A stretch of 64,000 nucleotides of DNA from Bryum argenteum (Eukaryota > Streptophyta > Bryopsida > Bryales > Bryaceae). The notes under the pieces were generated by a model. It was not told the DNA's origin. It made no database searches and was given only the letters and a program-made list of their open reading frames with translations. Made by a program: the position numbers and the translations under genes. The stretch is taken from positions 33,997,364 through 34,061,363 of the forward strand of contig CM073322.1 of the NCBI GenBank assembly GCA_037043015.1. Reading direction: 5' to 3'. Of this stretch, positions 1 through 64,000 are shown piece by piece. The stretch's first letter is position 1, and every line of letters starts with the position of its first letter.

Positions 1-2486
1 GTGAATATTGGAGCCCACACTCGAACAAGACACCAATATGATTCTCACATGTGCCTTTGCACATGCACAACCAAGCAAAACAAATGCATGGTTACCAGAG
101 TCCGACCGAGAATGTTCTTGTACTTTCGAATGTTGAATACATACATCTTCCTCAAATCATACATACTTGAAAATTATTCTCTGTACTTACATGTACCCAT
201 ATTTTCGATGTTTCAAACATGTTGAAAGTGCAAAGATAACATGGACATTTCTTGACAAAAAAAAAAAACACAAGATATACCGTATACTCCTGTTCCGTTC
301 CTTGCGACTTGCAACGCGGCGCATAGAGTTGCCCTTCCCCCAAAGACCTAGCATGAGAGACTCTGATGGAGCACACCGAGGGAGGGAGAGCGCCTGGGAC
401 CCTAGCAGCTGATGGCAGACAAAAGCCTTCCATGTCTGGCCATTTCCTAACTTACCCATTTTGCCAATGATATAGGGGGTTACCACTTATAGAAGTATCC
501 TCCGCACATGTGAAAGCTGCCGGTACCGTTTTCACCCACCTCAGCATGACACCACCCTTACGGAATACCCACAGATCAGAGTATCATGCCTTGACCATCT
601 CTCAGCACATTTTTGCTCATGTCAGAATGTAGCATGCCTGCAATCCTTCTCTTATTCTGTACCCCTGCCACAAAACACCATCACCCAATGCTCTCCTCTA
701 TACGTAAAACCAACAACACCAAACATCTATTTCCTTCAGATAAATCAATCTTTCTGTGGACATACATTTCAACATTTCAAAACATTGCTCAGGTACTAGA
801 ATAATGAGGTATCAGCATGAATGAGGACCGTACTCCTGCAAGAGTATTGATTACGTGTTTGTGGAAAGAAGACATTCAAGGAGCAGGGGGAATTTTGCTG
901 AGGAGGAGATCTGACAATGATACAGTTTGAAAATGGATGCCTGTGAAGATCCTGAGGAGAAGGTGGTGACCAAAGGGGACAAACGCATTCAACCACATGT
1001 AGAAAAACCAGTCATCCAAGCATTGAATGATTGATGCAGTTACATGGTGCAGCGTGAGGCTGGCTATCTTTTCGAGGTCTGCGTAATCCTTATTGTTTTC
1101 TATTTTTGGGGATGCCAATGCCAATGCTGCTGCTGCTACTACAGCACTAGCTTGATCAATTCCCCAGGGGTGGTGCACTGGTGCTGCCTTTGTCTATAGT
1201 CTAACTTACAGCACCTGGTAAAGGAGGAGCACAACAACAACAATATCAACATGAGTCTGGCAGAATGATGCTCATCTTGCTCAGGATAACAACTAGCTAG
1301 TCATCTCTCCCACTTGCAATCTCATGCCAGAGTTTTGATTCTCCAAAATTCAATCTGTTGTGTAGAATCACCGAAAGTAATCTGAGCTCGTGCAGTCCTG
1401 GAGGTAGCATGGTTTCATCCAAGTAACATGCAGGAGTCAAACTCATGAAAACAATCACTCCTTTGTACACAGCAGTTGAAGGATCTTTGCATGAATGTAT
1501 GATCTTCCGATGATTGTATAACCCACAAGTGAAAATTTACATCAGTAAATTATCAGTTGAGTGGATAGAAACTGCATATGTTCCTGAGATTCAGGAGCAT
1601 TGAGTGATTCATGAGGTTATTTGGAGTGGAATATTTGGAGGTATTTGGGCTCCTTACCACATGCAGGAGATTTCGAGTATGCTGGTGGGGTATATATGAG
1701 ACCTCTGCAGCTGCTCAGTGAGGCTTCCATTTTGGTGCGTGATCACTTAGGTGCAGAGTAGCCAGTTCTGCCACTCTAATTTTCTGTGCATGTACTTACA
1801 GGGCCGCCTTGCCTGAGTGTGTGGTTTTCCTCCTCTATTTTTTTCCAGTCAAATGAATGTTGACCAATTCCATTATCCGCCCGGCCCTGCACATAATCCC
1901 TATGCATTGTATCATCATCATTAGCATCATCATAAACTCCACATGGCAAGCAGTTACAATTTTCATAGTATGTGACGTACCTAAACTCATCCAGTTGCGT
2001 CTTCGTAAATTGGGAAACGCGTCATGGTAATCAAGCCCCGTTCATTCATTTTTCTCTCGGACAGCAGATTGCCTTCCTTTACTGAATGAAGCAACATGGG
2101 GTGGCCCAGGTGAAGGTGCCCCTGCTGTTATACTAAGGTTATTCTGATTGTCATCAGTACCTGGAGCTATTGGTTCAGCTTTTGTAAATGATTGCTACAG
2201 TGCTCGCTCATTTCCTCAATATTATTATAAAGGATTCAATACAACTTCAACAGGAAGGACAATATTACATTTCAATCTTCTCAAATACACAGTGAAGTAA
2301 GTTGTCGAAACACGGATTTACGTGGATTTACACTTTTCATCTTTTCATTTTTTCTATGGAATTTCAGACCAGGGCCGAAATACTTCCAAAGCGTAGATAG
2401 GTAAGCTCCTAATTTTCTTAAAGTTCTGTCCGAGGTCTGTCCATTTGTTTTCTTGAGATGGAAGTATATAAAGTATAAAGAAAAAG
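1..2486. other. no recognised gene
   Basis: AT-rich non-coding sequence with simple repeats (for example ATC-rich at 1910-1935). The only protein-like stretch is on the minus strand near 1044-1170. It is an open frame rich in Ala and Leu followed by an acidic, helix-like run ending DLEKIASLTLHH just before a GTAACT donor-like sequence at 1043-1038. It may be an isolated exon, but I recognise no family and can see no convincing partner exon. Confidence 0.4.
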
Positions 2487-2575
2487 AATGTCATGTGGGC
2501 ATATCATCAAGGGTAGGTCGAACGGGCATTTTATTTAAGCCAACCCCACAAGGGTTTGGTGTTCTTATTTATTTA
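2487..2575 (+). repeat. SINE-like 3' end fragment
   Basis: Matches in reverse complement a segment at 22825-22905. It has a conserved core, GGGCATATCATCAAGGGTAG, then a short stem-forming end (CCAACCC...GGGTTTGG). It closes with a simple T-rich tail of ATTT repeats; the other copy ends in TTC repeats. The same core lies at the 3' ends of the two longer SINE-like copies at 12147-12463 and 22298-22571. The shared end plus a variable simple-repeat tail is what plant SINEs look like. This copy lacks the tRNA-like head. Confidence 0.5.
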
Positions 2576-2650
2576 TTTATAAATAAATGATTTGTAAGGG
2601 GACACCAAAAGGCACAAGCAATTCATTACTCAAAACCGTCAAACATTATC

Positions 2651-3648
2651 TTGACCCAAGTTTATTCCATAAATGTGCCGAATGTCGAAAAACGACATTT
2701 TGGATGGAAGGCAACAACTTTGAAAAGTCATAACTTCTTCATGCGCAAGTCCATTTTGGATGGAATCACTTGGTGTGGGTCTCAAATTAAGTCTAGTTTG
2801 TGTGACAAAATTTGCATACTCATACAAAGAAGTGTCAATTCATGACATGCATTTTAGTGAAGGCAGCTCTTGATTTTGGGTTTTTAAACATGGGGCATAT
2901 TTTACCATTGCAAGCCAATTATGTAGAACTCGAATTAATTTTTCATAATTTTTTTTTTTGCATAAGGATGTTTTCAAGATGAAATCTTACAACTTTGTAA
3001 TAGAAGATTTTTTTATATGAATAGCTTGAGTAGTGGATTTGCAATGATGTTTCTATACTAAACTATTTCAAAGATATGCATGTATGTATTTAAAAAGTTT
3101 TTTCTCCTTCATCCATTGCTTGAATTCAATTCTGTTTGTTGGGTTGGACTCTAATTTGACTCTTGTTATAATTAAAATATACATCTTCAACCCATTTACC
3201 CATCCAAGGTGTGAGAAAGACATGGCATGCATTTCAGTGCAAGGAGTCTAGTCTTGTACAGACTTTTTTCCTTTGTAAATTTCGAGGTAGCTTTCACCAT
3301 CGCAAGGCTATTATTTGAGCCAAGAAATAATTTGATGATTATAATTTGATGATTTTTTTTGGGGATAGGTGTTATTAAGATGAAAATAAACACCTTCGAA
3401 GTTGGTAGCATTTTAACTTCACGGTGAAATGTTGAAATTTTGTGATGTTTTTTGGGTACGAATACATTACGATTTCGCAATCTATGAGTCCTCATGACTC
3501 AAAATTTGACCTACATGATGTACAATATGTATACTACAAGATTGTACAACTGAAATTTCAAAAATTTACCTTTAATTTTTATTTCCATCAATAACACTTT
3601 GAGAAGGTTTCTCTTTTGCTCCAAATGAGTCAAACCATTAGGGGTTAA
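2651..3648 (+). mobile_element. TTAA-type inverted-repeat element, copy E4
   Basis: A 998-bp copy closely related along its length to 32300-33280. Both begin with a CGAAAAACGAC hairpin within about 50 bp of the left end, and share many internal blocks, such as the stretch around 2880-2930 and the one around 3470-3540. The right end reads TTAGGGGTTAA and the left end is eroded to TTGACCC. There is no open reading frame of coding quality, so it is a non-autonomous DNA-transposon relic. Confidence 0.65.
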
Positions 3649-3922
3649 CAGTTTGTTGAAATGAAAATAGACTGGAAAAATCTCCCTGTAGAGGAAAATG
3701 TGTACATTCATTTCATTTAGAGAGTGTTCTAAATGTGTACCTAATGCTTAATTCCATGTGGTCAACATTGAGCTATACAAGTTTGAATTACGATTGAATT
3801 ACAGACACGTACTTAGTCTTGCATTAATCTCCCTAGTGTTCATATGATGATTACATATGACTTTCAATCGGAGAACAAGACCGGTACTGTAGGGGCGGGT
3901 GTTAAAGGTTGATGGAAATGAC

Positions 3923-4105
3923 CTCGCCTTTTCGAGGGATGGAAGCAAGTCGTTGCAAACCTGGCCTCAGGGCAAATACTGGCGGGAGCTCTCGCATCAC
4001 CTTTAATGGTTTTCCCTTGTAAGTTGTAACAATCAAGCTGTTAATGGGATCCAGGGTGTCAGGGTACCGCTGAGGTAGCAAGATTTTGTCCACAGGCCAC
4101 ACAAT
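3923..4105 (-). CDS. orphan exon-like stretch, unrecognised
   Basis: A GC-richer island of 61 open codons in an AT-rich setting. It is bounded by an acceptor-like CTAG at 4109-4106 and a GAG|GTCATT donor-like site at 3922, both in phase 0. The translation has the texture of a real protein: LLPQRYPDTLDPINSLIV, then TYKGKPLKVMRELPP, then ALRPGLQRLASIPRKGE. I do not recognise the family. No neighbouring exon was found with certainty; the weak candidate near 1044-1170 on the same strand lies beyond transposon copy E4. It could be one exon of a gene with repeat-filled introns, or a captured gene fragment. Confidence 0.4.
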
Positions 4106-5718
4106 CTAGGCTGATAGATTGAGAATATATATGCCTGGGGGTGAAGTCTTCGGGAAGTCAAGTGCATACAAATGTGGCTGAGATCTATCTCCCCCATGGT
4201 ACTTCAACAATATCACATGGCCTGCCTCTTTGTACCACTTGCCTATTCTGGCCGGGTGCCTGTCCCTTTAATAATCATCATGTTTCCATGTTTGAACCCA
4301 CTTTTTTTACCCTCCCTGCATGTTGTCATTACTTTCGTGCACCAGAGAATGTTGACAATTGGTAGAATTTAGTTGCCAACTGTTTTCCTTCTTGCATTCA
4401 TGGCTCGTAGGATTTACTTTGGTCACTGTAATTTTGAATATCTAAAAGTATAGTATGTCATTCACTCAGGTGAGGTGTGGTACCGAGTTCATAGTCTAAT
4501 CCCATCAGGCTGAAGCCGACTGAAAGACATGATGTGTACCTTGTTGGTCTCTGACCACCATCAAGCCCCAGTGCCAAGAGCTGCATGCAACTTGGGGGAT
4601 ATTATCAAACTTCAAATTTGATAAATGGGATTTTCACATCTCAAAAACTAAATCACAGGTTGGGAAGGTACCTGTTGCTGCATTTGATCTATTAGCAGAG
4701 TTTTGGGATTTTGGGAGTCAGTCAGTGGTTTTTTAATCAGAAGTAACTGACACTGTATGAGCTCTGAGATCTTTCTCAGGGCCTGGTAAACTGCAAGCCT
4801 AGGAATTTAGATCTTATCAGCCCATGTATTATCCATCAATGGCTAATACCTACAGTCCACCATCCTGGTGACGTGGCGCCAGCATTCTCCGCAACACCAA
4901 CTGAAGCAAGTGGGTCAGCTTGACAAATTGCTGCAGAAAGACTCCACCAGTCGATCATTCAAATATAGTATTACAAACAGTAGGTATAAAAATTAAACTA
5001 TATAATATGTCTCCATGACATTGCAAGGAAGCAGAACCAGATAGATGCAGCATGGACTCGAGGCTCCAACAACAAGTCAACATATGAATAATTCCATCAT
5101 AAACAATAGCAACACATTTGCATTGCAATGGAGGCCTGTACATTTTGGAGGTGCTGGTACCGTAGCTTCAATGGAAGTGGGAAGAGGAATAAGTACTATC
5201 ACCTCGAATCTAACTTGAAGATTCTATCAGTGAGCCTATGTACGTAGTAGCGGATTGAAGCTAAAGTTTATCTAACCATCGGCTGATCTAGATAATCTGC
5301 TATAGAGTATTACTGTACAGACGGTGAACAATAACGAAGATTGAAGCAAAAAAAAGATAAATTGATTGGCATGCTTTGGTTCCTTCGAAGCGCAAGGCTA
5401 GCTTCGATCATCACAAGCAAAGAAATTGAGATAAGAACTAAATTCGCGGCGGCATGTAGAGATGATGAATGAGAGATTGTCTGTACTTGATTACGATACA
5501 AAAGATTGGCGGGGTGGCGGAAAGGGGAGATGTTCGGAGTTTGAAGCCAGACGGGAAGGAAGAAGCTCACGGGATGTCTGTCTCTCGTTCTCACACAGAC
5601 ACAAAATTGCTGCAGCCAGGCTGTGGAAGCTCCTGCATGACAGCCCAAACGGATTGCATGGTTTGTCGACGATTTTCCCTCAAAACTGTGGCCTCCAAAA
5701 GGGTGATGGCCTCCGATC
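4106..5718. other. intergenic, includes probable bHLH 3' UTR
   Basis: No gene recognised. The part just below 5719 should hold the 3' UTR of the minus-strand bHLH gene. Open frames across 5310-5876 are Ser- and Arg-rich products of antisense or UTR sequence and carry no domain. Confidence 0.5.
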
Positions 5719-7153
5719 TTAATGACAAAACTGCTCTTGCATTGCATCTGCGAATGCATGATTGGCATCAGTCGCCCATGAAAGTACAGCTTGCTGCTGC
5801 TGCTGCTGCAGCTGCTGGGAAGAAGCTGCAGTGTGGTGAAGCATTGACGTCGGTGGCGCTGGCCATGCCTGAGCACAGTTCAAGTCGAACGGACGCACCA
5901 AGCTTGACTGCTGAAATGCTCGAACGTCGCCATTGTTGTTGGTTCCTATCTGCTCCAACGTCTGCGATAGATGAGAGACCCATGGTCAATACCAGCAGCT
6001 CGATTGCTTGATTCACAAGGAAAAAAGCGTCGGTCGAGAGATCATGCAGTTGCAGTAGAAGCGACAGTTACCTGGAGTTGAAGCTTAAGGAACTTGACGT
6101 AGTGGATGGCTTCGTCGAGCATGGACGCCGTGTCCATCTTGGTCCCGCCGGGGACCAAACGCTGCAGAACGCGGATGCGGTCACTGATGCGCTCGCGGCG
6201 CAGGCGCGCGGCCACGCTCTGAGGGTCTTTGGAGATTCGCACGTTGCGTCGCTTAGGCCGCGTGCTGGCGATCTCCTCCAAGCTGGGGACAGGCTGCGAG
6301 GCGTGACGGAATAGGATGGCACGCATGCTCGCGAGCTTGTCCATGTCTACCACAGGTGGGCTGCAACTCCCGCCGGGCAGAAACGGAGGCGGCGGTGGCA
6401 TGGTGAGCGCGGCGTCGAACGCCATCTCCCCGGGAAACGCAGAGATGTCTTGCACTTTGGATATCTTGGAGCGATGAATCTGCTCCATCCACTCGCCCTC
6501 CGTGACCTCCTCGTCCAAGCGGCGCTTGAAGCAGCAACCACCCTGTGAGTCTTCGCTCTCACGTAGTGCGTTCGGCGACAGAGGCCCGCCGGGGCTGAAA
6601 AAGCCGGACTCATGCTTGAGCGACGTGCCCGTGCTTGCGGTGCGGTCCAGCATGCCGGTATCCAACACGGACGCCAAAGGGCCACCTCCAAGCGCCGCGA
6701 TGCAATTGATTTGCAGATTCTCCGGCGCCGTGTTGCAATCGTCGTCGCTCGTCGAGTCCACCATACTGGAGCTTTTGCTGGAGTTGTTGCTCAAGAGCGA
6801 GTGGGTTGATTCTGGTAACAGCGCATTCTGATCGGCATTGGCAACGAATGCTTGCATCAGCGCCTGCTGCTCCATTAACTGTGGAAACATAGACTGCGAT
6901 GGTGGGTGCGAAAAGAACATTGAGCCCTCCAGCATGGGCTGATGCTGACTGCTACCCCATCCAGAATTCGACCTGCACACGCACAAACAAAGTTGCACGT
7001 GAGTTCGTCGCTCATCTCAAATAATTCTCAGCAGCAAGAAAGTTGCCTCCGATAATACACGAAACACAATTGCACGACGGTTCGGCGTAGTTACCATTTT
7101 TCAACGGAACCCAGACCGCCGCGATCATCAGGTCTCTGCAAGCTAAGCGTCAT
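5719..7153 (-). CDS. bHLH transcription factor, class VIIIb (HECATE/INDEHISCENT-like)
   Basis: Three exons on the minus strand, 7153-7095, 6972-6072 and 5961-5719, give 400 residues with GT-AG introns in consistent phase. The bHLH domain is at about residues 258-320. Its basic part reads [19 protein letters not shown] and helix 2 contains [19 protein letters not shown], the hallmark of the HEC/IND group. As in that group, Ala stands where canonical E-box binders have Glu, so DNA contact is probably atypical or through heterodimers. The N-terminal half is low-complexity (Ser, Asn and Gln runs, a Pro run near residue 220), and a Gln run lies near the C terminus. The second intron falls exactly at the end of helix 2. 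In angiosperms the family directs fruit, style and meristem patterning; in other land plants its roles are less known. The start was chosen because the short first exon ([13 protein letters not shown]...) splices in frame into the second. Confidence 0.88.
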
Positions 7154-8453
7154 CGCGATGATGTCTAAACGCTGCAATCAATAGTGTCTGATTGTGCACC
7201 CGGAAACTGCGCGCGAGGCACTAAAACCCTTTTCGATCAATAGTGACGAGCATGCACCATTGCGCGGCGTTAGCGCTCGTAGGGGAATCGACTGTTTCTT
7301 GCAAGAACGATTGATCCAAGATCATGTAATGCAGATCATCGGCTACCGTCCGAGTTCCAAAGATAATACTCAGCGATGGATCACAGACAAGAGCAGATCC
7401 AAGAGCATTGTGCTGGGGACTGGCAATGGCGCACAGATCGAGATAATCAAGCTCCAGGCATGACAGCCATTCTGGTGAAGCTACTCACTCTACGACGCAA
7501 CCAGCTCAGCATAATCTTGAAAACTCAGGAAACCCAATTGCAGTGCTGAGGCCCAACAACAGCAACAACAGCTTACAGCGGGGAAGGGGAATAATAAATA
7601 ATAATAAGTAAATAAGAGAGAGAGAGGAGGGAAGTGGGAATGCACGGCACAAGGAGCCTGGAGGTGGAGGCTGGTGGGGTGGCGATGGAGGAGGAACGGA
7701 TTTGGAATTGTGCCTCGAGAAACGGAGAGGAGGCGGATCTTTGGGCGAGCGAAGCTTTTTTAGGGGAAAGACGTCTCGCAATTTATTTATTCACTCGCGC
7801 GGCTGCTCATTCTTGGCCGACGGGGAGCCACGGGCAAACCCTATGGCCGTGGCTGGGCCCTCTACTTTCGCTGCTAAAGCTTGGGGAGTGTCAGAGAGCG
7901 ATTATAGAAACAAATCGGCATGAGGCGTGATCAAATTAACAATTCGTTGTGGGCCTCGGTTCATCCGGGTGATCATTGCTCTTTAATTCATTCCCTGCCT
8001 AGCTCCCCTGGTGGGCTCGGCCATAGGCCCGGCCATTTCGTATGCTTTCCCATTCTGGGGGGCCGGTGCACACCCCCTCATAAATTACACGAGGCTGATG
8101 ATGCACTCTACAAGCGGAGGGTAGCTGCCATGCTATGCTATGCCGTGCTAGCCCCCATGCTTGGAACCCTGCATTTTCTCTCTGAAAGATCAAAAGACGG
8201 CTGCCTGCTGCTCCTGCTCCTTCTTACTGTACCTGGTAACTGTAAGTTAACTCCAGTGGAGGACACTGGCCACGTAAAATTCCTCGAAGTTGCAATAATT
8301 ATCAACTGCCACTTCCTTGGATTCATCCTGCTATTCCATTCGTTCAAAACTTTCCCTTCGATCGTGTGTGTCAAGCCACTCACTCGTGCACCACATGTTC
8401 AATTGGGCATCGAAATTGGAGTTGGAATCCAAACCCAAAACTTCACCAAGCTA
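7154..8453. promoter_or_regulatory. upstream region of the bHLH gene
   Basis: Non-coding. On the bHLH strand there is a CT-rich tract (GA-rich on the plus strand, 7616-7640) about 470 bp upstream of the start codon. This fits a pyrimidine patch near a plant transcription start. No TATA box can be assigned with confidence. Beyond about 7930 the sequence is ordinary intergenic DNA. Confidence 0.35.
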
Positions 8454-8670
8454 CACTAAATTTGATAATTAGTGTTAGATACACTAATTTACATAAACAT
8501 GTTATAAGTTTTTACTATTGTTCAATAATTTTACCCACTCTATTGGCCAAGATGGGGGTCCTTATATAGTATCAGAATCAATGCTCTTGGTAAATTTTAT
8601 TAATCAAAAGTAAAAACTTATAGCATTTTCAAATCTTATAATAATCTAACACTGATTATCAAATTTAGTG
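8454..8670 (+). mobile_element. 217-bp TA-flanked MITE, copy 1
   Basis: Terminal inverted repeats of about 24 bp begin CACTAAATTTGATAATTAGT at both ends, with TA directly outside each end. Two other copies in this window, 14065-14281 and 50581-50797, have exactly the same length and internal sequence. TA flanks suggest a Tc1/mariner (Stowaway-like) origin. The CACTA-like first bases are misleading, because no 3-bp duplication is seen. Confidence 0.8.
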
Positions 8671-9759
8671 TAGTGCCATTTTCTTTGGTCCCTCGTGCCA
8701 CTCTGCAAAATCTTGAGTTAGATGCATTTGATTTCCGATCTATCATTTAACCCTTAAACCTCCTCTGCAAACTTTTAAGAGCCATGTCCTATTCAAAAAA
8801 TTACATGGTTTTAGAGAAGTTGTAATGTATAGTATATAATAGGCACTTAAGGTGTATAGTGTCACTGGCTATATTCTTGAATTAATTAATTAAGATGAAG
8901 CTTGTGGGGGGCATGTTTGACCACATGGACCCATGAGGGGGTGCCACATGGACGTGGGGTGCATTTAAAATCAAAACATTGTTCGGTCGGGCCCTGCCCC
9001 CAACCCTCTTATACTTTTTAGGGAGAGGAAGCGGCTTCAAACAGTATGGGATAAATCCCTCCAAACCGTGCAGGCCCCTTGCCCCCCCCCCCCTTGAACT
9101 CCCCCAGAACCAGGCCTCTAATGAATTAATGCCCCTGACAGGCAAGTTTCAGTGGATAGTATCTCCTTCATCCACTATTGGTACTCAATTTCATTTATTA
9201 GGTCCCAACAACTTACAAATATGAAAAACAACAATTGAGGACCTACAAATCCCTCACCACTACCTGCAAAGTGCATCACCCACTCACAGAAACACTCCAT
9301 TCAACAAAATATGAAATACGCTTATATACCCCCTATTACACAATACGACCCCCTCAAATACACCACCCTTCCAACAATTACAACTAACATCACGTTAAAA
9401 TACCAACCAAAATAGCTACTATACAGTTAATATACTAATAAAAATATAGCCACTATACATACAGTTCATTCATACCTCCTACACAAGCCTCGAATGGTTA
9501 CTGTAAAAAAAAGAGAAAGCCAAGTATGGAATATGCAACTCAACTAAACTTGACATGCAAATATCTCAAAAACTACTTGAACTATAAACGTGCTACCGTA
9601 CAGAACTAATGGCCATATATACAACACTTAGCTTAATTGTCACTAAACTAGTGGGACCCGTGCCGTTGAGCACGTTCAACTTGGATTGCCTAAAGCTATA
9701 AAACATTCATAAACTTCAAATAAGTTTATACAGAAAATATTAAAAAATACATATCGAAT
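8671..9759. other. AT-rich spacer, no gene
   Basis: No coding signal. The stretch 9230-9600 is strongly strand-biased (A and C on the plus strand, little G), as in degenerate repeat DNA. A ten-base C run lies near 9080. Confidence 0.5.
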
Positions 9760-10697
9760 TTATATATTTAGATTAATAAAATATACATCAATGGTCTCAA
9801 ACATGGTCTCTATTGGATCATTCCTCAAAATGGGTATTGACCGTTGGAATCCCTTTACTCTTTGTAAAAGGGTATTATAACATTCGTTTGCAGGTTCACT
9901 ACTGAGCAACCATAGGCCATGAGTGTATATCTCATAATCTGTGGACGAAATCTCACTGTCTTCATCAAAAGGCCCTATAATCCAAGATGCTATCCTTGAT
10001 GTAACATACACATCAGTAGCTAAACTAAATTTAGCTACTTTTGATCCATAAACACTCATTAAAGATGGATCCACCCAAGGCCGTCTTATTCTATCTGCCT
10101 CCAATTCTTTTTGTGATGGATATGCATAGTTGGATAGCAGAGGAAACTCTATCTTACATGCAAATCCCCAATCACAAACACCTATGTACATATTATCTTC
10201 TTCTAGACTGTGTAATAAGATGTTGTCGGGAGACAATCACAATGTATGCTACCATTTTTATACAGAAATAGCATACCAAATAAAAAGTGCCAAGACAATC
10301 GGATTCGTAGTCGTTGAAACAACTTCACATTGTCAGCATCCACTCCTGGCTCCATACGTGATTTTCCATTGCGCTTCAAGACCATACTTCTCAAAGTTCC
10401 AGCATTCCACCATCGCATATATCCATGCGGTTTAGAAGGATGTATGGCAAATAATTTCATAAATAGAGGATGGACCAAGGAACAACTTGTGGCTTCTATG
10501 TTCATTGATTGAAAACTATTTCTATGAACAGTACTAATGAAGGCTTTACAAGCGTACTCCTCTTCTCTTGGAATGAAATCGACTCCTATTATGTGACACT
10601 TAAAAATCACACCGTAGCTACGTCTAGCAACCTCCCTATTACCGTTCAAATCAATAACCTCTCGCATCGAGTGGGAGGAAATGCAACAAAGATCCAT
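9760..10697 (-). pseudogene. divergent protein-kinase-like gene, broken
   Basis: Two overlapping open frames on the minus strand together look like a kinase domain. The first (10697-10203) has a weak glycine-loop region (NREVARRSYGVIFKCHI), a VAIK-like lysine in YACKAF, and a catalytic-loop start, HCD. The second (10236-9760) continues SPDNILLHS, a DFG-like CDWGFACK, and a C-lobe stretch with YEIYTHGLWLLSSEPANECY. One base appears to be missing near 10235, between HCD and SPDN, which shifts the frame. HCD-LSPDN and DWG in place of HRD and DFG mark a non-canonical kinase-like family, perhaps catalytically odd even when whole. No upstream exon is evident. A retro- or transposon-carried copy is possible. 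Confidence 0.6.
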
Positions 10698-10711
10698 CTA
10701 ACGGATCTTTG
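10688..10711. repeat. short palindromic hairpin
   Basis: AAAGATCC and GGATCTTT face each other over a seven-base loop, a perfect 8-bp stem just upstream of the broken kinase-like gene. Function unknown; it could be chance. Confidence 0.4.
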
Positions 10712-11208
10712 TTTATCCCATGTACTAACCTACGAGGTTCAATTACTAATTCATCAACTCGGCATCAAGCCATGAAATTTTTGTCATTAAAGAGTCAAAA
10801 TTGGGATCAAAAGGATCTAAAACTTGAAGCATCCAATTTTTTAAATTAGTGGTACCACTATTGACCTCCTCGCAAATAAGACTATCAAACCTCTCAAAAG
10901 ACATCCGCTACCTATTTCTTTCTAACACATTTATATCTTTTTACTATCTAAATACCTAAAAAAACTAAAGACTACTTCTAGTCTTTTTATTTTATATTCC
11001 AATTTTAGAGCTAACGCATAGATCTTCCTATCTTTTAACCGTAGGTCTAAAACAATCTTATCTCTTTGAGAGAAGTTCCTTTCTCAAAAGACCAACAGTT
11101 TACTCCTACTCTTTTTACTTTCAGTTCCTACTTTAATTCTAAGTCATAGATTTAGCTACAATCTACTTCTAGTTTTTTTACTTTCTATTCCAATATTGGT
11201 TGTGTGGA

Positions 11209-11274
11209 TACAGGAGGCAAGTCTCCACGACGGATTCCAGCGCGGAACGGTCGTGTGAGACAAAGCCTCCTGTA
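11209..11274. repeat. strong 66-nt GC-rich hairpin
   Basis: Nested perfect arms: TACAGGAGGC with GCCTCCTGTA outside, GTCTC with GAGAC next, CACGAC with GTCGTG inside. Small AA/AAA and single-base bulges separate them, and the loop itself can pair TTCC with GGAA. It is a GC-rich island in a strongly AT-rich stretch. It could be a DNA cruciform, a transposon end or a structured RNA; no identity can be given. Confidence 0.6.
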
Positions 11275-11556
11275 TTGTAATATAGATACCCCCAACAAAC
11301 CCGTCTACATATTTACAGATTGCATCAACTGCCTATACAACCTTAGCACAAATATCCTACATCCAACCACACATAACAACCATGTAGACAAAACCATACG
11401 AACAGAAATGGTAAAAATGCTATAAATCCGTTATCAACCTATTCTATTTTACAAAGCTAAATCACATATGAGCATCACAAGCACTGAATAGGCTCACAAA
11501 CTTGCAAAAGGAGGCGCCATAAAACAATACTCTATAGCCACAAAAGCAAATGAAAT

Positions 11557-11591
11557 TTCACACCACATTTCACACCACATTTCACACCACA
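11557..11591 (+). repeat. 12-bp tandem repeat x3
   Basis: Three near-perfect units of TTCACACCACAT. Confidence 0.85.
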
Positions 11592-11959
11592 CCATTCTAC
11601 TTTCAAAAAGTTACATGGCTTGGACCCATTAAACGACCACATAAAGGCCCAATAGGATGCCTCCAAACATACTTATACGATTTTACCAAGCAAACAATGT
11701 TGAAATACTGGCAACCCAATTCTTCGACAGAATCAAATGAACATCAAACATGGATATTGACAACAAATTATCTAATAGACATGGGCTAAACCCTACAATC
11801 ACATATTCCCAAAAACAATTATTTAAATCTCTGTAATGTACATGGGTAACGCAAGAAAACAACTATTTTTTGGCCAAGACAGGTTCCCCTCAATAACATG
11901 TTCTCTCTGCACTTCCAGAGACACTCATATATGGCTTTATGCACTTTTAAAATGCAACG

Positions 11960-12661
11960 ACCACAACATACACGTCATCTGAGTCAAAAGACATACAAAG
12001 CGGTATGAGAATTATGAAAATTAATCCTCTCTTCGCAGAAATCCTTTCTTCATTGCAATATGCATATTGGTAGAATTTCCACCTCAAAGTGAAAATTATT
12101 AAATCTTGGAATGTTTTTTGAATAGAGAGAAACTCCAACCTATTTAGAGGTCAGCGTGTTTGTTCGACATGTCCTTGAATGTATGTCCGGAAGTCATTAC
12201 ACCTATGGCCGGACTACAAACCCCTCTTGGAGTGAACTCTATGCTAGTTCCTAGCTAGCCACTAGTGTCTTAGAGATACCCGACATGGTATGGCCCCAAA
12301 GGACTTTGAGGTACCCATTCAACGAGGTCCAAGAACCCCCCACCATAGATGAATGGACTATGGTCGTGAGCACCATGCCCGCATGGAGAGTAGAAGTGTA
12401 GAACCCATGACCTCCTCATGTGGGGCCATGTCCTCTAACCACCAAGCCTAGGCTTCTGTTGCCTTCTTCATAATATGTTATGATCTTGCAATCTATGAGG
12501 CCTAATGGCTCAAAATTTGATCCACATGACTTACAATAAGTCTACTTTAAGATTGTACGCTTGAGATCTCAATAACTTACCTTCAATGTCATAAATGACT
12601 CTTTTTTTGAAACCGCATTTTTTTGGCTAATAATAAGCTAATTATGACAATTAGTGGTTAA
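11960..12661 (+). mobile_element. TTAA-type element copy E10, split by a SINE
   Basis: Blocks flanking the SINE at 12147-12463 match consecutive parts of the element at 32300-33280. TGGTAGAATTTCCACCTCAA on the left pairs with the part near 33040. ATAATATGTTATGATCTTGC on the right pairs with the part near 33095. The right end is eroded to TGGTTAA. The left portion is truncated or too decayed to place, so its start is approximate. Confidence 0.5.
12147..12463 (-). mobile_element. tRNA-derived SINE, copy 1
   Basis: Read on the minus strand, the head carries an A-box-like TGGCTTGGTGGTTAG. About 30 bp further is a B-box-like GGTCATGGGTTC, the internal RNA polymerase III promoter layout of tRNA-derived SINEs. 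A roughly 250-bp body follows. A second copy (22571-22298) aligns in the head, in the middle (TCTCTAAGACACTAGTG and its counterpart) and at the end (GGACATACATTCAAGGACAT and its counterpart). It lies inside transposon copy E10, so it inserted later. Confidence 0.6.
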
Positions 12662-13393
12662 GAAACCCAAAATGTTATTATGCTCTTTTCAGCAATCAAG
12701 ATGGAGGGGTCTAATTACAAAATTGTTTTTTGCCCAAATTATTAATTACAAATTCCCTATATACTTGAAGGTATATGCGCAAAAGAAAGGAAATTCAAAG
12801 TCAAAGATATCTAAGATTTGGCGTCGAAGAGCCAAGATTTGGTATCACACAAGAATTTGGGACCAATTCATGCAAAAGTACACATTTGTAGTGGAGCAGC
12901 AATGCCAACTTCAGGTGGGGTACAGGCAGGGCAATATTTTAGTAAAATCAAATGACAATGTGACAATGTGATGAACAATGGGTTGTAAACTTTGGAAAAA
13001 CAGGACAAAGGGGGAGGGGGGGGGGGTCTGCGAGGGGTACATAGCAGGGCACATGTCAGGTAGCAATAGAGACCATGATAAGGGCTCGACTTGCTCGGGA
13101 CAAAAATGAACTTCAGCCTAAATTGCTCTTTAGCTGCCGCCAGTAGATCTCTAGATCTGCTGGGGGTGTAGCAAATCTGGGTTGTAGTGGAAAGTGGCAA
13201 TGTGAAGAGCCAACACTACAGCTCGTGCCTCTTTGCAGGCTTCCCTTGCAAGGGAAGTGTTATTTTTATTCTTGTTTTCCTCACATCATGTATCCTTGTG
13301 GTGCCAATGAAACAATAATGCTTCCAAAGATTTACTTACAAAGTGCAAATCAAACAATTCTCCAACTATGTAGCATCCATTCATCTTATCACT
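12662..13393. other. spacer, no gene
   Basis: No gene seen. A G-run of about twelve bases interrupts the sequence near 13015-13026. Confidence 0.5.
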
Positions 13394-13491
13394 AGTGGAA
13401 ATGTGGTCTAAGTAAAGTCACGAGTAAAGCCATAGTGGAAGAGTTTGGCTTTGAAGTGCCACAGTGGCTTTACTTAGACCATGTTTCCACT
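13394..13491. mobile_element. 98-bp foldback MITE
   Basis: 28-bp arms, 13394-13421 and 13464-13491, are near-perfect inverted copies (AGTGGAAATGTGGTCTAAGT at the outside) around a 42-bp centre. It abuts the next MITE. The size and structure fit a tiny foldback MITE; no target duplication could be assigned. Confidence 0.65.
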
Positions 13492-13492
13492 C

Positions 13493-13713
13493 CACAAGAG
13501 TTGTTAATTAGTGTTACGTTTTTTTGAGATTTGAAATTGCTATAATTTTTTACTGTTGACATGAATTTTTGACAGGAACATTAGATTCCAATACTATTTG
13601 AAGGTCCCCAATCATCTTGACCTATGTAGAGGGTAAAAATACTGGTCAAGAGTGAACATATACAATATGTTTATGTAAATTAGTGCATGTAACACTAATG
13701 AACAACTCTTGCG
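13493..13713 (-). mobile_element. divergent relative of the 217-bp MITE, copy 4
   Basis: In reverse complement the interior matches the other copies, for example CACTAATTTACATAAACATA, a Ser-like run of T and A, and the GTAAAA...CAAGATG block. The inner terminal block ATTAGTGTTAC is conserved. The outermost 13 bases differ from copies 1 to 3 at both ends in the same way (CACAAGAGTTGTT on the left and CGCAAGAGTTGTT on the right). No TA flanks are seen. Confidence 0.6.
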
Positions 13714-14064
13714 TGGTGTATCTATCCCTCGTAGTTATCTCCATTTGTTTAAGGTGAGATTGAGGAAATTGAAATATAATTTAGCACATGATATCAATGA
13801 GTGTCAGTCGATACGAATACCATTGCCAAGAAACTCTCAGAAACTATCACCAAGAATACCAAGTTATCATGTTCAATACATCAAACTTTTATAGCTAAAG
13901 TGTACATTGAAGCTTAGACAAAATATCATACAAAGATCAATTTGGAACGATAGGTCCTTGATGACAAAGAAGTGCCTATTGAAGTTTACTTCCTATGGAC
14001 TATAACAATCACTTACTATATTTTGTCGATAACCTTCAAATTTACAATAGAGTAGTATGCACTA

Positions 14065-14281
14065 CACTAAATTTGATCATTAGTGTTAGATACACTAATT
14101 TACATAAACATGCTATAAGTTTTTACTGTTGTTCGATAATTTTACCCACTATATTGGTCAAGATGGGGGTCCTTATATAGTATCAGAATCAATGCTCTTG
14201 GTAAATTTTTTTATACAAAATTAAAAACTTATAGCATTTTCAAATCTTACAATAATCTAACACTAATTATCAAATTTAGTG
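14065..14281 (+). mobile_element. 217-bp TA-flanked MITE, copy 2
   Basis: The same length, orientation and termini as the copy at 8454-8670, with about 90 percent identity by eye. TA lies outside both ends. It is clearly a recent relative of copy 1. Confidence 0.8.
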
Positions 14282-16035
14282 TAGTAATGGCCTTTTGTGT
14301 GCTATGTACTACAAGAATGTCGTTACATTTACATGTGCGCGGTGTTTTCCCACACGATATGACTTCACAATCTTCAAAGAACTTGGTTTTGCACCAAATG
14401 TTGGCTTGATTTGCAAAATAACATCAACACGTGAGAAATTGCAGCGGAAATTGATCGAGGAAAGTGAGCGAGCGGGTGTGCCAGAATTGTTGAGTGCTCA
14501 GGATCGGAGCCCGTGGAGTTCTCAAGTAAGCATCAGCTGATGTTGTGGTAGAGCTCTCATGATGAATATCATAATTTCTCTGCCCTGGCCTCGCTGTAAA
14601 CTACCGCTACCTGAATTGCATATTTATCATTGCCCACTACCATAGGTTACATATACAATTTTACTCGGTTTCAATGAACGTAAGGCTATGTGAAAAAAAC
14701 TCATGAAGGAAATCATTGGCTCACAAAAAAAAAAAGGTTCGGTATACATACTAAAACATGTCCAAAGTAGAAAAATCGGAATCCACCTCAAAAATGCATG
14801 CCATAAATTTGAGCCATCTTGGACTTTTACCATCAAACAATAGACTTTGATTGAATTCCAGTTTACAAATTTCATGGAAAATAATAATAGGCTTGAGTAT
14901 TCAAAATTTCACCTTGTCAAAGTTCAATTTTTGACAATTGAGCGCATTTACCCATTCACATACAAAGATCATGTTGACTTTGAATGGTTGCCAAGTATGG
15001 AATGTGATCCAAATCATCATTCAAATTAGAAGGAAAGACTATCCAAAAGCTTCAGTTTTTTGGTGTTTTGTCTTTGCTTTTCTTTTTAGAAAGGTGAAGG
15101 TCAAAATTTTCCTCAGAAAGGAAAGAATGCATGGGACCACCATTGAAAAATTTGCTCCTTTTTTGGAGCAAAAGCAATCCGTGCCTGTAACCGAACTGCA
15201 GTGAGCAAAGCCTCCACTGCAGTCGAGAAAAGAAAGAGGAGAGAATTGTGGCATGTCTTTTTTCCTTATAAGGAGGGGGGGGGGGGGCTAAGTAAGTAAG
15301 AGTTGGTACAAGTTCGCTTGCTTACACGGATGTCATCTTGCAATTCAATGGAAGGTGAGGGCAACAATTTTGTCACATGGGCACATCGTAAATATTTTTC
15401 CATCATCACAGACACAAGCTGCCCTCGGTGGAATATTCCCAAAATTTGTGAGGTACCAAATGTGTTGCGGTGTAATCATAGGGTGTGGCCATGTGATGGA
15501 CCATGATGGCAATTTTACCTACATGATTACCACTGCCACTGATCTCTTTGTTCATATTTAAGTCATATTTTTTGTAGCTTCATTGTGTTCTATTCATTCC
15601 GATGTACAATATCACTAGCCAAATACCATATAGAAATATACTTTACTCCAAAGAAAGGTTGTCATACCTATCACATAAGTACACAAGTGACACATTAGAG
15701 TATGTTTGTTTTAAAATATTGGAGAGTACGGATGATGGACGCTATTGAAGTGATTGATGCTAAGCTACTACAATAGAAGCAATATTAAGGAGAGAAATCA
15801 ATATTTCTTCTTTTCTATGATGGACTATTGGCTATGGTATTGAAGTGATTGATTTAAGCTAATAATTTCCATCCTTCTGAAAAAAAGGCTTTAGCAGTAG
15901 TAATTTCTCCTTGTTCTAGCTTAAAAATAGGCCAATGTAAGCACCATAGAGGAATCAACAAACTCAAGCTGCTCTTTCACAATTGAGACGGAGAGTGTAA
16001 CTATCTTCAATGAAAATGTAGAGAGATGTTAGATC
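14282..16035. other. spacer, no gene
   Basis: No gene recognised. A G-run of about fifteen bases lies at 15275-15290. Open frames at 14938-15561 show no family motif. Confidence 0.5.
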
Positions 16036-16308
16036 TTCACCCCTAAATTTTCCTTGTTGCAAAACGGTCTAAGTCACAAAAAATGACCTTCCTTTAGATT
16101 AAGCTCAAAAAATCTCAATCTAAGCATTATTTAAGAGATTCAACCGTAAGATCTCAAATTTCACTTGACGTGCTTCTCACATACCAAATTTGAACCGTTC
16201 ATTCTTCCTCATTTGTGAGATTATGATGGTCAAAGTTGACTGAGTTTTTCTCCGGCGGGAACCTCCAAAACCCGTTTCAGGTTTTAAGGAGAGTTAGGGG
16301 TTGAAGGG
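16036..16308 (-). mobile_element. TTAA-type element copy E8, internally deleted
   Basis: In reverse complement it matches the right part of the element at 19676-20609, including CTCACAAATGA, AACGGTT and ATCTTACGGTT in order. Both ends survive in eroded form: TTCACCCCTAAATTTTCC on the left and GGAGAGTTAGGGGTTGAA on the right. At about 270 bp it is a MITE-sized derivative of the 1-kb family. Confidence 0.55.
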
Positions 16309-16827
16309 AGATGCATGAACATGGAGGCTGTGAGGCATATGAGAACATCAAGTTGTTGGCAGTCGAAGGTGCAGCTGCTGCTGAAATTACCATTGAGAGA
16401 GATATAGGGATGCAGCAAGTGGAGTGTGGAGGTTCATGATAACAAGCTAGGTTGCCAATCATCTGAAATTGTTCATCATGTCCAATCACACTCCCTTCCT
16501 GCCTTCGTGCTGCAGTCACTCATGGATCCCACCCCCGGACCCCGGGTTCCCATTCATAGCCATTCATCACAGCCTACTGCAACACACCCCCCTAAAATTC
16601 TATTCACTATTGCCTCATTCTGTGGTGCTGTTGATTCCCTTCTACGGATGTTTCAACAAAAATAGTCTCCAGAATGAGAATGAGAATGAGAATATCAACA
16701 AACCTCTAGATTGGAATTGGATTCTAGGGAACAAATCTATAGTGTGACAGGACAGAACAAATGAATTTATGGCATGATACAGACATGTAGGGAATTTCAC
16801 TCCAATTTGAAGGTATATTTGACAACC
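16309..16827. other. spacer with short GAGAAT repeat
   Basis: No gene seen. A short GAGAAT tandem lies at 16676-16692. Confidence 0.5.
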
Positions 16828-17078
16828 ATATGCATTTAGGATTGTAGCCCGTACAATTGGGATTTGTAATCCTAATATATAGGTGGAAGATTCCTTGGTC
16901 ACAAAAGGAAGATTCCCTATACTCTTGAATGCCTTGCATGGAAAGGTAATGTCCTATTGATTACTTTTGGTTATGTAGCAAGTTTTTAATTTCACACATG
17001 GTCAATTGTGGCAAGCAAAGACTTGATACTATGGCCAAAATCACAAAGGGCGAATGTCAAAGCACAAATGGATTTATG

Positions 17079-17170
<92 letters not shown>

Positions 17171-17408
17171 TTTAGGAAAATTGTGGCTCATACATTTGGG
17201 ACTAATATATAGGTGGAAGATTCCTTGGTCACGAAAGGAAGATTCTTTACACTCTGAAAGCCTTCCATGTAGAGGTAGTGTTTTATTGATCACTTTTGGT
17301 TATATAGCAAGTTTTCAATTCCACACATGGTCAATGTGGCAAACAAAGACTTGGTATCATGACCAACATCACAAAAGGCAAAAGGCAAAGCACAAATGGA
17401 CTCATGAC
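16828..17408 (+). repeat. 245-bp direct duplication split by (TA)n
   Basis: Unit a (16828-17078) and unit b (17165-17408) are about 80 percent identical in order. Both contain TATAGGTGGAAGATTCCTTG, TTTGGTTAT and ACACATGGTCAA. The 85-bp pure TA tract at 17083-17167 separates them, and a run of 31 A at 17438-17468 follows unit b. Neither unit has a coding frame. Confidence 0.75.
17083..17167. repeat. (TA)n microsatellite
   Basis: About 42 uninterrupted TA units. Confidence 0.97.
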
Positions 17409-17435
17409 AAACACCTCAAGTGGTTATTGAGGATG

Positions 17436-17437
<2 letters not shown>

Positions 17438-17468
<31 letters not shown>
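17438..17468 (+). repeat. poly(A) run of 31
   Basis: Uninterrupted A run. It directly follows the second unit of the duplication by about 30 bp and may be the tail of an old retroposed sequence. Confidence 0.9.
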
Positions 17469-17470
<2 letters not shown>

Positions 17471-17517
17471 TCAAGAGATCTTTGACCTCCTCAGCGATTG
17501 ACGTCCAATTTCCTTAA

Positions 17518-18785
17518 TTAACCCTTAACTTCTAACTTTTCTTAAACCCGAAATGAATTTGCAATCTTTGGCAACCTAGATGAAGGATAAAAAATAACAT
17601 TTTTACCCATGATTTAGACTAGGTGCTTCCTATACTCCAAGGTGTATGTGGTGAAATTTGCAAAACTATATAGCAAGTTTTATACCTCATACTAAAACTT
17701 CTAGTTTTAAGTCCAAAAAGTGCACTTTACATTTAGACTTTTTTAAATGTGTTCATAACCAAATTACTCTCAAATTTCAAAGTAACCCAAGTCAAATAAT
17801 CTACCACTTTTACAAAGGGAGCCTCCAGAAAACAAGTCAATCTTTGAAGTTTTTAGAAGTTTTTTCATAATTTGAGGAATTTTTATTATTATGGCTTGAA
17901 AATCATAAATTCATGAAGGTACCTAGTACTCACGCTTCAGTTTTTCTGGCCCAAACACATTTTCCATTAAACGTCAAGTTCCTTGTACTGAGACTTTTTG
18001 AAGTGTCTTTTCAATTGTGCAGACAACTTGATTCTCCATTCTGACACCTTGCACAAACAACACAATCCTTACTTACTGTGACTTTTTGAAGTGTCTTTCT
18101 GCAAACAACTTGATTCTCCAATCAACTTCTGACACCTTGCACAAACAACACAATCCTTACTTATTGAGACTTTTTGAATTGTCTTTTCAATTCTACAAAC
18201 AACTTGATTCTCCAATCAGAATACTTCTGACACCTTGCTCAAACAACACAATCCTTACTTACTGAGACTTTTGAAGTGTCTTTTCAATTCTGCAGACAAA
18301 TTGATTCTCCAATCAGAAGTAGTGCACAAACAACACAATCCTTGTCATTATTCTTCGTCCAAGAATATTTCTTGGAGCAATATTAATACTTCCCGTCAAT
18401 TAACTCTTGACACCTGGCACAAACAACAAATTCTTCTCATCATTCTCACGGTGAAGTCAAATAATGTCTCTAGAGTGACCATTGGTTACAAAGGGAAAAA
18501 AATGTTGAACGTATTTTTGAGTCGCAAAAGTCTCATTTTTATCACATAGTCTCATTTCATGAATTTGCTTATATCAAGCGTGTTTTATTGCATAGTTGTT
18601 TATATACCTTCTTTTAGAATTTTTTTGCATGAAGGTCCAAAAAGCAACATTGAGTGTTTAAAATTTTGCATGTATACCCAACATAGCTAGCTACATGGGG
18701 AAAATATACCAAAATGATTGGGGGTAATAATCTTCAAGTCACCCTTTGCACCATGGAGACGATGCCCCCAAGCAAAGCCCAAATA
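17518..18785 (+). mobile_element. TTAA-type element copy E9, right end missing
   Basis: Starts TTAACCCTTAACTTCTAAC. The interior aligns in order with the element at 19676-20609: a CCATAC/CTATAC block, ATGTGTTCATAACCAAATTAC, the GGGAGCCTCC block, then TTGCATAGTTGTT and TAAAATTTTGCATG. A minisatellite occupies 17980-18340. Similarity stops near 18785 with no right terminus. Non-coding. Confidence 0.6.
17980..18340 (+). repeat. about 90-bp minisatellite x4
   Basis: Four units, each with GAGACTTTTTGAAGTGTCTT, a CAACTTGATTCTCCAATC block and GCACAAACAACACAATCC. A degenerate fifth follows to about 18440. It lies wholly within transposon copy E9. Confidence 0.8.
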
Positions 18786-19318
18786 ATTTAGAGGTAGAGC
18801 AGAAAAATCAAAATTTTATGGTGGAGCCTCTCCTTTTAATATCCTACATGGTTAAATTTATTTAATAATTTCTTGGCAACCCGTATATTTGTCATTGACT
18901 TGCACATAGTGGGGCAAAGTTCAAGTTTCCTATTTGTTGGGTCATTAGGGCCACCTTTCGACTTAACTTTGACACTGAAAAATCGTTATTCAATAGTGTT
19001 TTTTGCGATTGAGGGCACTTTAAGAAGTGCTTCCCCACCCATCCTTGCAATGTACGGATATTCACACTTGAGTTCCCCTTGTTCGCTTGCGATATCCACA
19101 ATGAAGTCTACGTGCAATCGTCGATGTTCTTCGAAACTTTGTCGCTTCTAGTAGCTTCTTTATGATACCGGAAATTTCTCTATCGCTCCGAGCAGCTTTT
19201 ACTGCGACGATGTGCGATACCCGATTAGAAGCTTGTGGAGAGGTCTTCCGTGCACGCTAGGAGAACGGGTGTGAAGTGGATTCTGAGCGTGCCTTTGAGG
19301 GGAGTGTCTAAATATCCT
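18786..19318. other. spacer with possible gene relic
   Basis: On the minus strand a protein-like run around 19120-18990 reads HVDFIVDIASEQGELKC and then YPYIARMGGEALLKVPSIAK before a stop. No family is recognised and the flanks are closed by stops. It is possibly a fragment of an old coding sequence. Confidence 0.3.
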
Positions 19319-19559
19319 CTACGAGCGTGGCTTGGATGCCAGGCTCGGGTGGGGGTGGGGAGGGTGGGGTAAAATCTGCCCCTATTTTAAAATTTGTTTA
19401 GGCCCCATTTGAACACAGAGGGGGCTTCCAAGGGTAATTTGGGGCCCCAGGCCCCAAATTTTGCAAAAAAAAAATTCAAAAAATGGCCCCAAATGGGAGA
19501 AACGGGAAGGGCCAGAAAATTGATCCCCACCGAGCCTGGCATCCGAGCCACGCTCGTAG
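19319..19559. mobile_element. 241-bp MITE with about 36-bp TIRs
   Basis: The ends read CTACGAGCGTGGCTTGGATG inward and, from the other side, CTACGAGCGTGGCTCGGATG. Identity continues through CCAGGCTCGG to about 36 bp with one or two mismatches. The AT-poor centre has runs of G and C (GGGGCCCCAGGCCCC). No target duplication was found, so the superfamily is open. Confidence 0.75.
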
Positions 19560-19675
19560 GGGAGAAATAAAGAGACCCGCCTTTGAGGGTGGATAGCATT
19601 TCGTGCTTGAACGGTGGTCCTCTCTTTTAAAGGGAGACCCACCATAGTTACATTCTTTGCTATTTTTGTTTTCAG

Positions 19676-20609
19676 TTAACCCCTAAAAATCCAGGAAAAC
19701 CGATTCGGTTTTCTGAGATTTCGGGCAGCTCATTTTAAGCATTTAAATTGATATTTTTGCCTAAGATTTTTATTGGGTGCTCCCCATACAGTAATGTGTA
19801 TGTGTTAAAATTTTCAAAGTCAAATTTTAATTTTATAACCTTCATCTAGAAATTTTAGGTTTCAAGTCCAAAACGAGCAGTTTAAAATATTTTTTTTAAT
19901 TTTTTTTTTTAGAAATATGTTCATTACCAAATTACTATTCAAATTCCAAAGTGCCCGAAGTCAAAAAGTTTACCAATTTTACAAGGGCAGCCTCCAAAAC
20001 TTTCAAAAACAATCTTCACAATTTCTAGTAATTTTACAATTTTTTCTTTGAAAAATTGCCAAAATTCGAGATTTTGGATTTTTTCCAAGATTTTTTTTTT
20101 CGAAATTCACATTATCATAAATGCACCTTCTCACCATCGAGATTTTTCTCAAACTAAATATATCATACGTGGTGCTTGTTTTACTATATGGTTGTTTTTA
20201 GACCTTCTTTCATAAAATATTTTACATTAAGGTCAAAAAGTGGAATCGGTCTCTAAAATTTTGCATGAGCATACCCAACTTGATTACCTACATGAAAAAA
20301 AATGAGGGAAAAATATTTGGAATAAGAATCATCAAGTTGCCCTTGGCACCATTTAGACAATGCCTCTCACGCAGCGGCAAAAAAAAAGTGTTGGTCAAAC
20401 TTTGATTGTTATGATCTCACAAATGAAAAACATCCAACGGTTGAAATTTTGACCAGTCCTTTGTATACAAGTTAGGTACAAGATCTTACGGTTCAAAGTC
20501 TAAAACCAGAAAAAGAAGTTTCTCCATTTCCCCATCTCCCAATGAAGGTGAAAAATGGCAGTTTTTGGTTCTGGAGGTCGAGGAAACCCCTGGATTTTTA
20601 GGGGTTAAC
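19676..20609 (+). mobile_element. TTAA-type inverted-repeat element E1, whole
   Basis: Perfect terminal inverted repeats of 20 bp including the TTAA, TTAACCCCTAAAAATCCAGG at both ends. Outside the TTAA the flanks differ, apart from one base that keeps the symmetry. That is what a TTAA target duplication gives. Total length is 934 bp with no coding frame. Interior blocks recur in copies E8, E9 and E6. TTAA duplication with CCC-starting termini is typical of piggyBac elements (established for that superfamily). The assignment here is inferred, since no transposase is present. Confidence 0.75.
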
Positions 20610-21727
20610 CGGTGGCCATGCTTTAAGGTGATTGTAGGGCATGAGGATTGGGAGTGAATGGAAATCGGTTAGCAGTGATAATGCACATGTCAGGGCGGAG
20701 GCTGAGGGAGAAGCAGGACAATTTAACGGTCAGCGAGGGTTGGTACATATTTGAGGGAAAGGAAATAATGGAGGGGGGGAATTGGTCCGACAGAAGGAGG
20801 TGGAGTGGATGAGGCTGCAGAGCTATATTAGGGATTATAATGAATAATGGGTCCCATAAGAATAGTCCATTTTGTAGGGAATAGGGACACCGGGCCGGGC
20901 AGCAGGTGCACGGGGGAATGTCACAAGCGGTCCTGGGCCCCAATTATTCCCCATTTAGCACTTCTTTGCTGTAGCAGCCCTCGCAGCCCTGCCCCACTTG
21001 CTAATCTTCCTTCACCTCACACCCCCACTGCCGTCACGCGCTTCGGGATTCACTCATGTTACCAACTTCCTCTCATTTACTAAGGTTACTAAGGGAACGT
21101 TTTGTATGGGGAGTTGAGGCAAACAAAATTCTAAGCCAGTTCACTCACATTTGGAACTCAATTGGCTCAATGTACCGCTTGGAGAACACATTAATTGAAT
21201 GATAGTGGGGGGCGGATTTCCCCATGTGTAAAGAACTTAGTTTCAAGGACACGATTGTAACATCAAGATGATTAAATATGATATATGAAATTGATTGATA
21301 GGAGGAAATTATAGGTTAACATACGATCTTTCCTATCTATAGCTCCCTTTGGTTATAACTTCTAAGGATGACTATAGAATAACTATAAGATAATGTTAGG
21401 ATAACTATAGGATAAGTATAGAATAACTATAGGATAATAAAGGTAGGCATTGAAATATGTCTAAAGCTAATGTCATCTCTGACACTTGGAGTCAATTTAT
21501 AGAAGGAAAAACAAGGCATGGGGCCAATTTGTACTATCCAAACTTTTGCAAATTTTAGCAGCTTCATTCAAATTGCTAATCTCATTGGCAAGAACCTCCT
21601 CTCTCTCTCTTCTATGGTAATTATTTCAAACATTGGAGTAAGCATATTTTTCTTCTTTTCAGTAGGAATTGCTATTGTGAATACCTCTCACTATCACACT
21701 ATCCTACACATTCAAACTCTACAGTAA
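20610..21727. other. spacer with short tandem repeat
   Basis: No gene recognised. At 21365-21440 a 13 to 15-bp motif (GATAACTATAGAATAA and variants) is repeated about five times. Confidence 0.5.
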
Positions 21728-22273
21728 AATTAGTCACCCATTAAAAAATCTCATTTGCAGTAACTTCAATAATCTAGTAAAATTTGAGATTTTTATTTTT
21801 TTCAAATTTGGTTTTTTGTATGGGTGTAAAACGTACCAAGGTACATTCTCACCGTTTGGATTATTTATGTAAGAATTCTTCATATCCCTCTTCAAGAGTT
21901 AAAAATAGGCCTTTGTATTTGAAGTTCAACATACCCCATGTGAAAAATCAAGCTTCTCTCATTTTTTTTTTTATTTTTTTTTTTGTAGACCAAATTTACT
22001 TTCAAAAATGGTTTCTTGGACTCCAAAGCATCGATTTCCCTTTCAACAACAAGGCAGAAAAACTTATTTTTACCTTTAAACATTCAGATCTCACAAATAG
22101 TGAGGAATCTTAGTTTGAGATTTGGTGTACATCATCATGTACAAGTTAGGTACTAGATCCTACAGCTACGATTCGCAAAGTACATTACGGAATGAAAAAT
22201 CTTGGCTTGCAGCAAAAGATGGCAATTTTGAGAGTACAATGCTAAAATAAGACCTTGTAGCTCTAGGGGTTAA
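21728..22273 (+). mobile_element. TTAA-type element copy E6, left end missing
   Basis: Aligns with the right half of the element at 33571-34570: CCCCATGTGAAAAATCAAG, AAAAATGGTTT, CTTTCAACAACAAGG, a CTCACAA block and AGTACTAGATCCTA. The right terminus is intact, CTCTAGGGGTTAA. The left side is truncated. Confidence 0.6.
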
Positions 22274-22297
22274 TAAGAAATTCAACCTCATTTCAGG

Positions 22298-22571
22298 ATG
22301 GCGTGAAAAGAGTGTTTGTTTGACCTCGTCTTGGATGTATATCCTGGAGGGCAGAATTACACATTGGTGTGACTACTACCTCTTCTCAAGTAGACACAAT
22401 GCTAATTCTACTTAGGACTAGTGCCTTAGAGATACTCGATGTGGTGTCCCCCTAAAGGGCTTAGGGACTATGGTGGTGCTGACATGCCACCCTGCCAACA
22501 TGCAGAAAAAACCCACAACCTTCTTATTGAGAGCCATGAGTCCTAATTACCAAGCCAAGACTTGTGGTGCC
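22298..22571 (-). mobile_element. tRNA-derived SINE, copy 2
   Basis: Minus-strand head with TTGGCTTGGTAATTAGG (A-box-like) and GGTTGTGGGTTT (B-box-like). The body is shared with copy 1 at 12463-12147. The 3' end lies 25 bp beyond the terminus of transposon copy E6. Confidence 0.55.
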
Positions 22572-22824
22572 TGTGTGAGAAGAACATGTGTTTTAAAATA
22601 ATTAAACCATGGAGACAATGATATTTTTTCAATAACATGTGACGTCGAACTGGTTACTTGTTACAAGACATAATCTACTGGATTAACCATCAAGTTCATA
22701 CTTCATAATGTACTGGAGTAACTAATCCAATAATCTCATTGGAGAAAATGAATGGAGTTTTACTCTTAAACCTCCAAGCACAAAATGTGTTGTGTAAATA
22801 TCTTGCTAAGAAGAAGAAGAACAC

Positions 22825-22905
22825 CAAACCCTTATGGGTTGGCGTGAATATAGTGTCTGTTCAACCTACCCTTGATGATATGCCCACCGGAGATCTTGCT
22901 AAGAT
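22825..22905 (-). repeat. SINE-like 3' end fragment
   Basis: Reverse complement of the segment at 2487-2575, with the same GGGCATATCATCAAGGGTAG core, a stem-forming CCAACCC/GGGTTTGG pair and a TTC-repeat tail. Confidence 0.5.
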
Positions 22906-23361
22906 CGTATATCGGAACAATTTCAAAAGAGGGTGTTCCGCAAGTATTAGGATTGTATGACTACCACAAAATATACAAGATCAGGTAAATGGAGCTCACA
23001 CGTGCTCCATCATCCAAACACCGTAGACCCTAGCTATTCTCTAAATCCTAGGTACAAAGGAATTTAGAGGTGACAATGAGAATCTTCATTTCACTTGAAT
23101 GCCCCGTACTATACAATTTTGATCATACTTGGTTCTCCCAACATTTTAGGATAGTAGAGATAATGTGCTGATTCGTAAATACTTGCACCACTCCACTTGT
23201 AAGATTTCTATGATGAAAACATATAGATCTACACAATGCAATACCACGTCCCCACACCAAAATTGGAAAAAACAACACCAGGCTAGTTAGACCTTCAGAT
23301 ACTGGACACCACATTCACTCAAATCATTTTAGCCGCTAAAGTTCTTTATTAACAAATTTTG
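22906..23361. other. spacer, no gene
   Basis: No gene or repeat recognised. Confidence 0.4.
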
Positions 23362-23954
23362 TTAACCCTTAATCGTCACGGGTGACCAAACTGGTCACCA
23401 AGGTCATTGTTTTTGCTTTTGGGGTCCGACACAGTGGTAGGGTGCAAATATTGTCCAAAGGCACCCCCATTCTTTTGTTTTTCCGAATCCAATGCTCCTT
23501 GCCGATCGCCTTATTGAGGTTTGTGTGATCCGCGCGAAATTGTAGGGGCCACGTGATCCCATGGTCAATGCTCTTTGACTTGGCCTTTCTTTTTATTTTT
23601 TTGACGATTTTTTTCCAAAATAATAAAAAGTCTTGATCTTTATCCCTATACCATGCTCTATGATGCCAATTTTCAGAAAAAATGATCCAAAGGGGGAAAA
23701 ACTAAAAAAGCAATATGATATTTCTCACTCATGATCAACAACCAAAACATTTTCTTCTCACCGGTGCCATTTTTTTAGTTTTTACCCGATGTGATTGATC
23801 TTTTTTGCATTGGTCACATCACCAAGTTACCTTGATAACCACCGTTTCCGATTCTCAAAATTGTTTTACCTTTAGTGCAGAAATAAGGCCAGAAGACAAT
23901 GAGGTTGCATTTCTCTCCAATTTGTGAAAAACAAGGATGTCAATTAAGGGTTAA
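23362..23954. mobile_element. TTAA-type element F, CCCTTAAT termini
   Basis: The ends are TTAACCCTTAATCGTCAC and, inverted from the other side, TTAACCCTTAATTGACATC, with 593 bp between outer TTAA edges. A perfect 8-bp-arm palindrome, GGTGACCA/TGGTCACC with a 3-bp centre, sits at 23381-23399 just inside the left end. Non-coding. The interior does not obviously match E1 to E10, so it is a separate subfamily. Confidence 0.65.
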
Positions 23955-24576
23955 CCCGTCAAAACTGACCTCGGAATTTTAAGCCTCTTTTTATTGTAAA
24001 CATTAAATTATAAATCTAATTGTAGATCTCAAAACAAACTTGAATTTTCTACTCACATACTAAAATTGATTCGTTGACTTATCCTTCTGCTATAATTATG
24101 ATGATATTCAAAGGGAGCTAAACTATTCTGCTATTGGGTCATTCCAAGCTTGCCTTAGTGCAATTTATGAGAACTTCAACATGGGCTAGTTGTCAAAATG
24201 AATACTACTTCCCGGCTGGGGGTCACCCGTTGTACCGTCTTTTTTTGCAATTGATACCCTTCAATTTGTCTTAAAAAAAAAATTAAAAAAATTAAAAATG
24301 AATACTACTTTGCACATTCCAAAAAAAAAAGAAAAAGAAAAACACAGAAAGGTTTGATAGGAATTCGAGGAACTTACTTAATAAGCTTTGAAACTAAAGT
24401 ATCACAAAAACTACATAATTTCTAAATCACATAATTTCTAAACCGGATATGTTCTTTTAGTGAAATGAACTCCCTCAAAGCTATTTACAGTTTTGAGGAG
24501 GGAGTAAGTAAGATCTGATTCTCTATCTCCAAAAGCTCCAGAAACCATTGAGGGTAACAAGAGCTTTCGGGGTTAA
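23951..24576 (-). mobile_element. TTAA-type element G, decayed
   Basis: Begins at the TTAA (23951-23954) that closes element F and ends CTTTCGGGGTTAA. The stretch 24000-24130 resembles copy E8: GTAGATCTCAAA, CTCACATACTAAAATTG and ATTATGATGATATTCAAAG. The middle, 24160-24480, is unrelated and may be an insert. The termini are poorly matched. Confidence 0.4.
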
Positions 24577-25431
24577 AGTGGTGTAAAGAAAAGCAGAAGG
24601 AGGTCGGTGATCGAGTGGGAGTGAATCACAAGATCACATGTGTGTAAGTAGATTGTTCCCAAATTGGGACAATGTACGACTGGGAGTGGGCACCCAAATG
24701 TATACGCCAGTTTTTGGCAGCACTACCGCACAAAAGGACAAAGCTCACATACGGAGCAAAATACGGTATCTTCAAAGCAGGCAATCGTGCAGATTGCAAG
24801 CGCTTTCACCATTATTTGCATACGGTACCAAATACCCCACTGCCCCCCTTTTTTTGTATAGAAAAAGCAGCGCTGTATTGGATGCTGGGTACGGTACGCA
24901 TACTTGCCTCTCAATGTACGACTCCACCAGGTGCATGATTGTGGCATTCGGATATTGTTAGGAATTCCTTTTTTGCATTTCGTACACCAAAATCAGGGCC
25001 CGGATCCTCCCCTTTGTCCCAAATCCTCCAGTGTCTTGGGGGGTCAAAAGCAATTTAACATGACCTCCGCTCAATCTTATTTTATTCCCATATTTTTTGT
25101 TATTTATTGGGGTAGTAGTGGTATAGGAGAACTGTGGCTCTTGCATTGACCTTGTGGGAATGACATTCATTCTTTCTTTCTTTCTGTTTCCAGATTAAGA
25201 CAAACCCACTTCACGGCTGGCTGGGTTCAAGGTCGAATTAATATTCCGTTAAGGGTATGTATTATTGATTGAAGTTCCGTGGATTTGCGTCAAAAAGGTG
25301 GAATTTATAATATCTTCGCCTATAATGGGTGCTGGTGATTTTATTTTTGTTTTCATTTTTAGAAGGTATTTTCATTACCTCCACTTTGTATTTCTGAAGA
25401 AAATCATAGTAGGCCAATGAAGTGGTGACTA
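24577..25431. other. spacer, no gene
   Basis: No gene recognised. Several open frames overlap at 24640-24960 but none carries a family motif. Confidence 0.45.
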
Positions 25432-25898
25432 CAGTCAACTCTCTATAAATGTTAATTCTGGAATAAGCTTTTTTTTCTCTTTACATTGATAGTATTGTTA
25501 AGAGTTAACATTTACAAATAAAAGTTCATGGTTTGGTTCAAGTGTATTCGTTTCAATGGATCAATACATTAATTGGATTTTTTTTTCAAAAACCTAACGT
25601 AAATTTTAATATTTATAAAATATTAACAATTTGAAGAATATAAAATTTATAATTTAGACGGATTTAAATTCTTGCAATGGAATTGAGAATCATAGAGCGC
25701 AACTTTAACATTGTACAAATGTTATCTTTTACTCATTTTTATTGTGGATTCATAGTGATGTATATCATCTGTTAACATTCATAAAATCGAATGTATATAG
25801 AGAACATTATCATTTGGCTAATATTTAACACATATAATTTTTGTAGCGTGCAATATGTGAGGAGCTGAAGAAAGTTAACATTTAGAGAGGGTTGACAC
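25432..25898. mobile_element. probable MITE with GTCAACTCTCTATAAATGTT ends
   Basis: AGTCAACTCTCTATAAATGT at the left edge is inverted at the right (GTCAACCCTCTCTAAATGTT read from the other strand), with two or three mismatches in about 22 bp. Related TAACATTT motifs recur inside and downstream (25760, 26610), so the true outer boundary may be different. Confidence 0.45.
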
Positions 25899-27756
25899 TT
25901 ATAGGTGTAACATTTGAAGAGGGTGAATTATAACAGTGAAAGTAATTTTTGTGCATGGGGAAAGTGAAAGGATGAAGCCAGTAGATATATCAAATCTGGA
26001 CTCTCCTACAAATTGTTGAGCATTTTAAAAGGTGAACTTACACTCTTATACGTAATTTTAAATGGTACCTTACAATAGGATCCTATAATGTTCTAGTTTC
26101 AAGATGTGTGTCCAGCCTCCCTCCATACTAGCTGAATTGAACAAAACTAACCGCAATTGTGCATTGACCTGAATAAATTTTGTTAACCACATCTTATAAA
26201 AAAAATTTAAAAAATACTCAATTACAATACAACACATCACTTTAAATCCATAATTTGAATGAAATAAAGTTAATTTTTGTACAATGTTAACGCTTGAAGA
26301 TCCTTGTGTGTTTTTGGGAGCTTGAAACCTCAAAATTGCGATTTTACACCTCTATGTACTCATGGAGTGTGAAACAATATTTTTCTTCCAACCAAAAGAA
26401 CTTGTACCTAAGACAAAATGGCAAAAGCTCCATTCGATCCTCTTGGATCTTTAGAAGTTAAAGTTGCGCCCCATGATCTTGAATCCTATTGCATGCATTT
26501 GAATCTGTTGCATGCATTTGAATTCGTTGCATGCATAGATTTTATAAATTTTGTATTCTTGAAGTTGTTAACAATTTTATAAATATTAAAAAAGACTTAC
26601 TCCCCATCAGATGAACATTTATAGAGGGTAGCAGAGTGTAGGATCAAGAACGGTAGAACCTTGAGGCTCTATCCTCTGTATTACAAACAAAAATCTCGTA
26701 GATGGACATGCACATAAGTTCGATGGATAAAAAATAACACATTGATGTTTGCAACATATTCAGAGCGGTTTTAGAGGCAAAACTATTGATATCTTTGGTT
26801 TAATTTTTCTATAAGTTCAAAATATCTTAACCAAAAGCCTCAGAGATCTGCTTGTCTCGCACTTAGAGACATTTTTTTGATGCATTTGTTCTGCATTAAA
26901 TACTGCATTAAAGCATGCAATCAATCTTCATCAAATTCAAACTCTAGTGTTTTGAAAGCTTTAGGTTTCTCTAAAGTCATGCACAAAACAAAATGTTGCA
27001 TTGTATTTATCCTAAAAATGTCAGATGAAATATTATAACGTAAAAGATATGCTATAGAATCAAATAAACAGTTACCGACAACATATGTATAAATTGTATT
27101 ATGCTGTAAATTACAATGTGATTATATTCCATTCGTAAGTGGCGTTGTTTTTTGCTTTTGTACAAAACATGAACTTGATTTTTTTTAAACCAATAATTTT
27201 AGTTTATAGAATTTTGTATTTAAACATGCAATATTTAAGCTCAATCACTAATATAATAAATAAAATTTCAACAAGAATTAAAATAAATGCACGATACAGT
27301 TTTAGCAAGACCGTAAACAAACAAATCAAAACAGTAGCAACATAAGCGTTTAGGTAAATGCGTTTGGCATAAGTGTTTGATGGAGGCGTTTGGCAAAAGC
27401 ATGTAAGATAAATCGTTCAAGCATTCATCTGCAGACGAAGAAAATGTAAAGCGTTTATCCGCAGATGAAGAAGTAACACAAGCATTGACATCATCACCAG
27501 CAACAACACATTTGTGAACCCCCAAAAGCCAATGTGCAAAAACGTCATTTTCTTACTGAAGTAGACAACAATCCACCTAATACAGAAGATATGCAATTCA
27601 ATGTCAAAAAATGTCAATTCATGTAATCTTACAACTTTAAAGAAATCACATTACCGAGCTTGTTTTGAATCTCGAACTCTAGTTGCATAAGTTGATGTGG
27701 AAATGAATATCATTCACAGTCAGAGCTTGACAAATCATGATATAGACTTCGGTGAT
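25899..27756. other. AT-rich spacer with small tandem repeat
   Basis: No gene. A 19 to 20-bp unit based on TTGCATGCATTTGAATC repeats about three times at 26489-26536. A GCGTTTGGCA-type motif is repeated near 27345-27475. Confidence 0.45.
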
Positions 27757-27859
27757 AAGGCTTTTATGGACCTCATGTGCCTTACATATTATGGCTTTTA
27801 CGGGCCTCATGGGCCATACAACTTATGGCTTTTACGGGCCTCATAGGCCATATAACTTA
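27757..27859 (+). repeat. 34-bp tandem repeat x3
   Basis: Three units of TGGCTTTTACGGGCCTCATG plus 14 bp, about 85 to 90 percent identical. Confidence 0.85.
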
Positions 27860-28394
27860 TACATTCATAAGGATAAGGTACTAGGGGGGGTTTATGAGAG
27901 AGGTTAGGGAGCTGGTAGGGTCTTATAGAGAATTTACAAAGCTGTACAATGACGGTATGTATGGCGAGGAAAAATATATAGTTTTAAAACAAAAGCATTT
28001 TATGTCTTGTAACTTCACATTGTCAATACCTCTATTTCCTGAATGATTTCAATACTTGGCTCTTGAAACTACCCACTATTAATGTAAGCCAAGACTTTTC
28101 ACTTTTTTTGACAATTGTAAGAAAAACAATATAGTACCTAAACTTTAACATGAGTATATATACTAAATCTCAATCAAATATTCCTGAGCATTTGTGAGAT
28201 TGAGTCATTGTAATGATCAATGTTTACATTCATGCAATATATAAACCTAAAGAAAAGTTTAATTCTTTATATGGAAGTAAGCAAAAATTCAAATACAAAG
28301 GCGTATTTTTTACAGTTAAAAAAAAAGAAAACAAAAACACAAATGAAGCATTGTCATTTAGGCGCTTCACATGTGTCAAGCGGTGATACTGGGT

Positions 28395-28697
28395 GTAAGC
28401 GGTCTTAGGGGCCACCTTATATGAGGAGGGTCCTATAAGTGGTCTTAGGGTCCCCTTCATATGAGGAGGGGCGTCCTCTAAGTCGTCTTAGGGGTCTCTC
28501 ATGTGAGGGAGGGGGGGTCCTGTAAGTGGTTTAGGGGCCGCCTAATGTGAGGGGGGGGTCTTGTAAGTGGTTTAGGGGCCCCTTAATGTGAGTGGGGTCC
28601 TATATGTCGTCTTAGGAGGCCCCTCATGTGAGGGGGGGGGGGGGTCTTGTATTTCAAATAAGTGGTCTTAGGGGCCCTTCATGTGAGGAGGGGTCCT
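28395..28697 (+). repeat. GC-rich minisatellite, about 50-bp unit x6
   Basis: Six imperfect units built on GTGGTCTTAGGGGCC, then CCTCATGTGAGG, a G-run and a TCCTGTAA block. The G-runs vary from 3 to about 13 bases, the pattern expected of replication slippage. It is followed at 28803-28858 by an almost pure purine (A and G) tract. Confidence 0.85.
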
Positions 28698-28920
28698 GTA
28701 CTTTTGCATAGATAGATAATGCAATGGCAATAGCAATTACATTGAGACGACAATGAGAATGATGTCGCAAAGGCCGCCTCAACTCGCACTTTGATGCTCT
28801 CAAGAAAAAAAAAAAAAAAGAAAAAAAAAGAAAAAAAAAAAGAAAAGAAAAGAAAAAACACATGATTACACAGACTCCGAGCATCAAACCCTAATTGCTA
28901 AGATTAATCGGAAGTGGTAC

Positions 28921-29003
28921 CCGTATGACTCCTCGAAGCTGAGGCTGGTAGCATTACGAATGTAGGTCTCATGAATTGCGTCCTCGTGAATCTTCCAGAG
29001 CGT
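28921..29003 (-). pseudogene. cullin-3-like N-terminal exon fragment
   Basis: A TGCAG acceptor is followed on the minus strand by 27 codons (TLWKIHEDAIHETYIRNA, then TSLSFEESYG) and a GG|GTACC donor-like end. Plant CUL3 reads TWKILEHAIHEIYNHNA and then SGLSFEELYR at this place, next to the same exon start. The match is about 60 percent over one exon only; the flanking CUL3 exons are not found within 1 kb on either side. CUL3 is the scaffold of BTB ubiquitin ligases. This is most likely a dispersed gene fragment, not a working gene. Confidence 0.6.
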
Positions 29004-30699
29004 CTGCATGAATTATTGAAGAACTAAGCTCTGCAATTTGAAAAGGAGGGAGGACGAGAGCAAGCAGGGGCTCAAACCCTACGGGAACAGCTGCCATCCG
29101 CTTCTCATCCAAGTCTCATCCACTTTCCATCTATTTTATGATAGTGCGAAAGGGGCTTGCGATAGGTCATTAGACTTTTGGGTGTGTTGATGGGGGAAGT
29201 CTTTACACAGTCTCTGCCTACGAGGACAGAGACAACAAATAACTTAGCAGCCAGTGGAAGAATGACTCAAACTTTGCAGGCATAGTGCGGAATAGACGCA
29301 GGGCAGGGACACTTGTACTCCATCGCCGGATGAGGAAAATCCACTGGATTTGCGTGAATCGAGTGGAGTGGTGGTACTCTTCTGTCCGTTATTGTGCATT
29401 GCTTTGAGGGACCACTTCACATTCCATTCCAAAGTGTCACAGAACATCGAGTAAGTTAAGTTAAGGAACAACCAGCACGCTCCATTTCTCCACCTTCTCG
29501 CCATTCTCCGCTTAGATCCCCACGAGCACCTTTCTTTGTGCGTAAAGTAAAACATGAATCATGTTTATCAACACACGTTTCCACGCCTAGTTTCTCAAAC
29601 TGGAAAGTTTTGACCTCTAGGTGTTCTATTCATGCATTGCATACTGACTCAAATATGCTCAATACCCGCCTTCTACGTCATGTGGTCATTGTTATGACCA
29701 AGAATGCAGTTCATGTAGTTTGGATTTAATCAATATTTGCTACATACAAGAGTGATTTTATAGTATATAAACATGAGGAAGAGTAGCATTACGGATTCCT
29801 CGATCATGAGTATGCTCGACAAACTCTTGAGGTTGATATGTTAGAAAATTTTCATTGTCTTGAAAATGCATAGTAGGTGTTTGAAGGAAAAGAGAAAGGA
29901 AAAGAACACGGCCTTAGTAAGTAATGTGTCACTTTCACCGTAACTTTATAAGCCATAACCACAGGTCATATGCAAGAACATATGTGTTACTTCACCCTTC
30001 TCTATCTATTTATGAAATGATTTGGAGGAAGGAGGGAGAGGAAAGAGGGAGAGGGAAATGGAGAAAGAAATGGTGTATAAAAAAGTTTTTTTGCTACTAG
30101 AACGCCTCCTTGTGAGATCTTGCGGGTTGATGGTAGATTGTAGTCACTTCATGTTGGCAATCAGAGTTTGAGTCCTTTCGGTCTCGTTAGAGCGTTTATG
30201 TGGCGTTGGCACTATCTAGCGAGTTATTGGGCAGGTAATGCAATCATAGGCCTTTGAATCTTAATTCAAGCCTAAAAAGTGGCTTCTAGCTGGGTGGCTT
30301 GTAAAATTTTTCACATGCAATAAATCGGTGATAATGTTTAGAATTTGTACCATGATAGCGCAATATGTACTTCAATGTTACAACATCTCATGATTAGGGC
30401 ATTTCCCACGAACGACTATAAAATAGGCTATATGTAGCCAAGTAGGAGCGGTTGCTAAATATAGAACCCCTATGAATTCATACCCTTTCTCAATGGACTG
30501 GTTGAATGACCTTGCTATATTTAGTTTTCTACGACACCATGACAAAAATTCAAAAAGTACGTGAAGTTAAAAAGTCCTAAACTTTTGAGGTTTTCCAATA
30601 GGCCGCATGAAAACTCTCAAACTTCAACTTAACTTGAAGTAAACGACATGTTTGAGTGGGAGTTGGATGGGTAGTCACGAGTTGTGGCAGACTGCTTCC
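29004..30699. other. spacer with purine tract
   Basis: No gene recognised; a 103-codon open frame at 29555-29244 has no family motif. A polypurine stretch lies at 30017-30078. Confidence 0.4.
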
Positions 30700-31110
30700 T
30701 TTGATTCTTTCACTTTTTTCATTCTAAAAACATCATTGCATAACCAATACCAAAGTAACGTGGATCAATAAAGCTCCAACTAGAACGTTGTTGGGATGAA
30801 TTTAAAGATCATGATCATATAAAAACAATTCCCTCAAAAACAATTGTTGGTTTCACATAATTGGCTTGCAATGGTAAGACATGCCTAATGTTTGAAAAAT
30901 CGAAACCAAAAGCTGTTTTCACTAAAATGCATGTCATTAATACTTTATACTATAGGTTTGCAATTTTTGTTACACATACTGGACTTAATTTGGGACCCAA
31001 AGCAAGTAATTTGGCCCGAAATGAAGTTTGGATGAAGGAGTTGAGGCTCTTCAAAGTTTTGCCCTTCTTCCAAAATGTAGAAAAACGACATTGGGGACGT
31101 TTAGGGGTAA
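30700..31110 (-). mobile_element. TTAA-type element copy E5, truncated
   Basis: In reverse complement it begins TTACCCCTAAACGTCCCCAA and follows the element at 32300-33280 through the hairpin, the AAGAGCC block and the GGTATTGG...ATGATGTTT block. Similarity is lost near 30700. The outer TTAA has decayed to TTAC. Confidence 0.55.
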
Positions 31111-32141
31111 AAGTTGGAAATATGGGTGTTCCTAAAATGGTGCCTTAGAGTAACCCCCTATAATGTTTGGAGTTAATACATGCTATTGTTGTATGCCAAA
31201 GCTATTATGTACCTGTAGGTGAAGATTACTAGAGCTCTATTTTCGGTACCGCACGATTATTGGTTGTTCTACTATACGGACATTGTAATTTTCTCACTTA
31301 CCGGTAGCAAGAATTTGTGAGGTTATCAAAAGACTAGCATTGGTTTTCCCAATTTGTAGTGAAGTATATAGTGTAAGTAGTTTTCATGAATGGAGATAGT
31401 AAGTGGAAGGATAGTCAAAGTGGCTTCACAAATTTTTGGCTCTTTGACAATTTGCTATGAATTTTTGAAGTTGGACTTATATGTGTTTCTAAATTGGTGC
31501 CCTTATTTGACACCCTATAATGTTTGGCATGACTACATGGTGCTGTTGACTTTGAAGCTATTATGTACGTGCGGGTTAAGAAGCCTGTAACTCCAATATT
31601 GGAACAACTCCAATTTTAGCATTCTCCCTTGAGACTATTATTAGTTTCTTCTATCCTACAAACTTGTTTATGATCAATTGGACATTTCACGTGAACATGC
31701 CTAAGTATTTCTAAACCGCTTTACCTCTTGAAATTAGGCATGAAGACGAAAAACTGCCCCTAAAGTTTCAAGGCACTATTTGCATGCTTATCCCTCAAAG
31801 CTGCTCTCTTTTAATGCAAGGTGAAAATTTTCATCTCATGATGTATTGTGAAGTATGTAACCATAGGATCTAGTACTTAACTTTTATAAGATTATGTACA
31901 CCAATTTTTGAAAAAAGTTCCTCACCGATTGTGAGATCATAACATTTAAAGTTGGAAAAAACTTTTTTTTGCTTGTGAAAAGAGAAAGCAATGTTTTGAG
32001 GGTCAAAAAAACCATTTTTACCATTTTAGAAGTAAATATGAATTAAGGCTCTTCAAATTCTTGTTCCTAGGTGATCTAGGAATATCTCTATGCAATTTTT
32101 ACTCTCATAGGACCCTTAACACCTAAATAAATGCATTATTT

Positions 32142-32268
32142 TCCACGTGGAGGTACACTAAAATTCAAATGCATAGGCATGTTCTTGTTAATAAAAAAGG
32201 CATTTGAAAATTCAATGCTTTGAAAATCCAAATAGTAAAGACATGCCTTAGTACCTCTACTACGTGGA
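32142..32268. repeat. inverted repeat inside element E7
   Basis: CCACGTGGAGGTACACTAA on the left faces TTAGTACCTCTACTACGTGG on the right about 125 bp apart. It is probably a small MITE or foldback insertion. Confidence 0.45.
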
Positions 32269-32299
32269 CAAGAAACAAAACTTGAAAAAAAGAAGATTC

Positions 32300-33280
32300 T
32301 TAACCCCTATACGTCCCTAAAGTCGAAAAACGACATTTTGGATGAAGGGCAGAAACTTTGAAGAGCCATAGTTTCTTCATTCAAACTCCGTTTTTGACGA
32401 AATCACTTTTGTTAGGTCACAAATCAAGACTAGTTTATGTGGTAAAAATTGCAGACTCATAAAATAAAGTATGAATAAATGGCATGGATTTTAGTGAAGG
32501 CAGCTTTTGTTTTTGGGTTTTCAAACATTTGGCATGTTTTACCATTGCAAGCCAATTATGTGAAATCTAAAATAGTTTTTCATGAATTTTTTTTTCATAG
32601 GTTTGATATTTAGATGCATCCCAACAACTTTGTAGTTGGGAGTTTTTTGATCTAGATAACTTTGGTATTGGCTTTGCGATGATGTTTCTACGATGAAAAA
32701 AGTGAAAAAATGGATGATTTTTGAAGAGCTAGATCTCCTTCATCCACCGTTAGATTTTGACTTTATTTTTTGGGATTGATTCCAATTATAGCCTATTCTT
32801 AGTGGTAGAAACCCTGACCCAATCGAGAATGTATTGAAGAAAAGGCATGGATTTGAGTGCGAGGGGTCTAGTTTTGGACTATCTTTCCTTTGTAAATTTT
32901 TTGGCAGTTTTCACGACTACAAGGCTACTATTTGAGCCAAGATGTTTTTTTGATGAATTTTTTTGGTGCAAGAGTGTCTTCGAGATGAAGATGAACAACT
33001 TTCTAGTTGTTGATTTTTTGATTGCAAATTTCATGTTGGTAGTATTTTCACTTCAAAGTGGAAATGATGGTATTTTGTAGCTTGTTTTGCGCACTAATAT
33101 GTTATGTTCTCGCAATCTATGAGGTCCCATGAGTCAAGTTTTGGTCCACATGATCTACTACAAGTCTATTACAAGTTTGTACGGTTGAGATCTGAATAGC
33201 TTATCTTTATTTTCATCTATATCACTTTTTTTGAAAATGAGTTTTTGGCTAAAAATACCCCAAGGACGTTTAGGGGTTAA
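32300..33280 (+). mobile_element. TTAA-type element E3, whole, nested in E7
   Basis: 981 bp. The ends are TTAACCCCTATACGTCC and, inverted, TTAACCCCTAAACGTCC (one mismatch in 17). A CGAAAAACGAC hairpin follows the left end. The sequence on either side, joined through a single TTAA, restores continuity with the related copy at 33571-34570. So the TTAA was duplicated on insertion. Non-coding; close relatives are E4, E5 and E10. Confidence 0.75.
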
Positions 33281-33570
33281 TTCTTGGTGAATTTTGAAGT
33301 AAGTGCTTTCTCATCAAATTTGGGTAGATTTTGAGAACAAATGAACATATACCACAAATTTTGAACATTTTTGGGAAGATTTTAAGTAGTTTCTTCAAAC
33401 TTTGACCATGCATATCTCCTAAAGTATGAGGAATTATGAGAAATTCTGAGGCATGTAAAAGGTATGGAAAAGCTCTACAACCGCAAAAGGTTTCAAAATA
33501 ATGTGAACAAAACGAAGTAACTTAGAAGCAGATCTTAGCCAAATCGGCCCAAAACAGGTCTTATGATACC

Positions 33571-34570
33571 TTGACCCCTAAAGTTGGTTGAGGACATGTT
33601 CGTTTTTACTTTTGTCGGTCTCTTATTTCCTAATTTTAGCTTGTACAAATTTAAATTTTTTGCAGATTGTACAATTCTAATTGCAATTCTTCCATACCTT
33701 TCCAAAAAGTCATTTCACACTTCAAAATTTCTTAGACTCTAGGAGATATTCACGGTCTTAGTTTGAAACATTGTTTGAAATTTGCCCAAAATTGCCCAAA
33801 CTGCGGTATATGCTCATTGATTCCCCAAATCTGCCCGAAAGCAATTAAAATGCAGAAATCTGAAAAATTCACCAAAAATTGAATTCCAAGTTTTGGTCAA
33901 GTTTTGTTTTTGGTACGTGTGAAGAAAGTTCTAAGGCATAGTTTCACCACTCAGATTTTCAATCCAATTATTTTTCATTAGCTGATTTTATTGTCAAAGG
34001 CTCGCCTTTGTACATGAATTTTAGCATACCTCCATGTGAAAATTCAAGAATCCCTTTGGTTTCATAGGTTGCATGTGCGTAAAACTTGCACTAGCATGTT
34101 CCTAATCAACTCACCTAGGGACAAAAATTTAGAGAGCCTTATATCAAATTTTCTACCAAAAATGGTTTATTTGGTCCTCAAAAAACTAGTCACCTTTCAA
34201 CAACAAGGGGAAAAAACTTTATCTCCAACTTTGAATATTACGATCTCACAATTGATAAGGGATTGGAATGTGAGATTTAATATGCACATACAAACACAAG
34301 CCAAGTACCAAATCCTATGTCAACACACCTAAAAATTTGTCAAAATTTGAAAATTTTCACCTTGCAACAAAATAGGGTAACTTTTGCCAGGTTGAATATA
34401 AACTCTACATACATACTAAAATAGATGGGCTAGATGGACTAAATAATAGAACTGCTTCATTAATTCTAAGAAATGCTTCTATGTATTTTGGAAAGACGCC
34501 TAGCACTTGGTTGGTTTTGCAGTTTTAAGACTTACTGGCAATTTAGAGGGCAGTCGACTTTAGGGGTTAA
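33571..34570 (+). mobile_element. TTAA-type element E2, whole, nested near end of E7
   Basis: 1000 bp. The left end is TTGACCCCTAAAGTTGG and the right, inverted, TTAACCCCTAAAGTCGA. It appears to sit in the TTAA that lies within the CCCTTAA terminal repeat of E7. No coding frame; related to E6 and E7. Confidence 0.65.
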
Positions 34571-34576
34571 GGGTAA

Positions 34577-35416
34577 AGCAATTTTGGCCTAAGAGAGTCT
34601 TACTGTTTTTTTACAGAGAGTTGTAATAAGATAAATTTGCCCAAGAACCCAACTATGGACCTCTATGCTGTACAGTACAAGTACATTGTAATAAGTATGA
34701 AGTACAGAGATCTAAGCTAGATTTACATATGGCAAGTGCTCGAGTGTCCATGAGGTGCTGTAGATCAGTCGGTGCACGAATTTATGGAATGTTCATCCTG
34801 CATGTTATCCTTCATGTTGGTCTTCCGGTCTTCCCACGAATGTACTGTATGTACATTCCTGTACTGATTCAAATTCTGCACACGTAGTTAGCTTGAGACT
34901 TCTCATGCGCGCCTTCTCATGAACAATATGCACAGCATTGTAGCACATGGTGCATCCAACTGTACCAAGGGCAAGTGTTTGTATCTTGTTCCTCATGAAC
35001 TGCACGTGGTTGCACATGCTTGCACCTCCCCTCGCAAGCATCGCCATGCAGCTGAGGTGCTCCTACTACTAACCGACTTCCTCGATGGTGGCTGGCCGCT
35101 TTATTAGGACACAGCCTCTGAATCAACACAGCAAGCATTCAGTGTGGAACGCTATATTTGAATTTCCAGCTAGAATTAGGATTCCTAGTTTCATGCTGAA
35201 AATTGTGACTCCATGCTCTGTTTCGTCTCTCTGGAGAGCTCTGTGTGTGCAGCAACGAAGAGTCGGTTTCTGTGAACCACTGGCCACGAAGGTAATGCAT
35301 TTGGTGTCGTCTCGATTTCCCTGCTTCCATTGATTCAGTCATGTGGGTCGATGCGTTGCTAATGTAGATTCTGTGCTCTACAGTTTAGAGACGTCAGATT
35401 AAGCACTCGGAGCTCC
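34577..35416. other. upstream region of the hydrolase gene
   Basis: Non-coding. The last 400 bp are GC-richer than the repeat block and presumably hold the promoter and 5' UTR of the plus-strand hydrolase. No core element is assigned. Confidence 0.4.
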
Positions 35417-36467
35417 ATGGACACCAGTGCCGCTGCCGAGCAGGCGCGGAAGGCAGCAAGTATGGCTAAACTGCTGGTGACAGTACCGAGTCCTTCAGAG
35501 CAACGAGGCAGCATCGCCGAACCTAAGAGTGGAGTACTTCCCCTCAATATTTCAAGGTCAGTCCGTATTCAATCTGTGCCCTTCAGTTAGTGATCATGCT
35601 GAGAATTGTGCTTATGTGCAATTCACGTACATATTGTCTGATCGATCAAGCAGTTCCAGGAGAGATGGATTATTGTACATTCCGAAGAGCTACTCGACGG
35701 AGAAGGCAGCGCCGGTGGTGGTGATCCTTCATGGAGCAGGAGGCCATGCCGATGGCGCTCTGGAACTTATAAGCGATTTCGCGGACGATCATGGCCTTAT
35801 CTTGATTGCGCCGGAGTCACGCGGACGCACATGGGACATGATTCTTGGCGGATATGGTCCAGACGTGGAATTCATCAACCAGTAGGTGCTCTAACCCACT
35901 AGTTTTTATCTGCTGTAATTGTCCGTCAATTCTAGCTAGCCCGATGAAGGTTACCGAGCGTGTTTCAATTCGATGCAGGTGTCTGACAAAGGTGTTCAAT
36001 GAGTACACCGTGGATCCCAAGCACTTGTGCATAGCCGGATTCTCCGATGGTGCCTCATACTCTATCTCTGTGGGTGTGAGCAACGGCTTTCTTTTCTCGC
36101 ACATCATCGGATTCTCTCCAGGTATTTTCACACAAATCTGCACAGGTATAACGGGCGTACCAATAGGAGTCAGATCGAAGTTTGCCTCATCTACTGAACC
36201 CTGATTTAACTTTGGAAAATTTGTACTGTGTTGTGTTCAGGGTTCATACGGGTGCAGCGATATGAAGATGGGCCACTTGTCTATGTTTCTCACGGGAAAC
36301 GGGACTCGGTGCTGCATATCGACAATTGCAGCCGACGACTAGTGCCTAAACTTCTGGAGCATAAGTATAGAGTGACATACAAGGAGTTTGAAGGCGGTCA
36401 TACTGTGCCTCCATCCATTGCCGCAGAGGCTTTGATGTGGTTCATACAAACCACCGACAAGCAATAA
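35417..36467 (+). CDS. alpha/beta-hydrolase (PHB-depolymerase/carboxylesterase-like)
   Basis: Four exons, 35417-35556, 35654-35881, 35979-36121 and 36241-36467, give 245 residues. The second exon could instead start at 35660, six bases later, keeping the frame and removing two residues. The oxyanion-hole motif is HGAGGHAD. The nucleophile elbow is GFSDGAS (Ser), the acid lies in VSHGKRDSVLH (Asp) and the base in EGGHTVP (His), so the triad looks complete. The strand order fits small serine esterases of the PHB-depolymerase/LpqC-like type, which cleave carboxylic esters; the substrate cannot be told from sequence. There is no signal peptide or membrane segment, so it is probably cytosolic. It converges with TPLATE, whose stop lies about 1 kb away. 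Confidence 0.85.
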
Positions 36468-37504
36468 GACGTTCACAAGTGATTCGCTCTGTGAGACATA
36501 AAGAGATCGATGAGTGCCACTTACCATACATCGAACAATCTTGTGAATAAAGATACGATAATCAGGACTGCCCCGAGGTTTAGGGTTGAGGGTTTAGAAG
36601 GGGCAACCAGGTCTTCCAGTGTGGGGGTGAGACTAATAGGCTTAATCTGATTCATGGAATTGAATCTACTTCGGTCCAGGCAGTAGATAGTTTGGACCTA
36701 AAATTGAGCGTACACTGAGTACTATACAACCACAGAAAATTCCACTGATGCTCATTGCAGCTATTCAGGTGATTGTAGCTACGAGTTGTGCATGCAACAA
36801 GCTCACTTAAAAAGGTGGGTTCTGGATTACCAGAGCGTGAAGAAGATACTCCATATATATACTCTATGAAGGCTCTTCCACTATCCTTACCATAATGGAT
36901 AGGCAGCTTTGTTTTTATAAACACAAAAATTATACTGTACAATCATAGGAGAAGGAGAAATACAACACAAACTAAAGGTGAAGTAGATACTTTGCAATAA
37001 CACTCATTGGCTGCTGAAAACAAGTACAGTACACCCACTATTTGGAGACTGAGACCAGTCCTCGACTTTATTTTCGCTAGATTTTGTAGCAGCACGGGAA
37101 CGTGACAAATTGACAACACTACTCAGTGGCTTCCAAGATAGGAGACTCCGACCTACCCATTATTAAGAGGATGTGCTTCCTCCGTCAAAATCCGCAGTCA
37201 CATTTTGACATCATTATTCCTTCAATGAATCCTGCCTCAAGACGGTGAAAAGGATTTCACCTCCCTATCCCAATCATCACCGGCCTTCCTACACATGCAC
37301 TGTCAGCTCGTCCTTGTACTTACAAACTATGGTTGTCCCTGATAACATCTACTCGACCGGCGTGTTGATTCCCCCTGATCTGCCTGTTGCACAACTATGA
37401 ACATCCTGCGATCATCTCACTTCTTACAAATGAACTGAATTTACAAACGAAGCTACTACTGATCATCCAAAACTACTATTGCGAACTAGAGAATGACGGC
37501 TAGT
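36468..37504. other. convergent intergenic region
   Basis: Holds the 3' ends of the hydrolase (plus) and TPLATE (minus). A canonical AATAAA at 36546-36551 lies 79 bp after the hydrolase stop. No other gene seen. Confidence 0.5.
36546..36551 (+). terminator. AATAAA poly(A) signal of the hydrolase
   Basis: A perfect hexamer at the usual distance downstream of the stop codon. Confidence 0.55.
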
Positions 37505-40500
37505 TTACACAGCTTGCTGACGGAAGACCTGCCATTCATGGAGTACAGCAGCTTGTAATGCACGGTGCTCCATTTCCTCCGGAGACGGCAGAGTGAGAGT
37601 GGATGGTCTCTTCTTTGGTTTCGTTTCCAGGCCTGGTAGCAAGCTGTCATCTTCCTCTTCTGGTTCCGGCTCAGGTTCTGGCTCCTTGGGCTTGGCTCTA
37701 ATGTTGGCTAGGAGCTCTATCAATCGCTTCAGTTTCTCTTCGGCTGCAGCCTGTTTGAAAAAGAGACATAGTAAAACAGGATCAATCCAAGGCAAAAGAT
37801 GAACGAATCTGAGAAGCTACAATATGGACGCATTGCACTGAGCAAGACGACATTCGAAAAAAGATGCACCTGCAGCGAATTCCTGCAGGGATTCAGACTA
37901 CTAACCTGCACTTCAGCATCAGAGACTACTCTGACTGCACAATCTGTCAAGTCATCGAGCCAGTTCTGCACATCCGCAGTTATTTCATCCACCAAGGTAC
38001 CCGAGGACGACCGAATCACGAATTTACACACCATTGTCCTCGTCTCTTCCCCCAAGTCCACATTTCCACTAACTTCACTCACACCGAATATCATCATACC
38101 TATCAAGTCACCATACCAAGTCTTGGCTGCGTAACAAATCTGCACAGGTAATTGCACAATTACAAAAAGAGCGAGTCGGTCTTTACAAATCTCTCGAGCA
38201 GACACAAGAAGCCAACATGCAACCAGATCTCTCCTGGTAATCTGTTCCGTCCTGAGAGGGGTTATCCTTTGGAAGGCTTACCTGGAATCCTGCCACAGTG
38301 CGCAGAACATGGGAGCAGACCTTATGGAACGGTTTAGATGATAGAGATTTCAGTCCAGTAAGAATTGGTAAAACTGCAGGTTCCAAGTAACCCCCCGACA
38401 TCGTTGTTGCAGATTTGGGTCCTTCCCCCTCATAGACATAGCCCCCAGTGAATTCAGCTATGGCAGGAAGGCTTGGCCAGAGCCTGAAGAACTCCACAGG
38501 TGAAAGACTATATGGAAGTAAGATTTCAATGAGAGGTAGCCGGTATGATCCACATCGTAGCACCACAGGTTCCCCATATTCAGTCGGAGCCATTTTACGC
38601 AGTCTACCATGACTTCCCTCCTCTACTGGAGCATCTGCCTGCTCTCCATTGGCCAGTCCTACCCCACCAAAGAATGGGTAGTAGAGTAGCTGAACGCACA
38701 GCGAACATCGCTCAAAGCGAGAGATCCCGACTGTTACACTGCATGCAACTGGTTCCTGCAGAGACAGCAATGTTTGAAATTACATACTGTTCCTATATTT
38801 GAACCCACGTCAGAGTGCACCTCTAATAGTGGTAGATTCCGACTTCAACGGCATGGGCACGGTCAAGACTGATAATAATGATATTGCAATTGCAGTGCAG
38901 TGCAATGAAAACGAATTTCCGACTGGTGTGTGGTATACAATGAACCCGAGCTTCATTCAGCTTCGCTCACTCATTCCACCAAATAGCATCTTCACGTTTC
39001 CTAGCGACTCAAGTTTTGAAGCACACATTGATGGCGAAGTATGAACAGGGCCTACCTGGGATTTGAGGTGATGAAGTTGCCGCACGCCCTGCGGAGACCC
39101 ATCCATGAATCTGAGGGCGCCCATTAGACCAACTCGCACATCCACTCGTTTGAGTTCTTGCTCGGTCAAATTGACAATCTGAAAAGGCCACAACGAGCTT
39201 TTACACTTGGTCTTCGCATCCACTCATTCCTAACTGCCACCAATCGAAGAACTGGAGGGTATCTTGTTGGAATCGATATTACCTTTAGATGCAAGGTGAG
39301 TCGTTTTTCATGTGCATCAATCAGATGGTAAGCCTCCACGAAGCAGGGATCACTGCTGCCTGATAAAGTTACAGGCGTAGGTGGAGCCTTCAAGTAAGAA
39401 AAACCAGAGGTTGCTAAGCTGAGCTCACTCTGCGCAGGTCTCCAGAGCTCCTGCACAGCAGTGTGGACAAGGTCTTCTAGCTTACGATCCTGAGCTGCTG
39501 AATAGTCGAAGTATTGTGCTGACAGCTTGTGGTGTGTAAAAGGGTAATCACCGGTGGCACCTGAATTTCCTACCCATCTTCAGAAAAACGATGCACTCTC
39601 AGTTACTGCAACATTGAACATGAAAGACTGGGATGCAGGTCAAAGCACCTCTAACATACAACCCAGCAACAGCCCCACCGAATCCAAGAAACAATTCAGG
39701 AATAGACCGATATGGAAGGTCTTAAACAGATGCTTCTGCCGCACTACAGTAACATACATCACCCGCCGTGGCTTAATTTCATGACATTTGAGTTAAAAGG
39801 CTCTGAAGATACTTACTTGGAATCCTGATGCTTAGCAATATACTTAAACTTCTGCAAGATAAGACGACATTGGTGCTTGAGCACAGAGTCGGCAAGCGTG
39901 CTATTCCTAAATTCATCGATCTCTCTTGTCAAGAGCTGGCCTCCTCGCAAATTCCTCGAACCCAGGTGCTCAGCACAAAGTAATAAAGCCTGTGCGTCTT
40001 GTAACCTGCAGAAGCAGATTTGCTTATATACCAGACTACTAGATATGTCTGACATTATTTTTCGACTGTTTGTAGAAAGTCACTCAGTCAGAGACATAAG
40101 AAAGTACCCATTTGCGACAGGAGAAAAGGCAACCGGTACCTGTTGGAAGAAGTCGCTGTTGAATCATTATTGAAGAGGACTTTGTGTATTTGATCGATGA
40201 TAATATTCAAAGGATCATCAGGATCATCAGCTAGCAATGGATCGAGGCCTTCAAGGTCAAAGTGCTCTGCCAAGGCCCAAATCACACGAGCTCGTAATCT
40301 TTGAGTTGTGACCTGCACAGCGAAAAGAAAGCCTTGAAACTCTTCCGAAACTCTTCTACGAAAACATTTCCGAGGTCGACTTAATGATTTCAATGTCTTC
40401 AACGGCACGAACAAATAGTTACATTAAAGCCTCAACCGGTGGGACTAAAATGCCGCCACGAAGTGTACTATGCAACTCGCAATGTACATAATGTAAGCCT

Positions 40501-43166
40501 CAAAGATCTTTTGAATATGAAAACTGCCAAGATCATTCCCACAGCATGATGCACTGACCTCGCTAAGATCTTTGACAAGTGCTCGCTGCAGAATCTGTAG
40601 TCGCTTCTCAGCTAAAATTTGCTCAGGAGATGCACCATCCTTGGCTTTTTTCACACCACCAACCGTATCGTAGATATGGCACAACCGCACAAGCAACTTC
40701 AAGTAGCAGTCCATGGCATACGTGCGACCTGCCAGATAACAACTGCTTCAATACAAAACCTCCAAAAGTGCTAAAACGCCCTACGATGTGGAATGGCAGT
40801 ATATCTGAACCAATCACTTCTCGATGTCTGTCCCTAGTTATCATGATCACCGACTCGCTTAATTTCGAGTAACCTACAAAATGTTAAAGCTGCCGGGAGG
40901 ACTCCACGCATAATGCTGCATAAGGAAGTAAACGTCGTCACATGATTGAGGGACATTCATTTACTTGGAGATAAGTGCCTACCTTCGCAATCCCACTTGA
41001 CGCAAGGTCGGCAAACCTCAACCACTTCCAGAGCTGATTGAGTCCAGCTCATAGCTCCAGACCCTGTGCCGTATGTCAAGGCTCCTATCACACGGCTCTC
41101 GGCACCCGACGCCTTCACGCGCGGTAGAGGAACGGAGAGTTGAAAACAGCTTTCAACCAGGCAGGCAACAAGTTCTTCTCGAAAAAGACCCTCACTTTGA
41201 ACACTCGACATGTCCTCCCTGATTTTGGACTCCTCAAACAGTGAGGCTATGTTCGTGTTCTGCAATGGTTTCTGGCCCCTTCTGATGCTTTCTTTCGCAA
41301 AAAGATCCACACACAGAGCAGTCCGGCAAATGCAAGCTAGAGCGTGCATGCGATCCGCTTCCACTCTCAGATTTCTCACCATCAAAAGCAGTCGTTTGAA
41401 AAGAGACACCTGCCATCGCAGAGAATTAACTGATTCGCCCTTTTGCATGATACGAAAGACACGAAAATTGTAAATAGGAGCAGTACAGTTCTATATCGCC
41501 GATATCCCGCTTCTCAGAGCATTAGACGACGAACCTGCAAGTGAAGATCCAAAAGCTGAAGATTCTTCACGACTGCGCGGACGATACTCTCTCGCCCTGC
41601 ACTAAACTCTTGTCGGTCCCACAAAGTGAGAAGTGCAGTAATTGGTGCGGATGCCCACTCGGGTTTCCCTCCTGGCACATCTGCCAAGGAAAGGAGGTTC
41701 ACACTCACCTCGTACACCAAGGCTGGGTCAAGGACGAATAGGTAAGGCAACAGGTGGGACACCACGTCCGATATTCCAAGAATGTTCTCCGCATTACTCC
41801 TCCTGTGTAACGCTGGCAGCGATTTCCCACGGTTCCCTGTAAGCATCTGAACCAGAAGACCATCCTCGTTAGCGAAACCATTTCAACACCAGCTGAGGTT
41901 AAGACACATTCCGATGCAAGTGCACCCATTTCACTATACCTTGACAACAGACAGTAAACATAGAAGACTTGGATAATATAAAATGCTCCAAAATGCTGGG
42001 CATCGGCATGCTCCTCCAAAATAACTCACTAAAGAATCAAGAGCTCAAGATAGAACAAGACTTCTATTCCCAGAGGCTATTCAGGACTCCCTCAAAAACC
42101 ACCTCATTATCCGCCTTTGACATTGAGGTGTCGAAAGATTCAAATATGAAACTGAAGTTGCGCACTCTGACACCCCCTAATCGAATGCAGCTGGAATGTA
42201 TGGGCTTTGCAATTGCGATAGCTTCATTGCACACTAGAAGTTCCATAGAACATTTCAGTTCCAGTGGTTAGTTACAGTCCTACTTGTGATATCACCATTG
42301 CACAAGGACCGAATGCAGGAAAACCACAGACTGAAACGAGAATGTCAACTTGCCTCCATGTCCTCGACCATGCCAGTGGCGACGGCTTTCGCTGAAAACA
42401 CAAGCGGATACACAGACGCTCGAAAATTCTCGAGAGTCAGAACCTTGGCACGCGCTCTCAGCAGATCAGCTTTCTCCCACACGAACCGGCACATGGCGGC
42501 TACCCAGCCCGAGCGAATGGCGACGGCATCCTCAGTGGGCACCAGCTTGTCGCCCGCGAGGCGACTCATCCGCTTCGTACTGAACTCCAGGAACAGACGC
42601 CCGACGCCTTCGTACGCAATCCTGGCCACTGCATCGTAAGGATGCAGCATGCTCTCCCCGATCTGGCGCCACCATGTGGACACACGTTCCAGCAATGGGG
42701 CGCTGGAGACGCAAAGGTTGACCACATCGTCCCGGGCGAGCAGGCACCCAAGCGTCTCGATGATGGCGTAGCGGAGGTTAGGATTGTCGCTGGCGATGCA
42801 ATCCGAGACCTGCTTGCTGCAATCGATGATGAAGGTTCCAAGGCGCCACGAAGGGATGGCGGACATGAAAGAAACGGCCGCGGCCGTGACATCTGTGTCC
42901 GGGAATTCGAAGTCATTTTTGATGCCGCGGCACACGACCTCCCACTGGTCCGCGGTCAGGCGCGTGCAGCGGATCACGTCGAAAGCCAGCTTCTTGCACA
43001 CGGCGCTGGCGGGGCTGGCGATGATCTCGTCGCAGGCGGCGCTGGCGATGGAGGAGATGTCCTTCCCCGACGCAGCGTGCTGGAGCGCCAGCAGGAGCGC
43101 GTTTGCTTGCCGCACCCCGTCATTGGACGCGAGCTCCACCCGAATTCCCGCAAATACGTGATCCAT
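37505..43166 (-). CDS. TPLATE: TPLATE, endocytic TPLATE/TSET complex subunit
   Basis: Eleven exons: 43166-42354, 41846-41535, 41409-40983, 40728-40559, 40312-40140, 40005-39817, 39577-39283, 39178-39056, 38755-38282, 38139-37906, 37750-37505. They give 1151 residues, against about 1176 in Arabidopsis TPLATE. Family blocks run in order: SPASAVCKKLAFDVIR, ETLGCLLARDDVVNLC, FSTKRMSRLAGDKLVPTEDA, GGKPEWASAPI, LTLWDRQEFSAGRESIVRAV, RMHALACICRTALCVDLFAK, LEGLDPLLADDPDDPLNIII, SPVEFFRLWPSLPAIAEFTG, GLKSLSSKPFHKVCSHVLRT. The protein is an adaptin-like solenoid plus appendage. It forms the plant plasma-membrane endocytic adaptor complex with TML, TASH3, LOLITA and others, working with clathrin. The acidic, Lys-rich tail (EPEPEPEPEEEDD) before the last helix is typical in kind but short. 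Intron 1 uses a GC donor. A telo-box lies about 100 bp upstream. Confidence 0.96.
42348..42353 (-). other. GC-AG donor of TPLATE intron 1
   Basis: GAG|GCAAGT. Only this boundary joins exon 1 (...VEDME) in phase with exon 2 (MLTGNRGK...). The nearby GT (42349-42348) would put exon 2 out of frame. The rest of the donor is a perfect consensus, as usual for GC-AG introns. Confidence 0.8.
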
Positions 43167-44531
43167 CGTCCCGCACACTCATCGCCCGCTCCAGCAACGC
43201 TCACTGTTCACCACCCCGACCGCCTCTACGTTCCTTCCGAGCTCATCTGGCTATGGCGTAACCTAACCCTAATTGCACATTTGCTTTGCAACGCGGGGGT
43301 CCACGGGCGAGCAAGCACGGCAGAGGACGCGAAGGACTTCGCTGGTCTTGCTGACCGAAGGGCCCACCGTTGCCTTGGGCTGACCCACCTTCCATTGACG
43401 CAGCTTCACCCCATTTCCTTCGCTCCATTTTCTCAATTATGGTAAATAATTGTAACTTGCATCATTTCCAACTTTCGAACGACGTACCAAATTTGAATCG
43501 ATGTCAGCTTGAGTGTAACTTATTCGCAAGTGCGATAAAAGCAAAGGAGGATGCGAATTTACTGTTAAAGAACAAAGGACGATGCGAATTTCTGACGACC
43601 CCACTAGCGATTTTTCTAGTTCGCAGCGTACATCCATGGACAACCATTTCTCTATTAATTGGTTCTTAACCTTGTTTTAGAAGTTGGCACTCTTCTCGCA
43701 TCCAAGCATGCTTTCTGATTTAATATTACAGTATGCTAATAATGCTGAGTAGACAATCATTATACGGATACATTGGTACACTTTATCTCGAGATTGAAGT
43801 GTTAATGAAGAAAACAATACTGTGTTAATGTCGTGAACAACTGCCCCTGATCTCATGCTCAAATACTCAAACTTTACGCAGCCTTCTTCGGATTACGCGT
43901 CCTATACCAGCGGAATATATGGGTTTCGCGTTTGAAGATGTGCATATTCGGGCATGATTTTCCCCCATGAGACATCTGAAATTGAACTGCCTGGAATTAC
44001 ATATCACTCTGCTGGACTGTCTTTTGAACCAATCCTGATTTAACTTCAGTAGTATTTGGTCCGTCAGACCCCACCTAGAATACTTCATATTCACGCTAAG
44101 GAAATAGTACAGGTTCCCTTCCCACGGATGTTCCATTTTGATGTGCAAAAGAACTGATTTGAGGATGTTGCCTCCCTCGCTGCATTCTCCCCAGAGTTGC
44201 CTTGTGTACACCCTCTCGAAGTGACCATCTGAGAATTCAGATGACGGCTACATGTAGAGGGGAAGCTGAAGTTTGGCAATCCTGCTGTAAGATGTCATGC
44301 AAAACTGCACATCCTAGAGAATACTCACCACACTTATTTTACTCTACTTGATTCCGGAGCAGCAACCACATTCTCACATGAATTTACAGCAATTTCCTAC
44401 TACGAGAAGCGCATGACAAATAATGTTCTGACAGAATTCATCAAGGGAATCAGAGCTCCTGATGCTTCGTCCTGCTCCGCTCTCTTAAATTAAGAGAGGA
44501 GTTTCACAAGCCCAAGGTCAAGCTTCGTCCC
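43167..44531. promoter_or_regulatory. TPLATE upstream region and PBC1 3' flank
   Basis: Spacer of 1365 bp between two minus-strand genes. It contains the telo-box at 43265-43272, about 100 bp above the TPLATE start. No further gene is recognised. Confidence 0.45.
43265..43272 (+). promoter_or_regulatory. telo-box near TPLATE start
   Basis: AACCCTAA 99 bp upstream of the start codon. Telo-boxes are common near the transcription start of plant housekeeping and translation genes. Confidence 0.45.
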
Positions 44532-45797
44532 TCAGTCCATGCGGCCCTTCAGGGTCTTGGTAATCACTTGGTCCGGTGTCCTGCACGGGCATCATTCCCG
44601 AACATGAGATTTCATTTACATGAACAATTGCAATAGTGGCAAGGATATGTTACTTACACGACGTGTACAATTCCACCCCATCCACTGATGCAGTCTCGAT
44701 CCACTGACGACAGTAGTGCTTGCGATATCACCTCGAACAACTCTTCCGGGCCCTTCAACAACAATTCAGGAAATTCGTCAGTTTCCTCTCAAGGGACACA
44801 TGACTGTTCACATTCAGCCTATCTTATTGAGGTGAGCACACTCTGCCATACCAGATCAGGTTTGTACATAGACTCGCAAGCACCATACAACGACTCCGAA
44901 GCAGTTCCAGACACCACAAAGTCCTTCGCGAGCTGCCTGCACAGCAACAACTCAGTGAAAATGTGAGTGAGTTTGCCCCTAAGTAATTTCTACCACTACG
45001 AAGTGCATAGTACGTGTGCCAATAAGACGTCTGAACGCGATCATACTCTCTCAATCAGAGTATGAGGTTGCAATTACAGCAAGTCGGTTACAACATGCTC
45101 TTCTCTCACTAAGAATATATACCGTAAGCGACATAAACAAAATGGAGGTTCTGGGGAAGATGCATTACTTGGCACCGATCAAATCAGTGGTGCAAATGAA
45201 GGGTGTTCCGTCATCGTTAAGTCCAGCAATGATAGGCTCGCAGAAGTAAGGTCCAAATCTGCACCCCATCGTAGCGCCAGTCAGTAATAAGCATGACATG
45301 TAGAACAAATATGGCACACACGCGGATGGGAACCCTAAATACCTCTTCTCGTAAAGGATCGCCGAAACCAGACTCGCGAAGGTTTCTGGGCGCATGTTGC
45401 GCTCTTCTCGCAACTGGTACAACTTATGCCGAAAATGTAATCGTTGTTGCCTGCAAAAACGCCATCAGTCAGAACGATTGGGTTATAGGCATGTTCCAAG
45501 AGAGCAGCAAAGCTTCACTTACATTGTCTGCACGTCTGTGGCAAGACCCGAGAGGCCAATGTACAAAAGATCATGAATCTTAAAGATGCGCTGAAAGTCG
45601 GTCGCAATCGTCTGGAAATTGACACCGAGACGACGATCGCTAGCTATGGCGAAGCAATTCTTGCCCACCATGGCAATCAGTGCACTTCCATTATAGCTTG
45701 TGATCTGCAGCACCCTCAAGTTCAATAAAACAACGCCAAAAGCTAATAACAAAAACATGACATCAGTAATGAAATCGCTCGCAGTACGTACCGACAT
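44532..45797 (-). CDS. PBC1: 20S proteasome subunit beta type-3
   Basis: Seven exons: 45797-45792, 45704-45523, 45450-45343, 45258-45169, 44936-44852, 44752-44658, 44580-44532. They give 204 residues, the family length. Diagnostic stretches are [93 protein letters not shown] and the C-terminal KGRMD. Beta-3 is a non-catalytic subunit of the inner rings (no N-terminal active Thr, as expected) and sits in nucleus and cytosol. The first coding exon is only six bases (Met-Ser). Every junction keeps phase with GT-AG signals. No defect seen. Confidence 0.96.
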
Positions 45798-46305
45798 GAG
45801 CGCAGTCTCGTCGATCGCCGATCAGCTCCTAAACCCTAATTTACAATCCAACACATACAAAATCAACATCGATGCACGGATATGAAGATATGAGGCTCCA
45901 CCAGGATTCTACTGCCAAATGCGAAACCCTGTCAGCGATCGGTGCAATTACTTGTGAGAAGAGTGGCGTTGTGCATACAAATTAAGCGGTGAGCTGGGTT
46001 CTGTCTTGTGTAGAATCCCGGCTATGAAACTTGCAATTGGAGGAAGAGCAACATGGACTGTTCCGCGTGATTGAGAAGGCTCAATCGAGGGTTGCAAATT
46101 TCAAACTACGATTCTAGCAGACCATTTGAGAAACTGTTGTAAATACTCAAACCTCTGTTGCGGGCATCGATGTTGTCAGTGATAATAGAGAGGTAAGAGA
46201 ATGCGGAAGTACCGTATGATATTACTTGAGGATGCCCCTCAAACCCTAACTAATGAAACCGCAACTCTTTTTCCATCTTGATATTTTGTATTGTATTCTT
46301 GATAA
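45798..46305. promoter_or_regulatory. PBC1 upstream region with two telo-boxes
   Basis: AAACCCTAA occurs at 45831-45839, 34 bp from the start codon and probably in the 5' UTR. It occurs again at 46241-46249. No other gene is recognised here. Confidence 0.5.
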
Positions 46306-46371
46306 ATCAATGCCTAGGCTAGGTCTAGACAAGTTAATATCAATGCCTAGGCTAGGTCTAGACAAGTTAAT
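46306..46371 (+). repeat. perfect 33-bp tandem duplication
   Basis: ATCAATGCCTAGGCTAGGTC plus 13 bp, twice without a mismatch, so recent. Confidence 0.95.
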
Positions 46372-47588
46372 TTGTATCATGACATCATGTTGTGCGTTTC
46401 CTTATAAGTAGCTGTGAGTCTTCTGCAGGCGATATTGGTATTTTTTCTTAAAATGGTTGAATTCCAGAGTCGTTTTGTCGCATCATTCATATGGAGAAAA
46501 CATGGTGTATATCTATGTCTTGAAGTCACTCAAAACACAACAATGATCTTGTCTTTTCACAAGAGTGGTCATGTTGCATTCTTCCTATATTACACATACA
46601 TTTTCAAGAGACTATTTAACACGATAATCAAATTTTGGTGTTGAATACTTACAAAAAGGCATACCCACCTCTTTTAGGTTGTCAACTTTGAGCTCCCATT
46701 TCTCATGTTTTGATAGGGGTATTGAAGTGCTTAAAGCAATATTAACCTACTCACATCCCATAGAATAGCCATGTGTTCAAGTTGGACACAACTTGCAAAA
46801 GCCGGATTCACTTATACCGAACTTTTATGTCAAAATACGACTAAACACAACTACTTGACTCAAATATTGGGTGTTTATTACACTTTCAATAAATTACTAA
46901 AATTTTCTTTATAAATTTTTCATCACATTTTCATTAATTAAATCATTTTAGGCTTTTAGGCCGGTGTGGCAAAGGTGGACATGGTGGGGAGCAAGGGCCG
47001 ATGAGGGCAAGGCATGCGCAGGGGGAGAAGGGCAAAGGGAAGGGCAAAGGGAAGGGCAAAGGGAAGGGCAAACAATTAAAAGGAGGGTTTGAAATATTGA
47101 GGTCCAAACCCCCATTATTCCTTTTCTAAGTAAAGTCATAATATTGAAGGGTTGCAAACCGGCGGTCACCCACAATTCTTGTGATTTTGCTAATATCTTG
47201 ATTTTGGGTGAAATATTATGATATTCAGTGGCTCCCAATAATAATAAATAACTTCAATGAAATCAAACACCTCATGACCCTATTCGACATCCCAAGGGTG
47301 AATGTCTACATGATATCATGTTCGATATTGTGTCAAGCTTGTTCCACACCGATGAGTTGTTGGTGTCAACAGACAACTCAACGTCATTGATTTGAGAGAC
47401 ATTTGGAAAAATGTGTCAAAGAAGACAAACTTGCTCCTTTTGCACAAAATAGACTATATCTACAACACAACAATGCCCAAGAAACATTATGCATGAACGC
47501 TATTATCTCACAAATACTGAAAACTCAATGGCTGAAATTTGACATTGTACTCCAAGTAGTAGGTAGGTTGATGATCCTACAATAGTTA

Positions 47589-47664
<76 letters not shown>

Positions 47665-47742
47665 ATAATAAAATAAAATAAAAAAAAACCTCAAATGTAC
47701 ATAGTGGTAGAAAAACTCAATTTTGAGTTCCAAAACCACAAT
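46372..47742. other. spacer with simple repeats
   Basis: No gene recognised. Contains a 12-bp AAGGGCAAAGGG tandem (about four units, 47027-47072) and a TA microsatellite at 47589-47660. Confidence 0.5.
47589..47660. repeat. (TA)n microsatellite
   Basis: About 36 TA units followed by AAT/AAAT repeats. Confidence 0.97.
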
Positions 47743-48126
47743 GAGCTTTAGGGCATGCCCACCCATGGGGGTCGCCCGAATCAATCAAGAAATCAAATCA
47801 TCAATTCGGGGTGTGATCAATCGTCGGGGCGGAGGAGGAGCCCCACCCGCAATCTGCGCCATTGCTCCCCAAACGCAAATTCGACCACTCTGCAATCGCG
47901 AAACCAAAGATGAACATCGGCCAAAGACGAACATCGGTTTTGTCGTACTCGGTTTTCGTGCCCGCCCACCTCCCCGCAAAAGGGCTCGCATTTGCGAGTT
48001 GAACTCAAAAAAACAATGAATAGTAGTTCAGTTCGGGGGATTTGCCGGTTGGTGGGGCATTTCCGCCCTGAACTGAACTACTATTCATCCTTTTTTCAGT
48101 TCAGGGCATGATGGGTGGGAATGCTC
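47743..48126. mobile_element. 384-bp MITE-like element
   Basis: The outer ends are inverted with gaps: GAGCTTTAGGGCATGCCCAC on the left, and GAGCATTCCCACCCATCATG read from the right. A second inverted pair inside, at 48016-48040 and 48072-48090, has ATGAATAGTAGTTCAGTTC facing GAACTGAACTACTATTCAT. GAGCATNNCC ends recall hAT-type MITEs of other plants, but no 8-bp duplication is evident. Confidence 0.5.
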
Positions 48127-49364
48127 TTAGTGGTTAACGTCATCAAAGTGTATGATTAATATCACTTTACCATCCACTTTTATCAGAGATAAATGTACAG
48201 AGCACCATTTGCAAGCTTCATTAATAACCTAAATTAAGCAATAGTAATTAAGTAGTAGATTAAGTAGTTTGTTGCTTGGCAGAAGGTAGGTCCAAAGAAC
48301 CTCAAATCCATTAAAATGACGGTATTCTTTGTGCCATTTTGCCAAATCCCCTATGAGCCATTCTAGTTGCGTTCTTAAACATGCCATTTTACAAGCATAT
48401 TTTTGAATTGAAGTTTAGAAGTATTTATGCTTACAAAATGGCATGTTTATCAATATCACACATGTACTCCGTAATATCAAATAATTTCTATAATATCACC
48501 AAAATTTCCATAATATCACACTTTTAATGGTTTTTGACCTTTAGACATAGTCATAGGGCAATATTTCTAAACGGCCGTTCAAAAATGGTGTTGTTTTTGA
48601 AATGCAGTTAGAAATGTATACACAATCATGTCAAATCTCGACAAAAATCAACATTATTTTATTTTATTTTCATTTTAAGCACCCCAAAAAACGCCATTTT
48701 ACTGGAATAAAGTCATTTTAATGGAATTGAGGTTAAAGCCTATTGCACCTTGTTTGCAAGTGGCTTACGTGAGACTTGTGTGTCATATATATTTATTATT
48801 ATTAATTATGTATTAATTACCGTAATTGGTTCCTATGATAAAACTTTAATATTAAGCTATAACAATATATACATCATAAAATCTATAATTTGAATCAATC
48901 ATTTTTACTAAGTGTCATTTCTAAGACTTGCATTGTGAAAAATGCGACACAAGTATATATATATATATATGTGTGTGTCTATTCTATAACGTGAGATTTA
49001 CATATAGATCTTCCTATACATCATAGGTGCAATAATTTACACAACCAAGTATGCCTTTTGCCATACAAGTTCCCAAAATGTCAAAAATCATTACAAATCA
49101 ATAATTCTCATGGTCAACCAATGAATGAGTTAAAATCATGTACTTAAACAAATGATAGAAAATGTTTCGATAATAAAAACAAAGAGCCAAACAAAGAGCC
49201 CCAATGGCAATTCCAAATCTCTTACCAAACATATATGCAAGAGAAGTATTTAGTAACAAATGATACATATTGCTATAACGATGTCTAATGAGAAGCATTT
49301 GATAACTAAAATAACATTTGCTAAACTTGTGCTGAACTTTTGTGACCATTTTGAGACCCACATA
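48127..49364. other. AT-rich spacer, 3' flank of receptor kinase
   Basis: No gene recognised. A short TA/TG run lies at 48955-48978. The 3' UTR of the minus-strand receptor kinase should lie just below 49365. Confidence 0.45.
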
Positions 49365-52300
49365 TCATCTAGGAGTTGGCCAATGTGGATCACTAAGGCT
49401 TAAACCAGTTGAATTGAACTCAAGAGGTGATGATCCTCTTGAATGTTGTCGTTGGTGATGAGAAGTTTTGCTTGATTTAGCCTCCTCCATGGCAAGAGTG
49501 CCTCTCAACTCATTTACAACCTCTATCATTGTGGGCCTATGAATTGACTTGGGCTCCACGCACATCATTGCAATTTCAGTCATTTTCCACACCGCCTCTT
49601 TGTCATGTTGGCTTGTCTTCAAAACTGGGTCTAGAATCGTGCTTACATCATCATCTCTTTGCAAAGTATTCCGCACCTACAAAAACAATGATATAATTGA
49701 ACATGACTATACTTGATATTGTTATATAAGTTCATTTGCTCCTTGGCATAGTATATTTCAATAAACAAAGAACATAACATCCTAAAATAACTCCATGAAA
49801 ACTATGCGTACTATGCCTACTACCCTTTGATTTCCCATTTAAACTCGAGTACTACTTAGTTATACATCCAATTAGTTTATTTCATTGTAACATCATGGCG
49901 ATTTGTTTGGCAATTCAAAGGCTTTAACTTCTCACTTACATTTGGATTAGCCACAAAAAGGAAACGAATCTACATATGTCACATCATTTGGATTTTGAAG
50001 TTATACATTATCAATTAATAAGCTAATAGTTAAAAAGGTAAGACAGATTGAAGTAAATAACCAGTCATGATAAACAAGGCCATGCTCTCTTATTCTTAGG
50101 ATCGAATGAAGCTAGTGGACATTGATATATATTAACAAATTCCATTATATAAATCGATCATCTTCATAAGAAAGTTAAAGTGAGTGTGGTAGTTACCATT
50201 AGCAAGAGAAGAGATACTTCAAGCTATAACGTAGCAAGTAGCAAAAGTCGACTCAATAAAAGTGACAGTTTTGTCTCCGCTTCCAAAGCCCGTTAAACCA
50301 ATTGCTTAAATTTGAGCAATTAAGGAGACAAAATGTGGAAATAAGGCATGCTAATGTAGACGAAGGATGGCATTGAAGACAAGGATGGATGAAGTGAGGT
50401 ACCCAGTCACAGATGGTCCAGGCGATGTCAGCTTGTTGCTGCGGGCCAGATGGAAAAGGCACACGCCCTGTCAACAGCTCCAGCAGCACCACACCAAAGC
50501 TATACACATCGCTCTTCCACGTCAAATAATGCGTTGACACATACCTGTCACAACACTCACAACAATACTAGGATTCAGTACACTAAATAGGTAGATTAGT
50601 GTTAGATACACTAGTTTATATAAACATGTTATAAATTTTTACTGTTGGTCAATATTTTTACCCTCTACATCCGTCAAGATGTGAATCCTTCCAGAGTATT
50701 GGAGTCAATACTCTTGGTAATGCTTTTTTACCCGAAGTGAAAACTTATAGCATTTTCAAATCTTATAAAAATTTAACACTAATCTACCTATTCAGTGTAG
50801 TGTTGAGCATGTATTGGTATGTTGCCACGCCCACATAGATACTTTAACCATGTCTGTCCCCCTATCCCATCCCTACCATCTTCCTAAAATGACATGACAA
50901 GTGCCACTAGATAAAAAACAGTCCTCCATTAATCAATAACAATAACTCCTAAATGTGGCCTAACTTACCTCTCTTCTCTCCTGAAATGAGAGGGTGTCCG
51001 TCGCTATGAAACTTGATATGGTAGAAAAGCATACAAGTATTTTTAGACACAAGAACGATCTACTGTAAATGCACATTAAATAAGGGGAGGCATTCAGTAC
51101 TCTGGGTCGATGTAACCGCGTGTGCCTTTGATGAAAGTCAGGGACCCATCTTCCTCGTGAGGGGCCAATCTTGACAATCCAAAATCAGCCACTTTTGCAA
51201 CATCTTTGGTGTTTGTGAGCAAAATGTTGGAACTTTTGATATCACGGTGTACAATCGATGGACTGCAACTATTGTGCAGGTACTCCAGTCCTGAAACAAT
51301 GAAATGCCATTGTTAACCACAATAGCAGTCTGCACAATTGTATAAGCATGCACTGACAGATTCAAAACTGAACCTAAGTTGAAGTGCAGAAGTTGAACTC
51401 GGTTGTACCTTGAGCTGCATTCAACGCCACATTTACTCGAGCCTTGAAATCAAATTCTCCTGAATGGCTTGTACCTTTTGCATACATCAAATAATGATGA
51501 TAATCAACTTCAATAATAAACATGTTTCGAACAGATATAAATCATTTTATTATTATTTTGGTGCATAATAGAAAAATGATAAAATTGTCAAAGTTTGGAT
51601 ACACAGCATACCATTTAACCGGTGTCGTAGAGATCCCTCAGATAAATATTCATATACCAACATCTGCTTTTTGTGTTCATTGCAGAAGCCCAACAATGAA
51701 ACCAAATTCTTGTGATGAACTCTTGACAGAACATTCACCTGAATATTATCCCACAATTTAAAGATGTCAAATCCCAATAGCTATGATACGCTACCTTATT
51801 TCATCAATATACAAACAACTTCGTGTATCTATGAATTCAGTGGGTTTTGTTACGTCAACATAATTTGATGAGTTTTGAACTCGATAATAAATCATCAATC
51901 TCAAGTTTATACTCACAAAATACTTCATTGAGATTATCATACAAACCATCTGCATCCAGTTCACGTGAAGAGTTAAAAGAAATAAAAATGGTGAACAAGC
52001 AATACCTCATTAGAAAACTCGGTTGCTCCTTGGGTGCTATCCCTAGCAAGGACCTTGACGGCAACCTCAACACCGTTTGGAAGCTTTCCATAGTAGACTG
52101 TGCCAAATGCTCCTTTGCCAATCTCTTTGCTAAAATTGTCAGTAGCTTTGGAGATTTCTGCCGCAGTGAAGGCTCGTGCATTCGGAATATTCGGAACTGC
52201 ACCATCTACTGATCCGATAGCCCTGTCGACATTGGTAGGCGAAGTATCGTTTGTGGAACGACCCTTCTTGCAATAACAAACAATGGCGATGATGACTGCT

Positions 52301-55300
52301 GCAAGTACAGCTACTCCACCTCCCACAACAGGGCCAACAATGACCCAAATACTGGTCTTGCGTGAATCTTGTTCTAATCCTATTAAGAGTGGATTTCCAG
52401 GTGTATACCTTCACAATCGCCGAACCAACGCACAATGAGTTCACTGAAAATAATCGTAATTTTCTATCTGAACAGCAATCATACTCAGTGGTGGAAGATA
52501 CACGATTGTCTTACACGAAATTTAGCGTACTTCGGTTAAGGGCTCGAGGGATAGGACCCGTAAAGTCATTGTTCTGCACGAACCTGTTTCAGTCACCAGA
52601 TCTGTCAGTTCATTGTTCAAACTCTGAGAACTGCTTTGATTTCTTGTATAAATCACCGCAACTACAATTATCAGTGACACTTACAATTCGGTCAGATTTT
52701 TTAGATCTCCTAACCACGCAGGGAGTGGTCCAGTCAGATTGTTGTCCTGCAGATGCCTAACATCAGAAACATTGATAGTCAGAGTCATGTCAAGCTAAGA
52801 AATTGAAAGTAAAAACATCAATGACACGTGGTGAAGGACGTCATGAATACTCAGGTCGTTAATCTTACAATCGTTCAAGATGTGTCAAACGACGCAAGTC
52901 TGGTAAATCCCCTGTCAGGTTGTTGCTCGAAAGTATCCTGCAATTGGATTGAAAGAGATTTTAGTATACAGGAGGATTCCAACAAAACGAACTTCTCTCA
53001 GGGCGGTGAGATGTCTAAGTTTATCACAGCAATTTTAGCATGCGAAAGGAGCTGAAACTGATGTAGGCTCTGTATACAGGGGAGAGTAGGAGTAAGTACA
53101 AGGTCGTGAGTGCGCCAAGCGTGGCAAATGCGGGAGGGATGGTTCCTGCCAACTTGTAGTTGGACAGATTCCTGCAACACGGCAATCCAATCTCAGCTTA
53201 GCCGCATCGCCATCCAGATTTCCGCGAAGCTCGAAATGATTCTGATTGAAAATGAAAACGTGCGCGTTTTCATGTAAAATGAGCGAGATAAAGAGCAGTC
53301 ATGCAGAAATCTTTAACACCCAATCCCGGTCTTCAAGTCTATGGTATGAACTCATCGACGTTGTGGCGCAAATACTTACACTGACTCAATAGTCGGAGAG
53401 ATAGTAGGATCGTTGACTTTAGAGCAATTCACCCAAGTATGAGGAACCGGGACACACGGATCCCCATTCCACTCTTGTAACTTCAGACTTGACTTGATGC
53501 CATTGATGGCCTCAGCTGCACAGAAATTTCATGAACCACTTTTACTGCCCAATCTCACCTCCAATTTGCTCAGTTACTCACAAGCAGATAATCCAATTGC
53601 AATTCTGTTCCTGAATGATGTTTTTCAGAGTTGATAAGGAATTCTGCGTTGCAGGGCTCAGCACTTACCATCGAGGTTGCGAGTCTTCGCAGGCGCTAGG
53701 CCCAGTCTGTACGTAAACCACTCTGCAGCATTGATCATGGGGCCATAGATAGAAGAGGGTCCGGGTGTAAATGTCACACTCTCCTCTGAACTGTTGGAAG
53801 CTATTTCATCGAACGACCAAAGCATGGGAGCATTAGTACCCTGACTCTGGTTAAAAGGATTCACCACCATTTGCCTTCCCGAGCTCAGGCTCACCGTGAA
53901 TACTCTGGACGTCTCATTCACTGCAGGATCCAACTCAGCGAAGTGCAGAATCAGGAATCCAAGGGCGCCCTTACTGGCTTTCCAAGTTGGAAGCCGCAAA
54001 GTCATGGAGCCACTTGAAGTTAATGCAGATTGAAGAACCTTCGTTGGCACTTGAGCATAATCTGGGTTGCCCCCTAGATACACCAATGACCTCGAACTGT
54101 TTAGGCGCTGCATTGAGGTCGTGGACGTCAATATGTTTCCCCCTGTCTCATCAACAATTGTCCAAATTCGATCATAAGTGTCATCTGGATACCTGTGCAA
54201 AGGCAACCGTCTGAGTTTAGTGCACGAACTGAATCCCTTTGCAAGCAGATGCCATACACAAAAACTGAAACTCAACTAAGGGTACACCTCGATCATGTAT
54301 ACACGCAGCATACCTGGTGCTTGTTGTAGCTCCAAAATTCCATCTCCATTCCGCTTTCGCTATGCGTCTCCAACTCCTGAGGGAATAACTCATTGCGGGG
54401 TACACCCTGGCACGGCGTAATGAGAGTGAAGAAATGAAGGGATCAGCCTTGGTCTGGTCCCGCAGGAAGCACACGAAAGTGGTGTTCCCTTGCGCAGTAT
54501 ACGTGTAGTCAAAGTAATAAGCTGCGGTGAGAGAAGTTGTGACATTCTCAACCACCAATCCATCTATAGTCATCTGGAACGTAGGCTCAGAGTTCCCATT
54601 ATCGTAACGTCCATAGTAGAAATGTACTTTCAGCATGTACGTGTAATTGGATAGAACCGGTAGCTCGTAACAATACTTCGGAAGACGTGTGTCATTGAAG
54701 AATCTCAGTGTATTCAGTTCAGGAAGGAAATATTTAGGCACGTTCGAGGAAGTCGCTCCAGTGGTGATGTATTTATCATCCCCATACCATGTCAATTCTG
54801 TGACGGTATCCTCCACGTCAACTGAGGAACCACAGTTGATGTTGAGAAAAATCATCTCTGCCAACCAAAGCATGCAACCCATTTGAGGAATAGTGAACAT
54901 GATCGTAACTCTTCCTTTCAGAGGCAAGAATAATGGGAACTCCAGCAGCTACATCCAAACAGGCTAGTACCCGACAACAACCATTTTCACAGAAGATCAT
55001 GAAGCATTCCCAGCCATGACCAGGGGCACAGGTGACTATTGTTTGCCTCTATATGTATATACAAAATATACATATATTGAAGTGTGGAGCAGGTTAGTCG
55101 GCCGGAGCTAACACTGGTGTCACATAGGCATCCAGAGGCTACAGCCACTACTTGGTTCGATCATGCGGTTAGAAATGACAATTAATCTTCAAGTAGAGCT
55201 GCCTTGTTAGAGTAACTGACAAACAAGAAACACTCAAGCAAGATGATTACTACAAAGTGGTGTTCCGACGTGTAGCCATCTTCGATAGAGGCGCAAGCAG

Positions 55301-55427
55301 AACGAATGGGAGATTCCCTTCGCATACCCGGATCAAGCTGCGACCATGCTCCTGAAGCGTTAAGGATGCACAAGAGAGCCACAACGAGAACCACCGTTGT
55401 GAGACCCATGTCCTTGAGCTTCACCAT
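49365..55427 (-). CDS. malectin-like LRR receptor kinase (At1g67720-like, LRR-I)
   Basis: Fourteen exons: 55427-55254, 54855-54314, 54192-53669, 53515-53380, 53171-53100, 52937-52869, 52756-52685, 52583-52515, 52408-52006, 51738-51612, 51474-51409, 51290-51101, 50544-50403, 49676-49365. They give about 965 residues. Order: signal peptide (residues 1-29), malectin-like domain (about 62-410, from LNINCGSS), about four LRRs, each encoded by a 69- or 72-bp phase-2 exon, TM 573-598, kinase about 645-905. Kinase landmarks are intact: [57 protein letters not shown]. The C-terminal tail resembles that of At1g67720. It is a plasma-membrane Ser/Thr kinase with unknown ligand. The exon 1 to 2 junction is the least certain; 54857 and a donor three bases later are alternatives. 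Intron 12 carries a 217-bp MITE. Confidence 0.9.
50581..50797 (+). mobile_element. 217-bp TA-flanked MITE, copy 3, in an intron
   Basis: Same length and interior as copies 1 and 2, with TA on both sides. Its outer terminal repeats differ from theirs in a matched way: CACTAAATAGGTAGATTAGT on the left and CACTGAATAGGTAGATTAGT inverted on the right. It lies within intron 12 of the receptor kinase gene, 37 bp from exon 13. Confidence 0.8.
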
Positions 55428-56150
55428 CGCTCAGCCTCAGACGCAGACGCTCTAACTCCTGATGAAGGGATTCTCTTGAGCGCACGTCCTTGGTGGGCAG
55501 CTGCTGTCGGTAAGAGGACAACACAAAGTAGGTCTTTCTTGAAGGGCATCAACCTCAAAAGATAGGTACACAGGACGGCTCCATTTAGAGCAGGTGGCTA
55601 ATCAACTGGTCCGAAATCTTCGTTACCATTTTTTCCAACTTTGTCAACTTCGTCGACCTGTCAACTGTAATTAGTGCGGGTACTGTACGACCTTCTGTCA
55701 CAGAATATATACACAGAATTCGGCTGAATCTGTGAGATAATCTTGTCACAGCATATTGCGGGGAGCTGGCAAGCTTTCAGGCTCTCTTAGGGGCTGCCCA
55801 CCAATGTTGGAACACGTTGAATTTGAATTGGGATTGCGCATGCAGTCATAATGTAGTTGAACATGACGCTTGGCGGAGCATGTAGAAAAGGTATCCATCA
55901 CATTGGCATCATACAAAAGTGGCCGATAATGGAATTCATGAATGACTGGGAGAATTGGAACCCTTGAATGGGAGACACATGGGGGTGATGATACCAATAA
56001 ATTCAAAAGCTTGCAGCTTAATACTGAATGATACACTGTGGGACGCTATGTGTAATTTTAACAGGAATATCTGTTAAACTAATAATCATGAAAGAATAGT
56101 TTAAGAATGTTACAGAATGAAGTTCTGGAGATTGATTCTAAAATACGAGA
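55428..56150. promoter_or_regulatory. receptor kinase upstream and sorting nexin 3' flank
   Basis: Non-coding. It must contain the 5' UTR and core promoter of the receptor kinase, and the 3' UTR of the sorting nexin gene just below 56151. No element is assigned. Confidence 0.4.
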
Positions 56151-59100
56151 TTAAGCGACACCGCTGCTAACGTCAAAGATCAAGTTGTGGAGTTCTGGGA
56201 ATGCATTCACCAGGAGCATATCTAGGAGGCTGTAAGTCAACTGCTTGATACATATATTAGACTGCAAAAGCACCAAATTTCAACATTAGTATGAAACTCT
56301 GGTCACAATTTCTTCACGCACACTGGTTCTCAGAGAGCTCTGAATCGACAAAAGGCCAACACAAACAGATGTGAAGTAGGATGGTTGAGATATATTGACC
56401 TGAGAAAAGTAGTAGATGTCTTTTGCACATCGAGCGTACTGCTTTCTGCCGATAAGATTCACTACGGCGGTAGGCGCCTTCTCTGCAGGAATATTTGGAT
56501 GAATGAGCACCTTGCTAGGAAAGTTGAAGAGTAAGGTCAACAGCAAGACCTCGAATTCAGCGATGGCCTGGCAATTTTGTGATGTGATTGTACTTACCAA
56601 GAATAGTCTCGCGCACAACTCCGGCTCGTCTAGCAGCCTCAAGTCGGTACTCGAAAGAATTCACAGGTGGACGTACTTTATCCTTTTCTGAAACCTCAAT
56701 TCCTGTGCTTTCCAGCATTGCGGCACTAGCTTCTGGTAGGTTCCTTGGGTGTTTCGTGACGAAAATGCCATCCGGCCAGAGCATCTGCAATCAAAACATT
56801 CTCCTCAATGCTCGGTTGGTACATCTTCAACCGTATATGGTGTTCACGATCTCGTAAGAAGATGTAACGCAACAAACAGCTCGTCTCAAAATATGAGAAG
56901 ATGTAGAAAGGCGAGAACTCACCTCCTTCACCCACACTATCGCTGATGCTACGACCTCTTCTTTGCGCAGCCATTGTATCCTGCCAATCAGCCAGTCGTC
57001 GATGGCGTCACCCATTCCTAACTGCAGAATTTGTTTCGCCATCCACAATACCTGCCGCCTGGACATCAATCCACAGAAATGGTGAATATAAGGGTTTACG
57101 AATAGAATGACATACGAGGTATCATTACGTGCAGTAACTGGTTAACAACACCCTGATGCTGTTCATCACATCTACGTCCCATTCATCAGGTACAAAACAT
57201 CTTACAAAGCATGTGGAGTATCGACTGACTCTGAACGAATTACGAAGCTTGATGCTACTACTCGCAGCACGAAAGCATGTTCCCTCAAACTAAGGAAGAT
57301 CTCAAAACACAAGTGTATACATGTTCTCACAAAAGTGCAGGAATTTAAGCGCCTCTGAACTCATAAAGCAACAGGATTTGAGTACTGTGTTCATGATATA
57401 TTCTATTTTAGCCCATCATACTGAAATCAAGTATCAAAAGTATATAGTTCAATAATGTGCCTGCACTAGATGCTTCTAAGTTAATATGATAAAGTGAGGT
57501 TGTATCCATTTCCGAGGATATAAAGTGCTTCTTCTCAACATTCTTCACATCGACTTCAAAAAAAAGTAGAAGTCGTACACAATTACACATCTCAGTTTCA
57601 TCCAATACTTAAATTTCGTATATGAGGTCCAACATTTTGGCATTGAGAGATCGAAAATACCTGAGCCAACCCCGGTCTTGAAGCTGGAACACAACATCAA
57701 CCAAGTTGAGGAGTGGCACACTCACTTTCGGTGGAGACCACTGCAAGAACCGTATATTTCTTAGACACATGAAGAATACAACGACGACTGTAACTAGCAA
57801 ACACGTGTTTCTCATGGAAAAGATGGAGGCGAGCAAAAGATTCAAAGCGCAACCATGGTAAAGTATCGGTCCTAAAATGACATTTTACCTCATGAGGCAT
57901 CCCAAGGTCGTCCGCAACTGACTCAGAAACATTTGATTCAGTCGGCGAATGTCCATCCGAATATGTACCATCCAATCGGCTGCCAAGCAAGCGGCCTTGT
58001 CTCACGTCCAAGCCAGGGACAAATAAAGGTCCCCCCCTACCCATCATTAAATCGGTATCTGAGGAGTATACATGCAATTCGCTATCTGATTGCCATCCAT
58101 GCGATCCCAAACCAGGCACATTTCCTGAAAAGACACCTCCATATTCGTCTTCTGAAACGGACGCTCCGGCAATTCTTTCACTGAATTCACTGTCCGTTGG
58201 GTATTGTGCTGACGAAGGAAATTTTATTCCGAAGTTTGGAGATGGCAATGCTTGATCAGCTCCGTCACTTGAATATCCACTACCCGTTGGAAGTCTATGC
58301 CGTATCCCTGTCGTTGCGGTTTTCAGAACCCCGGATATATCATCTGATACGCCACGAATCTGGCGAAACATGTCGTCTACAGCATCATCTACATTCACTG
58401 AGATCCACGAGGATGTAAGATTGTCTTGAATGCAAAGGTCAAGATACTTCAACAAAATACATCACAAACATGTATAAAAAGAATGGGTCCTTGGTTTACC
58501 TGCTAACGTCCTCATCATGGAAACAGAGTTGCCATATGTGTAATACTGGTGGTAAAACAAACACCACGTTCAGAAATATGGTTCACGAATAAGCGATAAT
58601 GAACTTATGATGTCCATTATGTTTGACAAGAGATACACCGTACTCACAACTAATACCAAGAGGATTCACACTAAACATGGAGAAAACGCAGACCAGATTG
58701 ACATGAATAAGTAGAGAGAGTAAAGTAGAGCTTGAAGCGATTCTAGCAGAAGCCGAAAATGACACATCATGTAATGTGCTACCACATGAAAGACAACAAT
58801 CAACAACATGAGCGACCGTGAAAATCCACGGTCACTACATCACCACTGATTTTGCCGTTTCCGGCAGTGGATCTCACATACTGAGCTTCTGTTACGATTT
58901 TGGTCATAATGGGAAGACTCAGCCATGCTGTTGATGCGGAACCACTTCAACCAAAAATACCGCTTTTTTATTTTTGACAAACGCTCAACCTACATTTGAG
59001 GTCACACACCTTCAAATTTGCGAAGAGAACAGTACCAGGTAGAAAAAGAAATACTACCAAAAAAAGACCGCTATAACTACCAATAGATACTACAATCCGA

Positions 59101-62100
59101 AGATGCAGAAGCTAGACGTAAGACTGTTTGCAAGGTAAGAACCTGAGAATTCTCGCTCAAGAAGTCCCAAACTTCGTGCATCTCAGCAACACTAGGTATC
59201 GCCAACAAATCCTGCGAGCAGCAAAACATGTGGAACTTGAGAATGAGGGCTAAAAAGCTTCACGTTCGACATATAGCAAATATTAGAGACCGAAGGAATG
59301 ACGCAAGCATAATATGTCAACTTTTCAATGACGTTAGACAAGAAGAAAGGATCTGGAACGAACATAAGAATATATACACGTGATCACACGAGTGAAGGAG
59401 ATCTAAGGTAAGAATACACGGATTATAGCTTAGCCATCATACTTTCAGGTACTTGTCGAGGGAGATACAGCGCTCCTTCACAAAGCTATTATCAAGGCTT
59501 GAAGAAAGGAACCTCTTCGGGGGCAAGCTTAGATTATAGTATGGCACATCCTTCAAACGCCTATGTAGCTGTTCAAAGTTCCGAAACCTACACCAGCAAG
59601 AGAAATATATCAGGCCTTGGCGAACCATGGAGCTCCGCTCCTGAAAATAGATTACAACTTGAAAAGGTATTTTCATACAGATCTGTGGCTTGTCATAGTA
59701 GAATCAGATTCATAGAGTAGCAATCCGGTCAGGTTATCCTCTTTGATTTGGAAGTTAGTTTCAGTGCAGACACGCAACTTAATCCATCGTATTTCTGTCT
59801 TGAATCTACACTTTGTACTTCGTAATTATTAACATAAAAAAACTGCAACTTTTGGCACTGAACGATAAATTCTATTAGAACTTGAACCATACAGTACCTT
59901 CTTTGAATTCGCCAGGTGCGATCTTCAGTATCTTTCACTCTGATAGTGTATACTGCAAAGGGTTTCGATCCCACTCTGTCGAGATGAGCCCCCAACACCT
60001 GCATGATTTTCCAAGGATAGGAAAGGGTAAGAAAAGGTCCTCCGCAAACTCTACAAGATGATTTGGGATAAAGCACCAAATACATCCTGAGATCAAAAAC
60101 GATTGAAGACGTAATAAGATTTTGAGCTGCATTCCTAAAGCTTCAGTACGATTAATGATAAATGGTAAATCACAGAAGTGTGCAAATCGTACCTGACAAT
60201 GCAGCTTAGTCGACTGTGTATGCTCGGAAATATCAGCCTGTGTAGGGACCGGAGACACATCCGGTGAGTGCGATTTCCTGAGGCTTCGCCAGCGTGATTC
60301 CGAACCAGGACTCCGAACTGGAGAGTTCTCTCTAGAATGGAAAAACGATGATAGACGATGCGATGATGTATCCACTTCAAGACCATTCCATCCATCCATC
60401 GACCCACCACTACTCTTACTTTTGCGATGGGCTAACAATCGCAAAGCTCGTCTCATCCTCTGCGATGATGAATCTGGCTTATGGTAATACCCGAATCTAC
60501 TTAGAGACTGCCCACTAGCTTCTGAGGCAGTTTGACTGTTTGCACTAGCACCTAAAAGGTCCTCATTGTCCAATCTCACCAATTCTGGACCACCGACATC
60601 CCTAGCCTGGTAAATGTTTATGTTCTTGTCCAGCGCCGCCGAGCTTGGACGCGGAGTTCCTAAAGGCGAGAACCCTATGCCAGGTAAATGATCGTCCCCG
60701 TCTTTAGAATCCCCAAACAAGTGTGCATACTGCTCAATGACACTCTTATCCTTTCTAATCGGGAGGGCATCATCCGCATTCATAGGTAGAGAAGTAGTCA
60801 AATCTCCTGAAGTTTCTTCACTTGTAGATACTACTTCACCGGAAACTCCATCAGGGTGCGCTTCTACTTGTACTGTATTAGCTGATCCTGGATTACTAAC
60901 AAGGCCAATAGTAACTGGGGCTGGTAATGCCTGTGTAGCACCCTTCTCGCTTTCTCGCTTCTTATAATTTCGACCTTTAGCCCATAGATTGTCGAGATGC
61001 TCTGCGGCTAGAGCTTGTTCTCGCTGTTGAGCAACTTTGTTGAGAGCCTGCCGTGGCAAAAAATTCACAGTAAGGTGTACGCACGGCGAGAACTTACTCT
61101 GCAGAACTGAAGTGCGCATGCTCAGAAGTGAGTAACTAGTCCAGAGCTTGCAGGTAACGGAAACGATTCAAAAGCTCCTGTCAGAGAAAATTGTCAAAAC
61201 TTGAAGCTTGCTGAAATTACTATACCTCGGCCCAGTTCCCTCTCGCATCCTTCTTACTATCAGGATTTCCTCGATCAGTGCCCTTTGCCTGGTAAGTTTG
61301 GAACATATGTCTTAGTCTTCCTCTCATTGAATCACACAAGAACGACTGAAAACTATTTCCCTTCAGCATATCAGGTAATAGGAAAATTACTCAGGGGATT
61401 GTTCAGACACGTGTACAGGAAGCGAGCAGATTACCTCTTTCGAAGACTTCGATTCCTTTGGAAGCTGACTTTTTGTGGAGGCTACGACATCATCAACTAT
61501 CTTGGGAAGTTTCTCTGTACTTTTCGACAATGGGTCGATGTCTAAATCAACGTTTCTAGATTCTAAGGGGCCCATGGCAGTCATTTCAAGTCCAGGCGGA
61601 GAAGGCATTTTCTTGGGCATAGGGTCAGGGATGCGCTGATGTGCAATATCATCTGCCTTCTCACCACCCTGACGTTCCTTTTCCGTCCTTGCTATTAAGA
61701 TAGACTCAATAAGTTCATTGATATACCTGCAACCAATCACAAAGATTTTCAGCCATAATCTCTCTACACGACAACAGCACATGACCGTCATGAGCCTCGA
61801 CATTCACATGTGGAATCGTATGAGCACTAAGCATTCTAAATGAAAAATCGGCAAGGACCAAACTACACAAAATCGACCCCTTGATATGGTGCTTTCGAGA
61901 AGTGGGGGGAAGATGAATAGCACGAGGATACGAGTTATACTTGATTGACTTCTTTTAGATAAATGTAGAAGTGATCAAGTAATCTTCTATCAGAATAAAA
62001 CACAAGGATAAGAATGTCAACCGAAACGTTACAGTGAATTCATCTGCTTCTGTGCACAATGCAAAGCAGTGAGTAGACAACGGGAATCAAGGTCTACTTT

Positions 62101-63754
62101 GCACACTTACGCAGGACTCGCAAAGTTGAGGACGGGCCGCAACACAGCACATGCCAATAACTCGCGAGCTAAAGTCCGTAACAGCCGACAGTTTTTATCC
62201 TGACGTTTCAGAACCAATGCAACTACCCCTCCCGTCCGAATCTTCAAAACCTGGGCACACCAAGTGTCCTGATGCTATTGTTATTACCTTAGATGAACTA
62301 GAGAACAGTACCATAGACCTGAAGGAAGAAGAACGAATACGTCGGCCTATTCTGCCGGTCTCATGCAGATATCGAACTCTGCCTCAATTCCTCAAAGTAA
62401 GCTAGTTTGAGACTCTGGTGTCTCAGGTTTCAATGACGAGTTGGCTCCTTTATAAGCTAAACAAATCACTCAAATCATACTGCGATTCAAGATGTGATTA
62501 CTCAAGTAATTAATATTGCCCAAGAAGTATCTTTCTCCTCCATTAAAGTCTGAAGAATAGCAGTCAATATCTAACCCACCTGGTACTCAGCTTCAGGTGA
62601 AGCAAGAGCTGGGTGCAACACGCCTGAGGTCATCATGGCATCTTTCAGCTTTTCATCCCTCTCTTCTGTTGACATTAAACCGATTTTGTCTGATCCAATC
62701 TTACCCTTCATTTGTCGAAAGAGTTCAAAGTGATGTCCCACTAGATCCACCACGTCTCTACACCATGGCAAACGTAGATCATTACAGAAGCAATATGGCA
62801 ATAATATCAAAGCTCCTCCAGCAAAATTGGTAGAGAACTTGTTATAGCACAAAGAAAGAATGCTGCATCAAGCATACAATGGGCTCAAGAGTACCTTGAC
62901 AAGAGCGTGATCAGATTCACACGTTTAGCACGACTGGCAACTTCGGCAATCACGCCATTCAGAAGTATTCGCAGTTCCTCAGGAACTTCTTTGTCGGAGG
63001 TAATTGAAGCATACCACATATCGGTAACAAATTCATCGATAACAGACCTTGTAAGCAGATCCACTGCTTCTTCTACAACAGGTGAATCAATAATGCGACG
63101 CCATCTGCCAGTGACAATGATAATGATTAATAATCATAAACGAGTGGCGAGCTGCATTATTATGATCGCATACTTGACAAAGTCATTTGCAATGTGCTTC
63201 AAGTCAGAATCTGGCTTTCCAGCCTTCACAATCTCGAGTCCAGATCTTATGTGTACATCCATGATCACGGAAAGTTTCAATCCTATTTCATCGGCTTCCA
63301 CAACCAAAAGCAAGGTAATAACATTCATGCATAATTCTCAATCTGCTGCAAATATCGAGAAACATAGCAGTTCATAAGAAATCTTCTCTCGGGGAAAGGA
63401 TGGTGGGAAGATTGCAACAAGTAACCTGCCTTCGCAGAGAACAGAAACGGTCCAATAGGAAATGCATATAGGAACAGATATCACAACAAATACTGTACAA
63501 GAGAGTACAATCAGAATTGAGATACTGGAACATCTGTCACAAATGTAACCTGGTAGCAGCCACTTGGCACGGCAGTCCAAAGAGGAGAGGGTCATAATTG
63601 GTCAGCTGGCGTCGGTTCTGGTGCAGAGGCTGTGGTGGAAGACTCTCACTTGACCGAGGCTTCCAGCGAAATTCGACTTCGAAGGAAAGACGGCGTAAGG
63701 CAGCCAGGACGATAATAGAAACAGGCAGATTTATCCATACTGAGCTGCTGGTCA
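56151..63754 (-). CDS. PXA-PX-Nexin_C sorting nexin (At2g15900-like), 5' partial
   Basis: Seventeen visible exons: 63754-63550, 63104-62895, 62757-62580, 62250-62111, 61726-61435, 61288-61226, 61047-60193, 59998-59898, 59587-59443, 59211-59143, 58545-58500, 58397-57889, 57740-57661, 57058-56923, 56784-56598, 56482-56400, 56261-56151. All phases agree and give 1136 codons before the stop. The first visible residues, TSSSVWINLPVSIIVLAALR, are the membrane segment near the N terminus of the family; an upstream exon lies beyond the window. PXA is at about residues 70-250, then a Ser-rich linker. The PX domain is at about 645-755, with RRFRNFEQLH, LPPKRF and KERCISLDKYL (phosphoinositide-binding positions kept). 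Nexin_C is at about 955-1110. Such proteins (relatives of animal SNX13/14/19/25) are thought to act at membrane contact sites or endosomes and vacuoles; the exact role here is inferred. A 46-bp micro-exon (58545-58500) joins PX to the following DDAVDDMF segment. Confidence 0.92.
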
Positions 63755-64000
63755 CTACACGCACAATTGTAAACATTCATCAAAAGTGACATCACAAGAC
63801 CTATGGAGAAAAACATGTAACACGGTATTCAGCTGTTACAGGTTAAAACAGTTTAAGAGACCTAGCACCCAGCATTTTACACATCGAACACAAACAGAAA
63901 CATCCCTCTGATCCCTTTTCATGATGTTCACTATAAGCTGCCTAAAGTGCAGAAGTTTTTAGCCTAGTCTCTAAATTACGACCAATGTAGACTAATGAAC
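63755..64000. other. intron at window edge
   Basis: An AT-rich stretch on the coding strand of the sorting nexin with no recognisable exon. It is read as part of the intron before the first visible exon. Confidence 0.55.

Follow-up and report, generated by a model that had tools for sequence, protein, structure and literature searches.

The window, by which we mean the whole 64,000-nucleotide stretch of DNA that was analysed, contains three short elements, E7, E2 and E3, nested in one another. We consider it very likely (probability roughly 0.93) that all three are transposase-less members of the piggyBac superfamily that move by cut-and-paste and depend for this on DDE_Tnp_1_7 transposases which the same genome encodes and which act on them in trans. 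An earlier note on this DNA had placed E3 and E2 inside an older element of opposite orientation, E7, and this observation holds: E3 (32300-33280) and E2 (33571-34570) both fall within E7, which is an inverted relative of E2. E7 (31753..34577, + strand) is the oldest of the three and is interrupted by both E3 and E2. Its left tip, CCCCTAAAG, starts at 31757, and its right tip is worn, reading (CC)TTAA followed by GGG and ending at 34573. The target copies of E7 are likewise worn (ACTG at 31753-31756 and TAAA at 34574-34577), such that no duplication is visible. No ORF of at least 150 aa was found inside 31753-34577.

E3 (32300..33280, + strand) is a young, non-autonomous element of 981 bp with TTAA on each side (left copy 32300..32303, right copy 33277..33280). 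It reads TTAA-CCCCTATACG...CGTTTAGGGG-TTAA and has tips CCCCTATACGTCC and CCCCTAAACGTCC. Scoring of the best 40 out of 10,008 first-look candidates revealed 39 further loci that carry E3 at 95-97% identity, and all eight copies that were read at the sequence level (the window copy and those at loci L002-L008) have TTAA on both sides. In the window itself an E3-like copy lies at 2656-3648, and a partial E3-like copy, inverted with respect to E3, at 30704-31111. For an empty-site test the 60 bp to the left and the 60 bp to the right of E3 were joined with no TTAA, with one or with two, and the products were aligned to nine uninterrupted relatives, namely E2, a copy on contig C3, another on contig C9, and the copies at loci L039-L044. 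The single TTAA gave the top score in 9/9 relatives (a single TTAA led two TTAA by 1 point, 56 vs 55, for the C9 relative and by 3 points for E2), and E7 without E3 is collinear with its uninterrupted relatives. E3 thus occupies a site that was empty with a single TTAA. These findings bear out the earlier proposals that joining the flanks of E3 through one TTAA restores the sequence seen in E2, that E3 therefore duplicated a TTAA on entering E7, and that the window provides internal empty-site evidence for TTAA targeting.

E2 (33571..34570, - strand) belongs to the family of E7 and is inverted with respect to it. It reads TTGA-CCCCTAAAG...CTTTAGGGG-TTAA, and its two target copies, TTGA and TTAA, now differ by one base. 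An insertion of about 120 bp within E2 (about 34388..34508, approximate limits) is not present in relatives. Once E2 and one of the target copies are taken out, the site reads GATACC-TTAA-GGGTAAAGC, which is in ungapped register with the right end of the family. When compared with the family end CTTTAGGGGTTAA, the rejoined right end of E7 matches at 10/13 positions in eight of nine relatives and at 9/13 in the remaining one. The register and the 10/13 match make it probable, and not certain, that E2 occupies, as had been suggested, a TTAA belonging to the right terminal repeat of E7 itself. We entertained the idea that E2 instead landed beside E7, either in a flanking target copy or after E7 had lost its tip. 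The right tip of E7 is indeed worn, the match stops at 10/13, and by chance 4 of the 568 TTAA sites of the window (both strands) score equally; against this, no gap disturbs the register with the nine relatives, and the two halves of the tip can be read to the left and to the right of E2. Landing beside E7 is thus, in our judgement, improbable, at something like one chance in five.

The left part of E7 and E2 are inverted relatives, and the two could on that account be read as the long inverted arms of one fold-back element in which E3 is the sole insertion. We rejected this reading, which we regard as barely credible, because solitary copies of the E2/E7 family exist at six loci (L039-L044) on five contigs. 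Moreover, E2 has two ends of its own, and the register of E7 is kept across E2. Both tips are visible in five of the six solitary stretches; the L042 stretch begins inside the element. Some of these copies have further features at their ends. At one end of two E2-family copies (L041 8-49 and L043 899-929) there are two CCCCTAAA tips 30 bp apart, as if an element had landed beside an older end or had extended it. At the opposite end of the copies at L039, L041, L043 and L044 there is a related block, TTAGGAGATATTCACGGTCAAAGTTT (one base variable), 160-170 bp from that end, and this block is perhaps the partner of box2, one of the two subterminal boxes described below.

The insertion order E7, then E2, then E3 agrees with the nesting. 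Among the best 40 of the 3,157 candidates for E2, the scored copies are 73-80% identical to it, and the best relatives of E7 among the sequences compared are about 70-72% identical. E3 appears to be the youngest, its order relative to E2 being judged solely from similarity to sibling copies.

We searched the whole window for end pairs of the form TTNN-CCC...GGG-TTNN, 150-3000 bp apart, with no more than 3/12 TIR mismatches and target copies at most one base apart. Five pairs were recovered, corresponding to E3, E2, 19676-20608, 23362-23954 and 16036-16304; E7 was not recovered by this search. The element at 19676-20608 is 933 bp long and has TTAA on both sides and a TIR match of 16/16; its box2 lies 186 bp away from the right end. 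Likely members are found at 23362-23954 (TTAA/TTAA, tips CCCTTAAT) and at 16036-16304 (TTCA/TTGA, CCCCTAA tips, box2 177 bp from 16036). Malectin_like and HLH domains also occur in the window, and together with the view taken in the earlier note they are the ground for provisionally regarding the host as a plant.

A search of the same genome (258.8 Mb, 25 contigs) with the PF13843 (DDE_Tnp_1_7) profile gave 775 first-look candidates and at least 116 domains, with matches only on contigs C1-C11; the same profile gave no match in 14 control genomes, whose identities are not stated. All 116 scored matches passed the cut-off, none with an E-value worse than 1.4e-69; a stop is absent from the match in 93 of them, 23 have one or two, and open frames with a match run to as many as 1331 aa. 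Twenty of the 116 loci were read in detail. Nine ORFs of 867-1331 aa (L021, L024, L025, L027, L028, L029, L032, L033 and L035) were scanned, and each of the nine was identified as piggyBac at E 1e-74 or better. The catalytic aspartates (DDD) are present in 13/13 aligned ORFs, and D537, D628 and D745 are invariant in 10/10. One ORF compared to the PDB matched piggyBat (3e-27) and piggyBac (4e-25), with its DDD triad aligned to those of 6x67 and 9c0f, and the predicted model of this same ORF has a fold nearest to these two structures (E 1e-23, 21-24% identity). The mean pLDDT of that model is 54.7; it is 80-95 in much of the catalytic part and below 50 in residues 1-351. The first C-terminal CxxC is found in 11/13 ORFs (it is missing from L017, which has a shorter frame, and altered in L033), whereas L025 has a degraded second C-terminal Cys motif, which some other ORFs have in altered form. 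On the features that were examined, these coding elements are members of the piggyBac superfamily. The DDE domains fall into six lineages that are 35-47% identical to one another: A (L017, L021, L027, L031, L033 and L034), B (L024, L030 and L032), C (L025), D (L028), E (L029) and F (L035). In the nine scanned ORFs about 370-850 residues ahead of the DDE domain have no Pfam match, and this region is disordered in one model.

A young 5.7 kb family of coding elements comprises seven copies that are 98-99.9% identical and have ends CCCCTAAAGGCCCA. Its frames vary: the long 909-aa frame is found only in L021, shorter frames are found in L017-L019, and the frames of L020, L022 and L036 are split. 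Six of the seven copies are flanked by TTAA on both sides. The seventh (L018, G000:C8:13519200-13529100, element 2553-8252) has the non-canonical target TTAT on both sides, which shows that the duplication is of 4 bp and not of 3 bp. Apart from this one TTAT/TTAT case, and from the worn or diverged target copies of E7 and E2, the target duplication in what was read is TTAA.

At 16 of the transposase loci (the 20 minus four extra copies of the young family) we searched both sides of the ORF for TIR pairs with TTAN-CCC tips. The best such pair had no more than 5/16 mismatches at 15 of the 16 loci and no more than three at 11 of them, and all 15 pairs have TTAA on both sides even though the fourth base had been left free; no TTAN-CCC pair was found around the L026 ORF. 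Two controls were used. When the wrong end (GGG) was required, a pair was found at 4 of 14 loci, with 7-10 mismatches, so that this control discriminates, with few candidate ends. When ends were paired across loci, 100 of 182 pairings had five or fewer mismatches, and this control does not discriminate, given that the families have tips in common and that the flanks are dense with short elements. Given the cross-locus result, the pairs with 4-5 mismatches (L029, L030, L034 and L035) are insecure. CCC-starting TIRs are thus found at E3, at E2, at the left end of E7 and at 15/16 transposase loci.

At L031 (2315-8683) a transposase-coding element (2499-8256) is inserted at a TTAA within an E3-like element. 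A single TTAA gave the best empty site in seven of eight E3-like targets; the eighth (L036_a) did not align. An element that encodes DDE_Tnp_1_7 is in this way tied to TTAA duplication at the level of the base. The proposal that termini starting with CCC, together with a TTAA duplication, mark these elements as piggyBac is thereby supported by transposase genes that have such ends and, in 13/13 ORFs, the DDD residues. Likewise, the suggested search of the same genome for a full-length DDE_Tnp_1_7 relative with matching ends was positive, and no autonomous relative of another class was found among the loci read, the transposase with such ends being piggyBac. (Note that none of the 20 loci read has a coding element with the exact tip of E3, and that L035 has only the first 48 bp of E3, at 81% identity.)

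Besides the tip, two blocks recur near the ends of these elements: box1 (AACCGTAAGATCTTG) and box2 (TTGTGAGATCATAAC, running to GTTG). In lineage A, both boxes are present at the ORF-3' end in 5/5 cases, starting 115-116 and 186-190 bp from the end and spaced by 71 bp in four elements and 75 bp in one; at the 5' ends of the same lineage they are found in 0/5 cases. At the left end of E7, box1 (AACCATAGGATCTAG, 31859..31873, + strand) matches at 12/15 positions, and box2 (TTGTGAGATCATAAC...AAAGTTG, 31929..31954, + strand), which starts 70 bp after box1, matches at 15/15 positions in its core and at 24/27 in full. In E3, box2 (TTGCGAGAACATAAC, 33101..33115, - strand) lies 165 bp from the right end and matches at 13/15 positions, and box1 (AACCGTACAAACTTG, 33172..33186, - strand) is nearer to that end, at 94 bp, with a spacing of 71 bp to box2, and matches at 12/15. 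E2 has box2, displaced by its own insertion, and no box1 scoring above 10/15. The 3' end of L035 has box1 only, and the two boxes are absent from the 10 ends examined in lineages B, C and D (L023, L024, L025, L028 and L032). Of 2000 random pieces of 400 bp drawn from the window, 19 have both boxes at 60-80 bp spacing; the window's own copies contribute to this null. An alignment of 15 ends gives a majority-base cover of 0.96 for the tip, 0.88 for box1, 0.88 for box2 and 0.62 elsewhere; because 14 of its rows were picked for box2 (E7 was added), only box1 and the spacing are independent. The two-box signature, with its spacing of 70-75 bp, links E3 and E7 to one transposase lineage (A), and the boxes are putative transposase-binding sites.

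The boxes bear on the idea that the short elements belong to another superfamily that targets TTAA or TTA/TAA (PIF/Harbinger, Kolobok or Sola3) and share their CCC tips with the coding elements by chance. TTAA targeting is not unique to piggyBac, being found also in Kolobok and Sola3, and what E7 and E2 have in common with the coding elements is confined to short blocks of about 40-56 bp, with little more in E3. Against this, tip, box1 and box2 occur at near-fixed spacing in E7, in E3 and in the DDE_Tnp_1_7 elements of lineage A, and the TTAT on both sides of L018 gives a 4-bp duplication for coding elements. PIF/Harbinger elements make a 3-bp TTA/TAA duplication; no such duplication was seen, since L018 is flanked by TTAT/TTAT and a single 4-bp TTAA restores the register. 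We therefore give membership of another superfamily only a slim chance.

If the three elements are piggyBac passengers, then DDE_Tnp_1_7 transposases from the 4.5-8.4 kb elements of the same genome would act in trans on E7, E2 and E3. Cutting at CCC tips and joining to a staggered TTAA are established for piggyBac. A resident transposase would here excise the passengers at their CCC tips, and an excised passenger would be joined to a staggered TTAA, with one TTAA presumably left on each side. E7 would have inserted first, E2 would have entered the TTAA in the right tip of E7, and E3 would have entered a TTAA in the body of E7. Lineage A is the likely source of the transposase for E7 and E2, and E3 was likely moved by lineage A, as its boxes suggest, or by lineage F, as suggested by the first 48 bp that it shares with L035. 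Some copies may be active today.

In their DDE_Tnp_1_7 domain, aligned DDD triad and predicted fold, as well as in the C-terminal Cys motifs of most ORFs, TTAA duplication and CCC-starting tips, the elements described here resemble known members of the piggyBac superfamily (piggyBac, 6x67/6x68; piggyBat, 9c0f). They differ from these in being only 21-24% identical to the piggyBac and piggyBat structures over the fold alignment, in having an N-terminal region of about 350 residues (disordered in one model), in the length of their ORFs (867-1331 aa in the nine scanned) and perhaps in having two conserved boxes 70-75 bp apart that start 94-190 bp from one end.

The piggyBac group is best known from animals and is seldom described in plants. 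The earlier remark that plant genomes do not usually contain the superfamily is right only in part, as passages from published tables record PiggyBac in land plants. In the passages available, these records comprise 1,230 PiggyBac copies in C-fern (PMC6890710), one copy of 75 bp in Stipa (PMC8319324), a listing among the superfamilies present in all taxonomic groups studied (PMC4438587), a further record in plants (PMC10813416) and piggyBac-type MITEs in angiosperms (PMC10004981). The kind of element is thus known. As excerpted, the angiosperm MITEs (PMC10004981) are like ours in being short and transposase-less, in having TIRs and in bearing the same superfamily label; they differ in that here coding elements with matching tips occur in the same genome and empty sites are available. 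The plant repeat tables (PMC6890710, PMC8319324 and PMC4438587) share with our findings the superfamily label in a plant, but their passages contain labels or counts and no coding, TTAA-resolved elements. Among the top matches in the open-licence literature we found no report of native piggyBac in mosses, which is not proof of absence; in the passage matched from a moss genome paper (PMC10619864), the matching word is 'piggybacking'. Neither many coding, near-identical, TTAA-resolved plant copies nor two-box ends were found in the literature searched.

Tentatively, and at somewhat less than even odds, these observations may together reflect an extensive piggyBac radiation, recently active and comprising at least six transposase lineages, in a plant, possibly a moss. 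Its passengers would be recognised through a shared end code (tip, box1 and box2, on the transposase-3' side), which would enable a single transposase lineage to move passengers of several families. In that same reading this would be a plant-adapted system with an end architecture that is not described for animal elements. If the host is a plant, its genome would naturally supply piggyBac transposases with a recent history of working in plant nuclei. The shared boxes would make it possible to test directly how passengers are recognised by a piggyBac transposase, and copies so nearly identical would allow recent transposition to be tested between individuals.
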